From Prevotella sp. (GTDB lineage: Bacteria > Bacteroidota > Bacteroidia > Bacteroidales > Bacteroidaceae), in NCBI GenBank assembly GCA_017458195.1, contig JAFTGI010000012.1:1-61340 (forward strand): a stretch of DNA of 61,340 nucleotides. Reading direction: 5' to 3'. Made by a program: the position numbers and the translations under genes. A model generated the notes under the pieces. The model did no database searches. It saw only the letters and a list, made by a program, of their open reading frames with translations, and had not been told where the DNA came from. Each line of letters starts with the position of its first letter. The first letter of the stretch is position 1. Positions 1 through 61,340 of this stretch are shown piece after piece.

Positions 1-1453
1 GCTCCATGTAGCGCTCGTAGTTCTGAGTCGACGACGAGGTCTCGTGGTGCATCATCAGCTTGACGCCGCGCGAGTGGGCATAGTCGTTCAGGGCCTTGAG
101 GTCGAAGTCGGGATAAGGCGTCAGGAAGTCGAAGACGTCGCGCTTCCACATGTTGGCCCAGTCCTCCCAACCGACGTTCCAGCCCTCGACGAGCACCAGG
201 TCGAGCCCGTTGTCGGCAGCGAAGTCGATGTAGCGGCGCACCTTCTCGTTGTTGGCGCCGTGGCGGCCGTTGGGCTTCAGACGGTTCCAGTCCACCTTGT
301 CAATATAGACTGAGGGCAGCTCGTCGGTGTAGTTCCACGACGACTTGCCGACAATCATCTCCCACCAGACGCCGCAATACTTCGTCGGATGGATCCACGA
401 CGTGTCGTCGAGGGCACAGGGCTCATTGAGGTTGAGGATGAGGTTCGAGGAGAGCATGTCGCGGGCGTCGTCGCTGACCATGACCGTGCGCCAGGGCGAC
501 TGGCAGGGCGTCTGCATGCAGCCCTTCAGTCCGGTGGCGTCGGGCGTCAGGTGGCTGACGAAGGTGAAGGGCTTCGGCAGCGGATAGGCCGACGGCTTGG
601 GGTCGGGCGTATAGACATTGGTGTTGCCTGCGAGCTTCGTCGTCAGGGCCTTAGTCTGGGCGTCGACCAACTCGAGGTGCATCGTGGCATAGTTGATGCA
701 GGCAGCCTCGTGGATGTTGATGTAGAGCCCGTCCTGCGACTTCATCTGCAGCGAGGTCTGCACGCCCGTCGGCGAGAAGACGGCCACGGAGGAGTTGCCC
801 CAGTTGACGGCCTGATTGTGGCGACCGCGGATCTCGCTGAGCAGCGACTCCTGCGTCTCCTGCTCCTGCGTGTCGTAGTCGCCGGGCAGCCACCAGGCCT
901 TATGGTCGCCGGCCATGGCGAACTCGGAGCGCTCCTCTTGGATGAGGAAGTAGTTGAGCTCCTGCTGCTGCGGGAACTCATAGCGGAAGCCGATGCCGTC
1001 GTCGTAGACGCGGAAGCGGATGGCGACCTTGCGCTCATGGGGTATCAAGGCCATACCGCGTTCACCGGGTTCGGCGGTCACCTTGGGTTCTTCCCAGCGT
1101 TGCGATAATGTTGCAACATACTCAACATAGTGGTTGCGGATGTCGCGGGTCTCGCCCCAGACGGGCTGCCACGTCTCGTCGAACTCGCTGGTTGCCTCGT
1201 TGGCAATGACAAAGCCGTCCATGAGGTCGCGCTCGTTCATGCCGCGCGAGGCATGCTTGTCCTTGGCCAGTTCGAGTCCGAGGTGGGAGGGGAGCACGAC
1301 GGCGCGTCCCTTATAGTTCATCTCATAGGTGGGTCGGCCGTTGTCGTCGATGTAGAATTTCAGTTCAACGTTGCCGTTGGGCGAAGTGACGGTGGCTGCG
1401 GCCATCGTGAGCGTGGCGAGCAGCATACCGATTAGCAGATTGATTCTCTTCAT
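1..1453 (-). CDS. Glycoside hydrolase family 97 (SusB-like alpha-glucosidase), 3' end outside the window
   Basis: The first 484 codons are visible; the rest lies beyond base 1. The start ATG (1451-1453) begins a signal peptide, MKRINLLIGMLLATLTMAAA, and the mature part opens with the GH97 N-terminal beta-sandwich (SPNGNVELKFYIDDNGRP). The (beta/alpha)8 part follows, with DLVLVEGWNVGWEDWA and, close to the window edge, MMHHETSSSTQNYERYM, the family's conserved His-His-Glu block. GH97 enzymes are calcium-dependent periplasmic alpha-glucosidases (inverting) or alpha-galactosidases (retaining); the residues that separate these lie partly outside the window. Its place last in a susC-susD-susE-GH66 gene row argues for an alpha-glucosidase that releases glucose from imported alpha-glucan oligosaccharides. 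It has its own consensus promoter, so it can be expressed separately from the genes before it. Confidence 0.9.
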   Translation of the reverse strand, partial: MKRINLLIGMLLATLTMAAATVTSPNGNVELKFYIDDNGRPTYEMNYKGRAVVLPSHLGLELAKDKHASRGMNERDLMDGFVIANEATSEFDETWQPVWGETRDIRNHYVEYVATLSQRWEEPKVTAEPGERGMALIPHERKVAIRFRVYDDGIGFRYEFPQQQELNYFLIQEERSEFAMAGDHKAWWLPGDYDTQEQETQESLLSEIRGRHNQAVNWGNSSVAVFSPTGVQTSLQMKSQDGLYINIHEAACINYATMHLELVDAQTKALTTKLAGNTNVYTPDPKPSAYPLPKPFTFVSHLTPDATGLKGCMQTPCQSPWRTVMVSDDARDMLSSNLILNLNEPCALDDTSWIHPTKYCGVWWEMIVGKSSWNYTDELPSVYIDKVDWNRLKPNGRHGANNEKVRRYIDFAADNGLDLVLVEGWNVGWEDWANMWKRDVFDFLTPYPDFDLKALNDYAHSRGVKLMMHHETSSSTQNYERYME

Positions 1454-1489
1454 ATATTAAAAAATAGGTATTGTTTCGGGTTGTGAGTG

Positions 1490-1520
1490 CAAAATTAAGC
1501 AAAATAGGTGAAACGGCAAA
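1490..1520 (-). promoter_or_regulatory. Bacteroidetes-type promoter of the GH97 gene
   Basis: On the minus strand a TTTG (1517-1520) stands 19 bp before TAATTTTG (1490-1497), matching the Bacteroides -33/-7 consensus TTTG-N19-21-TAnnTTTG. The start codon lies about 37 bp downstream. The -33 box overlaps an AAACGTTTG core like the LacI-type operators elsewhere in this window. Confidence 0.65.
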
Positions 1521-1521
1521 A

Positions 1522-1560
1522 CGTTTGTCCTGTTTTCTTGTCGGGAAAACAGGACAAACG
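1522..1560 (-). terminator. Perfect 16-bp hairpin after the GH66 gene
   Basis: Bases 1522-1537 and 1545-1560 are perfect inverted repeats around a 7-nt loop, 6 bp after the GH66 stop codon. Read on the minus strand the stem is followed by TTTT, so it fits a Rho-independent terminator. It separates GH66 from the promoter of GH97. Confidence 0.7.
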
Positions 1561-1565
1561 ATTGC

Positions 1566-3374
1566 TTACTGCTCCATGACGATCATGGTCCAGTACTTCA
1601 GTGAGGGCAGAGTGAACTCGACCACGCCGTTCTTCTGCGTGAACGACAGATCGACGGGGGCACCGGCCAGGGCATCGGGCGTGGCGGCCCAGATGCGCTT
1701 CACGGGCGCCGACGTCTTGACACTCAGCGGCAGGGCCTTCAGCTCGACGGGGGCGGGCATCGTGCCGTCCATGTCGCGCCAGCTGAGGCTGTTGGCCTGA
1801 CGATAGTTCAGCAGGTGGATCACCTCGCGCGTGGCCGTCCGGCGACTGTAGGCCGTCACGCGCTTCTGCTGCGGGGGCCACTGGTTGATGCTGACGGCCG
1901 CGTTCTGCGACGTGATGTCGGTGGTCGTCTCCTCCAGGCCTTCGCCGCGCAACAGGTTCTCATAGGCCACGAGGAAGTCGTAGTAGCGGGTGAGCTGCAG
2001 GCGCAGGTCGTCGTTCATCGCGAGGTTCGAGTTGGGGAAATACTCATGGCAGAGCATGTGGCCGTCGCCAAGCTCGAGGTGGGCGCCGCCGACGGCAAAC
2101 ATCGTGGCGTCGGTGAGCAGCACGCCCGGCGTATTGAACGTGCCGCGCTGGCCGGAGCGGTTGTAGTTCATGTAGGCGGCGAAGATAGTCTGCAACTTGT
2201 TCTGGCTATACTGCGAGTTGGCGCGGCGCACGGTCAGCAGGTCCTCAAAGCGGGCCTCCTGGTCCCAGAGCTCGTTGTAGAGGAAGTCCACCTTGTCGGT
2301 CTGTGCAATCTGCGAGGCGCCGAAGCTCGACACGGCGTTCATGACGAGCCGCTTCTGCGGGTGGCGCTGCTTCATGGCCGTGATGAACGAACCGAAGCCG
2401 CGCGGCAGGTTCAGGCGCTGACCGCTGTAGTCGTAGACCGTGCCGCGGTCGCCCACCTGGTCGATGTGGAAGCCGTCGAAGTCGAAGTTGGCATAGACGT
2501 CGTCGTTGCGGTCGGCCAGGTACTGCTGCCATTCGGCATTCTCGGGGTTGGTGAGCAGGATGTTGCTCTTCCAGGCGTTCGAGAGCACCAGCTGGTCGAT
2601 GTCGCCGTGGCCCGTCTGCTTATACATGAGCCATTCGGAACGGACGCCGTCGGCCTGGTAGTCGCTGAGCGCGCCGTAGCAGAGGTTATAGAACATGCAG
2701 CGCATGCCGAGGCGGTGCTGCACGTCGATGTAGCGCTTGACCACGGCCGTGACGACGTCGCGGTTGGCGATGTCCTTATACGTCGCGAGGAGCTCCGAGC
2801 GCGTGCCGCCGAGGGGCCAGTGGTGCTTGTTGTGCCAGTCGTAGAACTGGATGCCGTTGATGTGGCAGCGCGAGAGGAAGGCCATCTCGTCGAGGATGAC
2901 GTCGGCGGTCTTCGACTGGTCGTAGGTGGCCACGAAGCCATAGCGGGGGAAGCGCGTCCAGTCGCTCGACACGTCGATGCCGACGGTGCCGAGGATGGTC
3001 TCGGTGTCGCCGCTGCGGGTGAACACCTCGGCCAGGTAGCCGGTGTAGTCGGCCGACGGGGCCGTCCATGTCCACGTGGTGCCCTGCACGGCGGAGGTGT
3101 CGACCTCGTCGCCGGCGCGGCGGTAGCGCACAATGGCGCCCTCGGGCACGGTGCCGGCGGTGACGGTCAGCGTCACCTGTTCGCCAGGCTTATAACAGAC
3201 CTTGTCGGTCGCGATGCTCAGCGTCAGCGAGGCCTTGCGCTCGGTCTGCACCGTCACCTCCTGCTCCCCACCCTTCTGCGGGTCGTCGCTGCTGCTGCCG
3301 TTCTCACTGCCGCCGCACGAGACGGCGAGCAGCGAGAAGGCTCCTAATAACAATAATGATGAAACTTTCTTCAT
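1566..3374 (-). CDS. Glycoside hydrolase family 66 lipoprotein (dextranase / cycloisomaltooligosaccharide glucanotransferase type)
   Basis: GH66 enzymes cut internal alpha-1,6 bonds of dextran. I place the start at the ATG at 3374 (602 aa) because MKKVSSLLLLGAFSLLAVSC is a complete lipoprotein signal with a lipobox (LAVSC); an in-frame ATG 24 bp earlier would put charged residues in front of it. An N-terminal beta-sandwich is followed by a TIM barrel. The probable nucleophile is D305 in FDGFHIDQVGDRG and the probable acid/base E368 in YNELWD, both in the family's usual context. A C-terminal beta domain follows. No long insertion typical of the cyclising enzymes is obvious, so endo-dextranase is the likelier activity. 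It lies after susE in the PUL; intergenic repeats separate the two genes and a hairpin follows the stop. Confidence 0.88.
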   Translation of the reverse strand: MKKVSSLLLLGAFSLLAVSCGGSENGSSSDDPQKGGEQEVTVQTERKASLTLSIATDKVCYKPGEQVTLTVTAGTVPEGAIVRYRRAGDEVDTSAVQGTTWTWTAPSADYTGYLAEVFTRSGDTETILGTVGIDVSSDWTRFPRYGFVATYDQSKTADVILDEMAFLSRCHINGIQFYDWHNKHHWPLGGTRSELLATYKDIANRDVVTAVVKRYIDVQHRLGMRCMFYNLCYGALSDYQADGVRSEWLMYKQTGHGDIDQLVLSNAWKSNILLTNPENAEWQQYLADRNDDVYANFDFDGFHIDQVGDRGTVYDYSGQRLNLPRGFGSFITAMKQRHPQKRLVMNAVSSFGASQIAQTDKVDFLYNELWDQEARFEDLLTVRRANSQYSQNKLQTIFAAYMNYNRSGQRGTFNTPGVLLTDATMFAVGGAHLELGDGHMLCHEYFPNSNLAMNDDLRLQLTRYYDFLVAYENLLRGEGLEETTTDITSQNAAVSINQWPPQQKRVTAYSRRTATREVIHLLNYRQANSLSWRDMDGTMPAPVELKALPLSVKTSAPVKRIWAATPDALAGAPVDLSFTQKNGVVEFTLPSLKYWTMIVMEQ

Positions 3375-3393
3375 ACTTCTTCTATCTAATACT

Positions 3394-3558
3394 ACCACGG
3401 ATTACGCGGATTTTACGGATTTTTTCTTTGCTACGGATTATATCTTCTACCACGGATTACGCGGATTTTACGGATTTTATTTGAACCACGGAAAATCCGT
3501 TAAATCCGTTAAATCCGTGGTTCAAGAAATAATTCGTTTAATTCGTCAAATTCGTAGT
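3394..3558. repeat. ATCCGCG-type intergenic repeat array (family A)
   Basis: Several copies of a unit close to accacggattacgcggatt, followed by an inverted version (aatccgttaaatccgtggtt) and a diverged version with aattcg in place of aatccg. The array fills the gap between the susE/F-like stop and the GH66 start. The same family occurs at 11535-11770 and 41632-41705. Direct and inverted copies can pair into hairpins in a transcript. Confidence 0.85.
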
Positions 3559-5091
3559 TCAGTTCTTGAAAATCGAGACAGTTTCGTCGAGCTGGTTGAG
3601 CGTAATGGTGTACGTGCCGGCCGAGGGAATCTGCCACTTCTGGTCGAGGTCGCCGACGTTGACGTCGAGATACTGTGCCTTGAAGTCGGCGTCGCTCTTG
3701 TCGATGAACAGCATGCGCTCCACGTCGCCCGTCGGGGCCACGTCGTTGCCCTTCGCGTTCATGAACCACGCACCGTTCCAGTCGCTCTGGCGGTCGCACG
3801 AGAACTTCAGCTCGCCGCCGGTCAGGGCACCCGTCCACGTGAACGTCCAGGGGTCGTCGCCCTGGCGCATGGCCGTGGCATTGCCGAGGTCCCAGCCGTT
3901 GGGCGTGGCGTCGCCGACGAGGTAGATCATCTCGTAGGGCTGGAAGGGCCGCATCATCATGCGCTCGCGACCGCTGCGGATGTCGACGCAGATCTTGTAG
4001 GCCTGCTCCGTCTCGCTGTCCTGCAGGAACCACTTATTGTCGGGGTCGAAGCCCTTGATGAACTCCATCGACTGCTGCGTGTAGGGCGCATTGCCGCTGG
4101 TGGCTTTGTACATGTTCTCCCACGAGCCGTCGGCCGTGCCGAACTTGAACTCGCCACCCTCCGAGGACGTGAAGTAGTGGTTGTAGTGGAAGAGGAAGTC
4201 GTCGAGCGGGTCGCGCTGCATCTGGCGGAAGCCCCAGCCTGTGAACGAGCCGACGATGTAGAGCTGGTCGTAGGCCGGGGCCTCACCCTCCATGGCCACG
4301 ATGCGCATCTCGCCCGTCAGCAGGTTGGCCGTCAGCTGATAGAAGTGGCTCTCGCTGATGATGAACTTCTCGTCGGGCTGGTCGTCGCCGGTGCGGAGCA
4401 CGAGGCGGCCCTGACCGTCGTTGTTATAAGAGGGCAGGAACTGGCCCAGCGTGGTGATCATCTTCAGCTCGCCCTGGCGCAGGTTGCCCTGCCAGGTGAA
4501 CAGGCCGTTGTCCTGGCGCTTCATCTCCGTGGCGTTGTCGGCGCTCCAGCCGTTGGGCGTGGCGTCGCCGATGAGATAGAGCGTCGTCGTGACGGGCTCG
4601 TAGGGCGTGGCCGAGAACGTGAGGGTCTCGCTCTGCACCTCGTCGAAGCCCTCGACGAAGGCCTCGATGCGGGCCTCGACGGTCATCTCGAGGCCGTCGG
4701 TGGCGCCGAGCTGCGTGCGCAGGATGTCGTTCAGCTGCTCCTGCGAGACGGTCCAGTCGTAGCGCTGCGTCTCGCGGTCGATGGCCACGTAGGGGGCGGC
4801 AAACTGCGTGCCGGCCTCGGCCAGCTCAAGGGTATAGCTGATGCGGTGGCCCGACTGGAAGTTGTGGCCGCTGGTCCACTGCAGCGTCAGGGCGTCGGCG
4901 GCGTGGTTGAGCTCGCTGAGCGTCGTGGCCTGTTGGTCGGCGGTCAGGGTGAGGGGCGTCGAGCCCTTGTCGAGCTCGGTGTAGTCATTGTCGGAGCAGC
5001 TGGTTAGGGCTGTGAGGGCTGTAAGGGCTGCAATAATATTGCAGCATACGAGACAGACTGTCAGGGTATGTTTTATGTTTTTGGTTGTCAT
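3559..5091 (-). CDS. SusE/SusF-like surface glycan-binding lipoprotein
   Basis: A 510-aa lipoprotein; the signal peptide (CLVCCNIIAALTALTALTSC) ends in a lipobox cysteine. Residues about 35-150 resemble the SusE N-terminal domain (TLSELNHAADALTLQW). Three beta-rich modules of the SusE/SusF starch-binding type follow, recognisable by LYLIGDATPNGWSADNATEM, LYIVGSFTGWGFRQMQRD and IYLVGDATPNGWDLGNATAM. Proteins of this kind sit on the outside of the outer membrane and hold glycan near the SusCD importer. The gene starts 27 bp after susD and is certainly in its operon. The signal peptide is strikingly like that of the neighbouring SusD. Substrate cannot be read from the sequence; GH66 next door suggests an alpha-1,6-glucan. 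Confidence 0.85.
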   Translation of the reverse strand: MTTKNIKHTLTVCLVCCNIIAALTALTALTSCSDNDYTELDKGSTPLTLTADQQATTLSELNHAADALTLQWTSGHNFQSGHRISYTLELAEAGTQFAAPYVAIDRETQRYDWTVSQEQLNDILRTQLGATDGLEMTVEARIEAFVEGFDEVQSETLTFSATPYEPVTTTLYLIGDATPNGWSADNATEMKRQDNGLFTWQGNLRQGELKMITTLGQFLPSYNNDGQGRLVLRTGDDQPDEKFIISESHFYQLTANLLTGEMRIVAMEGEAPAYDQLYIVGSFTGWGFRQMQRDPLDDFLFHYNHYFTSSEGGEFKFGTADGSWENMYKATSGNAPYTQQSMEFIKGFDPDNKWFLQDSETEQAYKICVDIRSGRERMMMRPFQPYEMIYLVGDATPNGWDLGNATAMRQGDDPWTFTWTGALTGGELKFSCDRQSDWNGAWFMNAKGNDVAPTGDVERMLFIDKSDADFKAQYLDVNVGDLDQKWQIPSAGTYTITLNQLDETVSIFKN

Positions 5092-5118
5092 AGCTATATT
5101 CTTTTATTTGTTCAACGA

Positions 5119-6627
5119 TTAGTAACCAGGGTTCTGGGTCATCAGCGAGTTGGCGTCCATCTCGGTCTGCGGGATGGGGAACAGCAGACGGTCGTGGTTG
5201 ACGCGCGTCTTGCCGATGCTGCGGAGGAAGTCGATGGCATACTGGCCGTCCTGGAGGCGGATCATGTCGAACCAGCGATGGCCCTCGAAGGCCAGCTCGA
5301 TGCGGCGCTCGTGGATGATCTTCTCGCGCATGTCAGCCTGCGAGAGTCCGGCCACGCGGGGCAGTCCGGCGCGCTGGCGCACGGTGTTGAGCGGTGTGGC
5401 GGCGTCGTTGGTGCGGCCCAGCTCGTTGAGGGCCTCGGCCTTCATGAGGAGCACGTCGGCAAAGCGCCAGACGACGAAGTTCTGCGGACACGTGTTGTAT
5501 TCGGGCGAGACGGCCTTCGTGACGAGGAACTTGCGCACGTTGTAGCCCGTGTTGGAATAGCTCGACTTATACTGCTTGCCGTCGAAGTCGGGGCAGCCGT
5601 CGTAGAAGATGGTCAGGTCCTTGCGCAGGTCACCCTCCTCATACTGCGAGACGAACTCCTCAGTGGGCTGGTTCCAGCCGTAGCTGCCGGCCACGAAGTC
5701 ACTGTTGCGCGGGCCCATGAACGTGGAGAGCCAGCTCGACTGCGGGTTGTTGCCCCAGAAGTCGTACTCGGTGTTGCCGGAATACTGCACCTCGAAGATC
5801 GACTCAGGACCGTTGTTCAGGCGGGCGTCGAAGTTGTCCTCGTAGCGGCACTGGCTGAGGTCATAGCCGAGCTGCTCCACCTGCTCACACATCTCGAGGG
5901 CCTGGGCGTAGTCGCCGCGGGTCAGATAGATGTCGGCCAGCTGGGTCAGGGCGGCGTCGCGCGTGGCACGGCCCTTGTCCTGGTCGTCGTATTCAGCCTT
6001 GGCGGGCAGCAGGTCGGCGGCGCGACGACAGTCGTCGATGATCTGGGCATAGACCTCGTCGACCGATGAGCGGGCGATGTCGGCCGACTCGCCGGGGTTG
6101 TAGGGCTTCAGGCGCAGGGGCACGCCGCCGTAGAGGCGCACCAGCACATAATAATAATGTGAGCGGAGGAACAGTGCCTCGCCGAGGCAGCGGGCCTTGA
6201 CGGTACCGGGTTCGTAGCCGGTCTGCTCGATGCCGTTGATAAGGATGTTGCACTGACCGATGCCCACCCAGGGCGAGCGCCACATATAGAGCGCCATGCC
6301 GTTGTCGCTGAGGGTGGTGAAGTTCGAGGCCTGGATGGTCTCCAGACCGTCGGTGCCGCCGCCGGCGCCCACGATGCTGTTGCCGGCCACGATGTCGAGC
6401 GTCCAGATGCGCTGGTTGTACATGTTCGACGACTGCAGTGTGCGGTAGCAGGCGTTGGCCATGGCCACGGCCACATTGTCAGTCACTTCGGTCTCAGGGT
6501 CGACGGTGTTCTTCGGGCTCTTGTCGAGGAAGTCGTCGGAGCAGGCGGTGAGGGCGCTGAGGGCTGCAACGATGTTGCAGCATACGAAACAGGCCGCAAC
6601 GGTATTTTTGATGCTGTTGGTAATCAT
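5119..6627 (-). CDS. RagB/SusD-family nutrient-binding outer membrane lipoprotein
   Basis: A 502-aa SusD-like protein: lipoprotein signal (ALSALTACSDDFLDKSP, where the SDDFLDKSP start is typical of the family), an alpha-helical TPR-like core (GEALFLRSHYYYVLVRLYGGVPL, then AALTQLADIYLTRGDYAQALEM), and the characteristic C-terminal part with FADVLLMKAEALNELG, NTVRQRAGLP and HERRIELAFEGHRWFDMIR, ending ...QNPGY. It forms the lid over the SusC barrel and captures oligosaccharide. The start lies 23 bp after the susC stop. It is the second gene of the putative dextran PUL. Confidence 0.95.
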   Translation of the reverse strand: MITNSIKNTVAACFVCCNIVAALSALTACSDDFLDKSPKNTVDPETEVTDNVAVAMANACYRTLQSSNMYNQRIWTLDIVAGNSIVGAGGGTDGLETIQASNFTTLSDNGMALYMWRSPWVGIGQCNILINGIEQTGYEPGTVKARCLGEALFLRSHYYYVLVRLYGGVPLRLKPYNPGESADIARSSVDEVYAQIIDDCRRAADLLPAKAEYDDQDKGRATRDAALTQLADIYLTRGDYAQALEMCEQVEQLGYDLSQCRYEDNFDARLNNGPESIFEVQYSGNTEYDFWGNNPQSSWLSTFMGPRNSDFVAGSYGWNQPTEEFVSQYEEGDLRKDLTIFYDGCPDFDGKQYKSSYSNTGYNVRKFLVTKAVSPEYNTCPQNFVVWRFADVLLMKAEALNELGRTNDAATPLNTVRQRAGLPRVAGLSQADMREKIIHERRIELAFEGHRWFDMIRLQDGQYAIDFLRSIGKTRVNHDRLLFPIPQTEMDANSLMTQNPGY

Positions 6628-6650
6628 AATTATTAATTACTAATTGTTAA

Positions 6651-9600
6651 TTAGAAATTGAAGTTAATCCCGATGTTAAACGTGCGCGAGATGGGATAGC
6701 GCGAGAGGTCGATGCCGTTGATAGCCACCTCGGGGTCGAAGCCGCTGTAGGAGGTGATGGTGGCCACGTTCTCGCAAGAGAGGGTCAGGCGAGCCTGCTC
6801 GATGGTGAGGGACTTCAGCCACTCCTGCGGGAAGTTGTAGCTGAGCGAAACGGTCTTCAGGCGCAGGTAGGAGCCGTTCTCGACGAAGCGGTCGCTGACG
6901 CGGTTGTTCTGGTTGGGATCGCCGAAGACGGCGCGCGGCATTGCGTTAGAGGTGCCCTCACCGTTCCAGCGTGCGAGCACGTCGGTCGACTGGTTATAGG
7001 CAGCTGCCATGCCCGTCAGGTCGATATTGTTGGCATTGAAAATCTTGTTGCCGGCCACGCCCTGCAGATAGACGCCCAGCTCGAAGCCCTTGTAGGTCAG
7101 GGTATTGTTGAGCGAGAAGAGGTGCGTCGGGTTGGGGTTGCCGATGACGGTGCGGTCGTTGTCGTTGATGACGCCGTTGTTGTCGAGGTCGCGGAAGCGG
7201 ATGTCGCCCGGCTCGGCGCCCGGCTGGATGGCGTGGGCGCTGACCTCCTGCTGGTTCTGGAAGATGCCGTCGGTCACGTAGCCATAGAACACGTTAATGG
7301 GCAGATCGACGTCGAGCATCGTCACATAGGAGTTGTTAATCTGGTTGATATAATAGGGCACGTCGCTGTTCAGGTCCTTTATCTTATTCTTATTATAGGT
7401 ATAGCTCAGGTCGGATTCCCAGCCGAGCTCACCCTGCAGGTTGACGGAGTGGGCGGTCAGCTCCAGACCGGTGTTGCGCACGCGGCCGGCGTTGGTATAG
7501 GTGGTGCTGGTGTCCTCGAAGCCCGACGTGATGGGGATGGAAGCCTTGACGAGCATGTCGCGCGTCGTCTTGATATAGGCGTCGAGCGAGAGGGTCAGGC
7601 GGCGCGAAAGCAGCACAGCGTCGAAGCCGATGTTGGCCTGGGCCACCTCCTCCCAGTGGATGCTGGGGTTCGAGAGGGTCGACGAGACGAGGGCCGACTG
7701 CTCAGTGCCGTCGAGGCCGAGGGGATAGACGCTCGTGTCGTAGCTGGCCAGATAGCTGTAGTTGCTGACGCTGGCCTGCGAACCGGTGACGCCGTAGCCC
7801 ACGCGCAGCTTGAGGTCGCTGAGCACGACGTTCTTCGGGAAGAAGCTCTCCTCGCTGATGCGCCAGGCGGCCGACACAGAGGGGAACGTGCCCCAGCGAT
7901 GGTCGCGGCCGAAGCGGCTGGAACCGTCGCGGCGCAGCGTGGCCGTCAGCAGGTAGCGGTTCTGATAGTCATAGTTGACGCGGGCCATATAGCTGAACAG
8001 CGACCAGTCGGTCTGGTTGCCGCCGATGGCATACATCTTCTCGCCGTTGTCCATCTCGTGCACGTTCTCGAAGGCAAAGATGTTCTTCTGGGCGTTCATA
8101 TAGTCGAAGTCGTTCCACTGGGCCGACGTACCGGCCATGAGGCTCAGGTGGTGCTTCTGCTGGAAGGTATAATCAAAAAGGAAGTAGTTGTCCCAAAGGT
8201 AGGTGAACGACTTGTTGTCGCTCTTCCAGCGCGAGGCTTCCTCGGTGGCTATGGGCTTCCAGGCGTAGGCCGGGGTGAAGTTGTCGGCATACCAGAACTT
8301 GGCGTCGAGACCGAAGGTGCTGCGGAACTTGAGCCACTTGGTCAGCGACAGCTCGGCGGTCAGGTTGCCGAGGAAGTTGTAGCCGTCGGTGCGCTGCTTG
8401 TCGGTCTGGGTGGGGCCGATGGGGTTGCGCGTAGAGCCGTACCAGTTGCTGTTGCCCTCGGGACCGGTCCACTCGCCGTTCTGGTCCTTCACGTCGTAGA
8501 TGGGCAGGGCGCGGAAGGCCGATCCCAAGTCGTAGCTGCCCTGGCGCTTGCGGTCGGCCGAGACGGTGATGTTATTGGAGACCTTCAGCCATTTCAGCAC
8601 CTCGGCGTCGGCATTCTCCTGGAACGTGAAGCGGCGATAGTCGACGCTGCGCACCGTACCGGTCTGATTGAGCAGACCGCCCGAGACGTAGTAGTGCGAC
8701 TTGTCATAGCCGCCGCTGTAGCTGACGGTGTAGTTCTGCACATAACCCGTGCGCAGCAGCTCGTCCACCCAGTCGGTGCCGCCCGTGACGGTCGTGGGGT
8801 CGGCCCAGAGCGGATTGGCGTTGTAGCCGGCGTTGTTCATCATGTCGTTGCTCAGTGCAGCATACTGGCTGGCATTGAGGAACGAGGGCACGTTAGTGAC
8901 ATTCTGGACCGACAGGTTGGCGGCGAAGGCGAGGGTCGACTTGCCCTCCTTGCCCTTCTTCGTGGTAATCATGACCACGCCGTTGGCACCGCGCGAACCG
9001 TAGATAGCCGTGGCTGAAGCATCCTTCAGCACGTCGAGGCGCTCCACGTCGGCCATATTGAGACTGTTCAGGCCCAGGTCGGTGGGCACGCCGTCGATGA
9101 CGACCAGCGGGTCGCAGTTGTTGATGGAGCCGAGGCCGCGGATCTTGATCGACACGTTGTCGCCGGGCTTGCCGGCATCAATGACCTGCAGACCGGACAC
9201 CTTGCCCTGCAGGGCCTGGCCGATGTTGGTCACGGGGGCCTCCATGTCCTTCTGCGACAGTGAGCCCACGGCGCCCGTCAGGTCGCTCTTGCGCATCGTA
9301 CCGTAACCGATGACGACCACCTCGTTCAGGGTCTGCGTGTCGTCGGCCATCGTGATGGTGAGTTCGTTCTGCCCGTTCACGGCCACGTTCTGCGGCGTGA
9401 AACCGATGTAGCTGACGGTCAGCGTGGCGTTCGTCGGCACCTCAAGAGTGAAGTTGCCATCGAAGTCGGTCACCGTGCCCGTGCCCGTACCTTGTTGTTT
9501 GACGGTGGCGCCGATAACGGCTTCGCCCGTCTGGTCTTTCACGACACCATGCACTTTGATGGACTGAGCCATCAGACTCGCCGAGCCCAGCACAGCGAGG

Positions 9601-9653
9601 AGCGACAGCGTGAGTCGCTTGCATAACTGCTTTGTCTGTTTTCGCATATTCAT
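6651..9653 (-). CDS. SusC/RagA-family TonB-dependent outer membrane transporter (PUL 1)
   Basis: About 1000 aa. I start at 9653 (MNMRKQTKQLCKRLTLSLL) because the earlier in-frame ATG would run through the promoter region. After a signal peptide ending SLMAQS comes a carboxypeptidase-D-like domain (VHGVVKDQTGEAVIGATV), the TonB-box area (LNEVVVIGYGTMRKSDLTGAV), the plug domain with IYGSRGANGVVMITTKKG, the SusC family signature, and a beta-barrel ending in FNIGINFNF. It imports the glycan bound by SusD. It is divergent from the SusR-like regulator gene, which presumably controls it. First gene of the operon susC-susD-susE/F-GH66. Confidence 0.95.
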   Translation of the reverse strand: MNMRKQTKQLCKRLTLSLLAVLGSASLMAQSIKVHGVVKDQTGEAVIGATVKQQGTGTGTVTDFDGNFTLEVPTNATLTVSYIGFTPQNVAVNGQNELTITMADDTQTLNEVVVIGYGTMRKSDLTGAVGSLSQKDMEAPVTNIGQALQGKVSGLQVIDAGKPGDNVSIKIRGLGSINNCDPLVVIDGVPTDLGLNSLNMADVERLDVLKDASATAIYGSRGANGVVMITTKKGKEGKSTLAFAANLSVQNVTNVPSFLNASQYAALSNDMMNNAGYNANPLWADPTTVTGGTDWVDELLRTGYVQNYTVSYSGGYDKSHYYVSGGLLNQTGTVRSVDYRRFTFQENADAEVLKWLKVSNNITVSADRKRQGSYDLGSAFRALPIYDVKDQNGEWTGPEGNSNWYGSTRNPIGPTQTDKQRTDGYNFLGNLTAELSLTKWLKFRSTFGLDAKFWYADNFTPAYAWKPIATEEASRWKSDNKSFTYLWDNYFLFDYTFQQKHHLSLMAGTSAQWNDFDYMNAQKNIFAFENVHEMDNGEKMYAIGGNQTDWSLFSYMARVNYDYQNRYLLTATLRRDGSSRFGRDHRWGTFPSVSAAWRISEESFFPKNVVLSDLKLRVGYGVTGSQASVSNYSYLASYDTSVYPLGLDGTEQSALVSSTLSNPSIHWEEVAQANIGFDAVLLSRRLTLSLDAYIKTTRDMLVKASIPITSGFEDTSTTYTNAGRVRNTGLELTAHSVNLQGELGWESDLSYTYNKNKIKDLNSDVPYYINQINNSYVTMLDVDLPINVFYGYVTDGIFQNQQEVSAHAIQPGAEPGDIRFRDLDNNGVINDNDRTVIGNPNPTHLFSLNNTLTYKGFELGVYLQGVAGNKIFNANNIDLTGMAAAYNQSTDVLARWNGEGTSNAMPRAVFGDPNQNNRVSDRFVENGSYLRLKTVSLSYNFPQEWLKSLTIEQARLTLSCENVATITSYSGFDPEVAINGIDLSRYPISRTFNIGINFNF

Positions 9654-9684
9654 TTTGATTTGGTTAATAAATTGATTTCGACGG

Positions 9685-9692
9685 CAAAGGTA
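9685..9692 (-). promoter_or_regulatory. -7 box of the PUL 1 susC promoter
   Basis: The minus strand reads TACCTTTG, an exact TAnnTTTG, 32 bp before the chosen start. No TTTG at the expected -33 distance is visible, which fits a promoter that depends on an activator. Confidence 0.5.
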
Positions 9693-9837
9693 CGGCATTT
9701 TTGCTTTCGTTGTATCGCGCAGTAAGGCCATAGTAAACTTGCTGGAAAAGTTGCTGTTTGTAGTTAGCTAATTATCAGGATATTATAAAAGATATTAAAA
9801 TTGGGTTAGTAAATAAAGATAATACAGGGAAAATCCC

Positions 9838-9845
9838 TATCTTTG
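9838..9845 (+). promoter_or_regulatory. -7 box of the SusR-like regulator gene
   Basis: TATCTTTG matches TAnnTTTG and ends 21 bp before the ATG at 9867. No clear -33 box. Confidence 0.5.
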
Positions 9846-9866
9846 CAGGAAATAACGGATAAGCCA

Positions 9867-11519
9867 ATGAAATATCGACTATTTCTGCTCCTTGCCATAG
9901 TCAGCACAGCGTGGACCAAGGCGACGGCTGGGAGTGCTCCCCTACTCGACCAGCTCGACAGTCTGCTCAGTCAGCGCTCGGTCATCATGGAAGAAAAGCA
10001 GAACAAGATTGACCGGCTGAAGCGAATGAGCATAGCCGACGAAAGCAGCGACATGCGCCTGCAGCTTTACTATGACCTCTATCAGGAGTACTACGTCTTC
10101 AAGTTCGACTCGGCCATGGTCTATGCACGCAAGGGACTGGAACTGGCACGACAGACGGGCAGCAGCTACTACACGACGCTCTACACGCTGAAACAGACGG
10201 AGCTGCTGGCCATCGGCGGACTCTACAGCGAGGCGGCCAAAACGCTGTCGGCTATCGACACGACCCACATCGATGGGCGCCTGCGGTTCGACCTCTATGT
10301 CACCTGCTTCAACCTCTACGCCTACTGGAGCGACTATTGCGACGACCCGCACTTTGCACCCGTCTACCGTCAGCAAGCCAACGGCTATCTGCGGCAGGCC
10401 ATGGACTATGCCGACGCCAGCAGTCCCAGCTATCATTATTTCATGGGAGAATACGCCACCTTCGTCAGCAATGACCAGCAGGAGGCGCGCAGCAACTACG
10501 AGAAGGCGCTGAGCCAACTGCCACGCTACTCACGCCACTACGCCATGGCGTGCTTCGCCCTTGCCGGCAACTACCGCAACGAGGGCGATGAACGTGCCTA
10601 CGAAGACTATCTGACGCGGGCAGCCATGAGCGACGTGGAGAGCTCGACGATGGAGAACATGGCCCTGCAGACGCTGGCGGTGCAGCTGTTCCAGAAGGGT
10701 TCCGAGCATCTGGAGCGGGCGGAGCGCTACATCAACATCTCGATGCAGGACGCACAGTTCTACAACAACCGCCTACGCATCCTCGAGATTGCGAAGTCGC
10801 TGCCCACCATCGTCAACACCTATCAGGCCCACGTAAAACAGCAGAACCGCTCGCTGCGCCGTGCCCTCGGTTTCATCTCGCTGCTCGTCGTGGCCATGCT
10901 GGCCGCCGTGCTGTTCATCTTCCGCCAAAACAAGCTGCTGACGCGCCGCCGCCATGAGCTGTCGGATGCCAACACGCAGCTGTCGGCCCTCAACGGCCGG
11001 CTGAAGGACGCCAACGGACAGCTGTCGACGCTCAACACGCGACTGTCGGACACCAACAGCCGTCGCGAGGGCCTGGCCCGCATCTACATCGAGCTGTGCG
11101 CCAAATATATCGACAAGCTCGGGAAGTATCAGACGCTGGTGAAGCGCAAGATCCGGGCCAACCAGGTGCAGGAGTTGCTGACGACCATCTCGTCGACACG
11201 CATCTCCGAGGAGGACGCTCAGACATTCCTCATCCGCTTCGACAAGGCTTTCCTGGAACTCTATCCCTCATTTATCGACGAGTTCAACGGTCTGCTGCAG
11301 CCTGAGCACCGCATACAACAAAAGCAGCCCGGCGGGATGACCACCGAGCTGCGCACGTTTGCACTCATTCGTCTTGGGGTGAAAAACACTACCGATATTG
11401 CGGGTCTGCTGTTCCTTTCCCCGCAGACCATCTATAACTGCCGCTCAGCCGTCAAGGGCCGCGCCATCGTCAAGGACGACTTTGACCAACAGGTCAGCCG
11501 CCTCTGCGCAGTCATATAA
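9867..11519 (+). CDS. SusR-like transmembrane transcriptional regulator (DUF6377 type)
   Basis: 550 aa from the ATG at 9867 (MKYRLFLLLAIVSTAWTKATAG, a signal peptide). Residues about 25-320 are helical, TPR-like, and should be periplasmic. A single membrane helix follows (GFISLLVVAMLAAVLFIF, about 335-353), then a cytoplasmic coiled coil with repeated heptads (ANTQLSALNGRLKDANGQL...). The C-terminal ~60 residues form a LuxR/SusR-like helix-turn-helix (RLGVKNTTDIAGLLFLSPQT). This architecture matches SusR-type PUL regulators: the periplasmic part senses an oligosaccharide and the cytoplasmic part activates the adjacent susC operon. The gene is divergent from susC, as is usual. In the dextran PUL of Bacteroides thetaiotaomicron a SusR-like gene holds the same place. 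Confidence 0.82.
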   Translation: MKYRLFLLLAIVSTAWTKATAGSAPLLDQLDSLLSQRSVIMEEKQNKIDRLKRMSIADESSDMRLQLYYDLYQEYYVFKFDSAMVYARKGLELARQTGSSYYTTLYTLKQTELLAIGGLYSEAAKTLSAIDTTHIDGRLRFDLYVTCFNLYAYWSDYCDDPHFAPVYRQQANGYLRQAMDYADASSPSYHYFMGEYATFVSNDQQEARSNYEKALSQLPRYSRHYAMACFALAGNYRNEGDERAYEDYLTRAAMSDVESSTMENMALQTLAVQLFQKGSEHLERAERYINISMQDAQFYNNRLRILEIAKSLPTIVNTYQAHVKQQNRSLRRALGFISLLVVAMLAAVLFIFRQNKLLTRRRHELSDANTQLSALNGRLKDANGQLSTLNTRLSDTNSRREGLARIYIELCAKYIDKLGKYQTLVKRKIRANQVQELLTTISSTRISEEDAQTFLIRFDKAFLELYPSFIDEFNGLLQPEHRIQQKQPGGMTTELRTFALIRLGVKNTTDIAGLLFLSPQTIYNCRSAVKGRAIVKDDFDQQVSRLCAVI

Positions 11520-11534
11520 CTACGAATTAGTCTT

Positions 11535-11770
11535 TTAAACCACGGATTAGTCTTTTAAACCACGGATTACGCGGATTAAACGGATTTTATTCACTACTAT
11601 GGAGAATCCGCTAAATCCGCGTAATCCGTGGTAGGAAGTAGTAGGCAATAAATCCGTTTAATCCGCGTAATCCGTGGTAGGAAGTAGTAAGCAATAAATC
11701 CGTTAATCCGCGTAATCCGTGGTAGGAAGTAGTAAGCAATAAATCCGTTAAATCCGCGTAATCCGTGGTA
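11535..11770. repeat. Family A intergenic repeats, several inverted copies
   Basis: Two forward copies (ccacggattacgcggatta and a fragment) face at least four inverted copies (aatccgcgtaatccgtggta), the last three separated by a repeated spacer gtaggaagtagtaagcaat. It fills the gap between the convergent stops of the SusR-like gene and malQ. Confidence 0.88.
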
Positions 11771-11780
11771 GTAACAGAGC

Positions 11781-14174
11781 CTATCGACCGCTCTGGCTGA
11801 CAAGCAGCGAGATTTCGCGGTTGAGGGTGTCGGCCTGCATGAGCTGCTCGATGGTGAGGTGCATGCGGTAGCGCCAGTAGAGACGCGGATTGGCCGGGAT
11901 GTTGATGCGCTCGGCATTGGCATCAGGCAGGCGTAGCTGTTCGTCGATGGAGAGCCAGTCCTGCAGCGAGAGCAGACAGAGCATCGAGGGCGACCAGAGA
12001 TGGCGTGCCACGATCTCCTTGGCCAGCCAGCCGGGCAGCGGATGAGGAGCAGGTCCCTCATGGTGCATCTCTTGATTGAAATAGTCCTGGGCGCGGTCCC
12101 AATCCTCGTCCCACCACTGCCGGAGTGTCGACATGTCGTGGGTCGAGATGGTGGCCACCGAGCGGTAGGGATTGCGGTCGAGGCGGCCGAAGCGCACGCT
12201 CGGGTCCTTCGGCATCGACTGAATCTCGAGCGACAGGATGCGCAGCTCGTTCATCACCCAGGGCACGCAGTCGGGCACCATGCCAAGGTCCTCAGCACAG
12301 CAGAGCATGCGCGTGGCCTGCGTCAGCCGCGGCAACTTCTTCATCGCCTCGTCATACCAGAACTGGTTGTTGCGGCGATAGAAATAGTCATTATAGAGCT
12401 CCCAGAAGCGCTGCTGCTCGTCCCACGACAGCTGATGGAAGGCCTCCATCTTCGTGGCATTGATGCGCGGATGCCAGCGGTCCTTCTGCTTATGGTCCTC
12501 AAGATAGAACTCAGGACGGAAGGGCACATGCCAGCGGCCCTCAATCTCGTCGCGGGTCATGGGAATGGAAGGCTGGAACTGGCCATAGAGGCCGCTCTTC
12601 TCGGGCACGGGAATCTCCCAGATGCGGAAGAAGCCGAGCACGTGGTCGATGCGGTAGGCATCGAAATACTCCTGCATCTTGCGGAAGCGGCGCACCCACC
12701 ACTGGCAGCCGTCCTCGAGCATCACGTCCCAGTTGTAGGTCGGGAAGCCCCAGTTCTGGCCGTCCTCGGAGAAGGCATCAGGCGGAGCACCAGCCTGGCC
12801 GTTCAGGTTGAAGTAGCGCGGCTCGACCTTGGCCTCCACGCCGTCGCGGGAAATGCCGATGGGGATGTCGCCCTTCAGGATGACGCCATGACGGCGGGCA
12901 TGCTCATGGGCACCGTGCATCTGGGTGTCGAGGACATACTGCACGAACATCCAGAACTGAGAAGTATGATTACCTTCGACGTCAAGCTTTTTGTCACGCT
13001 CTACACAGAAGTCGGCGTAGGGCTCAAGCCAACCGCGGTTCTGGTCAACAAACTGCTTATAAGCCTTGGTGCGGGCGATGCGGGCACCCTCCTGCTTGAA
13101 GATAGCCTGCAGGTATGCAATCTTGGCCTCATTGACGCGCTCATAGTCTATCTGGGGCAGGACATTCAGTTCCTGGCGGAGCGACTCAAACCTTGTCCGG
13201 GCATCCACGTCCTTCAGGGCCGGCAGCTGGCGCAGGTCGACAAACTGCGGATGCAGCGCGTAGATGCAGATGGCATTGTAGGGATAGCTGTCCTGCCACG
13301 TATGCGTAAAGGTGGTGTCGTTGATAGGCAGCACCTGCAGGATGCGCTGACCGGTCTTGACGCACCAGTCGACCATCATCTTCAGGTCGCCGAAATCACC
13401 CACGCCGAAGCTGCCCTCACTGCGGAGCGAGAACACGGGAACCACCGTGCCGGCGCCCTTCCACTGAGGCATGCCGAACCAGGCGGGCTGCATCTCGACG
13501 ACGACCACACGACTCTCGGCCGTCGGCTCGGGCATCTGCAAATGGCGGTTGTCACCCTCCTCCCACAGCACGGACGCGGGTTTGGAGTCGTCGATGACCA
13601 CAAACTTAAAGTCCACATCGTGGGGAAGTCGGTCGGCCTCAAGGCTGACGGCCCACTCGTTGGGTTGCTGCTCAGCCATGGGCAGCGCCTTCGCCGTGTC
13701 CCAGCAGCCGAGATAGACTGGTGCGCCGACAATGGCGAGCCGCTGCTGGCTGTGCAACTGAGTTGCACGCACCTTCAGCGTCAGCAGGCGCGACGTCGGC
13801 GTCAGCAGGATCGGCGCCAGCGACCCCTCGTTCAGGCGCCGGCTGGCAACACACTCGGTGAAGGCCGATGAATAGAGATAGGAGTCAGCGGGAATGTCGA
13901 TCCAGCGGTCGTTGACAATGATTGTGCTGACGGGGTTCACTATGAGATGGTGGGGCACGACGGTCCACTCCGTACGCACCACCCGGTCGTCGCGGCACAC
14001 ACTGTAGTAGTAGTCAAGGATCCCGTCGGCAGGCTGCTTCAGGGCGAGTTCAAGCGTCCATCGCTGTCCGTCGACGGTCGTCATGGCATGACGTTCTGGC
14101 TTTTCCCCGGTAATGTTGAGGACTAACAGTTCGCCGTAAACCGTTCGGTAATCAAGGTTAAATAGTAATTTCAT
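11781..14174 (-). CDS. malQ: 4-alpha-glucanotransferase (GH77, MalQ/amylomaltase) with N-terminal starch-binding domains
   Basis: Transfers alpha-1,4-glucan segments between malto-oligosaccharides in the cytoplasm, releasing glucose. The chosen start at 14174 gives MKLLFNLDYRTVYGELLVL with no signal peptide (797 aa); an upstream in-frame ATG at 14258 lies before the promoter box. Two CBM20-like domains occupy about residues 1-260, the two-domain DPE2 arrangement, then the GH77 barrel. The predicted catalytic triad is D510 (AYRIDHVLGFFR), E628 (CCAEDLGMVP) and D680 (STHDMSTLR). A LacI-type operator lies upstream, linking it to the starch genes at 26-38 kb. It is convergent with the SusR-like gene. 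Confidence 0.93.
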   Translation of the reverse strand: MKLLFNLDYRTVYGELLVLNITGEKPERHAMTTVDGQRWTLELALKQPADGILDYYYSVCRDDRVVRTEWTVVPHHLIVNPVSTIIVNDRWIDIPADSYLYSSAFTECVASRRLNEGSLAPILLTPTSRLLTLKVRATQLHSQQRLAIVGAPVYLGCWDTAKALPMAEQQPNEWAVSLEADRLPHDVDFKFVVIDDSKPASVLWEEGDNRHLQMPEPTAESRVVVVEMQPAWFGMPQWKGAGTVVPVFSLRSEGSFGVGDFGDLKMMVDWCVKTGQRILQVLPINDTTFTHTWQDSYPYNAICIYALHPQFVDLRQLPALKDVDARTRFESLRQELNVLPQIDYERVNEAKIAYLQAIFKQEGARIARTKAYKQFVDQNRGWLEPYADFCVERDKKLDVEGNHTSQFWMFVQYVLDTQMHGAHEHARRHGVILKGDIPIGISRDGVEAKVEPRYFNLNGQAGAPPDAFSEDGQNWGFPTYNWDVMLEDGCQWWVRRFRKMQEYFDAYRIDHVLGFFRIWEIPVPEKSGLYGQFQPSIPMTRDEIEGRWHVPFRPEFYLEDHKQKDRWHPRINATKMEAFHQLSWDEQQRFWELYNDYFYRRNNQFWYDEAMKKLPRLTQATRMLCCAEDLGMVPDCVPWVMNELRILSLEIQSMPKDPSVRFGRLDRNPYRSVATISTHDMSTLRQWWDEDWDRAQDYFNQEMHHEGPAPHPLPGWLAKEIVARHLWSPSMLCLLSLQDWLSIDEQLRLPDANAERINIPANPRLYWRYRMHLTIEQLMQADTLNREISLLVSQSGR

Positions 14175-14200
14175 ATTGCGGTGTCTTAACTTTTCTGCTT

Positions 14201-14208
14201 CAAAAGTA
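14201..14208 (-). promoter_or_regulatory. -7 box of malQ
   Basis: Minus strand TACTTTTG, an exact TAnnTTTG, 27 bp before the ATG; a GTTG sits about 20 bp further upstream as a weak -33. Confidence 0.55.
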
Positions 14209-14261
14209 CTACTTTTTCTTACCCTTTGCAACAGAACAAAGAAAGAAAGCGACGACAAAAG

Positions 14262-14279
14262 GATGCAAACGTTTGCATC
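14262..14279. promoter_or_regulatory. LacI-family operator upstream of malQ
   Basis: GATGCAAACGTTTGCATC is a perfect 18-bp palindrome with the central CG typical of LacI/GalR-family operators. It lies about 54 bp upstream of the malQ -7 box. The core GCAAACGTTTGC recurs before susC at 26644, next to the only lacI-type gene in the window. Confidence 0.75.
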
Positions 14280-14291
14280 GATAATAACGAA

Positions 14292-14320
14292 AAAAGCGAG
14301 CCACCGGTGGGCTCGCTTTT
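14292..14320 (-). terminator. Terminator of the cohesin-like gene
   Basis: An 11-bp stem (14292-14302 with 14310-14320, GC-rich core GCGAGCC/GGCTCGC) followed on the minus strand by TTTTT. It lies 25 bp after the stop of the cohesin-like gene. Confidence 0.8.
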
Positions 14321-14344
14321 ATTATAAGGTTTTGTGCGCTTGGA

Positions 14345-15433
14345 TCAGAAGCGGATCTTCTTCACCTCGCCGTTGGCCATCTTGACAACGTTGATGCCCT
14401 TCTGAGGAGCAGCAACACGCTGACCGCCGACGGTGAAGTACTCAGCACCTGCGACAGAAGCCTTGGCGGCGTCGATGCCAGTGGCAACGGCGTTGCTCAC
14501 CGAAATCTTAATCTCGTCGTCGAGAGCATAGCCGCGGGCACCAACCTTCGTGCCAACGAGGAACTTGTCAATCAGGATTTCAGCCGACTCGGGCATGTCA
14601 GCAGCAGCCTTCACGTTGAAGCTGAACACGACGCCCTCCTCAGGCAGCAGCTCGTTGGTCATCGACGACAGGGTGAAGTAGTAGATGCCCTGGTCAGCCT
14701 GACCCTCACCAATCCACATGTTGAAGATGCCAGCCAGATCCTCGGGCAGGTCGAACAGCAGTCCGTCCTCGTTCTCGACAATCTGCAGGCACTCCGGCAG
14801 GTTGACATAGCACTCCATGGAAGCCAGCGAAGCAGTGTTGCTGATGCTGACCTCGACGGTGAACGTCTCGCCCGGGTTAACCTTCTGCTCAGCATTTTCG
14901 GTGTAGAACATCACGTCGCCATCGAGACGGTAAGCCACGGTGACCTTCGACTCGGTGTCCTCCTGATAGATCTCAGGATAGCCGGTAGCCTGCTTGGTGA
15001 TGACCACGTCGGTCAGCTTGATCGTCGAGTCAACGAGCTTCTCGTTGGCCTTCACGGTGAACGTAGCCACGGCTGAGGTGCCCTCGATGTTCTTAACCTT
15101 TGCCTTACTCGTAGAAAGAAGCATCATACGATAGGCACCAAGGTCGGAGCGATAGATGCCCTGAAGCGAATGGTACTTCGTCAGACGCTCAGTAGCCGTG
15201 AAATAGTCACCATCCTCGTTGACCACCATTTCCAGACCCTCGGGGAGCTGGATGTTGAGCACGATGCTAAGGATGTTGGGGTCATCAGCATTGTCGAGGT
15301 TAATACCCACGACAGCCTCTTCGCCAGCAGCGAGCGTGATATCATCGAGATAGACCTTCGTCTCGGCATTAGCTGCGACAGCTCCCATGAAGAGAAGCAG
15401 CAGGGCAGCCAGTTTTGAAGTAATTGTCTTCAT
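14345..15433 (-). CDS. Secreted protein with two cohesin-like domains and a KGIN...KK sorting-like tail
   Basis: 362 aa with a clear signal peptide (MKTITSKLAALLLLFMGAVAANA). Two tandem beta-sandwich domains follow, about 24-165 and 170-310, each with cohesin-like landmarks: an early VGINLDNAD / VEVSISNTA strand, a ..LPEGLEMV / NLPECLQIV block, and hydrophobic strands ending ATFTVKA / FSFNVKA. The last ~45 residues (GIDAAKASVAGAEYFTVGGQRV...KGINVVKMANGEVKKIRF) are a tail that also ends the giant coiled-coil protein next door and the LRR protein at 58 kb. It follows the giant gene by 108 bp on the same strand, so the two are probably cotranscribed. The cohesin assignment rests on fold-like pattern only; dockerin binding is an inference from the neighbour. 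Confidence 0.75.
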   Translation of the reverse strand: MKTITSKLAALLLLFMGAVAANAETKVYLDDITLAAGEEAVVGINLDNADDPNILSIVLNIQLPEGLEMVVNEDGDYFTATERLTKYHSLQGIYRSDLGAYRMMLLSTSKAKVKNIEGTSAVATFTVKANEKLVDSTIKLTDVVITKQATGYPEIYQEDTESKVTVAYRLDGDVMFYTENAEQKVNPGETFTVEVSISNTASLASMECYVNLPECLQIVENEDGLLFDLPEDLAGIFNMWIGEGQADQGIYYFTLSSMTNELLPEEGVVFSFNVKAAADMPESAEILIDKFLVGTKVGARGYALDDEIKISVSNAVATGIDAAKASVAGAEYFTVGGQRVAAPQKGINVVKMANGEVKKIRF

Positions 15434-15482
15434 AGAAAAATCTTTCTGTTTGTTGATTCGTTGGATTTTCTTGTTTTAGGGA

Positions 15483-15510
15483 GTGTGCGCGGCGCGGGGG
15501 CCACGCACAC
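15483..15510 (-). other. Hairpin between the giant gene and the cohesin-like gene
   Basis: GTGTGCG (15483-15489) pairs with CGCACAC (15504-15510) around a GC-rich loop, 31 bp after the giant gene's stop. There is no T-run on the minus strand, so it may be a processing or attenuation element rather than a full terminator. Confidence 0.45.
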
Positions 15511-15541
15511 ATTCCTTTCACATATCGTCAGAAGTGGATAC

Positions 15542-18500
15542 TTACTTCACCACAACCTTCTTGGTCTGACCATCGTTGCCCTTGATGATGTTGATGCCCT
15601 TCTTGACGGCATTCATCACGCGGCCACCCATGTTGTAGACCTTATCCATCAGGCTGTCGCTCTCAACAGCGTTGATGCCAGTTGCCTCGGCAGCGCCGAC
15701 GGTGAACTGAGTGAGCTGAGCGTTGGTCTCAGCGAAGAACACGTTCTGGAACTCAATCTGATCCAGCGAACCGGCACCTTCGATGTCGATGTAGACCACA
15801 GCGCCGTTGTTGCCGGCGAGCTCTGCATTATGGTCGTTGGCGACCACGATGCGGGTCATGCCGTCGAACTCACCAGTGTAGATGGCGTGGTTCTCAGCGC
15901 GCTGGCCAGCGGTCTTGGCGACGATGTTCATGCCCTCGGGCAGGATGACATCCATCTGCATGCCAGTGTAGGCACGACCGTTGGTGAGGTTCAGGGCCAG
16001 ACGGACGGTGCCGTCGGCATTCTGAGCGGCCTCAACGTAGACCTTCTCCTCAACATTCTGAGCGGCGCGGGCCTTGAGCACACCATCCACGTTGCCATAG
16101 AGCACGAGGTTGGCCACAGCCGTAGCGTCGGCAATGTTGATGGTGCCGTCGCCGTTGACATCAGCCTCAACGAAGCCGTCCTCACCGGGTTCGGGCTTTT
16201 CTTTAGCGGTGATGATGTCGAGCACGGTGTAGTAGTCAGCCATCGTAATGCGACCGTCGTGGTTGGCATCACCGGCCTTGTTGGTGTTGACCTTCGTCTT
16301 GAGAGCGTCGATGCGCTCAATCAGCTCGGCCACCTTAGCCTTGATGTCGCTGACGAGCTCGGCAGCGTTGCCGTTCGTCTTAGCGGTGCTGTTGTCCTTA
16401 TTGAGGCTCTCAATCGATTTGCCGATTTCCGTAATCTCATCCTGGATTTCTTTCCAGACCGAACCTGCGTAGTCCTTCTCAGAGAGGCTGGTGCGCACCT
16501 CGTCGAGGGCGTCGGCAGCGGTCTTGATGGAAGCCTCCGACTCAGCAAAAGCAGCGTTGTTGACGAGCTCAGCCACATTGTCCTTAATGGCCTTCACTTC
16601 GTCGCTCAACTGGCTTTCAGCGGTCAGCTTGCCGTCCGTGTGATCCTTCTCAACCTTCGTGCGCTCGGTGCTGATCTTCTTATCGTAGCCGTTGAGCGTA
16701 GCGTCCTTGTTGAAGGTATCGTAGTCAGCGACGGTCTCGCGAGCGTCCTCGACGGCCTTCGACAGTTCGTCGAGCTCAGCAATCAGGCGATCGTAAGCGT
16801 CGTTGTTGGCGTCGAATGCCTTCTGGGCGTCCTTGACTTCGTTGACGAGGTCCTCGACTTCCTTGGCCACCTCAGCAATCTCCTTCTCGATCTTCTCCTT
16901 ATAGAAGTCAGCATTGTCGAGGTCGTTGACGGTCTCGTCAAGATCCTTGACAGCCTCGGTGACTTCGTCGATCTCGTCCTTGAACTGCTCCTTGACCTCG
17001 TCGCTGATGCCCTCGAGTTCAGCCAGCTTGTCGAACAGGTCGGCAACCTTGTTGTTCAGGTCTTCCTGAGCAGCTTCGTCGGCACCCTCTTTGAGCTTGG
17101 AGTTGAGCTCGGCCAGAGCCTTCTCAGCAGCCTTGACGGCCTCGCGGTCCTCGTCGGTGTTAGCGGCCGTAGCCTTGTTGGCCTCGGCACGAGCCTGCTC
17201 GATGAGAGCACGCATCTCGGCAGCCTCCTCAGCCTTGTCGGGATTCGACGAAGCGAAGCGGTTGTACTCTTCCTGCAGCTCCTCGAGTTTGCCCTTGATG
17301 ATGTCGCGCTCCTCGCGGATAGACTCAGTGACCTTGCTGTCGATTTCCGTGACGAGGTCTTCCTTGTCAGCAAGTTCCATGTCGGCAATCTTGTCGCGGA
17401 TAGCCTCGAGGTCAGCGATATCGTCGTCGCCGTCGAGGAATTCCTTCAGATCCTCAATAGCCTCGTCGATCTTCTTGTTGAGCTCGTCCTTGGCGTCGGC
17501 CAGATCCTTGGCGTCCTTCTGAGCCTTCTCGTAGTCCTCAACAATCTTGTTGGCACCAGTGGTGAACTCCTCAAGGTACTTCAGGATCTGGGCACGTGCA
17601 CCGGGCAGCGTCTCCTTCTTGTAGCGCTGGTTCTCCAGGTTCTCAGCCTTCTTGACGGTATTGTCATAGAGGGTGTTGAGCTCATCGAGAGCCTCGCCGG
17701 TAAGCTTAGCCTTAGCCTCCTCGTAGAGGTCCTTGGCAGCCTGTACGCGCGGATCAATATCCTTCTTGGCAGCCTCGTTCTTGTCTTTCTTCAGCATGTT
17801 GTCGATGTCAGCCAGCTCAGTCAGCTTGTCGCCAAGCTGGTTAATCTCGGCAGCGGTAGAACCACCCACGAGATCATCGCACTCGTCGATCAGGGTCTCA
17901 ACGTCGCTGAAGGCACCCTCCTTGGCTTCCTCGCTGTAGTCTTCGATGACCTTCTTAGCATCATCAAGCTTCTTCTCGAAGTCGGCCTTCAGGTCTGCCC
18001 AGTACTTCTCGACGATAGCCTTCACGTCATTGTGCAGGTCGTCGACCTTACCGTTGATCTCGGCGGTCAGCTCGTTGGCCTTAATCTCGAATTCCGACGA
18101 GAGCTTGTTGGGGCTCACGATTTCGGCGAAGGCCTTGCCCTCAGCCAGCTTCAGATCCTCAATCTGCTGACGATAGGTATCCTTATTGTCGGCAACGTTT
18201 CCGAACTCGTCGATCATGTAGAACATGTCGTGGTATTCCAGAACGACCTCCTCAATCTGCTTGAGCAGATCCTCGTTCTTCACCGTGCGATAGGAGTCGA
18301 TTTCCTCGACGGCCTTCTTGTAAGCCTCGTTGAGGGCAGCAAGAGCCGACTGGAAGGCATCGTCCATGGCCTTGTTCTCCTTGGCGATTTCCTCGTCGTA
18401 GCCTTCGGTGATGTTGTTCAGCTTGTTGATGAGCTCATTGATCTTAGCCTGCAGCTCGTCGACCTTGGCGTTCGACTGGCCTTCCTCCTGCGAGAGCATG

Positions 18501-21500
18501 CCGTTCTCGTAAGCCTCGTTAAGGTCCTTAGCGAGCTGGTTAATCTCGGTCTGGATGTCGTCGAGTTTCTCGAGCCATGCTTCCTTCGTCTCCGACTCAG
18601 GATTGCCGTTGATCTCGGTGAACTTCTCGTTCCAGAGATCCTGAACGTCATACTTACCGTAGCTGACAACCTCGCCGCTCTCGTCGTCAACACCATTGAG
18701 CAGCTTGTCGTAGTTTTCGACGTTGCTCTTGACATCACCGATGAGCTTGTCGAGGTTGACGGTGACGTCGTCGATGTTCTGCTTGGCGTTGTCGTATTCG
18801 TCCTTATCGAAATCGAACGGATCGAGCAGCTTGATGCTCTCGCCAGCGGAATCGAGCAGACCCTTGTTGTCGGCAACCTTACCCTTGAAGAAGTCAACGG
18901 CGCCGAGGTAGGGCTTGTCGGCCTCCTCAATCTCACCGTCGAAGTCGGCGATGCGAGCATTCAGCTCGTCGAGAGCCTTCTGCAGCTCGTTGATCAGGTC
19001 GAGGTTAGCCTGAGCCTGGTCAGCAGCACCGGCGATGCTGTCAATCTTGTTCCAGATGTCAGTGATCTTACCCTTCTCAACTTCCTCGTTATCAGCGAGT
19101 TCTTCCTTATCATAGAGGTCATTGATCTCTTTCTCGAGAGCCTCGATGTCGCCCCTAGTGTCGGTCATATCCTGAGCGAAGTGCTCGGTGATGGCGCTGT
19201 CGTACTTCTCGGGATCATTGAGATCCTTATTCACCTCGTTGTAGTGCTCCTTCAGTTCGTCGAGCGACAGGTTGGCCAGAGCCTCGTTGTTCTTCTGAAC
19301 CTTCTCCTTAGCGTCCTTGACAGCCTGGAGCAGGTCGTCAATCTGTCCGCCGAGTTCAATCAGGGCATTGTTAATCAACGTCAGCTCCGAGAAGGCCCTC
19401 ATGTCGTTCGTTTCCAGATTCTTCTCACGGGGCTCGTACTCCTTGAAATAATTGAACTTGTCGTAGAGCGTGGCATCCTTGGCGTCCGAGGCAGTAGCCT
19501 CGTTGTTCTCACCCAAGGCAGCGATGATATCGCCGAGTTGCTTCTTCAGGTCTTCATAGGAAGCACCCAGAGCGTCCTTTGCATTAGGATCGTTCAGTTC
19601 CTCACCAGCTTCGGCGAGTTTCTTTTCGAACACTTCTAAGCGATCCAGAATCTCATTGGACAGGGCGATACGTCCCTCGTGATACTGGTCGGCATCATAC
19701 TGAGCCTGGTCTGCCTTAGCCTTGTCGATGAGCTCGTCGATAGCCTCCTCGAGGTTGTCGAGGGCGGTCTTGCCGTCAGTGGCGTCGGGAGCATTGTATC
19801 CGGCCATGTCGTCATAGTGCTGCTTGCCTTCCTCCTTGAGGATGTTGGCGATATCGTCCTTGGCACCCTGCAGGTCGCCGGCCAGCTTGTCGGCATCGGT
19901 CTGATAGTCGGTCTTGTCGATGGTCAGACCGTCGATGACGCCCTGGAGCTCAGCCATCTTGTCGTCGAGCTGAGCCAGCTTGGCCTCAACCTCGTTGTAG
20001 TTGTCGAGGGCAGCATCCGACTGAGCGTCGAACTCTTCGATAGCAGCGCGGAGCTCTCTGTCGTTGTAGCTGGCGAGGAACTCAGCGGCCTTGCCTTTCT
20101 CGTTAGCCTCCTCGGCTGCTTTCTCAAGGTCGTCGATCTGATCCTGCAGGTCTTTGATGAGGTTGGTGTAGCGACCAGGCACCTCCACCTTGTCGACCTC
20201 GTAGAGCTTGGCGTTGTCATCCTCGTCATAGAGTTCGTTGACAGCCTTGTCGAGCATGCTCTGCAGGTCTTCAATCTTAGCGACGACTTCGTCGTTGGCA
20301 GCCTTATTCTCGTCGGCGGCCTTCTGAGCAGCCTCAACCTTGCCTACGAGTGCGTCGATAGCCTCCTGAATCTTGCCAGCCTTCTCCTCGACGCTGTAGT
20401 TCTTGTCGGTCTCAGGATCTGTGATGGCATTCTTAATCTCCTCATTGAGGGCGTCGATGTCGTCCTGGATGGCCTGCTTGTCGGCCTCGAGGTCAGCCTT
20501 GTTGATGAACTCATCCTTCAGCTCGACGGCGTCGAGGTTCTCCTGCAGCTTGGCAGCAGCGTCGATGGCGTCCTTCAGGGCGTTCACCTTGTCCACGATA
20601 GCCTTGGGATTGAGCTCGCTGAGCACGTTGAGCAGCGAGTCCTTCTTCACGACTGCGCCAGTCTCGTCAGCCACATACTCCTGGTTGGCATAGAACTCCT
20701 CGTTCTTGTCGTTGACCTTGACAACCTCCTGCGAGCCGTTGGCCAGCTCCTTCTGAGCTTCCTTCAGCAGGTCGGCGTAAGCCTCGGGGGCGTCGTCAGC
20801 GAGCAGGTCCTTCTGCAGCTGGTCGGTCACCTTGTTGTATTCAGCCTTGGTCTCCTCGACCTTCTGCTTCACCTCCTGGTATGCGTCATAGTTGGTGTTG
20901 ACGGCGTTGATCTCGTCAACCACGTTCTGAATCTCCTTAAGGATGTCGTCCTTGCTGGGATCGGGCTCAAACTCGGTAGCCGTGCCGTCCTCGAAAGCCT
21001 TGTCGGCAGCCTCCTTGAAGTCATTGACGAGCTTCTCGACAGCATTGATGTCCTTATCGATGTCGCTCTTGATCTCCTCGTCGGGGTCGTTGACGGTCAT
21101 ACCCTTCAGCTCGTCGAGGGCATCCTTCAGCTCCTGGGCATCAGCCTGGTTGGCATCATTGGCCACGATGTTGTCGCTCTGTGCCTTCAGGGCGTTGAAA
21201 GCGGCGCGGGCCTTTTCAAGGATTTCGTTCAGCTTGATGATGTACTCATTCTCATTGTCAGGCTTTGAGATGGCCAGATACTCCTCGTCTGTGCACTCGT
21301 CCTTTTCTCTAATGGGATCGAGGTCCTGGTCGATGGCACCGACCTCCACCTTCGAGTCCTTGAGCAGCTGCTCGAGAGCGGCCAGCTGATCTGCATCCAC
21401 GCGGGAATCGAAATCGGAAAGCTGATTGAGCATGTCCTCCAGTTCGAGCACGCCTGCATTAAGCTTGTTGTGGATGCCGTTGAGGACATCCTTAAAGTCT

Positions 21501-21661
21501 GACTTGTCGGCCTGCACCTGATAAACATCCTGCACAGCGGCAGCGGTCATTTCACCTTGCACCTGGGTTCCCTGTGCGGGAAGGGCCACGGCTGCTGCAT
21601 TAGCGTTAGCGGCGGGCACTGCTGACAGGGCAAGTAAAGAGTAAACTACTTTTTTAGCCAT
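15542..21661 (-). CDS. Giant secreted coiled-coil protein with C-terminal dockerin, cohesin-like domain and sorting-like tail
   Basis: 2039 aa from the ATG at 21661, which begins a signal peptide (MAKKVVYSLLALSAVPAANA). Residues about 45-1780 are almost wholly charged, Ala/Leu-rich helix, with long stretches of coiled-coil heptads very rich in Asp/Glu/Lys/Asn and almost lacking Trp and Cys; I recognise no enzyme domain there. About 1795-1860 is a type I dockerin with two calcium loops (GDANHDGRITMAD and DVNGDGTINIAD). About 1870-1995 is a cohesin-like beta-sandwich (VRLALNLTNGRAYTGMQMDV, ILPEGMNIVAKTAG). The tail is GINAVESDS...KGINIIKGNDGQTKKVVVK. It is probably an exported, calcium-binding fibre or spacer on the cell surface, perhaps carried out by type IX secretion. 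The downstream gene encodes two more cohesin-like domains. No comparable named protein comes to mind; the role is unknown. Confidence 0.85.
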   Translation of the reverse strand: MAKKVVYSLLALSAVPAANANAAAVALPAQGTQVQGEMTAAAVQDVYQVQADKSDFKDVLNGIHNKLNAGVLELEDMLNQLSDFDSRVDADQLAALEQLLKDSKVEVGAIDQDLDPIREKDECTDEEYLAISKPDNENEYIIKLNEILEKARAAFNALKAQSDNIVANDANQADAQELKDALDELKGMTVNDPDEEIKSDIDKDINAVEKLVNDFKEAADKAFEDGTATEFEPDPSKDDILKEIQNVVDEINAVNTNYDAYQEVKQKVEETKAEYNKVTDQLQKDLLADDAPEAYADLLKEAQKELANGSQEVVKVNDKNEEFYANQEYVADETGAVVKKDSLLNVLSELNPKAIVDKVNALKDAIDAAAKLQENLDAVELKDEFINKADLEADKQAIQDDIDALNEEIKNAITDPETDKNYSVEEKAGKIQEAIDALVGKVEAAQKAADENKAANDEVVAKIEDLQSMLDKAVNELYDEDDNAKLYEVDKVEVPGRYTNLIKDLQDQIDDLEKAAEEANEKGKAAEFLASYNDRELRAAIEEFDAQSDAALDNYNEVEAKLAQLDDKMAELQGVIDGLTIDKTDYQTDADKLAGDLQGAKDDIANILKEEGKQHYDDMAGYNAPDATDGKTALDNLEEAIDELIDKAKADQAQYDADQYHEGRIALSNEILDRLEVFEKKLAEAGEELNDPNAKDALGASYEDLKKQLGDIIAALGENNEATASDAKDATLYDKFNYFKEYEPREKNLETNDMRAFSELTLINNALIELGGQIDDLLQAVKDAKEKVQKNNEALANLSLDELKEHYNEVNKDLNDPEKYDSAITEHFAQDMTDTRGDIEALEKEINDLYDKEELADNEEVEKGKITDIWNKIDSIAGAADQAQANLDLINELQKALDELNARIADFDGEIEEADKPYLGAVDFFKGKVADNKGLLDSAGESIKLLDPFDFDKDEYDNAKQNIDDVTVNLDKLIGDVKSNVENYDKLLNGVDDESGEVVSYGKYDVQDLWNEKFTEINGNPESETKEAWLEKLDDIQTEINQLAKDLNEAYENGMLSQEEGQSNAKVDELQAKINELINKLNNITEGYDEEIAKENKAMDDAFQSALAALNEAYKKAVEEIDSYRTVKNEDLLKQIEEVVLEYHDMFYMIDEFGNVADNKDTYRQQIEDLKLAEGKAFAEIVSPNKLSSEFEIKANELTAEINGKVDDLHNDVKAIVEKYWADLKADFEKKLDDAKKVIEDYSEEAKEGAFSDVETLIDECDDLVGGSTAAEINQLGDKLTELADIDNMLKKDKNEAAKKDIDPRVQAAKDLYEEAKAKLTGEALDELNTLYDNTVKKAENLENQRYKKETLPGARAQILKYLEEFTTGANKIVEDYEKAQKDAKDLADAKDELNKKIDEAIEDLKEFLDGDDDIADLEAIRDKIADMELADKEDLVTEIDSKVTESIREERDIIKGKLEELQEEYNRFASSNPDKAEEAAEMRALIEQARAEANKATAANTDEDREAVKAAEKALAELNSKLKEGADEAAQEDLNNKVADLFDKLAELEGISDEVKEQFKDEIDEVTEAVKDLDETVNDLDNADFYKEKIEKEIAEVAKEVEDLVNEVKDAQKAFDANNDAYDRLIAELDELSKAVEDARETVADYDTFNKDATLNGYDKKISTERTKVEKDHTDGKLTAESQLSDEVKAIKDNVAELVNNAAFAESEASIKTAADALDEVRTSLSEKDYAGSVWKEIQDEITEIGKSIESLNKDNSTAKTNGNAAELVSDIKAKVAELIERIDALKTKVNTNKAGDANHDGRITMADYYTVLDIITAKEKPEPGEDGFVEADVNGDGTINIADATAVANLVLYGNVDGVLKARAAQNVEEKVYVEAAQNADGTVRLALNLTNGRAYTGMQMDVILPEGMNIVAKTAGQRAENHAIYTGEFDGMTRIVVANDHNAELAGNNGAVVYIDIEGAGSLDQIEFQNVFFAETNAQLTQFTVGAAEATGINAVESDSLMDKVYNMGGRVMNAVKKGINIIKGNDGQTKKVVVK

Positions 21662-21773
21662 ACTTTTTGATTGGTTTAAATTAATGATTATGTTCTTATT
21701 TATATTTATGTACACACGCTAAGTCGCACGTGGATGCACCAAAACCACGTAGCGAGCGGACGTTTTTTCTGCG

Positions 21774-21804
21774 CAAAAGTAGGGGAAAATGCTGAAACGA
21801 CAAT
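21774..21804 (-). promoter_or_regulatory. Promoter of the giant coiled-coil gene
   Basis: Minus strand ATTG (21801-21804), 19 bp, then TACTTTTG (21774-21781), a near-consensus -33/-7 pair. It leaves a leader of about 105 nt that contains an imperfect hairpin (ACGTGG at 21728-21733 with CCACGT at 21745-21750). Confidence 0.55.
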
Positions 21805-21904
21805 CCTATAATAATTCATTTTTCGCGAAACTATAGGGTTTCTTCGTGAAATTTTTCTTTACTCATGCCTGAGTTGCTTATTTTGGTTAAAGCAGGCACT
21901 ACTT

Positions 21905-22282
21905 TCATAGGGTCATGTCGTCAATAATTTCGCGCAGGACGAGCTTTGGCAGGTGGATGGTCTCGGTCTTGCCCTGATCGTCGGCCAGGCAGAGCTGTTC
22001 GCGGACGGTGTTGGCTGAAAAGATGCGCCGCGTATTGACGACATACTTGCGCCCCATGCGCCGCATGAACGAGTCGGCACCGAGTGTGCCGATGATGAGC
22101 TCCTCGATGCGGCCAAGGCTGAAAGGCACCATGAAGTGGACGCCCGACGTGTAGTGGACATGGGCATAGTGGTCATCGGCCTTGATGTAGAGCGTACGTT
22201 CAAGGTCGATAAAGAAGACTTCGTCGCGCGACTTCAGACACAGTCGTGCCGACGACTGGGATAGTTTGGTGTCAGTAATCAT
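21905..22282 (-). CDS. Stand-alone LytTR-type DNA-binding protein
   Basis: 125 aa, essentially only a LytTR domain: FIDLERTLYIKADDHYAHVHY, then FSLGRIEELI, RRMGRKYVVNTRRIFSANTV and a last strand IHLPKLVLREIIDDM. The order of the beta strands and the conserved I-KA-DHY start and GRKYVVN block match LytTR domains of response regulators, but there is no receiver domain and no membrane segment. Such short LytTR proteins bind direct-repeat sites as dimers. It is directly upstream of, and codirectional with, the giant coiled-coil gene, so regulation of that gene is possible but not shown. A TAnnTTTG box lies 11 bp before the ATG. Confidence 0.8.
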   Translation of the reverse strand: MITDTKLSQSSARLCLKSRDEVFFIDLERTLYIKADDHYAHVHYTSGVHFMVPFSLGRIEELIIGTLGADSFMRRMGRKYVVNTRRIFSANTVREQLCLADDQGKTETIHLPKLVLREIIDDMTL

Positions 22283-22292
22283 TATTCAGCCA

Positions 22293-22300
22293 CAAAGTTA
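22293..22300 (-). promoter_or_regulatory. -7 box of the LytTR gene
   Basis: Minus strand TAACTTTG, exact consensus, only 11 bp from the ATG, predicting a leader of a few nucleotides. Confidence 0.5.
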
Positions 22301-22469
22301 CGAATTTATTTTGGATTGGGAAAGAAATTGCGGGAAATTTATCAAAAATTCTGTTCTGACAAGGCTAATTTTGTAAACAAAATTCGCAATCAACTTTAAA
22401 CAATTTACAAACGACTGATTTTCAGGTAAATAAAAATTCGGACAGAAAGAAGCGGCGCTTCTCGAAGCA

Positions 22470-22528
22470 AGAAGCGGCCCTTTTTGAGTCGAGAAGCGGC
22501 CCTTTTCGGGTGAAAAAGGGCCGCTTCT
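22470..22528 (-). terminator. Terminator of the PAP2 gene with duplicated arm
   Basis: A perfect 15-bp stem (22492-22506 with 22514-22528, AGAAGCGGCCCTTTT and complement) lies after the PAP2 stop. The same arm occurs again at 22470-22485, so the partner at 22514-22528 can pair with either copy; a third short hairpin (GAAGCGGCGCTTC) follows at about 22450. The region 22283-22559 has no gene. Confidence 0.7.
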
Positions 22529-22559
22529 TTGCTCCAGAAAAATGATTTGTAAATAAAAT

Positions 22560-23117
22560 TCAGAATCTCACAACAAGCGACATCGCCTGCGGAGCGACGA
22601 TGATTTCAGTCTTACGCGCGCGTACGAACCTTTTATTAATGTAATAGGTCAGTTCGGTGGCGGCCGTGCCGATGGCGGCACCCGCGAGGACGTCGTGCAC
22701 GTAGTGGCGGTCGCGGCGCACGCGGTCGGCGGCCGTCAGGGTGGCCAGGGCATAGCCGCCGATGCTGACCCACGGCGACAGATGGCCATACTCATGGCGC
22801 AGGGCCGCAGCGCCGGCGAAGGCCATCGTGGCGTGGCCGGAGGGGAAGGCGCGATGGTCGCTATGGTCGGGCCGCCGCTCGTCGACAACGTGCTTCAGCC
22901 CGTAGGTCGCGGCGGCGGCGAGCACATAGCCCGCGCCGGCCGTCATCGCCAGCTCGCCCCAGGAGGCCGCCCGTCCCTCGGTGCCGCAGGCTCTCAGCAC
23001 GACGACGGACGCCATCGGCACGTGCTGCACGATGTCGTCAAGCGCATCGGAGTGCGCCTGCTGCGCCGTCAGGCGGACGGGCAACACGATCAAGACCATG
23101 ATCATCAATGATTTCAT
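22560..23117 (-). CDS. PAP2-superfamily phosphatase, membrane-associated
   Basis: 185 aa with an N-terminal signal/anchor (MIMVLIVLPVRLTAQ). All three acid-phosphatase motifs are present: K75-x6-R82P83 (KHVVDERRP), P92SGH95, and R132-x5-H138-x3-D142 (DRVRRDRHYVHDVLAG). H95 and H138 would be the catalytic histidines. Family members dephosphorylate undecaprenyl pyrophosphate, lipid A or phosphatidic acid; the substrate is not evident. Hydrophobic segments lie around 57-73, 115-131 and 143-158. It is followed by a strong terminator and preceded by a family B repeat array. Confidence 0.85.
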   Translation of the reverse strand: MKSLMIMVLIVLPVRLTAQQAHSDALDDIVQHVPMASVVVLRACGTEGRAASWGELAMTAGAGYVLAAAATYGLKHVVDERRPDHSDHRAFPSGHATMAFAGAAALRHEYGHLSPWVSIGGYALATLTAADRVRRDRHYVHDVLAGAAIGTAATELTYYINKRFVRARKTEIIVAPQAMSLVVRF

Positions 23118-23129
23118 CTTAAACGCTTT

Positions 23130-23268
23130 TCTGCGGAATTCCGGTATTTCGGTATTCCGGTATTCCGAGCTTCGGTATTTCGATATTCCGGAATTCCGGG
23201 ATTCCGCTGGTTCGGGATTTCGGAATTTCGGGATTCCGCTGGGGCGGGATTTCGGGATTTCCGCCGGG
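23130..23268. repeat. GGAATTCCGG-type intergenic repeat array (family B)
   Basis: Many variants of ggaattccggtattccg and ggaatttcgggattccg in tandem, all able to pair with each other because the unit is nearly palindromic. It fills the space between the PAP2 start and the four-helix-bundle stop. Two more arrays are at 24026-24118 and 25455-25538. Confidence 0.85.
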
Positions 23269-23271
23269 GGC

Positions 23272-24012
23272 TCATTTGATGTCTCTCGTTCCCATGCAGC
23301 GCGGATAGTCGCTGCAGCTCCAGAATTCCTTGCCGGAGTTGATGCCCTTCTTTGCCACGCGCTTGATCATCGGCTTGCCGCACTGCGGACAGGCGGGGGC
23401 TTCGGCCTCCACACTCTTCTGCGTGCGATAGGACAAACGCTCGGCGGTGAGGGCCTCGGTGAAGCCCCCTTCCGCTTTGAACGTGTCGAACTGACGCTCA
23501 ATCTGTCGGCCTAACATCAGGACCAGACGGTTGCAGAGCACCAGCAGACAGTTGGCCTCCACGAGCGAGTTGCCGCTGTTGAGCCACGTGTCGAATTTAT
23601 GTTTCTGTGCAAGAATGTGCCTTGAACTCTGATAGAGCACGTCGTCCTTATAGTCGGGACGGTCGAGGCGGAGGTTATAGACCGAGGCATAGTCGGCCGA
23701 CTTGGTCGACCAGGGCAGGCTCTCATGCCGGAGCAGCCAGTTCAGGTAGTCGTTGGCGAGTTCGGCGAGGGTAGCGCGGGCCACGTCGGTCAGTTTCATC
23801 TCCGTCTCCTTCGATGTGGAATGACGCGAGTTCCCTTCGGCTATGTTGGCAGGGGCGGAGCGTGCTGCCATCGTCATCTGGTCGAACATCCGTCCGCAGG
23901 GGTCGTTGGTGTGGTTCAGGTGGCGCATGCAGAAGTCCTGCGTGGCCAGCTGGATGACGTTTGCCAGCACCCAGGTGTCAAGCCAGTAGAAGCCGAATCG
24001 TCTTATTTCCAT
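23272..24012 (-). CDS. Four-helix-bundle protein with C-terminal topoisomerase-type zinc ribbon
   Basis: 246 aa from the ATG at 24012 (MEIRRFGFYWLDTWVLANVI); I reject a longer frame running upstream because it crosses the repeat array and the MFS gene. Residues about 1-200 form helices like the S23/Avd four-helix-bundle family (TQDFCMRHLNHTNDPCGRMF, then ARSAPANIAEGNSRHSTSKE, a strong family signature). About 205-246 is a C4 zinc ribbon (CPQCGKPM...FWSCSDYPRCMG) as in the tail of DNA topoisomerase I. The combination is annotated elsewhere as a four helix bundle suffix domain protein; its function is unknown. Nucleic-acid binding is an inference from the zinc ribbon. It is flanked on both sides by family B repeats. 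Confidence 0.8.
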   Translation of the reverse strand: MEIRRFGFYWLDTWVLANVIQLATQDFCMRHLNHTNDPCGRMFDQMTMAARSAPANIAEGNSRHSTSKETEMKLTDVARATLAELANDYLNWLLRHESLPWSTKSADYASVYNLRLDRPDYKDDVLYQSSRHILAQKHKFDTWLNSGNSLVEANCLLVLCNRLVLMLGRQIERQFDTFKAEGGFTEALTAERLSYRTQKSVEAEAPACPQCGKPMIKRVAKKGINSGKEFWSCSDYPRCMGTRDIK

Positions 24013-24025
24013 TTTTTCTTCTTTT

Positions 24026-24118
24026 TTCCGGCGGAATACCGGGATTCCGGAATTCCGGTATTCCGCCGTTCGGGATTTCGTTATTCGGGATTTCGTTATG
24101 CCGGAATTTCGTTGTTGC
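24026..24118. repeat. Family B repeat array overlapping the MFS gene's 3' end
   Basis: Tandem gggattccggaattccgg-type units between the four-helix-bundle start and the MFS gene. The last codons and stop of the MFS gene (RNNEIPA, stop at 24096-24098) are written by this repeat. Confidence 0.8.
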
Positions 24119-25418
24119 GGGAGGAGCGGACCTTGATGGCCCCGACGGCCAGCGCTCCGCAGACAAACAGCACGCCGGCAACAAGCATCATCGACGTCTG
24201 CGAACCGCCGACGACATGCATGATGGGCTTGCCCAGCACGGCAGCCACAATCTGCGGCAGACAGATGGTGCAGTTGAACAGCCCCAGATAGGTGCCCATG
24301 TGGCCGTAGCCCTGCAGGGCATTGGTGACGATGGTGAAGGGCATGGCAAGCATGGCAGCCCAGCCGGCACCGATGAGCAGGAAGGGCACAATCTGCAGGT
24401 ACTTGTCGGGACAGAAGGGAATGAGCAGGAAGCCCAGGCCGCCAAGCACGAGACTGACAGAATAGGCCATCTTCACATTGCGGAAGCGGGGCAGCATCGT
24501 AGCCCAGAAGACGGAGCCCATGGCCTGGATGGCATAGAGAACGCCGGTCCAATTGCCGGCCTCCTGATAAGCCTCAGTGGAGGCATCGGCCGTGCCCCAG
24601 ACGGTGAGCGACACGGCGTCGACGACGTAGGTCCACATGTAGAGCATGCCTGCCCAACAGAAGAACTGCACCAGACCGACCTTCCAGAACGTCGAGGGGG
24701 CGTTCTTGAGCAGGGCGAGCCAGCTGGCCGACTGCTCCTTGGGCGGCTCCGGATTATATTCGCGATATTCCTTCGGCGGCCACTCGCGCACCTTCACCAC
24801 GGTGTAGATGACACAGAGAATGAGGATGGCGGCGCCCACATAGAACGACCAGACCACCGACTGCGGCACGACGCCCTCGGGGGCCACATTGCTCAGGCCG
24901 ATGGCCGTGAAGATGAAGGGGAACAGGAAGCCCACCACACTGCCGGCGTTGCAGAGGAACGACTGGATGCTGTAGGCCTTGGCCTTCTGCTCCTCGTTGA
25001 CCATGTCGCCGACAAGCATCTTGAACGGCTGCATGGCCATGTTGATCGACGTGTCGAGCAACATGAGCATCAGCAGACCGAACATCATGACGGCTGAGAG
25101 GCCAAGCCCCAGTGAGCCGCTGTTGGGCAGCAGGCACATGACAGCCACGGCCACGGCGGCACCGATGAAGAGGTAGGGAATGCGGCGCCCGAAGCGGGTC
25201 CAGGTGCGGTCGCTGAGGGTGCCCACGATGGGCTGCACGATCATGCCCATGAGGGGGGGCAGGATCCAGAAGTAGCTCAGGTTGTGGGGGTCGGCTCCGA
25301 GGGTACGGAAGATGCGCGACACATTGCCACTCTGGAGTGCATAGGCGATTTGCACTACGAAGAATCAGAAGCTGAGGTTCCAGAGCTTACAAAACGATAT
25401 GTTCGGTTTCTGTTTCAT
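24096..25418 (-). pseudogene. Sugar (maltose-type) MFS transporter interrupted by an in-frame TGA
   Basis: The product is a 12-helix MFS/SLC45-like sugar:cation symporter: SGNVSRIFRTLGADPHNLSY, PLMGMIVQPIVGTLSDRTWT, RFGRRIPYLFIG. Such genes sit beside lacI and susC in Bacteroidales starch loci and import maltose across the inner membrane. The natural ATG at 25416-25418 begins MKQKPNISFCKLWNLSF, but codon 18 is TGA (25365-25367) before FFVVQIAYALQ continues in the same frame. From memory of the family the positions should read SFW..LWNLSFGF.G, so W10, G18 and probably G21 are altered, each by a single G-to-T change on the coding strand. Translation from a GTG at 25355 would lose half of the first membrane helix. 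A true nonsense mutation, sequencing error and low-level readthrough are all possible; TGA is a normal stop in neighbouring genes. Confidence 0.75.
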
Positions 25419-25454
25419 GGTTCTTTTTATTTTGTTCTCTTGTTGTTATTTTCT

Positions 25455-25538
25455 CGGAATTCCGGTATTTCGGTATTTCGGTATTCCGCCGGCGGAATTT
25501 CGGATTTTCGGAATTTCGGTATTCCGGTATTCCGCCGG
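25455..25538. repeat. Family B repeat array between lacI-type gene and MFS gene
   Basis: Units such as ggaattccggtatttcggt repeated with a gccggcgg spacer, lying between the LacI-family stop and the MFS start. Confidence 0.8.
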
Positions 25539-25545
25539 GGCCGGC

Positions 25546-26571
25546 TCATCGCGTGGTCCCGCGGATGATGAGGCGGGTGCGGACGATGCGGCGCTCGGCA
25601 TGAGTGATGGGGATGGTGCCCTCGACGTGACCGATGAGGATGTTGGCGGCCTCCTCCCCTACCCTGACGCCACGCTGCTCGACCGTGGTGAGCATCGGGT
25701 CGCACGAGACGGCTCGGTCGCCGTTGGTGAAACCGCAGATGCTGATGTCCTCGGGCACACGCAGACCCATGCGCTTCACGGTGTAGAGAATGCCGATGGC
25801 CGTGTCGTCGTTGACGGCAAAGAAGGCGTCGGGATGCGGATCAAGGTCGAACATGTCGGGGGTGATGAGCTCCGCGTCCTGACGGTTATCACAGTGGCGC
25901 GTGAGGCGCTCATCGAAGGGCAGGCCGTGCTTCAGCAGGGCGTCCTTATAGCCGTTGTAGCGGTTTTTCGAGATCTCCAGGTTCATCTGCGAGCCGTAGA
26001 AGGCGATATGCCGGCAGCCCGTCTCGATGAGGTGCGTCACGGCATTGTAAGCCCCCATGTAGTCGTCGACGACGACGCGGCTGGCATTGACACCGGTGCA
26101 GATGCGGTCGTAGAAGACGAGCGGCACGCCCTGGTCGATGAGCCGCTGGAAGTGGTCGTACTGCAGCGTGTCCTTGGCCTGCGAGACGATGATGCCGCAG
26201 ACCTTGTTCTCGTAGAACGACTGGCAGAGGCGCACCTCGCGCTCATAACGCTCGCCGCTCTGCGCCACCATGATGCGATAGCCGCGGCTGGAGGCCTCCT
26301 CCTCGATGCCCTTGAGGATGGTCGAGAAATAATAGTGCACCAGCTCGGGGACGATGACGCCGATGACGCGCATGGGCTGCACCCGCGAGTGGCGCAGCGA
26401 CTCGGCCAGCACGTTGGGCGTGAAGTTGTGCTCGCGGGCATACTGCTGGATGAGCCGGCGGCGCTCCTCGGAGATGCGCGGCGAATCCTTCAGCGCCCGC
26501 GACACCGTGGCCACCGAGATGCCCAGCTCGCGGGCAATGTCCTTCATCGTCAAGACTGTGTTCTCTTTCAT
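25546..26571 (-). CDS. LacI/GalR-family transcriptional regulator (MalR-like)
   Basis: 341 aa. The N-terminal HTH is canonical (MKDIARELGISVATVSRALK, residues 9-28) with the hinge helix PNVLAESLR at about 52-60. The rest is a periplasmic-binding-protein-like sensor: VIGVIVPELVHYYFSTILKG, VPLVFYDRI, VVVDDYMGAYNAVTHLIETG, DAFFAVNDDTAIGILY, ISICGFTNGD. Start at 26571 or at the second Met (26547); the latter would suit a promoter whose -7 box ends 9 bp before 26571. It lies between the MFS gene and the divergent starch susC. Palindromes GCAAACGTTTGC before susC and malQ are its likely operators, so it probably controls malto-oligosaccharide use. Confidence 0.93.
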   Translation of the reverse strand: MKENTVLTMKDIARELGISVATVSRALKDSPRISEERRRLIQQYAREHNFTPNVLAESLRHSRVQPMRVIGVIVPELVHYYFSTILKGIEEEASSRGYRIMVAQSGERYEREVRLCQSFYENKVCGIIVSQAKDTLQYDHFQRLIDQGVPLVFYDRICTGVNASRVVVDDYMGAYNAVTHLIETGCRHIAFYGSQMNLEISKNRYNGYKDALLKHGLPFDERLTRHCDNRQDAELITPDMFDLDPHPDAFFAVNDDTAIGILYTVKRMGLRVPEDISICGFTNGDRAVSCDPMLTTVEQRGVRVGEEAANILIGHVEGTIPITHAERRIVRTRLIIRGTTR

Positions 26572-26579
26572 AACCTTTG

Positions 26580-26587
26580 CAAAGATA
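26580..26587 (-). promoter_or_regulatory. -7 box of the LacI-family gene
   Basis: Minus strand TATCTTTG, exact consensus, 9 bp from the first possible ATG. Confidence 0.5.
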
Positions 26588-26643
26588 AAATAAACTTACG
26601 ACATGCGTGCGCTAAACCTTATTTATTAGGCCGCTACGGACGT

Positions 26644-26655
26644 GCAAACGTTTGC
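26644..26655. promoter_or_regulatory. LacI-family operator between the lacI-type gene and starch susC
   Basis: GCAAACGTTTGC, a perfect 12-bp palindrome identical to the core of the malQ operator. It lies 57 bp upstream of the susC -7 box and about the same distance upstream of the regulator's own -7 box, so both could be controlled. Confidence 0.72.
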
Positions 26656-26711
26656 GCGTATCTGTATAACGAATTTAAACAAAAAAAAGTGTAAAGTACT
26701 TGAAATAATTC

Positions 26712-26719
26712 TACCTTTG
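26712..26719 (+). promoter_or_regulatory. -7 box of the starch susC promoter
   Basis: TACCTTTG, exact TAnnTTTG, 70 bp before the susC ATG. There is no TTTG at -33. Confidence 0.55.
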
Positions 26720-26789
26720 CAACGTAATTGCCAAATCAGCTAAAAACAGAACAGATTAACATACTAATAACTAACTCTAATTAAATGTA

Positions 26790-29700
26790 ATGATGAAGCA
26801 AGTAAACATTAAGTTTCCGCTCAGGATGCTCGCCCTCATGATGGGCCTGTTCCTAAGCATGGGCGCCTTTGCACAGATCAGTGTCAAAGGTCATGTGAAA
26901 GATGCTACTGGCGAAGACGTCATCGGCGCTACCGTGCGCGTGCTGGGCACCCAGACGGCCACGGTGACCGACTTTGACGGTAACTTCACAGTGCAGGCCA
27001 ACCAAGGCCAGGACATCCAGGTGACCTACATGGGCTATCAGCCCGCCACGGTCAAGGCCGCTCCCCGCGTCGAAGTGACGCTGCAGGACGACCAGACGGT
27101 GCTGCAGGACATCGTGATCATCGGCTACGGTACGGTGAAGAAGAGCGACGCCACCGGTTCGGTGCAGTCGATCGAAGCCGACCAGCTGGGCAAGGGTTTT
27201 GCCACGTCGCCTGCCGACCTGCTGCAGGGTAAGTCGGCCGGTGTGACCATCACCAGCAACAGCGGTCAGCCCGGTGCAGGCTCCACGATCCGCATCCGTG
27301 GCGGTTCGTCGCTGTCGGCCTCTAACGATCCTCTGATCGTCATCGACGGTCTGCCCATCAGCGGCACAGGCATCTCGGGCTCGAGCGACGTGCTCTCGAC
27401 CATCAACCCCAACGACATCGAGTCGTTCTCCATCCTGAAGGACGCTTCGGCCACGGCCATCTACGGTTCGCGCGCTTCTAACGGTGTGATCGTCATCACC
27501 ACGAAGAAGGGTGCCACGGGCAAGCCCAAGGTGACGCTCGACATGAACACGTCGCTGCAGCAGGTGCGCGAGACGGTCGACGTGCTCGACGCCTACGGCC
27601 TGCAGAAGCTGTTCCTGAAATACTACGGTGACAATGCCGACGCCGTGGCCGCTCTGGGTCCCGTCGACGCTAACGGCAACCCCATCTACAACACCGACTG
27701 GCAGGACGCCATCTACCGCACGGCTCTCTCGACCGAGACCAACGCCAGCGTCTCCGGCGGCATTCAGAACAAGGCCAAGACCTTCAAGATGCCCTATCGC
27801 GTGTCGGCCGGCTGGCTCGACCAGGAAGGTATCCTCCGCACCAGCGACATGGAGCGCGGAACCGTCGGCCTGAACCTGACCCCGACACTGCTCAACGACC
27901 GCCTTACCATCAACCTGAACGGCAAGGGCGTCTTTACGCACAACCGCTTCTCGGACAACGGCGCCATCGGCGCTGCCGTGAAGTATGACCCCATGCTGCC
28001 CCCCTACACAAACCGCGGCATCGTCTTCGACCACACGGCCTACAAGGTGACCGACTTCACCCGCTGGGAGACCAACGGTGCCTCCAACACCATGTCGGTG
28101 CTGAACCCGCTGGCACAGCTGGCACAGCAGCAGAAGAACGCCTACGTGCGCCGCTTCGTCGGCAACGCCCAGTTCGACTACAAGTTCAAGTATGTTCCCG
28201 GCCTGCGCGCCAACCTGAACCTCGGTCTGGATATCTCGACCTCGAACGGCTACAACGAATCCGACTACCAGAGTGAAATCTCCTATCACGACAAGACACA
28301 GAACGGTGCCGGCCTGTGGGAAAAGTACACCCAGCTGCGCCGCGACCAGACCTTGGAGGCCTATCTGGACTACGCCAAGGAGCTGAAGGCCATCCAGAGC
28401 CGCATCGACGTGATGGCCGGTTACTCATGGCAGCACTTCTTCAACAAGACCACTGACTATAAGGAGTCGAATGACGGCAACCACACCCAGTTCGCCACCA
28501 CGCCGCTGTTCAAGACTGAGAGCTACCTCGTCTCGTTCTTCGGCCGACTGAACTACACGCTCATGGACCGCTACCTGCTGACGGCCACCATCCGCCGCGA
28601 CGGTACCTCGCGCTTCCAGAACAACAAGTGGGGTACGTTCCCCTCAGTGGCTCTGGCATGGCGCATCAGCGAGGAGGGCTTCCTGAAGAACCAGAACACG
28701 CTGTCGAACCTGAAGCTGCGTCTGGGCTGGGGTATCACCGGTCAGCAGAACATCGGCCAGGGCGACTATCCCTCGATTGCCACTTACCACACCAACCAGG
28801 GTGGTTCGTACTATATGTTCGGCAACAACGTCATCGTGCCCATCACGCCGAAGGGCTATGCCGGACAGCTGAAGTGGGAGGAGACCACGACTTACAACAT
28901 CGGTCTGGACTTCGGATTCCTGAAGAACCGCATCAACGGTAGCATCGACGTCTACAAGCGCACGACGAAGGACCTGCTCAACGAGGTGCCCCTGGTGACG
29001 GGTACGAACCTGACCGACATGTTGCTCATCAACGTCGGCGACCTTGAGAACAAGGGTGTCGAGCTGGCACTGAACGTCGTTCCCGTGCAGTCGAAGGACT
29101 GGCGCTGGGAGGTCGGCTTCAACGTGGCCTTCAACAAGAATGAGATTACGAGACTGACTGCCTTCGAGGATCCTGGCTACCAGGGCGTGAAGGCCGGCTA
29201 CATCTCCGGTGGCGTGGACAACTACGTGCAGAAGCAGATGACGGGCCACTCAATCAACAACTTCTGGGTCTACCAGCAGGTTTACGACCAGAACGGCCGT
29301 CCCCTGAACGGTGTCTTTGTCGACCGCAATGCCGACGGCACCATCGACGACAACGACCGCTACTTCTACACGCACCCCGATCCCGACGTGACCTTCGGTC
29401 TGAACACCGAGCTCAACTGGAAGCGCTGGACGCTGTCGGCCTCGGCCCGTGCCAACCTGAACAACTACGTCTACAACAACGTGGCCTCGGACGGCGAACT
29501 GCTCAGCGACATGTGGACCAACAGCTTCGTCTCGAACCGCGTGGAGACCGCTCCCTTCTCAGCTGTGGTACAGTCGAACCAGCACTACGTGAGCGACTAC
29601 TACGTGCGCAACGCCTCGTTCCTGAAACTCGACAAGGTGACCCTGGCCTACGAACTGTGCGACTGGGCCCGCGTGCACTTCACTGCACAGAACTTGCTGA

Positions 29701-29807
29701 CCATCACCAACTACGACGGACTGGATCCTGAAGTCTATGGCGGCATCGACAACAACATGTATCCGCGTCCCCGCACCTATCTGCTGGGCGTCAGTCTGAA
29801 CTTTTAA
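26790..29807 (+). CDS. susC: SusC/RagA-family TonB-dependent transporter (starch PUL)
   Basis: 1005 aa: signal peptide (MLALMMGLFLSMGAFAQ), carboxypeptidase-like domain (VKGHVKDATGEDVIGATV), TonB-box region (LQDIVIIGYGTVKKSDATG), plug with IYGSRASNGVIVITTKKG, and a barrel ending YLLGVSLNF. It carries maltodextrins across the outer membrane. It heads the operon susC-susD-susE-susF; susD follows after 16 bp. It is distinct in sequence from the SusC at 6651-9653, as expected for a different glycan. The starch assignment comes from the neighbours (two amylases, LacI regulator, MFS maltose-type transporter). Confidence 0.95.
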   Translation: MMKQVNIKFPLRMLALMMGLFLSMGAFAQISVKGHVKDATGEDVIGATVRVLGTQTATVTDFDGNFTVQANQGQDIQVTYMGYQPATVKAAPRVEVTLQDDQTVLQDIVIIGYGTVKKSDATGSVQSIEADQLGKGFATSPADLLQGKSAGVTITSNSGQPGAGSTIRIRGGSSLSASNDPLIVIDGLPISGTGISGSSDVLSTINPNDIESFSILKDASATAIYGSRASNGVIVITTKKGATGKPKVTLDMNTSLQQVRETVDVLDAYGLQKLFLKYYGDNADAVAALGPVDANGNPIYNTDWQDAIYRTALSTETNASVSGGIQNKAKTFKMPYRVSAGWLDQEGILRTSDMERGTVGLNLTPTLLNDRLTINLNGKGVFTHNRFSDNGAIGAAVKYDPMLPPYTNRGIVFDHTAYKVTDFTRWETNGASNTMSVLNPLAQLAQQQKNAYVRRFVGNAQFDYKFKYVPGLRANLNLGLDISTSNGYNESDYQSEISYHDKTQNGAGLWEKYTQLRRDQTLEAYLDYAKELKAIQSRIDVMAGYSWQHFFNKTTDYKESNDGNHTQFATTPLFKTESYLVSFFGRLNYTLMDRYLLTATIRRDGTSRFQNNKWGTFPSVALAWRISEEGFLKNQNTLSNLKLRLGWGITGQQNIGQGDYPSIATYHTNQGGSYYMFGNNVIVPITPKGYAGQLKWEETTTYNIGLDFGFLKNRINGSIDVYKRTTKDLLNEVPLVTGTNLTDMLLINVGDLENKGVELALNVVPVQSKDWRWEVGFNVAFNKNEITRLTAFEDPGYQGVKAGYISGGVDNYVQKQMTGHSINNFWVYQQVYDQNGRPLNGVFVDRNADGTIDDNDRYFYTHPDPDVTFGLNTELNWKRWTLSASARANLNNYVYNNVASDGELLSDMWTNSFVSNRVETAPFSAVVQSNQHYVSDYYVRNASFLKLDKVTLAYELCDWARVHFTAQNLLTITNYDGLDPEVYGGIDNNMYPRPRTYLLGVSLNF

Positions 29808-29823
29808 ATAGCACATCAACATT

Positions 29824-31419
29824 ATGAAACAGAATATATTGAAAAACGGTATTTTCTCGGTCGCCATGGCTTCTGCCTTTGCCTTCACGGCCTGCACCGG
29901 CGACCTGGACGTGACACCTATCGACCCCAACCTCGATACGCCTGAGAACGTCCTGACCAGCATTGAGACCTATAACCAGCTGCTGGCAAAGTGCTATTCG
30001 GCACTGTCGGTCAGCTCGCCCGACGGCGAAAGCGGCACCCCTGACATCAAGTCGATCGACGGCGGTTTCGGTCAGTATCTCCGCGCCCTGTTCAACCTGC
30101 AGGAGCTGCCCACCGACGAGGCCGTGATGAACTGGAACGACGGCACCATCAAGGACCTGCACGGTCTGAGCTGGGCCACCAACGACGGTTTCGTGACCGC
30201 TGCCTATGGCCGTATTTTCTATCAGATCGGTCTGTGCAACGAAGTCATGCGCCGCATCGATGCCTCTGCATTCGCCAGCGACGCCAAGATGCAGCAGTAT
30301 CGCGCCGAGGCCCGCTGCCTGCGCGGTCTGAGCTACTATCACGCTATCGACATGTTCGGCAATGTGCCTTTCCTCGACGAGAATTCGGAGGTGGGCGGCA
30401 GCTCTCCCTCGCAGATCAGCCGCACCGACCTCTTCGCCTGGCTTACGCAAGACCTGGAGGAGACGGCCGACCAGCTGCCCGCTGACCCCGAGAAGTATCG
30501 CGCCGGCAAGGGTCTGGCCTACATGCTGCTGGCCAAGCTCTACCTGAATGCCGAAGTCTACACCGGCACTGCCAACTACGCCAAGTGCGCCGAGTACTGC
30601 GGAAAGATCATCGACCTGGGCTACACGCTTGAGTCGTCGGGCGACTTCTTCAAGATGTTCTGTGCCGACAACGACCAGCTGCTGGGCAAGGGCCACGAGC
30701 TTATCTTCAGTGTCTATCAGGACCACCTGAACACCCAGGCTTATGGCGGCACATCCTATATCATCAACGGCGCCTGCGGCGGTCAGGCCGACTATGCAGC
30801 CGACTTCGGTCTGGGCGGCAGCGGCTGGGCCGGCATCCGCGTGAGCGAGGAAGTGTACTGGAAGTTCCAGAGCTATGACATCCGCAACCGCTTCTACCTG
30901 ACCAACGCCGAGGCTACTGAAGTCATCACCGACCTGGGCGACTTCGAGAAGGGCGGCATGTCGCAGCTGAAGTTCACCAACCTGAAGGCCAACGGCACCA
31001 TCCTTTCCGATGCCAACTCGTTCGCCGACACCGACTTCCCCATGTTCCGTCTGGGCGATGTCTATCTGATGCTGGCTGAGTGCCAGGTCGTCGGTGGCGC
31101 CAACGTCAGCGTCAACGGCCACGACGGTCTGTGGTTCTTCAATCAGATTCGTTCACGTGCCGGCCTGAACACGCTCAGCTCGGTCACGAAGCGCGACATC
31201 ATCGACGAGCGCAACCGCGAACTGCTCTGGGAGTGCCATCGCCGCAGCGACCTTGTGCGCTTTGGCCTGTTAACTTCCGAGTCAGAGCTCTGGGCCTTCA
31301 AGGGCATGAACAGCAACATCGGCACGCCTCACGGTGTCGACAGCCACTTCAACCTCTATCCCATTCCCTCGAGCGACCTCATGGCCAACTCGAACCTGAA
31401 GCAGAATGCAGGATATTAA
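29824..31419 (+). CDS. susD: SusD-family starch-binding outer membrane lipoprotein
   Basis: 531 aa: lipoprotein signal (MASAFAFTACTGDLDVTPID), RagB/SusD core (YNQLLAKCYSALSVS, AEARCLRGLSYYHAIDMFGN, AGKGLAYMLLAKLYLNAEVY), and the C-terminal family block (FRLGDVYLMLAECQVVGG, FNQIRSRAGLNTL, DERNRELLWECHRRSDLVRF), ending LKQNAGY. It cooperates with SusC as the lid of the importer. The 3' end overlaps nothing; susE starts 37 bp later. Confidence 0.95.
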   Translation: MKQNILKNGIFSVAMASAFAFTACTGDLDVTPIDPNLDTPENVLTSIETYNQLLAKCYSALSVSSPDGESGTPDIKSIDGGFGQYLRALFNLQELPTDEAVMNWNDGTIKDLHGLSWATNDGFVTAAYGRIFYQIGLCNEVMRRIDASAFASDAKMQQYRAEARCLRGLSYYHAIDMFGNVPFLDENSEVGGSSPSQISRTDLFAWLTQDLEETADQLPADPEKYRAGKGLAYMLLAKLYLNAEVYTGTANYAKCAEYCGKIIDLGYTLESSGDFFKMFCADNDQLLGKGHELIFSVYQDHLNTQAYGGTSYIINGACGGQADYAADFGLGGSGWAGIRVSEEVYWKFQSYDIRNRFYLTNAEATEVITDLGDFEKGGMSQLKFTNLKANGTILSDANSFADTDFPMFRLGDVYLMLAECQVVGGANVSVNGHDGLWFFNQIRSRAGLNTLSSVTKRDIIDERNRELLWECHRRSDLVRFGLLTSESELWAFKGMNSNIGTPHGVDSHFNLYPIPSSDLMANSNLKQNAGY

Positions 31420-31456
31420 TATTGAATACGTTAAATCTATAACAGAACGATTGAAT

Positions 31457-32557
31457 ATGAAAACAATATATTTCAAGAGTGGTTTGCTCTTCGCTGCCGT
31501 TGCCATGCTGTTTGCTGCCTGCGACTCTGACCGCGACGACAACCCGATACTCGACACGGACAACATGCCTTCGCAGTTCGTGCTCAACACGCCGGCATAC
31601 GCCACACAACTCACGGACCTGGCCACCAGCAGCACCGTCAACTTCAGCTGGAGCCAGCCTGCCTACGGCTTTGCTGCACCCACGACCTACACGTTCCAGA
31701 TCTCGACCGACGACACATGGAACGACGCCGTGCTTAACGAGAATGGCGACGTGATCACGCCTGCCACCTACCTGGACCTTGCCGGTTCGTTCACGACCGT
31801 CACCGGCGGCGTGAATGCCAATGCCATCAACAACGCCATCCTGGAACTCAAGGGTTGGGATGAAGACTCCACGCTGCCCGCCAACATGGACATCTACATG
31901 CGTTGCAAGGCTATGCTGGCCGACACTTCCGTGCCTTCGCTCTATTCGAACTCAGTCAAGCTGCTGGTCGTGCCCTCCAAGCCCTCGTCGTCGTTCGACG
32001 AGTTTGTCTATGCCATTGGCGACGACAGCAGCTGGTCCACCGTCCACAAGCTGCGCAGCGCCCTCGACGAAAACGGCATGTTCAACGGCGAGTACCGCGG
32101 TTTCGGTTTCCTGAACACCGAGTTCAAGTTCCGCAGCCATGAGGACAGCTGGGACGCTCCCGACTGGGGCTTCCTCGAGGACGGCAAGCTCGAGGCACAG
32201 GCCGGCAACATCGCCGTTCCTGCTCCCGGATTCTACATGATAGAGATGAGCCTTGTCGACCTGAGCTTCAAGATCACCGCCGTCAACAGCATCAGCATCG
32301 TGGGCTCCGGCGCCGGTGGCTGGGAGAATGACCTCGACCTGACCTACGACGAGGCTTCAGGCGCCTGGAAGGGCACGGTGAACCTTGAGGACGGTGAGAT
32401 CAAGTTCCGCATGAACCACGACTGGACCATCAACTGGGGTGGCGAGGCCGACGGCCTGACTCAGGACGGTGCCAACATCGAAGTGACTGCCGGTACCTAC
32501 AGCGTCGAGCTCTATGTCACCTACGAGGGCGACTCCAAGGTTAAGCTCAGCAAATAA
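31457..32557 (+). CDS. susE: SusE-like outer membrane starch-binding lipoprotein
   Basis: I start at 31457 (MKTIYFKSGLLFAAVAMLFAACDS), which gives a clean lipoprotein signal; an earlier ATG would overlap susD. 366 aa. Residues about 25-165 are the SusE N-terminal Ig-like domain (SSTVNFSWSQPAYGFAAPTT). Two SusE/F binding modules follow, FVYAIGDDSSWSTVHKLRSA... and SISIVGSGAGGWENDLDLTY...GTYSVELYVTYEGDSKVKLS. Surface-exposed and expected to bind maltodextrin helices. Cotranscribed with susC, susD and susF. Confidence 0.88.
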   Translation: MKTIYFKSGLLFAAVAMLFAACDSDRDDNPILDTDNMPSQFVLNTPAYATQLTDLATSSTVNFSWSQPAYGFAAPTTYTFQISTDDTWNDAVLNENGDVITPATYLDLAGSFTTVTGGVNANAINNAILELKGWDEDSTLPANMDIYMRCKAMLADTSVPSLYSNSVKLLVVPSKPSSSFDEFVYAIGDDSSWSTVHKLRSALDENGMFNGEYRGFGFLNTEFKFRSHEDSWDAPDWGFLEDGKLEAQAGNIAVPAPGFYMIEMSLVDLSFKITAVNSISIVGSGAGGWENDLDLTYDEASGAWKGTVNLEDGEIKFRMNHDWTINWGGEADGLTQDGANIEVTAGTYSVELYVTYEGDSKVKLSK

Positions 32558-32587
32558 GTTGTGTAATATAATTAAATGGAAAAGAAT

Positions 32588-34414
32588 ATGAAAAAGATAT
32601 TTTTTGCAGCATTTGCTATCCTGTCTTCGTTCGCACTCACATCGTGCGACGAAGACTACAACGAGGGTCTGATGCCTCCAATGTCGTCGCCCGCCGAGAC
32701 GCCTCAGACGGTGGCCTTCGGTAATGGCGCCGTGACCACTGTGAGCACGATTGACCTGGCAGCAGTAGAGAAAGACCTCGTGAAGGTCTGCAACATCACG
32801 GCTCCCACCGTCAGCGATCCTGAAGCCACATTCGTCGGCTACACGCTGACCATTGGCGAAAACGTGCTTGAGATCACCCCCGAGGGTGAGGTCTCCACCG
32901 AGGAGATCACGGCCATCGTCCTGGACTACTACGGCAAGCGTCCCGTAGAGCGCGAGATTGATGGCGTCGTGCGCTGCTACTATGCCAAGGACGGCCAGAA
33001 CATCGTGACCGTCTCTGACCCCTTCAAGATCAAACTGATTCCTGAGGCTCCTCAGATTTCGGACAACTACTACATCGTGGGCGGTCCCAACAGCGACTGG
33101 GCAGCCTCAGCCAGTGCCCGCAGCATCAAGTTCAGCCACAGCGACGCCGACGTCTACGAGGATCCCATCTTCACCGTCATCTTCGATGCTGCTGAGGGCG
33201 ACACCTGGTTTGCCATCGGCGACGATGCTGCTTGCGACGCCATCGGCAATGGCGACTGGAGCAAGCTGCTTGGCGTCGTGGGCGGTCAGAGCGACGCCAC
33301 CGAAGGCAGGCTCGACTTCCGTTACAACATGGGTGCCGACAACTCGTTCTGCGTGCCCGCCGGTACAGCCAAGAAGATCAAGGTGACCATCGACATGATG
33401 GAGTACAGCTTCAACGTTGAGACTATCAACGTGGCCGACAACTACTACCTGGTGGGTGGTCTGCTCGACTGGGGTGCCTCAGCCGCCTCGAAGGAGCAGA
33501 AGTTCAGCCACAGCAGCGCCAGTGTGGCCGAAGATCCCGTGTTCACCTACGTGCTTGAGAGCAATGGCAGCGAAATATGGTTTGCCATCGGCGACGACGA
33601 GGCTTGCGACGCCATTGCCAACGACAACGACTGGTCGAAGCTCTACGGCACCACTTCCGGTAACGGCAACAACGGCGAAAGCGGTTCGCTCTCACGCCGC
33701 ACTTCGCTCAGTGACGACGGCTCATTCAAGGTCGACGGCACGGCTAAGTACTACCGCATCCAGATTAACATGTCCGAGCTGACCTACACCATCACAGCGC
33801 TTGACTTTGCCCAGTATATCTACGAGGCAGGCGTCAACAATGGGTGGGGCGGCACTCAGCAGCCTCTCTACTGCGGAGACGGAAGCGGCCTCTACACAGG
33901 CTTCTTCTATGCCAAGGAAGACAGCTGGACCGACGGTCTCGGTGCCTTCAAGTTCCGCGGTGATCCCGACAACTGGGACAATGGCAACTGGGGTTCGGGA
34001 ACGTACAACGACGAGGGTGGCACGCTGGTTGATACCGACGCCGACAACCTCTTTGCACAGCCTGGCTTCTATCGTGCCGACGTGAATCTGGCCGACATGA
34101 CCTACACGCTGACTCCCATCCACAGCGTCTTTGTGGTCGGCAGTGCCGTCAACAACGACTGGGACACCGGCGTCGAGATGACCTACAACTTCGAAAAGCT
34201 CTGCTGGGAAGTTGACACCGAGCTGGGCGAAGGCGTCATCAAGTTCAAGGGCAACGGCACCTGGGACACGCAGGACGGCAACTGGGGCGGCACGCTCGAG
34301 GACATCATCAACGGTTCGAACGACAACATCCCCGTCAGCGTTACCGGCAAGGTGCACATCGAGTTCTATCCGCTTTGCGAAACGAAAGCTTACGCTACGG
34401 TCACGGCCCGCTAA
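32588..34414 (+). CDS. SusF-like multi-module starch-binding lipoprotein
   Basis: About 608 aa starting at MKKIFFAAFAILSSFALTSC (lipobox FALTSC); an ATG four codons earlier is also possible. After an N-terminal domain to about residue 150 there are four binding modules. The first two are close duplicates (NYYIVGGPNSDWAASASARS...AEGDTWFAIGDDAACDAI and NYYLVGGLLDWGASAASKEQ...SEIWFAIGDDEACDAI), the third begins YIYEAGVNNGWGGTQQPLYC, and the last VFVVGSAVNNDWDTGVEMTY. The internal repeat suggests a recent tandem duplication of one module. Last gene of the susCDEF operon, followed by a terminator. Confidence 0.85.
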   Translation: MKKIFFAAFAILSSFALTSCDEDYNEGLMPPMSSPAETPQTVAFGNGAVTTVSTIDLAAVEKDLVKVCNITAPTVSDPEATFVGYTLTIGENVLEITPEGEVSTEEITAIVLDYYGKRPVEREIDGVVRCYYAKDGQNIVTVSDPFKIKLIPEAPQISDNYYIVGGPNSDWAASASARSIKFSHSDADVYEDPIFTVIFDAAEGDTWFAIGDDAACDAIGNGDWSKLLGVVGGQSDATEGRLDFRYNMGADNSFCVPAGTAKKIKVTIDMMEYSFNVETINVADNYYLVGGLLDWGASAASKEQKFSHSSASVAEDPVFTYVLESNGSEIWFAIGDDEACDAIANDNDWSKLYGTTSGNGNNGESGSLSRRTSLSDDGSFKVDGTAKYYRIQINMSELTYTITALDFAQYIYEAGVNNGWGGTQQPLYCGDGSGLYTGFFYAKEDSWTDGLGAFKFRGDPDNWDNGNWGSGTYNDEGGTLVDTDADNLFAQPGFYRADVNLADMTYTLTPIHSVFVVGSAVNNDWDTGVEMTYNFEKLCWEVDTELGEGVIKFKGNGTWDTQDGNWGGTLEDIINGSNDNIPVSVTGKVHIEFYPLCETKAYATVTAR

Positions 34415-34456
34415 GCTGACGACAGTTTATTCCACACAGGTTTCTTAGCCTGCAAC

Positions 34457-34494
34457 AAGGAGGTGTGTCATAATTGACATGCCTCCTTTTTTTG
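34457..34494 (+). terminator. Terminator of the susCDEF operon
   Basis: A 14-bp imperfect stem (34457-34470 with 34475-34488, AAGGAGG paired with CCTCCTT) with loop TAAT, followed by a long T-run. Confidence 0.85.
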
Positions 34495-34526
34495 TTTTTT
34501 AAAACCCGCCACAGGGAGGACCGCAG

Positions 34527-34540
34527 TGTAAACGATTGCA
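34527..34540. promoter_or_regulatory. Degenerate LacI-type operator before the amylase operon
   Basis: TGTAAACGATTGCA differs from the malQ-type site TGCAAACGTTTGCA at two positions. It lies 56 bp upstream of a weak -7 box (TAACTTCG, 34596-34603) and 93 bp before the ATG. Confidence 0.5.
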
Positions 34541-34632
34541 CATCGCTTTATGCCCTTTCGTGAAGCGACTTGCGCCTTGATTGGCGATTTTGTTGTAACT
34601 TCGCCGACATAAATTACCAAACCAACCAAGAA

Positions 34633-35973
34633 ATGAAAAAACTACTACTGACCCTCGGCGCCGCCGCCATCGTGCTGAGCGCCTGCGAACCCAAGAAGCA
34701 GACTGTAGCCGACACGTTCCAGCTGCCGGCCGTGGCTGACATCGCCATGTATCAGGTCAACCCCCGCGTCTTTGCACCAGAGAACTCACTCCGCGCCGTG
34801 GCCGCCCGCATCGACTCCATCCGCGAGCTGGGCGTCAACGTGATGTGGGTGATGCCCATCTACCCCATCGGCATCGAGAAGGGCAAGAACTCGCCCTACT
34901 GCATCAGCGACTACACGGCCGTGGCCCCCGAGTTCGGCACCATCGACGACTTCAAGTATCTGGCCCAGACCTGCCATGAGCACGGCATGGCCATCATCCT
35001 CGACTGGGTGGCCAATCATACGGCATGGGATCACCCCTGGGTCAGCGAGCACCCCGACTGGTACACCCACGACGAGACGACCGACACCATCATCCACCCG
35101 CGGCCCTGGGACTGGCTCGACGTGGCCGACCTGAACTACGACAACCGCGACATGCGCCGCGCCATGACCGACGCCATGAAGTTCTGGATCACTGAGGTGG
35201 GCATCGACGGCTTCCGCTGCGACGTGGCCGACGGCGTGCCAGCCGACTTCTGGCGCGATGCCATCCGCGAACTGCGCGAGGCTGCCCAGCCCCGCCAGAT
35301 CGTGATGCTGGCCGAGGGCAAGAATGTCGACAACTTCACCGTCGGCGGCTTCGACATGAACTACGGCTGGGACTTCAAGGACTCCATCGTCCACGTCTTC
35401 CGCGACGGCCGTCCGGCCTCCGACCTGATCAAGGCCGACAGCGCTGAATACGCCGAGCTGCCCGCCGGCAAGGTGAAGATGCGCTTCACCACCAACCACG
35501 ACCATGCCACTGAGGCTGCCCCCGTGGTGGAGTTCATCAGCGAGCGCGGCTCGATGGCTGCCTACGTGGCCACCATCTTCCTCCACGGCGGCGCCCTCAT
35601 CTACGGCTCACAAGAAGTGGGCTACCCCCACCCCATCAACTTCTTCCACTACGTGCCCGTCGACTGGTCGGCCAACTCGCCGCTCTATGAGGAATACGAA
35701 GACCTAATTGAGCTTTACAACGAGCACCCCGCCCTGCGCAAGGGCGAGCTCGAGGCCTGGCCGGCCCAGGACGTGCTGGTGTTCCAGAAGTCGCTGGGCG
35801 CTGAGCGCATCCTCGTCGTCGTCAATGTGCGCAATGCCGAAGCCGAGGCCGACGTGCCTGCCACATGGCAGGGACTGAAGGTGGAGGACGAGACGACCGA
35901 CCGCAAGATGACGCTCGGACCGTCACTGAGCCTGAAGCCCTTCGAATATCTGATCCTTTCCATTGAAGACTAA
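34633..35973 (+). CDS. GH13 alpha-amylase-family lipoprotein
   Basis: 446 aa from the ATG at 34633 (MKKLLLTLGAAAIVLSACEPKK, lipoprotein signal); an upstream in-frame ATG would cover the promoter. The GH13 regions are in order: region I DWVANHT, region II GIDGFRCDVAD (nucleophile D197), region III VMLAEGKN (acid/base E228), region IV TTNHDHA (D290). The short B-domain and compact size resemble SusG-related or neopullulanase-like enzymes of Bacteroidales. It probably degrades maltodextrins at the cell surface or in the periplasm. First gene of an operon with a second GH13 (21 bp later) and a glutathione peroxidase. Confidence 0.9.
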   Translation: MKKLLLTLGAAAIVLSACEPKKQTVADTFQLPAVADIAMYQVNPRVFAPENSLRAVAARIDSIRELGVNVMWVMPIYPIGIEKGKNSPYCISDYTAVAPEFGTIDDFKYLAQTCHEHGMAIILDWVANHTAWDHPWVSEHPDWYTHDETTDTIIHPRPWDWLDVADLNYDNRDMRRAMTDAMKFWITEVGIDGFRCDVADGVPADFWRDAIRELREAAQPRQIVMLAEGKNVDNFTVGGFDMNYGWDFKDSIVHVFRDGRPASDLIKADSAEYAELPAGKVKMRFTTNHDHATEAAPVVEFISERGSMAAYVATIFLHGGALIYGSQEVGYPHPINFFHYVPVDWSANSPLYEEYEDLIELYNEHPALRKGELEAWPAQDVLVFQKSLGAERILVVVNVRNAEAEADVPATWQGLKVEDETTDRKMTLGPSLSLKPFEYLILSIED

Positions 35974-35994
35974 CAAAAACCAAGAATACCGACA

Positions 35995-37788
35995 ATGAAG
36001 AAATTATTCCTTTTCCCGATGATGCTCGGCGGAGCCCTGCTCCTCAGCATGTCAGCGACGTCGTGCGGCGACGATGAGCCCGATGAGCCCGAGGTGATTG
36101 TTCCCGTCGAGCCCGAACCCGAGCCCGAACCCGAGCCGGAGCCAGAGCCCGAGCCGGAACCTGATGTGAACAACGTCGGCTGGCCCGCGGAGTATGGCGG
36201 CGTCATGCTTCAGGCCTTCTATTGGGACGGCTATGCCGATGCCCAGTGGAGCACCCTGGAGAGCCAGGTCGACAACCTCGCCACCACGTTCGACCTCGTC
36301 TGGATTCCCCAGAGCGGCAACTGCGGCGGCCAGTCGATGGGCTACGACGACCTCTACTGGTTCACTAACTACAACAGCTCGTTCGGAACGGCCGACGAAC
36401 TGCGGTCGATGATCCGGACGTTCAAGGCCAAGGGCATCGGAACGATTGCCGACGTGGTGATCAACCACCGCCGCAACGTCTCCAGCTGGGTTGACTTCCC
36501 CGCCGAGACCTATAACGGCGTGACCTACCAGCTGACAGCCAACGACATCTGCTCCGACGACGAGGCTGCCAAAAATGGCAATCAGGTGGGCCCGAACAAG
36601 GACACCGGCGAGGGCTGGGATGGCATGCGCGACCTCGACCACAAGAGCGAGAACGTGCAGGCGAACGTGAAGGCCTACCTGAAGATGCTGCTCGAGGACC
36701 TGGGCTACGCCGGCTTCCGCTACGACATGGTGAAGGGCTACGGCGGCGAGTTCACCAAACTGTACAACAACGACGCCCGCCCGCAGTTCTCCGTGGGTGA
36801 ATACTGGGACGGCAACGCCACGGCAGTCAAGAACTGGATCAATGCCACAGAGAAGACCAGCGCCGCCTTCGACTTCCCCTTCCGCTATACGGTGCGCAAT
36901 GCCCTCAGGGGCAGTTCCAACGACGGCAACGCCAACAACTGGAAGGGGGATCCCGACTACCGTCTGCTCGGCACGGGCAGCGTCATGTCGGATGCCAGCT
37001 ACAGCCAGTATGCCGTGACCTTCGTCGAGAATCACGACACGGAATACCGCTCGTCGTCGGCACAGCAGGATCCCATCCGCCGCGACACCCTGGCCGCCAA
37101 CGCCTTCCTGCTGGCCATGCCGGGCACGCCCTGCGTCTTCATGAAGCACTGGCAGGCCTACAAGCAGGAGATTGCCAACATGGTGGCTGTGCGCAAGGCC
37201 GTGGGCATCACCAACATGAGCCGGACGATGACCGTGGTCTCGCAGAAGGACCACTTTGTCGTACAGGTGGACGGCAGCGACACGAAAAAGCTGCTCTGCG
37301 TCGTCGGCACCAAGGCTGCCGACTATGTGCCCGATGCAGCCTGGAAGAAGGTAATCAGCGGCTATCACTACGTCTACTACGTGCTGAACATCGAGCCAAG
37401 TGCCATCACGCTGCCCACCCTCAAGGAGGAACAGCAGCCGACTGAGGGCGAGTACGCCGGCGTGCCGTCGTTCTGCACGGTCAATGCCGGCGAGATCTGC
37501 GCCTTCTTCGAGGCTCCCACGTCGTGGGGCAGCCAGATCTACACCTGGGCATGGATGAACGGCGGCGAAGGTCAGGACTATGTCGGCACGTCGTGGCCCG
37601 GCCCGGAGGCTACGCTCTTAGGCAAGGCCGACAACGGCAACCGCGTGTACAAGTGGACATCGTCCAAGACCACCGCTCCCGACAACATCATCTTCAGCGG
37701 CGGCGGCCAGCAGACCAGCGACATGAAATTCGAGAACGGCGGCTACTACTACGCCAAGGATGGTCTGAAAGACATCGTTAAACCGTAA
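35995..37788 (+). CDS. Secreted GH13 alpha-amylase lipoprotein with (EP)n linker and C-terminal starch-binding module
   Basis: 597 aa. Signal with lipobox (SMSATSC) then a Glu-Pro repeat linker of about ten EP units (about residues 38-58), which would hold the catalytic domain away from the membrane. Catalytic residues: D244 (GYAGFRYDMVKGY), E269 (FSVGEYWDG), D348 (VTFVENHDTE); region I is DVVINHR. The last ~90 residues (IYTWAWMNGGEGQDYVGTSW...ENGGYYYAKDG) resemble a CBM26-type starch-binding module. This is most likely the surface endo-amylase that starts starch breakdown, the role of SusG in Bacteroides. Confidence 0.9.
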   Translation: MKKLFLFPMMLGGALLLSMSATSCGDDEPDEPEVIVPVEPEPEPEPEPEPEPEPEPDVNNVGWPAEYGGVMLQAFYWDGYADAQWSTLESQVDNLATTFDLVWIPQSGNCGGQSMGYDDLYWFTNYNSSFGTADELRSMIRTFKAKGIGTIADVVINHRRNVSSWVDFPAETYNGVTYQLTANDICSDDEAAKNGNQVGPNKDTGEGWDGMRDLDHKSENVQANVKAYLKMLLEDLGYAGFRYDMVKGYGGEFTKLYNNDARPQFSVGEYWDGNATAVKNWINATEKTSAAFDFPFRYTVRNALRGSSNDGNANNWKGDPDYRLLGTGSVMSDASYSQYAVTFVENHDTEYRSSSAQQDPIRRDTLAANAFLLAMPGTPCVFMKHWQAYKQEIANMVAVRKAVGITNMSRTMTVVSQKDHFVVQVDGSDTKKLLCVVGTKAADYVPDAAWKKVISGYHYVYYVLNIEPSAITLPTLKEEQQPTEGEYAGVPSFCTVNAGEICAFFEAPTSWGSQIYTWAWMNGGEGQDYVGTSWPGPEATLLGKADNGNRVYKWTSSKTTAPDNIIFSGGGQQTSDMKFENGGYYYAKDGLKDIVKP

Positions 37789-37801
37789 TAAGCCAACCAA
37801 C

Positions 37802-38410
37802 ATGAAAAGACTACTGACAATGCTCATGGTCCTCGTCGCAATGACGGCCGCGGCCAAGCAGAACATCTACAAGCTCACGGTCGTCGACGCCGACGGCCAG
37901 AGCGTCAGCATGAAGCAGTTCAAGGGCAAGGTGCTGCTCATCGTCAACACCGCCACGAAGTGCGGCTTCACGCCCCAGTACAAGGAGCTGCAGGCCCTCT
38001 ACGAGCGCCACCACGGCTGCGGCCTCGAGATTCTCGACTTCCCCTGCAACCAGTTCGGTCAGCAGGCGCCCGGCACGATCGGCGAGATCCGCCAGTTCTG
38101 CACCGAGCAGTTCGAGACCACCTTCCCCCTGTTCGACAAGGTCGACGTCAACGGCCCCGACGCCTCGCCGCTGTTCACTCTGCTCAAGCAGGCACAGCCC
38201 TTCCAGGGCTTCGACCTCAACGACCGCACCGGCAAGATGATGGACCAGATGCTGCGCCGCCAGGATGCTGACTACGACAAGAAGAGCGACGTGAAGTGGA
38301 ACTTCACCAAGTTCCTCGTCGACCAGAAAGGCCGCGTCGTCCGCCGCTTCGAGCCCACCGAGAGCATCGACAGCGTCGAGGCTGCCGTCAAGCAGCTCCT
38401 CGGCATGTGA
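37802..38410 (+). CDS. Exported glutathione peroxidase family protein
   Basis: 202 aa with a signal peptide (MKRLLTMLMVLVAMTAAAKQ). The thioredoxin-like core carries the GPx active-site block NTATKCGFTPQY (peroxidatic Cys, not selenocysteine), the FPCNQFGQQAPG motif, and KWNFTKFLVDQKG. Bacterial Cys-GPx enzymes are usually thioredoxin-dependent and reduce peroxides; this one should act in the periplasm. It starts 13 bp after the amylase stop, so it is part of the amylase operon, an unusual link between starch use and oxidative defence. Confidence 0.92.
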   Translation: MKRLLTMLMVLVAMTAAAKQNIYKLTVVDADGQSVSMKQFKGKVLLIVNTATKCGFTPQYKELQALYERHHGCGLEILDFPCNQFGQQAPGTIGEIRQFCTEQFETTFPLFDKVDVNGPDASPLFTLLKQAQPFQGFDLNDRTGKMMDQMLRRQDADYDKKSDVKWNFTKFLVDQKGRVVRRFEPTESIDSVEAAVKQLLGM

Positions 38411-38465
38411 TCGGGAGCTGAGAACGGCAACTTCCCGACCCGAACAAAAGCGGGTGAAAAATAGA

Positions 38466-38523
38466 AAAACGGCACTTCTTGAAGGTAATATACCCCTATA
38501 TTACTTTTAAGAAGTGCCGTTTT
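38466..38523 (+). terminator. Terminator of the amylase-glutathione peroxidase operon
   Basis: A long hairpin: 38466-38480 (AAAACGGCACTTCTT) pairs perfectly with 38509-38523, with an inner stem GGTAATATA/TATATTAC. The rest of the 317-bp gap 38411-38727 holds only this terminator and the promoter of the next gene. Confidence 0.8.
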
Positions 38524-38679
38524 CGCGTTGGAAGACATCTGGAGGAGGCATCGTGAACGACCGCTCCACATGTTTCCTGACGCTGCTGCCAGTTGTCATA
38601 ATCGACATTTCTGCCGAACGAAAATGACCATTTAACGTTTTTTTATTAAATAATGGCGCCCCGTTCGCGCCGTTTTGCC

Positions 38680-38687
38680 TATCTTTG
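38680..38687 (+). promoter_or_regulatory. -7 box of the TMEM43-family gene
   Basis: TATCTTTG, exact consensus, 40 bp before the ATG. Confidence 0.5.
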
Positions 38688-38727
38688 TGGTCAAACTTAG
38701 TTCATCAACCATAAAAAATTTAACGTT

Positions 38728-39999
38728 ATGGCATATCAGGAGACAAAGACTGTGGGCTACGGATCGCGTGTCGGTAGCTCGTTTAGGGGAATCGGAAGCG
38801 GATTCCTGCTGTTCGTGGCCGGCACCGCCCTGCTGTGGTGGAACGAGGGCCGCGTGGTGAAGACCGACAAGATGCTCAACGAGGCCGAAGCGAAGACCGA
38901 GGAGCTGACCACCATCGACCGCATCGACCCCGAGATGGACGGTCGGCTGGTGTACGCCACCGGCCTGGCCACGACCGAGGATTCGCTCTCAGACCCCACC
39001 TACGGCATAGGTGCCAAGGCCATCAGGCTGACACGCCAGGTGGAATACTATCAGGTGCAGGAGAGCGCCCATCAGGAGTCGAAGGACAAGCTGGGCGGCA
39101 AGGAGGAGATCACGACGACCTACAGCTACAGCGAGGGCTGGTGGCCCACGCCGGTGCAGTCGTCGCAGTTTCACGACCCAGCCTACCAGAAGAAGAACTT
39201 CGTGCTGACGACGGCCGACAATGCCGTGTGGCAGGCTGAGAACGTGGCCTTCGGTGCCTTCCAGCTGAGCCAGACCCAGGTAGGCAGCATCCGCGGCGAC
39301 GAGCCTGTCGACCTGAGCCTTCTGCTCGACTCGGCCCTGCTCGTCAGGCTTAACAAGGAGGCGCAGCAGGTGATCCAGCGGCAGTATGGCGGCAAGAGCG
39401 ACTCGATGAAGCTGGTCCACGTCGCCCAGAACCAGCTCTACTTCGGTTTCAGTCCGTCGAGCCCCGCCGTGGGCGACGTGCGCATCACGTTCACCAAGAC
39501 GATGCCCGCCAAGGTGACCATCATCGCCCGTCAGACGGGCAACACGTTCACCAGATTCAAGGCCAAGAACGGCAAGACCTTCCAGACGCTCGTCATGGGC
39601 ACGCGTGCCGCCGACGAGATCTACGAGGGAGCCCACAGCTCCAACCACACCCTGATGTGGATCCTCCGCCTGCTGGGCATCATGCTGATTATCAGCGGTC
39701 TGAAGGGCATCTTCGCCTTCATCGAGACCATCCTGAAGGTCATTCCCTTCGTGGCCAACATCATCGGCTGGGGCGTCGGCGTGGTGTGCACGGTCATCGG
39801 CCTGGCCTGGTCGCTCATCATCATCGCCATCGCATGGCTGTTCTACAGGCCGCTCATCGGCATTGCCCTGCTGGCCGTGGCCGGCGCACTCATCTGGGTG
39901 TTTGCCCTCAAGGGCAAGGACAAGCTCAAGGAGATGGCGGCAAAGTATAATCAACCGAAGGTGGCACCGGAGCCTTCACAAATGCCTGCCAACGTATGA
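38728..39999 (+). CDS. TMEM43-family multi-pass membrane protein
   Basis: 423 aa. An N-terminal membrane helix (GIGSGFLLFVAGTALLWWNEG, residues about 20-40) is followed by a large extracytoplasmic domain to about 300, including the recognisable stretch YSYSEGWWPTPVQSSQF. Four hydrophobic helices follow (ILRLLGIMLIISGLKGIFAF, VANIIGWGVGVVCTVIGLAW, SLIIIAIAWLFYRPLIG, IALLAVAGALIWVFAL). This is the layout of TMEM43/LUMA proteins, known in animals and in scattered bacteria, with no defined bacterial role. The next gene's ATG overlaps its stop (ATGA), so the two are translationally coupled. Confidence 0.85.
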   Translation: MAYQETKTVGYGSRVGSSFRGIGSGFLLFVAGTALLWWNEGRVVKTDKMLNEAEAKTEELTTIDRIDPEMDGRLVYATGLATTEDSLSDPTYGIGAKAIRLTRQVEYYQVQESAHQESKDKLGGKEEITTTYSYSEGWWPTPVQSSQFHDPAYQKKNFVLTTADNAVWQAENVAFGAFQLSQTQVGSIRGDEPVDLSLLLDSALLVRLNKEAQQVIQRQYGGKSDSMKLVHVAQNQLYFGFSPSSPAVGDVRITFTKTMPAKVTIIARQTGNTFTRFKAKNGKTFQTLVMGTRAADEIYEGAHSSNHTLMWILRLLGIMLIISGLKGIFAFIETILKVIPFVANIIGWGVGVVCTVIGLAWSLIIIAIAWLFYRPLIGIALLAVAGALIWVFALKGKDKLKEMAAKYNQPKVAPEPSQMPANV

Positions 40000-41624
40000 A
40001 GAAGTCAATAGTTTCAGCAGTAGTGCTGTGCTTGTTTGCCCTGCTGGGCGCCGAGGCACAGGAAGTGAGGAACGGATCGAAGTGGTGGGACGGCTCGGTG
40101 CTCTACACCGCCACGGTCAACGCCTATGGCACGGTCGTCATGAACGGCATCGGCCAGCATGAGGGTGGCTTCAGGTTCAAGCTCTCGAAGACCCTCGACC
40201 GCCCGGGCGAATATGTCCTGGCGGCCGACGCGCCCGACGCCATACTGCCCGTGCGCGGCGAGCTGGGCTGGCGCGTCAGCTACGTCCGCCAGGAGGGCAT
40301 GAACTTCCTGGCCGTGCGAAGGCCCAACGGCGACGTCTGCCATACGCTGGTGCTGACGCCCGACAACCTGACAAACTGCCTGGCGCAGGAGAAGTTTGCC
40401 GAGGAGGAGCAGGCCATCAGCGACGTCATCACCGGCATGTTGCTCAACACGACCTACCTGAGCCAGTTTCCCAAGGCCCAGCTGCGGCTGATGCGCAACG
40501 AGATCCTGGCGCGCCACGGCTACAGATTCCAGTCTGAGGACCTTCGCGACCACTTTGAGACGCAGCCCTGGTATCACCCCGTGGCCGACAACAACAGCAT
40601 CCGCCTGAACATCATCGAGCAGACCAACGTGCAGCTCATCAAGAGCGAGGAGAGCGTGCCCGACGAGGAGCGCGGCTACATGCCTAAGGCTGAGGACTTC
40701 CCCGGCGGGCTGGCCGACGACGGCCGTGGCCCTGACGACACTGAGGACACGCAGGGCACGGTCGTTCAGTATGACGGCGACCAGTATATCCGCGTGACGA
40801 CGGCCGAACAGTTCCTCCATTCCATCATCTCGGGCATCAACATCCTGGTGGCCCGTGACACGGAGATCAACCTCTCGTCGGTTCTCGACGACAAGGACTG
40901 GTGGAACCGCCAGAACTACTACTTCAAGTGGCGCCGCGAGAGGGCTACTGACGTGGGCAAGGCGCAGGCCATCATCAGCGAGGAAGTGTTCGACGGACGG
41001 CAGCTGACCATCTGCAACTATAAGCAGATCGTCATCCGCGGCGAAGGCAATTCGCACATCGTCGTGCAGCCTCGCCATGCCTTCTGCCTGAACTTCGTCA
41101 ACTGCGAGCAGATTGAGATCCGCAACCTCATCATCGGCCATACGGTCGGCGGCAGTTGTGAGGGCGGCGTCATCGGCGTGGACGGCGGCTGGCGCATCAG
41201 CATCCACGACTGCGACCTCTACGGCTGCGGCACCTACGGCGTGCAACTGCAGAACACGCGCGACTTCTCGATGTACGCGTCGAACATCCACGACTGCACC
41301 TACGGCATCATGACGCTCCAGAACGTGGAGTTCGCCAAGTTCGAGCGCTGCGACTTCTTCCGCAACCGCGAGTTCGCGCTCGTCGAGAGCAGAGGCTCTA
41401 ACGTGACGTTCTTCGACTGCCGCTTCTATGCCAACAATGCCAATTCACCGCTGTTCCTTTTCGACCGCGACTTCTTCCTCGCGGGCTGCGAGATCTACCA
41501 CCCCACGGAGTACCTCGGCGACATCGACCTGGCTGACCAGTCGGGCAAGAAAAACTGGTTCTCGGAGAATCCCCTCGACACGAACATCAAGCCTCGCGGC
41601 ATAGGGCCTGACCAGAAGAAGTAA
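39996..41624 (+). CDS. Secreted YARHG-domain protein with right-handed beta-helix
   Basis: 542 aa with a signal peptide (MKKSIVSAVVLCLFALLGAEAQ). About residues 155-205 form a YARHG domain (LRLMRNEILARHGYRFQSED...FETQPWYHP), a small extracellular domain of unknown function. About 340-500 is a parallel beta-helix of the pectate-lyase-like type (GVIGVDGGWRISIHDCDLYG, CGTYGVQLQNTRDFSMYASN, CTYGIMTLQNVEFAKFERCD), often used to bind or cut polysaccharide; I see no defined catalytic motif. Overlap of 4 bp with the TMEM43 gene implies a joint function at the envelope. Confidence 0.82.
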   Translation: MKKSIVSAVVLCLFALLGAEAQEVRNGSKWWDGSVLYTATVNAYGTVVMNGIGQHEGGFRFKLSKTLDRPGEYVLAADAPDAILPVRGELGWRVSYVRQEGMNFLAVRRPNGDVCHTLVLTPDNLTNCLAQEKFAEEEQAISDVITGMLLNTTYLSQFPKAQLRLMRNEILARHGYRFQSEDLRDHFETQPWYHPVADNNSIRLNIIEQTNVQLIKSEESVPDEERGYMPKAEDFPGGLADDGRGPDDTEDTQGTVVQYDGDQYIRVTTAEQFLHSIISGINILVARDTEINLSSVLDDKDWWNRQNYYFKWRRERATDVGKAQAIISEEVFDGRQLTICNYKQIVIRGEGNSHIVVQPRHAFCLNFVNCEQIEIRNLIIGHTVGGSCEGGVIGVDGGWRISIHDCDLYGCGTYGVQLQNTRDFSMYASNIHDCTYGIMTLQNVEFAKFERCDFFRNREFALVESRGSNVTFFDCRFYANNANSPLFLFDRDFFLAGCEIYHPTEYLGDIDLADQSGKKNWFSENPLDTNIKPRGIGPDQKK

Positions 41625-41631
41625 TGGCTAC

Positions 41632-41705
41632 GACTACCACGGATTACGCGGATTAAACGGATTTATTGTCGTGACGACTACGAATTATACGAATTAAACG
41701 AATTT
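41632..41705. repeat. Family A intergenic repeat
   Basis: One good copy (accacggattacgcggatta) and one diverged copy (actacgaattatacgaatta) between the YARHG gene and the next lipoprotein gene, both on the plus strand. Confidence 0.8.
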
Positions 41706-41713
41706 ATTCTTTT

Positions 41714-42505
41714 ATGAAGAAAATATTAGTTCTCGCTGCGGCTGCCTTCTTGATGGTGGGCTGCGGCAATAAGCAGAAAGAGAATGGAGTGGCAGCTGAA
41801 AACGCTGTCAATGAGGACGTTGCGACCGAACAGGTCGCCGAAGGGGACTGCTGCGACGACGACGCTGAGGAGAGTGGGCCCACCGGCATTCCCTTCATCA
41901 GGAGCAACTGGGCCGACGGCTTCGAGTATGGCGGTGGCAGGCTGAGGGTGGAACTGACTGACATCAAGGACAATGTCAACCGCTTCGCTGCGGCTTTCTG
42001 CCGCGCCTATCCTTATACTCAGACTAACAAGCAGTTGCGCAACTATTTCCTGGAGCTGGATGAATTCGACAAAGAGCTGTTCCGCGTCGAGAGCAAGCCA
42101 CGCGACGGCTACGTTCGCTGCCTGATGGCCACCGAGACGGAATCGCAGACCCAGGTGTGCTACTGGAACCGCAAGAACGGCCACAAGCTCATCGCCGTCT
42201 ACATGGAGGACAACCACGAGAATGACTCAGAGAGCGACCGGCTCGTCGTCTTCTACGACTACGACCCGGCCACCGACCTGCTGACGCCCGTGCCCACCCT
42301 GAACAGCATGATTGAAGAACGCGTGAAAGGCTACGACAAGTATTCGGTCTGGCTGCCCCAGACGGGCAAGAACATCGAAGTGCTCGGCTATGCCATCGAC
42401 CGGGAGAACGACTTTGCCGACGTGGAGACGCTGACGCTCATCTGGGACGGCATGACCTTCAACTGGGAGACGACCGACAACCCGCTGTCGGACTATGCCG
42501 AATAA
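41714..42505 (+). CDS. Uncharacterised lipoprotein sharing a C-terminal domain with the next gene
   Basis: 263 aa: lipoprotein signal (MKKILVLAAAAFLMVGCGNK), an acidic low-complexity stretch with DCCDDDAEES, then a globular domain. Residues about 125-255 (VCYWNRKNGHKLIAVYMEDN, LVVFYDYDPATDLLTPVPTL, VWLPQTGKNIEVLGY, LIWDGMTFNWE) match the C-terminal third of the following protein motif for motif. I do not recognise a named family. The spacing (18 bp to the next gene) indicates an operon. Confidence 0.75.
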   Translation: MKKILVLAAAAFLMVGCGNKQKENGVAAENAVNEDVATEQVAEGDCCDDDAEESGPTGIPFIRSNWADGFEYGGGRLRVELTDIKDNVNRFAAAFCRAYPYTQTNKQLRNYFLELDEFDKELFRVESKPRDGYVRCLMATETESQTQVCYWNRKNGHKLIAVYMEDNHENDSESDRLVVFYDYDPATDLLTPVPTLNSMIEERVKGYDKYSVWLPQTGKNIEVLGYAIDRENDFADVETLTLIWDGMTFNWETTDNPLSDYAE

Positions 42506-42523
42506 ACAACAAGAAAAACGCTC

Positions 42524-43891
42524 ATGAAAAGAATCGTCATTTCTGTCTGCCTCCTGGCCCTCACGGCCCTTCAGACCATGGCCGACGACTACACCCGCTA
42601 TTGCTTCAAGGGGAAGATGGGCGGCAAGGTCTCCGTGGAGATTGCCTTCCAGAAGTTTTCGGACGCCCGCAACGACATCGTGGCCGGCTATATCTACTAT
42701 CCCAAGGCCAAAGACCCAGCCCCGATCCTGATTGTCGGCAACCAGCTGGAAGGCAGCTATTACCACTTCAATGAATATCAGCCCGACGGCACCATCACCG
42801 GCTGGATCAATCTCAGCATCAGCAACGAGAATGCGCCCGGCGGCCCCATCATCGACGATGGCCAATGGATCAACCCTAAGACCAATGCCACCTTCTCGCT
42901 GACGCCGCTGCAGTCGCCCTTCAACATGGCGGGCACCCAGAAGCACAGGCCCGACTGGTGGCAGGACGACCCGCTGGAATACGAGGAGCCTGACTGCATC
43001 GGCAGCGAATACGGCTATCAGCAGTGGAACCAGAACTACCAGTCGATGATGGGCGGCAACGTGACCTTCACTGCCGCCGGCAAGGACAAGCTGCACTTCG
43101 AGGTGAGCAACTGTCCGGGCAACATCGCCGAGGGCAGCAGCGAAGCCAACAGGCCAGCCGTGCTCAACGGTCCGCAGTTCATCTATTCCAGGGTCAACGA
43201 GTGCGGCTACGGCTTCAAGGCCACCTTCTTCAAGAAGTTTGTCGTGCTGGAATCCGTGACGGAATACGAAACCTTCGGCTGCTTCGGCATGGGCACCACC
43301 TTCGAGGGCATCTATATCAAGCAGGCGGATGCGCAGGCCGGGCTGTCGCTCAGCGCGATTCAGGAGAGGTGGCAGACGAAGGTGATCGACGACGTGCCGA
43401 CAGGAGGCCTCGCCATCATGCTCACGCGCTTTGACATGACATGGCCGACAGCGGCCGTGGGCGACGCGTGCCAGGTGATGGAACTGGGCGTGGCGAAGAA
43501 GGTGCTCGACGACGACGATGAATATACCGTTGAAGTCGATGCCAAGAACGGCTTTGTCGAGTCATACAACGCGGGCAGCGACCGCCAGACGATGCAGGCC
43601 TGCGTGTGGCGGCGCACCAATGGTCATCGGCTCTTTGCCGTGGTCATCAGCCAGCCCGTCGACCCGGAGATTGAGTTCATCTGCTTCTACGACTACGACC
43701 CACAGCGCCAGGTGCTCACTCCCGATCCGGGCGTGCTGGGCGACTGGCTGGCCCGCACAGCCCGGGGCAACTTTAGCTTCAGGTTGCCTAAAGAGGGCAA
43801 GGATCTGCTCATCTTCGACAATCTGGAGCAGACGACGTTCCGCTTCAGGTGGGACGGCATGAAATTCGGTCAGGGTGAGGTCAAACCATAA
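42524..43891 (+). CDS. Uncharacterised secreted protein with the same C-terminal domain
   Basis: 455 aa with a signal peptide (MKRIVISVCLLALTALQTMA). The N-terminal ~130 residues (YTRYCFKGKMGGKVSVEIAF...DGTITGWINLSISN) look like a beta-rich domain. Residues about 355-450 (ACVWRRTNGHRLFAVVISQP, FICFYDYDPQRQVLTPDPGV, FRLPKEGKDLLIFDN, RFRWDGMKF) repeat the domain of the upstream lipoprotein: NGH-L-AV, FYDYDP...LTP-P, LP--GK, WDGM-F. Function unknown. Confidence 0.75.
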   Translation: MKRIVISVCLLALTALQTMADDYTRYCFKGKMGGKVSVEIAFQKFSDARNDIVAGYIYYPKAKDPAPILIVGNQLEGSYYHFNEYQPDGTITGWINLSISNENAPGGPIIDDGQWINPKTNATFSLTPLQSPFNMAGTQKHRPDWWQDDPLEYEEPDCIGSEYGYQQWNQNYQSMMGGNVTFTAAGKDKLHFEVSNCPGNIAEGSSEANRPAVLNGPQFIYSRVNECGYGFKATFFKKFVVLESVTEYETFGCFGMGTTFEGIYIKQADAQAGLSLSAIQERWQTKVIDDVPTGGLAIMLTRFDMTWPTAAVGDACQVMELGVAKKVLDDDDEYTVEVDAKNGFVESYNAGSDRQTMQACVWRRTNGHRLFAVVISQPVDPEIEFICFYDYDPQRQVLTPDPGVLGDWLARTARGNFSFRLPKEGKDLLIFDNLEQTTFRFRWDGMKFGQGEVKP

Positions 43892-43902
43892 AAGAAAAGA
43901 TC

Positions 43903-44409
43903 ATGAGAAAAGCTTTAACAGCGATTGCCCTGCTGATTGGACTGGTTGTGCAGGCACAGGACAATCAACTGGCACAGATCAGGAAGCAATACGCCGAGGC
44001 CAAGCAGAGCATAGAAAACCGGCAGAAGGCCGACCTGCCGCCCAATGACATGGTTGTGAACAGCAACTACATGGCCCCGGGGGCCGGTCCCGTCAACGAC
44101 GTCACTCATTATTTCTATAGCGGCAATTACGAAGAGAACATCGAGACGTACATCTATACGCCCTTCTTCATCACCCACAAGTATAATGTCGGTGCTAAGA
44201 GCTATTACGAGGAATTTCTCTTTGACGGAGACAGTCTGGTGTTCTATTTCTGCAGAAGCGACAACGACGAGACGCGCTACTACTGGGGCAAGAACGGATT
44301 CTTCCATGAGATAGTGAAAGGCGACCGAAACATGGATGACGCCTTTGCCGTCCGCTTGGCCTATGACCTCAAGGACGCTTTCGACAAGCTGATGAACCGC
44401 AATTACTGA
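43903..44409 (+). CDS. Small uncharacterised secreted protein
   Basis: 168 aa with a signal peptide (MRKALTAIALLIGLVVQAQ), a short charged helix (IRKQYAEAKQSIENRQK), and an aromatic-rich beta domain (VTHYFYSGNYEENIETYIYT, SLVFYFCRSDNDETRYYW). It starts 11 bp after the preceding gene and ends the cluster that begins at the TMEM43 gene; it converges on the glycosyltransferases. No family recognised. Confidence 0.72.
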   Translation: MRKALTAIALLIGLVVQAQDNQLAQIRKQYAEAKQSIENRQKADLPPNDMVVNSNYMAPGAGPVNDVTHYFYSGNYEENIETYIYTPFFITHKYNVGAKSYYEEFLFDGDSLVFYFCRSDNDETRYYWGKNGFFHEIVKGDRNMDDAFAVRLAYDLKDAFDKLMNRNY

Positions 44410-44423
44410 CCCGCCGTCGGTTT

Positions 44424-45212
44424 TTATCGCATCACCGCACTCCGTACCACGAACCACGCATGCATGGCGAACGTGGTGAACAGGCCATAGTGACGACGCA
44501 TCACCGTGAAACGCTCGCGCAGCGATTCGCGGTGATGCTTCGTTGTGGCCCCCTCGTCCAGATAGTTGGCCACGACGAGGCCGGCGTTCGCCAGGGGCAG
44601 CCCCATGCGGTCGGCCTCGCGCATCACGCGGATGCACCAGTCGACGTCGGCCGAATAGCGGTACTGCGTGTCATACTGCAGGTTCTTGGCAATGTCGGTG
44701 CGGGCATAGAAGGCCTGGTGGCAGACGAGCATGCCCTGACGGAACGAGCGCCACGTGAGGCGTGCGGGCGCCTGCAAACGGCGATGGCGAAGGAAACGGC
44801 CCTCGTCGTCGACGATGTCGGTCTGACCGTAGAGCACGGCGGGCAGTTCGTCGCTGGGCAGTTCGTTCAGGTGGCAGCGATGGGCCATCTGCTCCAGCGT
44901 GTCGGCAGCGGGGAAGAAGTCGCCCGCATTCATGTAGACAATATAGTCGCCCGAGGCCTGCGTCAGGCCCTTGTTCATGGCGTCGTAGATGCCCTCGTCA
45001 GGCTCCGACTGCACGATGACCTTATGGCCGGAGCCCGACTCGTCGGAGCGGCGCTTGTAGGCATCGACGAGCCGGAGTGTGGCGTCGGTCGAGGCCCCGT
45101 CGATGATGAGGTGCTCGACGCCCTCATAGGTCTGGGCGAGCACGCTGTCGAGCGTCCGCCCAACGACGGCCTCGGCATTAAAGGTGATGGTGACAACCGT
45201 GAATCGCGTCAT
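44424..45212 (-). CDS. Family 2 glycosyltransferase
   Basis: 262 aa, GT-A fold: VVTITFNAEAVVGRTLDSVL at the N-terminus, HLIIDGASTDATL, SEPDEGIYDAMNKGLTQASG, and the metal-binding region YIVYMNAGDFF, in which the usual DxD is NAGD as in the colanic-acid-type (WcaA/WcaE-like) subgroup. No signal peptide; cytoplasmic or membrane-peripheral. The start overlaps the stop of the upstream GT4 gene by 4 bp. The pair probably adds sugars to a surface polysaccharide or a glycan on lipid or protein; the acceptor is not evident. Confidence 0.9.
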   Translation of the reverse strand: MTRFTVVTITFNAEAVVGRTLDSVLAQTYEGVEHLIIDGASTDATLRLVDAYKRRSDESGSGHKVIVQSEPDEGIYDAMNKGLTQASGDYIVYMNAGDFFPAADTLEQMAHRCHLNELPSDELPAVLYGQTDIVDDEGRFLRHRRLQAPARLTWRSFRQGMLVCHQAFYARTDIAKNLQYDTQYRYSADVDWCIRVMREADRMGLPLANAGLVVANYLDEGATTKHHRESLRERFTVMRRHYGLFTTFAMHAWFVVRSAVMR

Positions 45213-46483
45213 AGCATGAAGTGTTTAGTGGCCAGGGCCTCCTGATAAAGTTCACTGTAGCGCAGCGAGACGCTCGACTGCGAATAGTTGAGGGTCACCT
45301 TGCGCAGGGCCTCGCCGCGCAGGGCGTTGCGGTCGGCCTCGGTGAGCACCCATCCGATGCCCTTGGCCAGGTCGGATGCGTTGCGGAATTCGGCCACGTA
45401 GCCGTTCTTCAGATGGTCAATCATCTCCGGTATGCCGCCCACGCGGAAGCCCACGCAGGGCACACCGCAGGCCAGCGACTCCATGATTGTGTTCGGCAGG
45501 TTATCCTCGAGCGAGGGCGTCACGAACACGTCAGCCGCATTGTAGACGGCCACGATCTGGCGCTCGTCGCTCAGATAGCCCAGCGAATGGGTGGTCAAGG
45601 GCAACTGTGCGGCCACGTCGTCGGCATGACTGCCCAGGATGGCGATGCGCGTGTCGGCCTGCAGTTCGGGATGCTGTTCGACAAGCTTTCGGATGGCCTC
45701 GACGAAATAGCTGATGCCCTTGCGCTCGTCGGTCACTTTCTGCGAGACGAACAGGATGATGCGCCCCTCAGTGGGCAAGCCCGTCTGCCGACGCGCCTCG
45801 GCCTGGTCCTGAGGATGATAGATGCGGGTGTTGATAGGATTGGGAATGCTCGTGATGTGCTGACCGTGCAGCAGGGCGCTCTTCTTGGCCTCGCCCTCCA
45901 GCCAGCGGCTGCAGGCCACGAAATAGATGCTGCCAGCCGACAGCATGTTCTGCTTGCGCCGCCAGACGACGGTCGACAGGTCGTGGTCGCTCCCCCGCCC
46001 CGGCAGCAGCGGGCACTGCTGGCAGTGGGCCATATAGCGGCGACAGCCACGGGCATAATGGCACAGCGCCGTGGCCGGCCACAGGTCGTGCATCGTCCAC
46101 ACGACGGGCTTGCCCGACTTCAGGATCTTCCTGATGCCGCCAAGCGAGAGCATGCCCTGGTTGATCCAGTGCAGATGGATCACGTCGGCCTCGCGGAACT
46201 CCCGCAGGCGGGTGATGTCGCAGCCCGAATTAGCCAGGTCAATCTCGAACACACGGCTGTAATTAAAGTGCATGCGCACATAGATGACCAGCCGCTCCCA
46301 AAGGAAATGCCAGCGGCGCAGCCAGCGGTGCGGCAGTCCGACGACGGTGATCTCGTCAGTCTGCTTGTCGCGAACCAGCATCGTGGCCTTCACGGCATTG
46401 TTGTTCAGCGCCTCCACCAGCCGTCCCGCAGCCACTGCAGCCCCGCCGGTGCGCTCGCTTGTGTTTACGATGAGTACTTTCAT
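45209..46483 (-). CDS. GT4-family glycosyltransferase
   Basis: 424 aa, GT-B fold: KVLIVNTSERTGGAAVAAGR at the N-terminus, HLHWINQGMLSL, and in the C-terminal half RIILFVSQKVTDERKGISYF, IAILGSHADD, the donor-site block YNAADVFVTPSLEDNLPNTI and ESLACGVPCVGFRVGGIPEM. The EDNLPN...E segment contains the usual E-x7-E motif of retaining GT4 enzymes. It is transcribed first, then GT2. A TAnnTTTG box lies 11 bp before its ATG. Confidence 0.92.
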   Translation of the reverse strand: MKVLIVNTSERTGGAAVAAGRLVEALNNNAVKATMLVRDKQTDEITVVGLPHRWLRRWHFLWERLVIYVRMHFNYSRVFEIDLANSGCDITRLREFREADVIHLHWINQGMLSLGGIRKILKSGKPVVWTMHDLWPATALCHYARGCRRYMAHCQQCPLLPGRGSDHDLSTVVWRRKQNMLSAGSIYFVACSRWLEGEAKKSALLHGQHITSIPNPINTRIYHPQDQAEARRQTGLPTEGRIILFVSQKVTDERKGISYFVEAIRKLVEQHPELQADTRIAILGSHADDVAAQLPLTTHSLGYLSDERQIVAVYNAADVFVTPSLEDNLPNTIMESLACGVPCVGFRVGGIPEMIDHLKNGYVAEFRNASDLAKGIGWVLTEADRNALRGEALRKVTLNYSQSSVSLRYSELYQEALATKHFML

Positions 46484-46493
46484 ATCTGAACTG

Positions 46494-46501
46494 CAAAGAT
46501 A
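46494..46501 (-). promoter_or_regulatory. -7 box of the glycosyltransferase operon
   Basis: Minus strand TATCTTTG, exact consensus, 11 bp from the ATG. Confidence 0.5.
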
Positions 46502-46510
46502 ATCATTTTA

Positions 46511-46567
46511 AATGAGAAATAAGAAATGAGAAATGAGAAATGTGAATGAAGAAATGAAGAAATGAGG
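46511..46567. repeat. Imperfect tandem gaaatga repeat
   Basis: About eight irregular copies of aaatgag/gaaatga upstream of the glycosyltransferase promoter. Confidence 0.65.
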
Positions 46568-46649
46568 GGAGAACGGTGTTGTTTGCGCACACAAGCGGTT
46601 GATTTACGTCAAGAAGAATGCATTTTCGTACAGAAATGAGGTCGGAAAT

Positions 46650-46681
46650 ATTGCGTAGTTCGGATTTTCGTCGTACCTTTG
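46650..46681 (+). promoter_or_regulatory. Promoter of a candidate non-coding RNA
   Basis: ATTG (46650-46653), 20 bp, then TACCTTTG (46674-46681), an exact -7 box. No protein gene starts within the following 270 bp. Confidence 0.55.
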
Positions 46682-46686
46682 CAACG

Positions 46687-46926
46687 TCAAAAGGTTAATA
46701 GATTGTTTTAGGTTAGTAGTAATATTTATAGTTTTAGGTTTTTAGTTATTGGTAAAAAAGAAAGTTTTCAACTGTAGGATAACAGGAGGCAGCTGCGAAG
46801 CTCCCTTAAAACTTTCAAATTTTTGGCCCATCGAGACCGAAAATTTCTTTTAAGAGAAAAAGGATTTTTAGTTAAACATAGGCTTGTTCCGCTGTAGCTC
46901 GCGAGAGTTGCAGCGGACTTTTTTTG
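46687..46926 (+). ncRNA. Candidate structured RNA of about 240 nt
   Basis: Between a promoter and a terminator, with no plausible reading frame. Hairpin 1: 46760-46768 (GAAAGTTTT) pairs with 46808-46816 (AAAACTTTC) and encloses AGCT-GCGA-AGCT (46791-46802), a stem capped by a GNRA tetraloop. Hairpin 2: 46817-46826 pairs with 46837-46846 over 10 bp. Hairpin 3 is the terminator, again with a GCGA loop. The 5' ~70 nt are U/A/G-rich with repeated gttttagg. I could not match it to tmRNA, RNase P or SRP RNA; a 6S-type RNA is not excluded. Alternatively it could be a long leader for the fucosidase gene, but that gene has a better promoter of its own after the terminator. Confidence 0.5.
46888..46926 (+). 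terminator. Strong Rho-independent terminator of the candidate RNA
   Basis: A 13-bp stem (46888-46900 with 46905-46917, two G-U pairs) with loop GCGA, followed by C and a run of seven T. Confidence 0.85.
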
Positions 46927-46954
46927 GTGATATCCGAAAAATGTTGTAACTTTG
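46923..46954 (+). promoter_or_regulatory. Consensus promoter of the GH29 gene
   Basis: TTTG (46923-46926), 20 bp, TAACTTTG (46947-46954): a perfect -33/-7 pair. The ATG at 46959 is only 4 bp after the -7 box, predicting a leaderless or nearly leaderless mRNA. The -33 box is part of the previous terminator's T-run. Confidence 0.7.
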
Positions 46955-46958
46955 CAGC

Positions 46959-48317
46959 ATGACTGCAACAAGACTACTCACGGCCGCCCTGCTCACTGTC
47001 GCACTGGCGACCCGGGCGGACGCCCAACAGGCCGACGGCCCGCGCCCGTCGGAGGCCCAGCTGCAATGGCAGGCCATGGAGACGAATGCCTTCGTGCATT
47101 TCGGCCCAAACACGTTTATGGACAAGGAATGGGGCTACGGCGATGCCGACCCGCAGGTGTTCGCCCCTACCCGACTGGACGTCGACCAATGGATGCGGAC
47201 GTTCAAGGCGGCGGGCATGCGGGGGGTCATCCTGACCTGCAAGCATCACGACGGTTTCTGCCTCTGGCCCACGAAATGGACTGACTACAGCATCAGCCGG
47301 TCGCCCTGGCGCGGCGGACGGGGCGACCTGGTGCGCGAGGTGAGCGACGCCGCCCGTCGCCACGGGCTCAAGTTCGGCATCTATCTCTCGCCCTGGGACC
47401 GCCATCAGGCCTCCTATGGCTCGCCCGAATACGTCGACTATTACTACCGCCAGATGGAGGAGCTGCTGACGGGCTACGGCGAAATCTTCGAGGTGTGGCT
47501 CGACGGCGCCAACGGCGGCGACGGCTACTACGGCGGGGCCCGCGAGACGCGCCACATCGACCGCCGCACCTACTATAACTTCGACCGCATCTACGAGCTC
47601 ATCCACCGCCTGCAGCCCCAGGCCATCATCTTCAGCGACGGCGGACCGGGATGCCGATGGGTGGGCAATGAGCGGGGCCAGGCCGCAACGACCTGCTGGT
47701 CGACGCTCCGCGGCCGCGAGGTCTATCCCGGCTACAACCACCCCGAGGAGCTGCCCCAGGGCCATGAGGACGGCGACCAGTGGACGCCCGCCGAGTGCGA
47801 CCTGTCCATCCGCCCGGGCTGGTTCTATCATGAGAGCGAGGACTCGCTGGTGAAGTCGCCGCAGGAGCTGGCCGAGATCTACTACCAGAGCGTCGGCCGC
47901 AATGCACTGATGCTGCTCAACTTCCCCGTCAACCGCGAGGGACGCGTCCATCCCGTCGACTCAGCCAACGCCGTCGGCATGCGCCGCATCATCGACAGCG
48001 AAGTGGGTCTGTGCATGGAGCACAGCGTCCCTGTGAAGCTCTCAAAGGACCGCTCCGCTGTGGTCAAGATGCCCCAGCGCCAGCGCCTCAGCCGCCTGGT
48101 GCTGCAGGAGGACATCCGCGAGGGTCAGCGCATCCGGGCTTTCAGCGTGGAATATAGGGATAAGAAAAAGTGGCTTCCCCTGCCCTTAGACGAAGAAACC
48201 ACCACGATTGGCTATAAGCGCATCCTGCGCTTCCCGGAGATTGAAACCGACCGCCTCCGCATCCGCATCACCGACAGCCGCGACGAACCGCGTCTCCTCA
48301 GCGTTTCTTTTCAATGA
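46959..48317 (+). CDS. Alpha-L-fucosidase, GH29
   Basis: 452 aa with a signal peptide (MTATRLLTAALLTVALATRADAQ), which fixes the start. GH29 landmarks: MEMTNAF-type opening as METNAFVHFGPNTF, GVILTCKHHDGFCLWPTKWT, KFGIYLSPWDRH, and FEVWLDGANGGDGYYGG with the predicted nucleophile D182. The acid/base is variable in this family and I do not assign it. A short C-terminal beta domain follows. GH29 enzymes release terminal fucose from host or plant glycans in the periplasm. It stands alone and converges on ispF; their 3' ends overlap by 20 bp. Confidence 0.93.
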   Translation: MTATRLLTAALLTVALATRADAQQADGPRPSEAQLQWQAMETNAFVHFGPNTFMDKEWGYGDADPQVFAPTRLDVDQWMRTFKAAGMRGVILTCKHHDGFCLWPTKWTDYSISRSPWRGGRGDLVREVSDAARRHGLKFGIYLSPWDRHQASYGSPEYVDYYYRQMEELLTGYGEIFEVWLDGANGGDGYYGGARETRHIDRRTYYNFDRIYELIHRLQPQAIIFSDGGPGCRWVGNERGQAATTCWSTLRGREVYPGYNHPEELPQGHEDGDQWTPAECDLSIRPGWFYHESEDSLVKSPQELAEIYYQSVGRNALMLLNFPVNREGRVHPVDSANAVGMRRIIDSEVGLCMEHSVPVKLSKDRSAVVKMPQRQRLSRLVLQEDIREGQRIRAFSVEYRDKKKWLPLPLDEETTTIGYKRILRFPEIETDRLRIRITDSRDEPRLLSVSFQ

Positions 48318-48807
48318 GGACGGTGGCGTAGGCAGCCATGCCCTCCTGGCGACCGACGACGCCGAGGCGCTCGGTGGTCGTCGCCTTGATGGAGATCTGG
48401 TCGGGGTCGCAGCCGATGACGTCGGCCATCGTGCGCTGCATCTCGGGGATGTGCGGGTTCATCTTAGGCCGTTCGGCACAGATGGTCGCGTCAATATTTC
48501 CGAGGACATAGCCCTTGGACGCAATAAGCTCGATGGTCTTGCGCAGGATAATCTTGCTGTCCATGCCGAGCGTCTCGTCCGAGGTATCAGGGAAATGATA
48601 GCCGATATCCCGCATATTAGCTGCTCCGAGCAGGGCGTCGCAGATGGCATGAATCAGTACGTCGGCGTCGCTGTGGCCAAGCAAGCCCACCCCCACCCCC
48701 TCCCCAAGGGAGGGGAGAGTGAATGGAATCTTTATGCCGCCAATCCAAAGGTCACGTCCTTCCGCAATTTGATGGACGTCGTATCCAAATCCTACGCGAA
48801 TATTCAT
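48298..48807 (-). CDS. ispF: 2-C-methyl-D-erythritol 2,4-cyclodiphosphate synthase with an 11-residue in-frame insertion
   Basis: Fifth step of the MEP isoprenoid pathway, cytoplasmic trimer. 169 aa from MNIRVGFGYDVHQ (D10 and H12 bind the metal), then LLGHSDADVLIHAICDALLG, DIGYHFPDTSDETLG, IDATICAERPKM, and ISIKATTTERLGVVGR. IspF is normally about 158 residues. The difference is LPSLGEGVGVG, encoded exactly by a 33-bp repeat (48685-48717) directly before the conserved LLGHSDAD. The reading frame is kept, and all catalytic residues are present, so the enzyme is probably active. The gene follows porV, the same order as in Porphyromonas gingivalis (porU-porV-ispF). Confidence 0.93.
   Translation of the reverse strand: MNIRVGFGYDVHQIAEGRDLWIGGIKIPFTLPSLGEGVGVGLLGHSDADVLIHAICDALLGAANMRDIGYHFPDTSDETLGMDSKIILRKTIELIASKGYVLGNIDATICAERPKMNPHIPEMQRTMADVIGCDPDQISIKATTTERLGVVGRQEGMAAYATVLIEKKR
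48685..48717 (-). repeat. 33-bp palindromic repeat inside ispF
   Basis: GC-rich element whose core (tccccaagggagggga) is itself palindromic. It is the inverted copy, with one mismatch, of the element at 48825-48857 and contributes 11 in-frame codons to ispF. Confidence 0.9.
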
Positions 48808-48824
48808 AAGCAAGTCTATAAAAA

Positions 48825-48857
48825 CTCCCCTCCCTTGGGGAGGGGTTGGGGGTGGGC
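48825..48857 (+). repeat. 33-bp palindromic repeat between porV and ispF
   Basis: Opposite orientation to the copy at 48685-48717, identical but for one base. It ends 1 bp before the porV stop codon and stands 18 bp upstream of the ispF start, so the two copies can form a large stem in one transcript. Confidence 0.9.
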
Positions 48858-48858
48858 A

Positions 48859-50034
48859 TTATTTCCTGAACAGATCCTTAATGCCATCCATGTCGAACGA
48901 CAGGGTGAAGCGGAGGGTCTGGTCGAGGGGGTTCGACTGGGCCGTGGAAATGACGTAGCCCACGTCGAGCGAGAAGACGCTCATGCGGAAGCCGCCGCCG
49001 ACGGTGAAGTACTTACGGTTGCCCTTCGACTCCGACTCGTGGTGATAGCCGGCGCGGAGCGAGAACTGGTCGTGATAGACATACTCGGCACCGACGCTCC
49101 ACTGGATTTCCTCCATCTCCTCCTTGAAGCCGCCGGGGGCGTCGGAGAAGCTCTGGAACATACCCTTGATGCTCGACACGTCGCTGTACTCGCGGCGCAC
49201 GCGGTCCTGATAGTCAGAGTTCGACTCGTCGACATCCTGCAGGGGCACTGTGGGCACGAGCAGCTTGTTGGCGTCGGCCGAGATGGAGAAGCGGTTGTAC
49301 TCGTCGACGGGAATCATGAGCGAGGCACCCAGACGCAGGTTGGCCGGGATGAACTGGCTCTCCTCGTCGCCGTAGTAGGAAATCTTCGAACCCATGTTCT
49401 GGAGCGTCAGACCCAGACCGAGCTGGCACTCGCGGTTGCCCATCATCACATAGTTATTATAATACATGGCGATGTCGGCAGCGAAGGCCGAGGCCGGCTT
49501 GGAATCCTCCGAATAGTCATAGCGCAGGTCGCTGTAGATCCAGCGCAGTCCGACACCGAGCGAGAACGTCTCGCTCAGCATGCGCGAGTAAGCCACGTCG
49601 AGCGACATCTCGTAGGGGTTGACCGTCATGTCGCTGTCGTCGGCCGTGAAGACCTCGCCGAGCGAGAAATAGCGGAGCGAGCCGCTGAGTGCACCATAGT
49701 CGCCCACACGGTAGTAGCCGGCCAGATAGGCCAGGTCGATGTCGTTGACCAGCTGGCGCAGCCATGGCGTATAGTTGAGCGCCACGCCGGCGCGGCTGAT
49801 ACAGAAGGGATACTTGGCCAGGTTCCATGCCTGCGAGTTGACGTCAGGGTCGGTGGCGGCACCGACGTCGCCCATACCAGCCGAGCGTGCGTCGGGAGCG
49901 ATGGTCTGCGAAATGACGGCATGCTCAACGGGGTTGAAGGTCGTCAGTTTGTCGTCGGCCTTGGCCGGGCTCAGGGCCAGCGCCCATGCGGCGGCTGCCA
50001 AGACAATGCTATGTCTGTTCATTGTTTGTTTCAT
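48859..50034 (-). CDS. porV: Type IX secretion system outer membrane protein PorV (LptO)
   Basis: 391 aa with a signal peptide (MNRHSIVLAAAAWALALSPAKA). FadL-like beta-barrel; the PorV signature is near the N-terminus (VISQTIAPDARSAGMGDVGAATDPDVNSQAWNLAK, in two overlapping family blocks), then YTPWLRQLVNDIDLAYLAGY, and a C-terminal strand ending FTLSFDMDGIKDLF. PorV shuttles folded cargo from the translocon to the sortase PorU, which lies upstream in the same row. Start chosen at the first ATG, 31 bp after the PorU paralogue's stop. Confidence 0.95.
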   Translation of the reverse strand: MKQTMNRHSIVLAAAAWALALSPAKADDKLTTFNPVEHAVISQTIAPDARSAGMGDVGAATDPDVNSQAWNLAKYPFCISRAGVALNYTPWLRQLVNDIDLAYLAGYYRVGDYGALSGSLRYFSLGEVFTADDSDMTVNPYEMSLDVAYSRMLSETFSLGVGLRWIYSDLRYDYSEDSKPASAFAADIAMYYNNYVMMGNRECQLGLGLTLQNMGSKISYYGDEESQFIPANLRLGASLMIPVDEYNRFSISADANKLLVPTVPLQDVDESNSDYQDRVRREYSDVSSIKGMFQSFSDAPGGFKEEMEEIQWSVGAEYVYHDQFSLRAGYHHESESKGNRKYFTVGGGFRMSVFSLDVGYVISTAQSNPLDQTLRFTLSFDMDGIKDLFRK

Positions 50035-50065
50035 ACGTTCTTTATTAACGGCGAAAGGCTGCAGT

Positions 50066-53000
50066 TTATTGTCTGCCGATCACCTTTTTCTTCACTGCGC
50101 CATCGGCCGAGCGGTAGAGATAGACCCCTCGGCTTTGCTGACGGCGCACGCTCTGTCCCTTCATGTTGTAGACTTCGCGCTCGCCGGCCGTGGGCGTGGT
50201 GATGGTGTTGATGCCCGACGATTCCGGCTGCAGGCTTGAACCGTCGCCGACGACGAAGGAGAGGCGGGCCACCGACGAATTGTTGAGCACATCCCACGCG
50301 CGATAGAGCAGCACGTGCTCGCCGGGCGTCAGCGCCGGAATCTGATAGCCGACGCTGCCACGGCGATAGTCGCCGAAGACATATTCGAAATAGGAGTTCA
50401 GGTTGTAGGTCATGGCGGCCTTGCCGTCGATGATCAGTTCCATGTTGTGGCCAATGCCCGATCCGGAGACGTTGATGCCGTCGGGGTCGTAAACCTCTGC
50501 GTAGAAGTAGGGCGACTCGCTCACCATGTCGCCATCCTGGAACAGCGCGTTGTTCAGATAGCAATAAATCTCGGGGCCGCCCTCGGTTGCCAGGGGCTCG
50601 TCGCCGCTGCCCATCGAGAAATTGCCGAAGCTGCCATGGGCCATGAGCGACTTGTCATCGTTGACGGCGTAGACATACATCAAGGCGCTGTCGTCGCTGT
50701 AGGTGATGTCCTTCGGCACGGCGAAGGTAAACTTAAACTGGCCGTCGGTCACGCTGTCGGCACCGTTGTAGAGAACAGTCGGGCGCTGCCACCAGCTGAA
50801 GGGGGACCACTTGTTCGCTTCGGCTGTCTCGCCGTTGTTGTTGAGGCCGGTGACGTATTCCTCGACGTCGCAGACCGTGAGCATGGCCTTGCCCGAGAAG
50901 CCGGGCTGGTCGTCGACGTGTCCCTCGACGGTGACGATTTCGCCGGCCTTGAAGCGCTGTGTCCCGAGGCTGACGTCAAGACCGTTGACGCGGTCGATGG
51001 TGAGGGGCATCGTGGGGGTGTTCAGGCGCAGAGCCGGGTCACCCAAGAGCGTGTACTGGCGGTGGTTGGGCTTGTTGGTTTCGAGCGTGCCGTTGGTGCG
51101 CTTCTCGTAGTAATAGGAAATCTTGGCCTGCCGCAGGGCTTCGCCGATGGGATAGCTGACGGGGTAAGTCTTCTGCAGACCGAGCAGATTGCGCATGAAC
51201 AGCTTGTTGAGCACGCGGTTGAGCTGGGCATAGACCGTATGGACGGTGCTGACGACGGCGATGGCTCCGCCGTGCTTGTTGAACAGGGCGGTCTCGCCGA
51301 TGTTGAGCCCTTGCGTGTTGTAGGGCATGATGTCGCAGGCAGCCAGGAACCACAGGGGCAGTCCGCCCGGCGTCTCGGTGGCAAAGTCCTCACGGGTGAG
51401 CACCCACTCGTGCGACAGACCGGCAGCATTGCCATGGCCAGTGTAGTTCATGATGAGGGCGCCGTCGTGCATCTGGCTGAGGCAGAGCTGGCGCGCTGCG
51501 GGAACCGAACGGCCGTTGGAGGAGGCCTCCGCGGGATAGCCGTCCCAGTAGATCTTGTTCAGTCTGAAGGGGGTGGCCCCGATTTTCAGCGAGTCGAGCA
51601 CCGCCTCGGCATCCTGCATGTGGAGGTTGGCGTTGCCGTCGTCGGCCATGAAGCAGACCGTGTTCTGCCAATCGCCGGCATCCTCGTTCAGACGGTAGCG
51701 GATGGTCTTGTCAACCACGGTCTGGGCTTCCTCGACGGTGCGGGCCGGCAGTCGGCCAACGGCAGCATCACTGAGGTTGTTGATCATGTCGCCGCCCTCG
51801 TTGTCGTCGAGCATGCAGAAATAGTCGTCCGAACAGTAGCTCTCAGTCTCGCTCATCGAGTTTTCCGACTCGTAGCTCAGCAGGAAATCGTCGGGCGAAT
51901 AGTTCTTCCAGTCGCTGAGCACCATGCGGTTGTCCCATGCGCAGTCGCCAAAGAGGATCAGGTAGCGGGGCTCATCCTCCTCGCGCTCGGCCCGGTCGTA
52001 GAGCATCTTCATGTAGCGGCGGTAGGCGTTGGCATCAGGCGTGCCGCTCGAGAACTCATTGTAGAGCTCGTCAGCCACGACGATGTTGACGCGCATGCCG
52101 TCGTATTCGCGGTGCAGCTGGGCCAGCCGCTCGGCCTCGCCCAGGAAGATGCGGTTCGTGGGCACGATGATGACGAGGTCGGCCTGCTCATGGGCGTGCA
52201 GATCCTGATTGGCCACCCCCCCGACCACTTCGGGCTGTGGCAGCGGCGACGTGGCCAGGTCGGCCAGCGGGCGCGGCTCAAGGCATCGCAGCGAGATATA
52301 GTCGAGGCGCATGTTGTGGCCCCAGATTTCGCGCAGGGTCACGGTGGTGGTGTCGGTCAGGATGTTGTCGACACGGAAGGTCCACGTGTCGACCACGGCC
52401 TTGCTGTAGCGGTTGGTGTCGACCTTGTTGACGCCCGGCTGTCCGCCCTTGGGACGGGTGGTGACGTTGTCGATGAGGATATGGCCCACCTCCTCGCCGT
52501 TGACGAGCACCTGCATGTCGCTGTAGTAGTCGTAGCTCATGACGACGGTCAGCAGGCCCGACTTGCCCACGGCGGGCAGCTGATAGCTGCGCTCGGTGTC
52601 CGTGACGAAGAGTTCTGCGTCGAAGAGGTTCCGGCCGCCCTGGAACCAGCTGTAGTTGTCGACCTCGTAGAGCTGATGATAGTCGTTGGGCAGCGGATAG
52701 TAGGTCTCGACGAAGCGCAGCGAATCGTAGACCACAGCCTCGTCGTCGTTCTCGCTGAGGAAGTAGTAGCCGTAGTCGGAATAGTTGTTACGCTCGCGCA
52801 CTTCAGAGATCTCGTTGGCCCAGTTCACCGGTCCGACGCCATAGAAGATGCGCCGCCCGCCGATGATGGCCGTGGGCAACTGCTTCAGGTCGTCGTTGTC
52901 GGCAACATAGGAGGCCGACAGCCTTTCGGGCTGGCGTGCACCGCCGTAGCCGTAGATCTTCACTTGCGAGGGGTCGTCGAAACCGGCCTGCTGCAACAGG

Positions 53001-53227
53001 CTGTCGGTCAGCTCGTAGAATCCTGACTCGGGAATGCGGATCTTCACCCAATGGCCATCGGCAAGGGCCGAGTGCCTGACGTAGCGCTGGTCAGCGCTGA
53101 TGGCGTGCTTAGGCCCTGCCTCGTAGTGCGGGCCGGCGGCCACGAGGTTGACGAACTCATGTGCTGAAGCTTGCTTAAGACCTGCCATGACGAGCAGCAG
53201 GAGCATCGTGAAACGGATTCTGGTCAT
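50066..53227 (-). CDS. PorU paralogue: C25 (gingipain-type) cysteine peptidase without the N-terminal domain
   Basis: 1053 aa, signal peptide MTRIRFTMLLLLVMAGLKQASA. From about residue 45 it follows PorU throughout (VKIRIPESGFYELTDSLLQQ, VKIYGYGGARQPE, RRIFYGVGPVNWANEI, FSSGTPDANAYRRYMKMLYD). The catalytic dyad is kept: H598 in MNYTGHGNA and C631 in LAACDIMPY, 33 residues apart, the same spacing as in the upstream PorU. It lacks the ~130-residue N-terminal region of PorU. Its end differs: GINTITT...EVYNMKGQSV...RGVYLYRSADGAVKKKVIGRQ, a tail like that of secreted proteins in this window. It may be a second sortase with other cargo, or a secreted peptidase. It lies between porU and porV. Confidence 0.85.
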   Translation of the reverse strand: MTRIRFTMLLLLVMAGLKQASAHEFVNLVAAGPHYEAGPKHAISADQRYVRHSALADGHWVKIRIPESGFYELTDSLLQQAGFDDPSQVKIYGYGGARQPERLSASYVADNDDLKQLPTAIIGGRRIFYGVGPVNWANEISEVRERNNYSDYGYYFLSENDDEAVVYDSLRFVETYYPLPNDYHQLYEVDNYSWFQGGRNLFDAELFVTDTERSYQLPAVGKSGLLTVVMSYDYYSDMQVLVNGEEVGHILIDNVTTRPKGGQPGVNKVDTNRYSKAVVDTWTFRVDNILTDTTTVTLREIWGHNMRLDYISLRCLEPRPLADLATSPLPQPEVVGGVANQDLHAHEQADLVIIVPTNRIFLGEAERLAQLHREYDGMRVNIVVADELYNEFSSGTPDANAYRRYMKMLYDRAEREEDEPRYLILFGDCAWDNRMVLSDWKNYSPDDFLLSYESENSMSETESYCSDDYFCMLDDNEGGDMINNLSDAAVGRLPARTVEEAQTVVDKTIRYRLNEDAGDWQNTVCFMADDGNANLHMQDAEAVLDSLKIGATPFRLNKIYWDGYPAEASSNGRSVPAARQLCLSQMHDGALIMNYTGHGNAAGLSHEWVLTREDFATETPGGLPLWFLAACDIMPYNTQGLNIGETALFNKHGGAIAVVSTVHTVYAQLNRVLNKLFMRNLLGLQKTYPVSYPIGEALRQAKISYYYEKRTNGTLETNKPNHRQYTLLGDPALRLNTPTMPLTIDRVNGLDVSLGTQRFKAGEIVTVEGHVDDQPGFSGKAMLTVCDVEEYVTGLNNNGETAEANKWSPFSWWQRPTVLYNGADSVTDGQFKFTFAVPKDITYSDDSALMYVYAVNDDKSLMAHGSFGNFSMGSGDEPLATEGGPEIYCYLNNALFQDGDMVSESPYFYAEVYDPDGINVSGSGIGHNMELIIDGKAAMTYNLNSYFEYVFGDYRRGSVGYQIPALTPGEHVLLYRAWDVLNNSSVARLSFVVGDGSSLQPESSGINTITTPTAGEREVYNMKGQSVRRQQSRGVYLYRSADGAVKKKVIGRQ

Positions 53228-53248
53228 ATCGTTTTCTGTTTATGTTCT

Positions 53249-56200
53249 TTAGTTTTTATTCAGGATTATCAGTTTGCGGGCCTGCGAGGCCTTCTTGCTG
53301 CCGTCGGTGCTGATGAGCACGCGGTAGAGATAGACGCCCGTGGAGAGCCGGTTGCCGCCATCGACGGTCAGGTCCCAGTTGATGGTGTAGGTGTTGTCGG
53401 TGGCCAGGCCGCTCTCGGCATGGTGCCACAGCTGGCGCCCCGACATGTCGAAGATTTCGAGCTCGACGTCCATCTCGCTGCCCGTGCGGTCGTGGCTGAT
53501 GACGAACGAAGTGGACGTGGTGGCCGGATTGCGGGTGCAGAAGACATCGAAGCACTGCGGATTGAGCCCCCTGACCACCTGGAACTTCAGCTGGGCTATC
53601 GACGAGTTGTTGAACACGTCCCAGGCGCGGAACTCCAGCGAGTGGTCGCCTTCGCTGAGCTCGGGCAGGCTGAAGCCAACGGTGCCGCTGGTGTAGTCGC
53701 CGAAGTTATAGTTGAAGTAATCGTTCAGGTTATAGGTCAGCTGCATCTGCCCGTCGACGACGAGCTGCAGGTCGTGGCCCACGCCGCCGCCCGAGGCGTT
53801 GACGCCGTCGCGGTCGGTAATCTCGGCGAAGAAATAGGGCGTGGTGTTCACCTTGCCTCCATTCGTGAACGACGGGCTGTTCAGGTAGCAGTAGATCGAG
53901 GGGCCGATGCCGTCGCTGGCGATGTCGCTGCTCTTGCCGAAGACGAAGCGCCCGTTCTCGCCGTGGGCCATGGTCTTGCGGTCGTTGGTGTAGGCAAAGA
54001 GGGTCAGCAGACCGTTGTCCTGGCTGTAGCTGATGTCGCGCGGCAGGACGAAGCGGATGTTGAACTGTCCGCCGACGATGCTGTCGCTGCCCTGATAGAT
54101 GGTGCTCGAGCGGTCGTCGAACTCGTAGGGCGTGTCGTCGCTGCTCGAATCGGTCTGGTTGACCTTGCAGACGATGTGTTCCATCACGTCGCGCACGGTC
54201 AGGTTGGCAACGCCCGTAAAGCCGGCATCACCCTCCACGTGGCCTTTCACCGAGATCTCCGTCCCGGCGGCCAGCTCGACGACGCCGCTTGCCGGCGAGA
54301 CGCCGCTGATGCTGTCGACGACCATGGTCTTAGTGGGGGTGACCAGCGTCATGGCCGGGTCGCCGAGGAGCGTGTAGTGCAGTTTATTGTAGGAATAGGG
54401 ATCGCTCTCCACCTGGATGGCATTCTTGGTCAGCCGCACGGCGTCGCCCAGGGTGGCCCGACGGCCGTTGATGGTGCTGAGGACGTTCTTGACGTAGCCC
54501 ACGTTGACCTCCATGTTGTGGTTGGTCCAGACGGTGCGGGTGGTGCCGAAGAAGGCGACGCATCCGCCCGTGGGGTTGAGCATGGCCGTCTCGCCGATGT
54601 TGTCCTCGCGCCCGTCGTAGGGCATGATGTCGCACGAGGCCGTGATCCAGAGCGGCAGCCGGTTCTGGCTGCTGATGTCGAAGTCAGTGCGCATGACGAC
54701 CTTCTCGTGCGACAGGCAGTAGGCGGCGCCGTGGCCGCAGTAGTCCATGATGAGGGCGCCGTTGCGCATCTGCTGGCGAATCAGGTTGGTCACGTCGGGA
54801 TAGGTCTTGCCCTTGGCCGTGGCGACGATATTGTAGGCATCCCAGAAGATGCGCTTCACGATGTAGCCCGGATACTGCTGTTCGACGGCCTGTGCGGCGG
54901 CGTTGGCCTCGCGCATGTGGACGTTGTTGTTGCCGTCGTCGCCCATGAAGCAAAGCACGTTCTGCCAGTTGCCGGCCTGGTCGTTCCTGACGTAGTTCAG
55001 GATCTTGTCGACCATGATCTTGGCGTCGGCAGCATCGACAGCCGGCAACCGCCCCACGCCGATGTCGGTCTTGTCGTAGGTCTGTAGCGAGCCGCCCTCG
55101 CCGTCGTCGAGGATGCAGTAGTAGTCGTCGGAGACGTAGCTGCGGGTCTCGCTCAGCGAGTTCTCGCTCTCATAGCAGAGCAGATAGTCGTCGGGCGACG
55201 ATGAGCGCCAGTCGCTGCTCAGCATGCGGTTGTCCCAGGCGCCGTCGCCGAAGAGCAGCAGATAGTGCGGGGCGTCGTCGGCCGTCTCGGCCCGGTCGTA
55301 GAGCATCTTCATGTAGCGGCGGTAGGCCGTGGCGTCGGGCGTGCCGCTCGAGAATTCGTTGTAGAGCTCATCGGCCGGCACGATGCGCACGGTCATGCTG
55401 TCCTCCGTCTCGTGCAGCGCCTTCAGCCGCTCGGCCTGGGCCAGCTGCTTCTGGTTGGTGGGAATGATGATGACGAGGTCGACCGACGTGTCGGCATGAT
55501 GGTCCTGATTGGTGATGCGATAGACGTAGCGGGGTGCGCTGAACGAGGTGGCCATCAGCGACGGCAGCGGGGCCGGCGTCGGTTCGGTCAGGGCGATATA
55601 GTCGAGGTGGATGTCTGACGTGCCCGACGTCTGTCGCAGCACGACGGTGTTCTGGGCCTGCAGGTTGTTCACCTTGTAGGTGACGGTCTTCAGGAAGGCC
55701 TCCTCATACTTGGCATTGCTGTTGTTCTCGTCGCCGGCTTTCAGCGTGTTGCTGATTGTGCCGCACACGGAGTCGTTCAGTGTCACCGACACCTCGCAGG
55801 GGTTGTTCATCGTGATGTTCACCGTCAGCTGGCCGCTCGTGCCGTGGGCAGCGAGGGTGTAGCGGTTGTCGGCATCGCTCCGCCAGGCCGTCTCATAGAG
55901 GTTGCGGCCGCTGTGATACCAGGCGAAGTCGTCGACCTCGTGGAGCGAGTGATAGTCGCTGGTCGAGGGATAGAATGAGCTGACGAACTCGGCACTGTCC
56001 ACCCGCAGCGGCTCGTCGTCGCTCTCGGTGAGGAAATAGTAGCCCACGTCGCTGTAGGGATTGCGCGTGCGGGCCGTCGTGGTGTTACTGTCCCACGTCA
56101 CCGGGCCCACGCCGTAGAACAGCCGCCGGCCGCCCACCGTGCACGTGGCCACCTCCCGCAGGTCGTCGGTCGCCTGCAGGTAGTCGCCACGCATCACCTC

Positions 56201-56785
56201 GGGCTGGAGGGCTCCGCCGTAGCCATAGATCTTGACCTTCTGGGGATTGGAGAAGCCGCACTGGCGCACCAGCGCATCGGTAATCTGATAGATGCCGGTC
56301 TCGGGAATGCTGATCTTAGCCCACTGCCCGGTGGCCAGCACCGAATGCGCCTTATAGCGCTCGCCGGTCTCCGCCGTGGCCCGGGTGCGGCTGCCAGCGG
56401 CCTTCCGGGCCTCGACGCGAAGCATAAAGCTGACGAGCTTCTGGTAGCGGCCGCCACGCTGCACTAAGGGCACAAACGAGACGTAGAGCGTGCCCTCCTT
56501 GCGCGACGTGCCCACATAGCTCAGCACCTCGGGCATTTCGGGCAGCGCCGCCACGCCCAGCTCGCCCAGGCGGGCCACGTCGGCGGGATGCATGTCAATA
56601 AATTCGGGATAATCGATGCTCACCGTATAGACCGAGTCAGCATAGGCCGACCCCAGCTCCACCGAATAGCAGAACCGCGGCAGCACCGAGTCGATCTTGA
56701 CCTCGTCGGCTGTCAGGTTGAAGAAGCCCTGACCGGACGCACGGAGCGTCAGCAGGAGCATCACCATGAATAGTCTTATGCGCAT
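53249..56785 (-). CDS. porU: Type IX secretion system sortase PorU
   Basis: 1178 aa with a signal peptide (MRIRLFMVMLLLTLRASGQ). Residues about 20-135 form an N-terminal domain as in gingipain propeptides; the C25 catalytic domain spans about 420-830 with H685 (MDYCGHGAA) and C718 (TASCDIMPYDG), 33 residues apart as in the P. gingivalis enzyme. Beta-sandwich domains follow (FFAEITDRDGVNASGGGVGH, LEFRAWDVFNNSSIAQLKFQ) and a type IX-like C-terminal domain (VELEIFDMSGRQLWH, LSTGVYLYRVLI). PorU cleaves the CTD signal of cargo and attaches it to anionic LPS. The row porU - paralogue - porV - ispF is on one strand with short gaps (21 and 31 bp). Confidence 0.93.
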   Translation of the reverse strand: MRIRLFMVMLLLTLRASGQGFFNLTADEVKIDSVLPRFCYSVELGSAYADSVYTVSIDYPEFIDMHPADVARLGELGVAALPEMPEVLSYVGTSRKEGTLYVSFVPLVQRGGRYQKLVSFMLRVEARKAAGSRTRATAETGERYKAHSVLATGQWAKISIPETGIYQITDALVRQCGFSNPQKVKIYGYGGALQPEVMRGDYLQATDDLREVATCTVGGRRLFYGVGPVTWDSNTTTARTRNPYSDVGYYFLTESDDEPLRVDSAEFVSSFYPSTSDYHSLHEVDDFAWYHSGRNLYETAWRSDADNRYTLAAHGTSGQLTVNITMNNPCEVSVTLNDSVCGTISNTLKAGDENNSNAKYEEAFLKTVTYKVNNLQAQNTVVLRQTSGTSDIHLDYIALTEPTPAPLPSLMATSFSAPRYVYRITNQDHHADTSVDLVIIIPTNQKQLAQAERLKALHETEDSMTVRIVPADELYNEFSSGTPDATAYRRYMKMLYDRAETADDAPHYLLLFGDGAWDNRMLSSDWRSSSPDDYLLCYESENSLSETRSYVSDDYYCILDDGEGGSLQTYDKTDIGVGRLPAVDAADAKIMVDKILNYVRNDQAGNWQNVLCFMGDDGNNNVHMREANAAAQAVEQQYPGYIVKRIFWDAYNIVATAKGKTYPDVTNLIRQQMRNGALIMDYCGHGAAYCLSHEKVVMRTDFDISSQNRLPLWITASCDIMPYDGREDNIGETAMLNPTGGCVAFFGTTRTVWTNHNMEVNVGYVKNVLSTINGRRATLGDAVRLTKNAIQVESDPYSYNKLHYTLLGDPAMTLVTPTKTMVVDSISGVSPASGVVELAAGTEISVKGHVEGDAGFTGVANLTVRDVMEHIVCKVNQTDSSSDDTPYEFDDRSSTIYQGSDSIVGGQFNIRFVLPRDISYSQDNGLLTLFAYTNDRKTMAHGENGRFVFGKSSDIASDGIGPSIYCYLNSPSFTNGGKVNTTPYFFAEITDRDGVNASGGGVGHDLQLVVDGQMQLTYNLNDYFNYNFGDYTSGTVGFSLPELSEGDHSLEFRAWDVFNNSSIAQLKFQVVRGLNPQCFDVFCTRNPATTSTSFVISHDRTGSEMDVELEIFDMSGRQLWHHAESGLATDNTYTINWDLTVDGGNRLSTGVYLYRVLISTDGSKKASQARKLIILNKN

Positions 56786-56869
56786 AACTTATTATATAAA
56801 CGCGCTATTGCCCGAATTATTATATCAGAGGGTGAAAAAACAGCCCGGACGGACATTCCCCCCAGTTTT

Positions 56870-56976
56870 GTACACCGGGGGTGTACTAAGTGTATAGCCG
56901 GACTATACACAGTGTATAGCCGGACTATACACAGTGTTTAGCCGGGCTATACACGTTGTTTTGCCGGGCTATACAC
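56870..56976. repeat. Four 22-bp palindromic tandem repeats plus a related palindrome
   Basis: GTACACCGGGGGTGTAC (56870-56886) is followed by four units with a 22-bp period (ends at 56910, 56932, 56954, 56976), the best being GTGTATAGCCGGACTATACA. Each unit can form a hairpin around CCGG. The array lies between porU's start and the stop of the FAH gene and touches that stop codon. Confidence 0.88.
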
Positions 56977-57594
56977 TCAGCAACACCTGAAATCGAGCAC
57001 CGGGCGCTCCTCGAGCCATCCCCGCAGGCGGTCGCCCTCCCTGACGGGGCCCACGCCGGCCGGTGTGCCCGTGTAGAGCAGGTCGCCGGTGCGGAGGGTG
57101 AAGAAGCGCGAGATATAGCTGATCAGCTCGTCGACGCTCCAGATCATGTCGGCCGCCGAGCCCTGCTGCACGGTCTGTCCGTTCAGGTCGAGCCGGAAGC
57201 GCAGCTGACCGACGTCGGGCAGCTCCGTCTTGTCGACCCACTCGCCGATGACTGCGCTGCCGTCGAAGCCCTTGCTGATGGTCCAGGGCAGGCCCTGCTG
57301 CTTGGCCCGCAGCTGCAGGTCGCGGGCCGTGAAGTCGATGCCGACGGTCACGGCGTCGTAATACCTGTGTGCAAACTTCGCAGGGATGCCCTTGCCCAGC
57401 CGGCAGATGCGGACGACGAGCTCGCCCTCATAGTCGACGCGCTCGCTCCAGTCGGGCACGAAGAAGGGTTTCCCCTGATTCAGCAGGGCCGAGTCGGCCT
57501 TGGTGAAAATCACGGGCTCCTCCGTGTGGAAGTCCATCCGCTTCATCTCCTCATTGTGCGAGGCATAGTTCATGCCAACACCAAATATCTTCAT
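56977..57594 (-). CDS. Fumarylacetoacetate hydrolase (FAH) family protein
   Basis: 205 aa from the ATG at 57594 (MKIFGVGMNYASHNEEM); an ATG 24 bp earlier overlaps the -7 box. Cytoplasmic. Family landmarks: PVIFTKADSALLN, VDYEGELVVRICRLGKGI (the DYEGEL metal-binding block), VTVGIDFTARDLQ, KGFDGSAVIGEWV, and LLYTGTPAGVGPVREGD near the end. Members hydrolyse or decarboxylate acylpyruvates and related diketo acids with Mg2+ or Mn2+; in Bacteroidales the substrate is generally unknown. Stands alone, with its own promoter. Confidence 0.9.
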   Translation of the reverse strand: MKIFGVGMNYASHNEEMKRMDFHTEEPVIFTKADSALLNQGKPFFVPDWSERVDYEGELVVRICRLGKGIPAKFAHRYYDAVTVGIDFTARDLQLRAKQQGLPWTISKGFDGSAVIGEWVDKTELPDVGQLRFRLDLNGQTVQQGSAADMIWSVDELISYISRFFTLRTGDLLYTGTPAGVGPVREGDRLRGWLEERPVLDFRCC

Positions 57595-57615
57595 AGCTTT
57601 CTCAATAATTTGTGG

Positions 57616-57623
57616 CAAAATTA
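57616..57623 (-). promoter_or_regulatory. -7 box of the FAH-family gene
   Basis: Minus strand TAATTTTG, exact consensus, 22 bp before the ATG. The interval 57595-57865 otherwise holds only the hairpin below. Confidence 0.5.
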
Positions 57624-57807
57624 CGAAAAAAGCTTGTAAAGAACAACAGATTTTGGAGAATTCTTTGCATGCAAAGCGTCCTTTTAGGCCGAGCGAACGC
57701 AGAGCGACCGTAAAATGAGGGCAAAACCGCGCACTCAGAGCCAGTCCTGTTGTGAGAGACTACCCCAATTGTGGATATGCCATTGCTATTGTTGACCAGT
57801 ATATTAG

Positions 57808-57843
57808 TTGATGGTCTACCCTAACAAAAGAGTAGACCATCAA
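57808..57843 (-). terminator. Hairpin after the LRR gene
   Basis: TTGATGGTCTAC (57808-57819) pairs perfectly with 57832-57843, 23 bp after the LRR gene stop. There is no T-run, so termination is only probable. Confidence 0.55.
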
Positions 57844-57865
57844 TATTCATAGTGACCTTAACACA

Positions 57866-60800
57866 TCATTTCATCATGACCTTCTTAACTGTGCCATCAT
57901 CACGAATTACAATGTTAATCCCTTTTTGCAGTTTATTGAGTTTTTTGCCATTAGGCGAGTAAATGCGTACATTATGCTCTGATGCCATGAAGACTTCTAT
58001 AATTCCTGACGTATAGCTTGCATATACTACGACATCATGAGCAGGCATCGTCTGAGGCAAATCCGTCCATTCGAAAGTGGCGTAGTCGCCCTCTGGTTGA
58101 GGCTCAGGCGTGATAGTGGCACCATATTCATACATGATTTCCTTATACACCTTATCATCTATCATGTAAGTCAGCTTATAGCTGTTTATGCTGAAAGTGC
58201 CTGTCACCGTCACATCGTGGTCCGGCATGGTCTCAGGAATCTCGCACCACCCGCTGAAGGTATATCCTTCTCTAGTGGGTTCTTCTTCGGCTGAGATAGA
58301 AGAACCTTGCTCTATGACATATTTCTTATATTCTTCCCCATCTACAAGATAAACAAGGTTATACATGCCTTCGAAGTTCTTTATGCTGCCAAAGAGGCTC
58401 CAAGGTACCGTCACACAATATTGGTCAAACAGGCTGTAAGGCACACGAAGCGTAGCACTTGGCAAATAAGAGTGCGTAAAGGCATATTCATCAGTTTCCG
58501 GCACTACTTCTGAGTATGAAACCACCTCCTTCAGGTTCCTGCAAGATGCAAATGCCGACTTGCCTACCTTGTTGACCTTACTCCCAATTACCAAAGAGTC
58601 AAGGTAGTCCAAGCCGCTGAAGGGTGATAGCGGCTCTGGATAGACGATGTTCCTTCCTAAGTACACCTTCTTCAGCTCGCAGTTCATGAAGTTGTTATCA
58701 ATACTCAGTGTTTCCTGGCCATCCTCAATAACAAAAGACCTGAGTCCTCTACACATGTCGAATGCGTCTTTCCCTATCTCGTTAACATTATTGGGAATGC
58801 TTATAGATTGTAAGCCATCACAACCATAGAAAGATTGAGAACCTATCTTTTGTATACTTGATGGAAAAACAATAGAAGTCAACCCCTTGTGACCAACGAA
58901 CAGCCCATCGGTAATTTCTAAAACACAATTTCCAAATTTCACTGTAGATAGACGCTCTCTATTTCCTCTAAATGGTGAATTTTGGGAAAAAGAAACATTT
59001 CTACCTAAGTATATACTATCTAAAGGACAAGCGTAAAATGTATATCCTTCACAACAGTCCAAATTGTCTGTTCCATCTTCAAATTCCACATAGTGAAGAT
59101 TGGAGCATTGTTGAAAGGCTTTGGTCTCTATTTTCTTAATGTTTTTGGGAATTATTATAGAGTAAATATAACCCCTTACGTTATCAAGAAGATTACTCTC
59201 AATTATTGATTTCTTCGTGCTAATTCTAATTAGAGTTGGGTTGAATCCAGCAACATTCCCATAGCTTATGTTAATTCTTCTTCCTAGATAGATATCAATT
59301 ATGGGACAATTATGAAATGCAGGATATTGTGTTGGAGATTTACTAATGACCAAATCGTCATCGCCTTCTTCAATAATAAGACTTTGAAGGTTTGTGCAAT
59401 ATGCAAAAGCCCAACCTTCTATTCTTTTCATCCCTGATGGTATTGTTATCGACTTTAAACTGCTACAGCCATAGAACACTCGTCCGCCTAATGATGAAAC
59501 GCCATTTGGGATTGATATGGATTGCAAACTACTACAATTGTTAAATGCCCATTCTTCGATTTTGACGACTCCGGCAGGTATGACAATTTCCTCTAACGCT
59601 GTACACCCATCAAAAAGCCCCCATGAAATTATAGACAAACTATCAGGAAGTCCTATTCTTCGTAAACTTATGCAACCCTGAAATGCGCTACTACCAATGG
59701 AGTTTATACTGTTTGGAAGAATAATACTTTTTAAACCTTTGCAGCCAGAGAAAGCAGAACTCACAATTATAGTTGAACCTTCACGAATTTCAAGATTTAT
59801 TTCATTCTCAATTGAGTGGTCTCCTTTATATGCATATACGATAGGACCGAAATAGATAATACCATCAGGTTGATTGTTGTACCAAAGCGTGTTAAAGAAT
59901 GCAAGGCTTCCCACTTCTTTTATTGTGCTGGGTAGACTAAGTGATTCTAACTGCACGCAGTCCATAAACGCTTGATTATTTATCACTTCAACACCTTCTG
60001 ATATTATCATTTTTTTTAATTGTGAACATCCTTGAAAGGCACTGCTACCAATACTTCCAATACTGCCAGGAATAATAACATTGTCTAAAGATGTGCAATC
60101 TAAGAACATCCCTTCTGCTATTTCTGATATTCCTTCTGAAAGAGATAGTGTTATCAAAGAATTACATCCATAAAAAGCATGTGTTTCACTTCTTCTTACA
60201 TGTTCCCCTAGCACCACTTCCTTTAAGGATTCCATTTTTTGAAACACGGGCACTATAGTATCCATATCAATGACAAGTTTTTCAATTTCACAACGGGCAA
60301 ATGGATTATACCCTCCCCCAGGGCCGCATTCTATTGCTTTGATGTTATTAGGGATTATTATAGACTTTAAACCGCTCCCTACAAATGCACTTTGTTTTAT
60401 GCTTGTAACGTCTAATGGAATGGTCGTTCCTGAACATCCATATTCAAGTTGATTGGCAGAAGTGTTTATAATTGCATTGCAGTTCTCTCTAGAATCATAT
60501 ACAAGATTACCTTCTGTAACACGCATTTCAGCAAGCGTGCTACAATTAATAAAACAGCATTCTCCGATGGAAGTTACACTTGATGGAATATTTATTTTGG
60601 GTAACATTATACATCCATTAAAGCAGTAATCTCCTATAGATCTTACGTTTGATGGTATATTTATTTCTGACAACATTCTACATCCACTAAAGCAGTTTTT
60701 TCCAATGGAAGTTACGCTTGATGGGATGTTTACATAAATACAATCACACCCGGCAAATGTGTTATCATTAAGTGTGTCAATACCATCTGGAATTGTCAAT

Positions 60801-61099
60801 TCCTTGACTTCTTCGCCATTTACATATAATGTAGCCCCATGATTAAGAGGGTTTGAATATAAATCTTGAAATACTACTCTACACCAAGATTCTAAGTCGC
60901 TAATGTAAACGGCAGAGAGTTGCCCACTTTCTCCAACATTAAAGGCGGTAGGCCCTATATATGCAACGCTAGAAGGAATGCTTATAGATATTAAATGTGT
61001 ACATAAAGAAAAAGCTCCTCCACCTATTGAGTCCACATTTTCTGGGATATCGACAGAAGAAAGGCTCCTGCAACCAGAGAATGCTTTAAATATTGATAA
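57866..61099 (-). CDS. BspA-type leucine-rich-repeat surface protein, 5' end missing
   Basis: Open frame of 1077 codons whose first residues (FKAFSGCRSLSSVDIPENV) are already in the middle of an LRR; a TGA (61100-61102) precedes it and neither an ATG nor a signal peptide is present. About 30 LRR_5 repeats follow (IPSSVTSIGKNCFSGC-type units of ~23 residues). Near the C-terminus are two InlB-type repeats (YNLVYLVDGEEYKKYVIEQG, YKLTYMIDDKVYKEIMYEYG), then the tail VRIYSPNGKKLNKLQKGINI...DGTVKKVMMK. BspA proteins bind fibronectin, fibrinogen or other bacteria. The 5' two thirds are AT-rich compared with the 3' part and with the rest of the window, suggesting transfer or recombination. It may be silent, or a donor for recombination. 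Confidence 0.8.
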   Translation of the reverse strand, partial: LSIFKAFSGCRSLSSVDIPENVDSIGGGAFSLCTHLISISIPSSVAYIGPTAFNVGESGQLSAVYISDLESWCRVVFQDLYSNPLNHGATLYVNGEEVKELTIPDGIDTLNDNTFAGCDCIYVNIPSSVTSIGKNCFSGCRMLSEINIPSNVRSIGDYCFNGCIMLPKINIPSSVTSIGECCFINCSTLAEMRVTEGNLVYDSRENCNAIINTSANQLEYGCSGTTIPLDVTSIKQSAFVGSGLKSIIIPNNIKAIECGPGGGYNPFARCEIEKLVIDMDTIVPVFQKMESLKEVVLGEHVRRSETHAFYGCNSLITLSLSEGISEIAEGMFLDCTSLDNVIIPGSIGSIGSSAFQGCSQLKKMIISEGVEVINNQAFMDCVQLESLSLPSTIKEVGSLAFFNTLWYNNQPDGIIYFGPIVYAYKGDHSIENEINLEIREGSTIIVSSAFSGCKGLKSIILPNSINSIGSSAFQGCISLRRIGLPDSLSIISWGLFDGCTALEEIVIPAGVVKIEEWAFNNCSSLQSISIPNGVSSLGGRVFYGCSSLKSITIPSGMKRIEGWAFAYCTNLQSLIIEEGDDDLVISKSPTQYPAFHNCPIIDIYLGRRINISYGNVAGFNPTLIRISTKKSIIESNLLDNVRGYIYSIIIPKNIKKIETKAFQQCSNLHYVEFEDGTDNLDCCEGYTFYACPLDSIYLGRNVSFSQNSPFRGNRERLSTVKFGNCVLEITDGLFVGHKGLTSIVFPSSIQKIGSQSFYGCDGLQSISIPNNVNEIGKDAFDMCRGLRSFVIEDGQETLSIDNNFMNCELKKVYLGRNIVYPEPLSPFSGLDYLDSLVIGSKVNKVGKSAFASCRNLKEVVSYSEVVPETDEYAFTHSYLPSATLRVPYSLFDQYCVTVPWSLFGSIKNFEGMYNLVYLVDGEEYKKYVIEQGSSISAEEEPTREGYTFSGWCEIPETMPDHDVTVTGTFSINSYKLTYMIDDKVYKEIMYEYGATITPEPQPEGDYATFEWTDLPQTMPAHDVVVYASYTSGIIEVFMASEHNVRIYSPNGKKLNKLQKGINIVIRDDGTVKKVMMK

Positions 61100-61215
61100 T
61101 CAGCGCTTTGTACTTTAAAAGGTAGAAAAGTGACTCTACTCGTACTTTGGTATGCTTTTCAAGTAATTATTTAACAATTTTAACCTTCTATAACTATGCG
61201 GTAACTATTCAGCGA

Positions 61216-61326
61216 TTAGGCTATAGCCTCAATAATGTCATCAAGCGAAACTCCGAGCAGTTGTAATCCCGTATAGGGGTACGACAATTCTATTTGGGCC
61301 AAATCTTGTGGCGTATATTTCTTCAA
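61216..61326 (-). CDS. Possible small or partial reading frame at the window edge
   Basis: 36 codons without ATG (TTG start), reading LKKYTPQDLAQIELSYPYTG and ending SLDDIIEAIA. It looks protein-like but is not recognised, and could be a fragment of an element that disrupted the LRR gene. Bases 61100-61215 hold nothing else recognisable. Confidence 0.2.
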   Translation of the reverse strand: MKKYTPQDLAQIELSYPYTGLQLLGVSLDDIIEAIA

Positions 61327-61340
61327 CTATTTGATTTTTA

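Follow-up and report, generated by a model that had tools for sequence, protein, structure and literature searches.

In a Prevotella genome (assembly GCA_017458195.1), two adjacent genes, here named A and B, encode respectively a protein in which a long predicted helical rod is followed by a dockerin and a cohesin-fold domain and a short protein carrying two cohesins, and this pair is conserved in other Bacteroidales. The domains belong to the cohesin-dockerin families, and what appears to be new is the non-enzyme rod layout together with the paired cohesin gene. The explanation that we favor, as plausible rather than probable, is that both products are exported by the type IX system and form a non-cellulosomal surface assembly in which the cohesins of gene B receive the dockerin of gene A. 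Enzyme scaffolds are the main context in which cohesins and dockerins are known, and with such a pair the Gram-negative gut bacteria would gain a surface architecture that is clipped together. The features discussed below are collected in Table 1, with positions in the window, i.e. the whole stretch of 61,340 nucleotides that was analyzed.

Table 1. Location of genes A and B, of their parts and of neighboring elements in the window (aa, residues of the encoded protein).
Feature	Position	Strand	Basis
Terminator-like hairpin directly 3' of gene B	14292..14320	(-)	pattern match only
Gene B, 362 aa, two cohesins and tail	14345..15433	(-)	translation, Pfam
C-terminal tail of gene B, ends KKIRF	14348..14497	(-)	profile TAIL1
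Cohesin 2 of gene B, aa 169-312	14498..14929	(-)	PF00963 above cut-off
Cohesin 1 of gene B, aa 25-168	14930..15361	(-)	structure model, VIA-align
Gene A, 2039 aa	15542..21661	(-)	translation, Pfam, same-layout homologues
C-terminal tail of gene A, aa 1994-2039, ends KKVVVK	15545..15682	(-)	profile TAIL1; similar ends in two solved enzymes
Cohesin-fold domain of gene A, aa 1867-1992	15686..16063	(-)	AlphaFold2 model, VIA-align, Foldseek, profile links to gene B cohesins
Type I dockerin of gene A, aa 1796-1853	16103..16276	(-)	PF00404 above cut-off; two calcium-loop motifs
Rod of tandem helical repeats of about 100 aa, aa 45-1790	16292..21529	(-)	lag-7 autocorrelation and repeat profile
Probable signal peptide of gene A, about aa 1-21	21599..21661	(-)	N-terminal sequence, by eye
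LytTR-domain protein upstream of gene A, 125 aa, probable regulator	21905..22282	(-)	PF04397

Architecture of the two proteins

The product of gene A is composed, in this order, of a probable signal peptide, a helical-repeat rod, a dockerin, a cohesin-fold domain and a tail. The first-pass annotation of this DNA had claimed a two-loop dockerin in this chain, and indeed the domain reaches 29.9 bits with PF00404 (cut-off 22.9) and has both calcium loops intact. These loops are largely retained in the other relatives aligned, the first one being degenerate in some rod-type relatives (L127 and L079). The same annotation had let its claim of a cohesin-like sandwich depend on whether the domain would model as a cohesin, and this is the fold given by the structure model and by structural alignment, while Pfam Cohesin yields no match to this domain even at E 1. 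The top three structural matches in VIA-align are 2xdh, 2vo8 and 2jh2, and cohesins take up the ranking of nearest solved folds for this domain; the structural comparisons as a whole brought up flocculins, pilins and integrin domains too. Dockerin and cohesin are only about 14 residues apart, both at the C-terminal end of the chain.

Gene B encodes the short downstream protein with two cohesin-like domains and an alike tail that had been described from the sequence, a description borne out by PF00963 (44.3 bits, cut-off 24.1), by the structure model and by the profile TAIL1, which relates the tails of both proteins. Its first cohesin alone scores 18.4 bits in the genome search, under the cut-off, and the solved structure most like the whole protein is the ScaA cohesin dyad of Acetivibrio cellulolyticus. 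With the solved cohesins among the matches listed, sequence identity amounts to about 7 to 16 percent, and single-sequence searches returned no solved relative of gene B (E 1) or of gene A (E 0.001). Neither protein has an enzyme domain above the cut-off in Pfam or NCBIfam, in agreement with the earlier statement that no enzyme is attached, and Pfam does not place a carbohydrate-binding module on either of them. A weak Tox-REase-5 match within the rod (17.4 bits, cut-off 25) was set aside as a charged-helix match. One relative of gene B, at L134, carries a CBM_4_9 module.

The rod had been described as about 1700 residues of continuous charged helix, of which the charged helical periodicity stands and the continuity does not. 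Asp, Glu, Lys and Arg make up 38 percent of residues 41 to 1782 or thereabouts, and hydrophobic residues recur at a lag of 7 (autocorrelation 0.25, z 10.9), a periodicity that supports helix; the rods of 13 compared relatives are 24 to 38 percent charged with like periodicity (z 4.8 to 10.0). A profile of a repeat of about 100 residues, trained without this gene A and without its closest relative, L116, finds 11 copies in the gene A rod with 124.1 bits in all, as compared with 17.5 bits in the best of 50 shuffles of 7-residue blocks, 26.4 bits with 14-residue blocks and 33.7 bits, with up to 10 repeat matches, with 28-residue blocks. Across relatives, 71 of the 113 spacings between successive copies are under 140 (median 100), and other groups lie near 170-210 and 290-345. 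From these copies and spacings we read the rod as tandem units, about 17 helical-bundle-like units of predicted fold (1740 residues divided by 100), in place of one continuous coiled coil, given that the real order scores 124.1 bits and the shuffled blocks at most 33.7. The repeat consensus is closest in Pfam to the Spectrin repeat, yet at 19.6 bits against a cut-off of 29.9. Kinship with SMC or Rad50 was rejected, the NCBIfam matches being far under their cut-offs, as expected for charged helices.

Conservation, gene neighborhood and probable export

A genome-collection scan with the dockerin-cohesin C-terminus, a query containing no part of gene B, gave at least 590 pattern matches, and the best 80 of 168 relatives were resolved into 79 loci. 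Among these 79 loci are 14 rod-type ones from other Bacteroidales: L116 to L124, L127 (Paraprevotella xylaniphila), L130 (Xylanibacter rodentium), L134, L153 (Prevotella sp. P3-122) and L176, in which gene A is broken by a stop. Rod-type here means a helix-composition score of at least 0.30 before the dockerin, a line set after the scores were seen; the other dockerin-cohesin genes with a scored N-terminal part reach 0.11 at most. All 14 genes A carry dockerin and cohesin on one chain, and in all 14 loci the gene that follows on this strand opens with an N-terminal cohesin, after a gap of 97 to 198 bases (344 in L176). The first-pass annotation had made its proposal depend on the two genes co-occurring in other genomes, which they do. 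Two cohesins open this next gene in 13 loci and one in L124, where it is part of a five-gene run with cohesins or dockerins in which both domain types are combined.

This adjacency suggests a dedicated pair. Furthermore, a cohesin gene comes next after 22 of 37 genes in which a dockerin is directly followed by a cohesin, as against 2 of 114 with a dockerin alone, and within the former group it follows 14/14 rod-type genes and 8/23 without a rod (15/23 have none); these counts, drawn from 171 dockerin frames after exclusion of 14 without downstream room and 6 in which the two domains are ordered differently, represent related sequences and not independent events, L118 and L119 as well as L122 and L123 being mutually close relatives. 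In the host family, the gene A C-terminus was matched in 50 of 151 genomes (E 1e-5), many of these matches being to the dockerin or tail only, and among the stretches examined a rod-type gene A is present in six genomes of four genera (G000, G108, G069, G087, G052, where the copy is a broken form, and G010). In other genomes, the same dockerin-cohesin ending is found on LRR_5, GLUG or CotH proteins (6 scanned), so that it is a reused module of which the rod is one carrier. A search for plasmid relatives of the gene A C-terminus found no match.

No terminator-like hairpin was detected between genes A and B on the (-) strand in the scan that located one directly after gene B (18 hairpins found in the region, 9.4 expected). 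Upstream of gene A, the product of a further gene matches the LytTR family PF04397 with 24.1 bits (cut-off 22.6). When ten loci were compared, the window genes beyond the A/B pair proved common only to L116, the LytTR gene excepted. Indeed, a LytTR gene lies upstream of gene A on the same strand in nine of the 12 named rod-type loci with room for it (L116, L118, L119, L120, L122, L123, L130, L134 and L153, the profile match being weaker in L118, L119, L122, L123 and L153), the distance being some 1.1 kb for L118 and L119 and 150 to 540 bases for the other seven. Profile search found none in L117, L121 and L176, and L124 and L127 end too close to gene A to be counted. Over 120 sequences, matches to the LytTR profile are confined to rod-type loci, and the rod gene set is probably under a LytTR-type regulator, judging from this linkage.

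The tail of both proteins is common to many proteins of the host family, and the gene A C-terminus profile likewise finds the ends of two enzymes of solved structure, 8bbl and 4kca; at E 1 neither of the two proteins is matched by TIGR04183, the NCBIfam model of type IX tails. The KXXXK ending, given as a tail signature in the available text of PMC9477747, is present in gene A and absent in gene B. The sprA gene occurs in 111 of the 151 family genomes and in 48 of the 50 with a gene A C-terminus match, and the remaining two (G010 and G131) have PorU. In the genome studied here SprA is found as well, and two PorU genes lie inside the window. In Paraprevotella clara, according to the same text, the surface function of such proteins needs PorU and LPS synthesis (PMC9477747). 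While the missing TIGR04183 match and the ending of gene B speak against it, the tail, the co-presence of SprA or PorU and this precedent together make type IX export of the two proteins likely.

Possible modes of assembly

In the surface assembly that we favor, the gene A product would pass through Sec and then the type IX system and display its long helical-repeat rod, with dockerin and cohesin at the C-terminal, cell-proximal end; since type IX cargo is held at that end, the rod would point outward. The gene B product, anchored after a like export route, would offer two surface cohesins. The likeliest contact would be that of the gene A dockerin with one of the gene B cohesins, the simplest one as it accounts for the fixed gene pair, and this contact, which may depend on calcium, would fasten rods to one another or to the cell surface and leave the cohesin of gene A free for a further dockerin. 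A distance-matrix analysis of co-evolution over 13 loci singles out no partner because all part pairs correlate (r 0.38 to 0.68), the distances of the gene A dockerin giving r 0.38 and 0.54 with the gene B cohesins, 0.64 with the rod and 0.55 with its own cohesin.

The gene B cohesins may serve other proteins too, given the number of dockerins in the genome: 23 matches at E 0.01, gene A included, of which 16 are above the cut-off, but only six cohesin matches at E 1, two of them above the cut-off. An unlikely alternative takes this imbalance as its starting point and sees the cohesins of genes A and B as sockets for the cell's many other dockerin proteins, with the rod as a spacer or adhesin. 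The 18 dockerin proteins besides gene A that were scanned for domains at E 1e-4 (some weak dockerin matches excepted, in a genome of 76 percent completeness) would provide candidate clients: eight have leucine-rich-type repeats (LRR or DUF285), and there are single cases of subtilase, PI-PLC-X (phospholipase) and endonuclease I, besides two proteins with Big_2, one cohesin-dockerin protein and four with a dockerin only or nothing. Pfam Dockerin_1 was itself found in 12 of the 18 at this threshold, the other six having been recognized by a custom profile. Further cohesin genes elsewhere in the genome, at C40 and C209, and the constant adjacency of genes A and B count against this alternative. 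One of the 18 scanned proteins, L196, has an accessory chitobiase-type C-terminal domain.

The remaining explanations concern the cohesin of gene A or the nature of both folds. The idea that dockerin and cohesin folds serve as surface building blocks without a binding function draws on the low identity to the solved cohesins, on the flocculins, pilins and integrin domains among the structural matches and on the degenerate first loop of L127 and L079; we find it quite improbable, as the gene A dockerin keeps both loops, the other aligned relatives largely do so and a neighboring cohesin gene is far commoner after dockerin-cohesin than after dockerin-only genes. A head-to-tail filament, in which each gene A dockerin would enter the cohesin of the next gene A in a calcium-dependent manner while gene B caps or cross-links, fits the presence of both domains on every rod-type gene A and the five-gene run of L124. 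Nonetheless, with both domains at one C-terminal end a plain chain would join the bases of the rods, which would become side arms, and the distance correlations bring no specific support for contact between A and A, so that we hold this filament for very improbable. It is likewise very improbable, finally, that the gene A cohesin packs on its own dockerin as a stabilizer or cap and is not a receptor. X modules of clostridial X-dockerins are such stabilizers, the short linker and a cohesin under Pfam detection fit this reading, and the pTM of the gene A dockerin-cohesin-tail model (0.74, versus 0.52 for gene B) hints at packing within one chain; yet pTM is an indirect measure, and the closest solved folds listed for this domain are cohesins, though others are possible.

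Beyond the clipping of gene A by gene B, the surface assembly could be extended, more doubtfully, to a regulated Bacteroidales fiber exported by type IX, in which rods of about 17 repeats are clipped by gene B cohesins and the free cohesins recruit LRR adhesins. In such a fiber, and this too we regard as no more than possible, the cohesin-dockerin clips would join structural rods in pairs or networks and not a scaffold and its enzymes. If true, this would be a matrix or fiber system made from cellulosome parts.

Relation to known cohesin-dockerin systems

In the cellulosomes of Clostridia and Ruminococcus the same families are at work, as shown here by a type I dockerin and cohesins above the Pfam cut-offs and by the likeness of gene B to the ScaA dyad. 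However, none of the 18 other dockerin proteins scanned in this 76 percent complete genome bears a glycoside hydrolase (E 1e-4), so that no cellulosome in the enzymatic sense is seen, and a cellulosome was rejected on this ground and on the lack of carbohydrate-binding modules in genes A and B. Furthermore, the host is a member of the Bacteroidales with type IX genes, and the helical-repeat rod stands in the place of the enzyme.

Dockerins (PMC7480376, PMC6071333 and PMC4035507) and cohesins (PMC6071333 and PMC4035507) have been assigned to rumen Bacteroidetes, the host group in question, and the available text of PMC7480376 calls the role of the dockerins of polysaccharide loci not yet defined. 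Another report describes a rumen bacterium without cohesins or dockerins, in line with other Bacteroidetes genomes (PMC5831590, as far as its available text goes). In the portions of the three former reports at hand, the modules are treated as parts of cellulosomes or enzymes and neither a rod protein nor the gene pair or its regulator is mentioned. A published system with the rod-dockerin-cohesin layout was not found in titles and the opening lines of abstracts, in the available open-licence PubMed Central text or among the matches listed. As the non-enzyme pair is conserved and also found in isolates (Paraprevotella xylaniphila and Xylanibacter rodentium), the question of the dockerin role becomes testable with two recombinant proteins.

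The trypsin-binding type IX cargo of Paraprevotella clara (PMC9477747) resembles our proteins in its PorU hosts and in the KXXXK end of gene A, and the hosts named in the available text overlap with ours (P. xylaniphila and Prevotella rodentium, now Xylanibacter rodentium). The trypsin-capture proteins 00502 and 00509 are described there as an Omp28-related protein and a hypothetical protein, and the words dockerin and cohesin are absent from the main text. On these descriptions alone, an identity of genes A and B with 00502 and 00509 was rejected. The non-cellulosomal cohesins of Archaeoglobus (2xdh) and Clostridium perfringens (2vo8 and 2jh2) are examples of the cohesin fold outside cellulosomes, as in the present case. 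While the former is an archaeal module and the latter two are modules of glycoside hydrolases, the conserved set of the Bacteroidales loci unites a rod protein with dockerin and cohesin and an additional cohesin gene.

Dockerin and cohesin pairs elsewhere in the genome

Two further dockerin/cohesin pairs are encoded in the genome from which the window derives. In the L113 pair, a gene for a 308-aa dockerin protein is followed by one with two cohesins at its start, which is incomplete as it runs off the contig end. The L093 pair comprises an LRR_5 protein in the order cohesin-dockerin-cohesin-tail and, encoded by the next gene, a cohesin-dockerin protein of 226 aa.

Features in the window and in the compared loci (L-numbers)
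Feature	Location	Strand	Score (bits vs NCBIfam)
Second dockerin/cohesin pair	L113 1618-4887, own genome C209		
Third dockerin/cohesin pair	L093 2946-7854, own genome C40		
Five-gene run mixing cohesins and dockerins in varying orders	L124 1-17767		
Rod-type gene A with in-frame stop	L176 7740-10418, MAG G052		
PorU-type sortase gene	window 50066-53227	minus	812.8 vs 420
PorU-type sortase gene	window 53249-56785	minus	971.9 vs 420
BspA-type leucine-rich-repeat protein with family tail	window 57866-60676	minus	
Omp28-related protein with family tail	L112 1177-4083, own genome C65		

Unusual arrangements in other loci

The five-gene run of L124 carries a rod on its first gene. Four Bacteroidales MAG loci (L152, L155, L156 and L174) hold dockerin-only genes in rows of six or seven, alike in size with about 460, 790 and 855 aa recurring, and no cohesin gene was found beside these rows within the locus stretches examined. 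The stop in L176 falls within the cohesin-to-tail part of gene A and may mark either a pseudogene or an assembly error.

PorU-type genes and other carriers of the family tail

The two PorU-type genes of the window adjoin each other on the same strand. They represent a duplication of the type IX sortase. By profile match, the family tail shared by genes A and B is also present on the lower-scoring PorU-type protein. By its name, the tail-bearing Omp28-related protein falls into one class with protein 00502 of Paraprevotella clara, which binds trypsin (PMC9477747).
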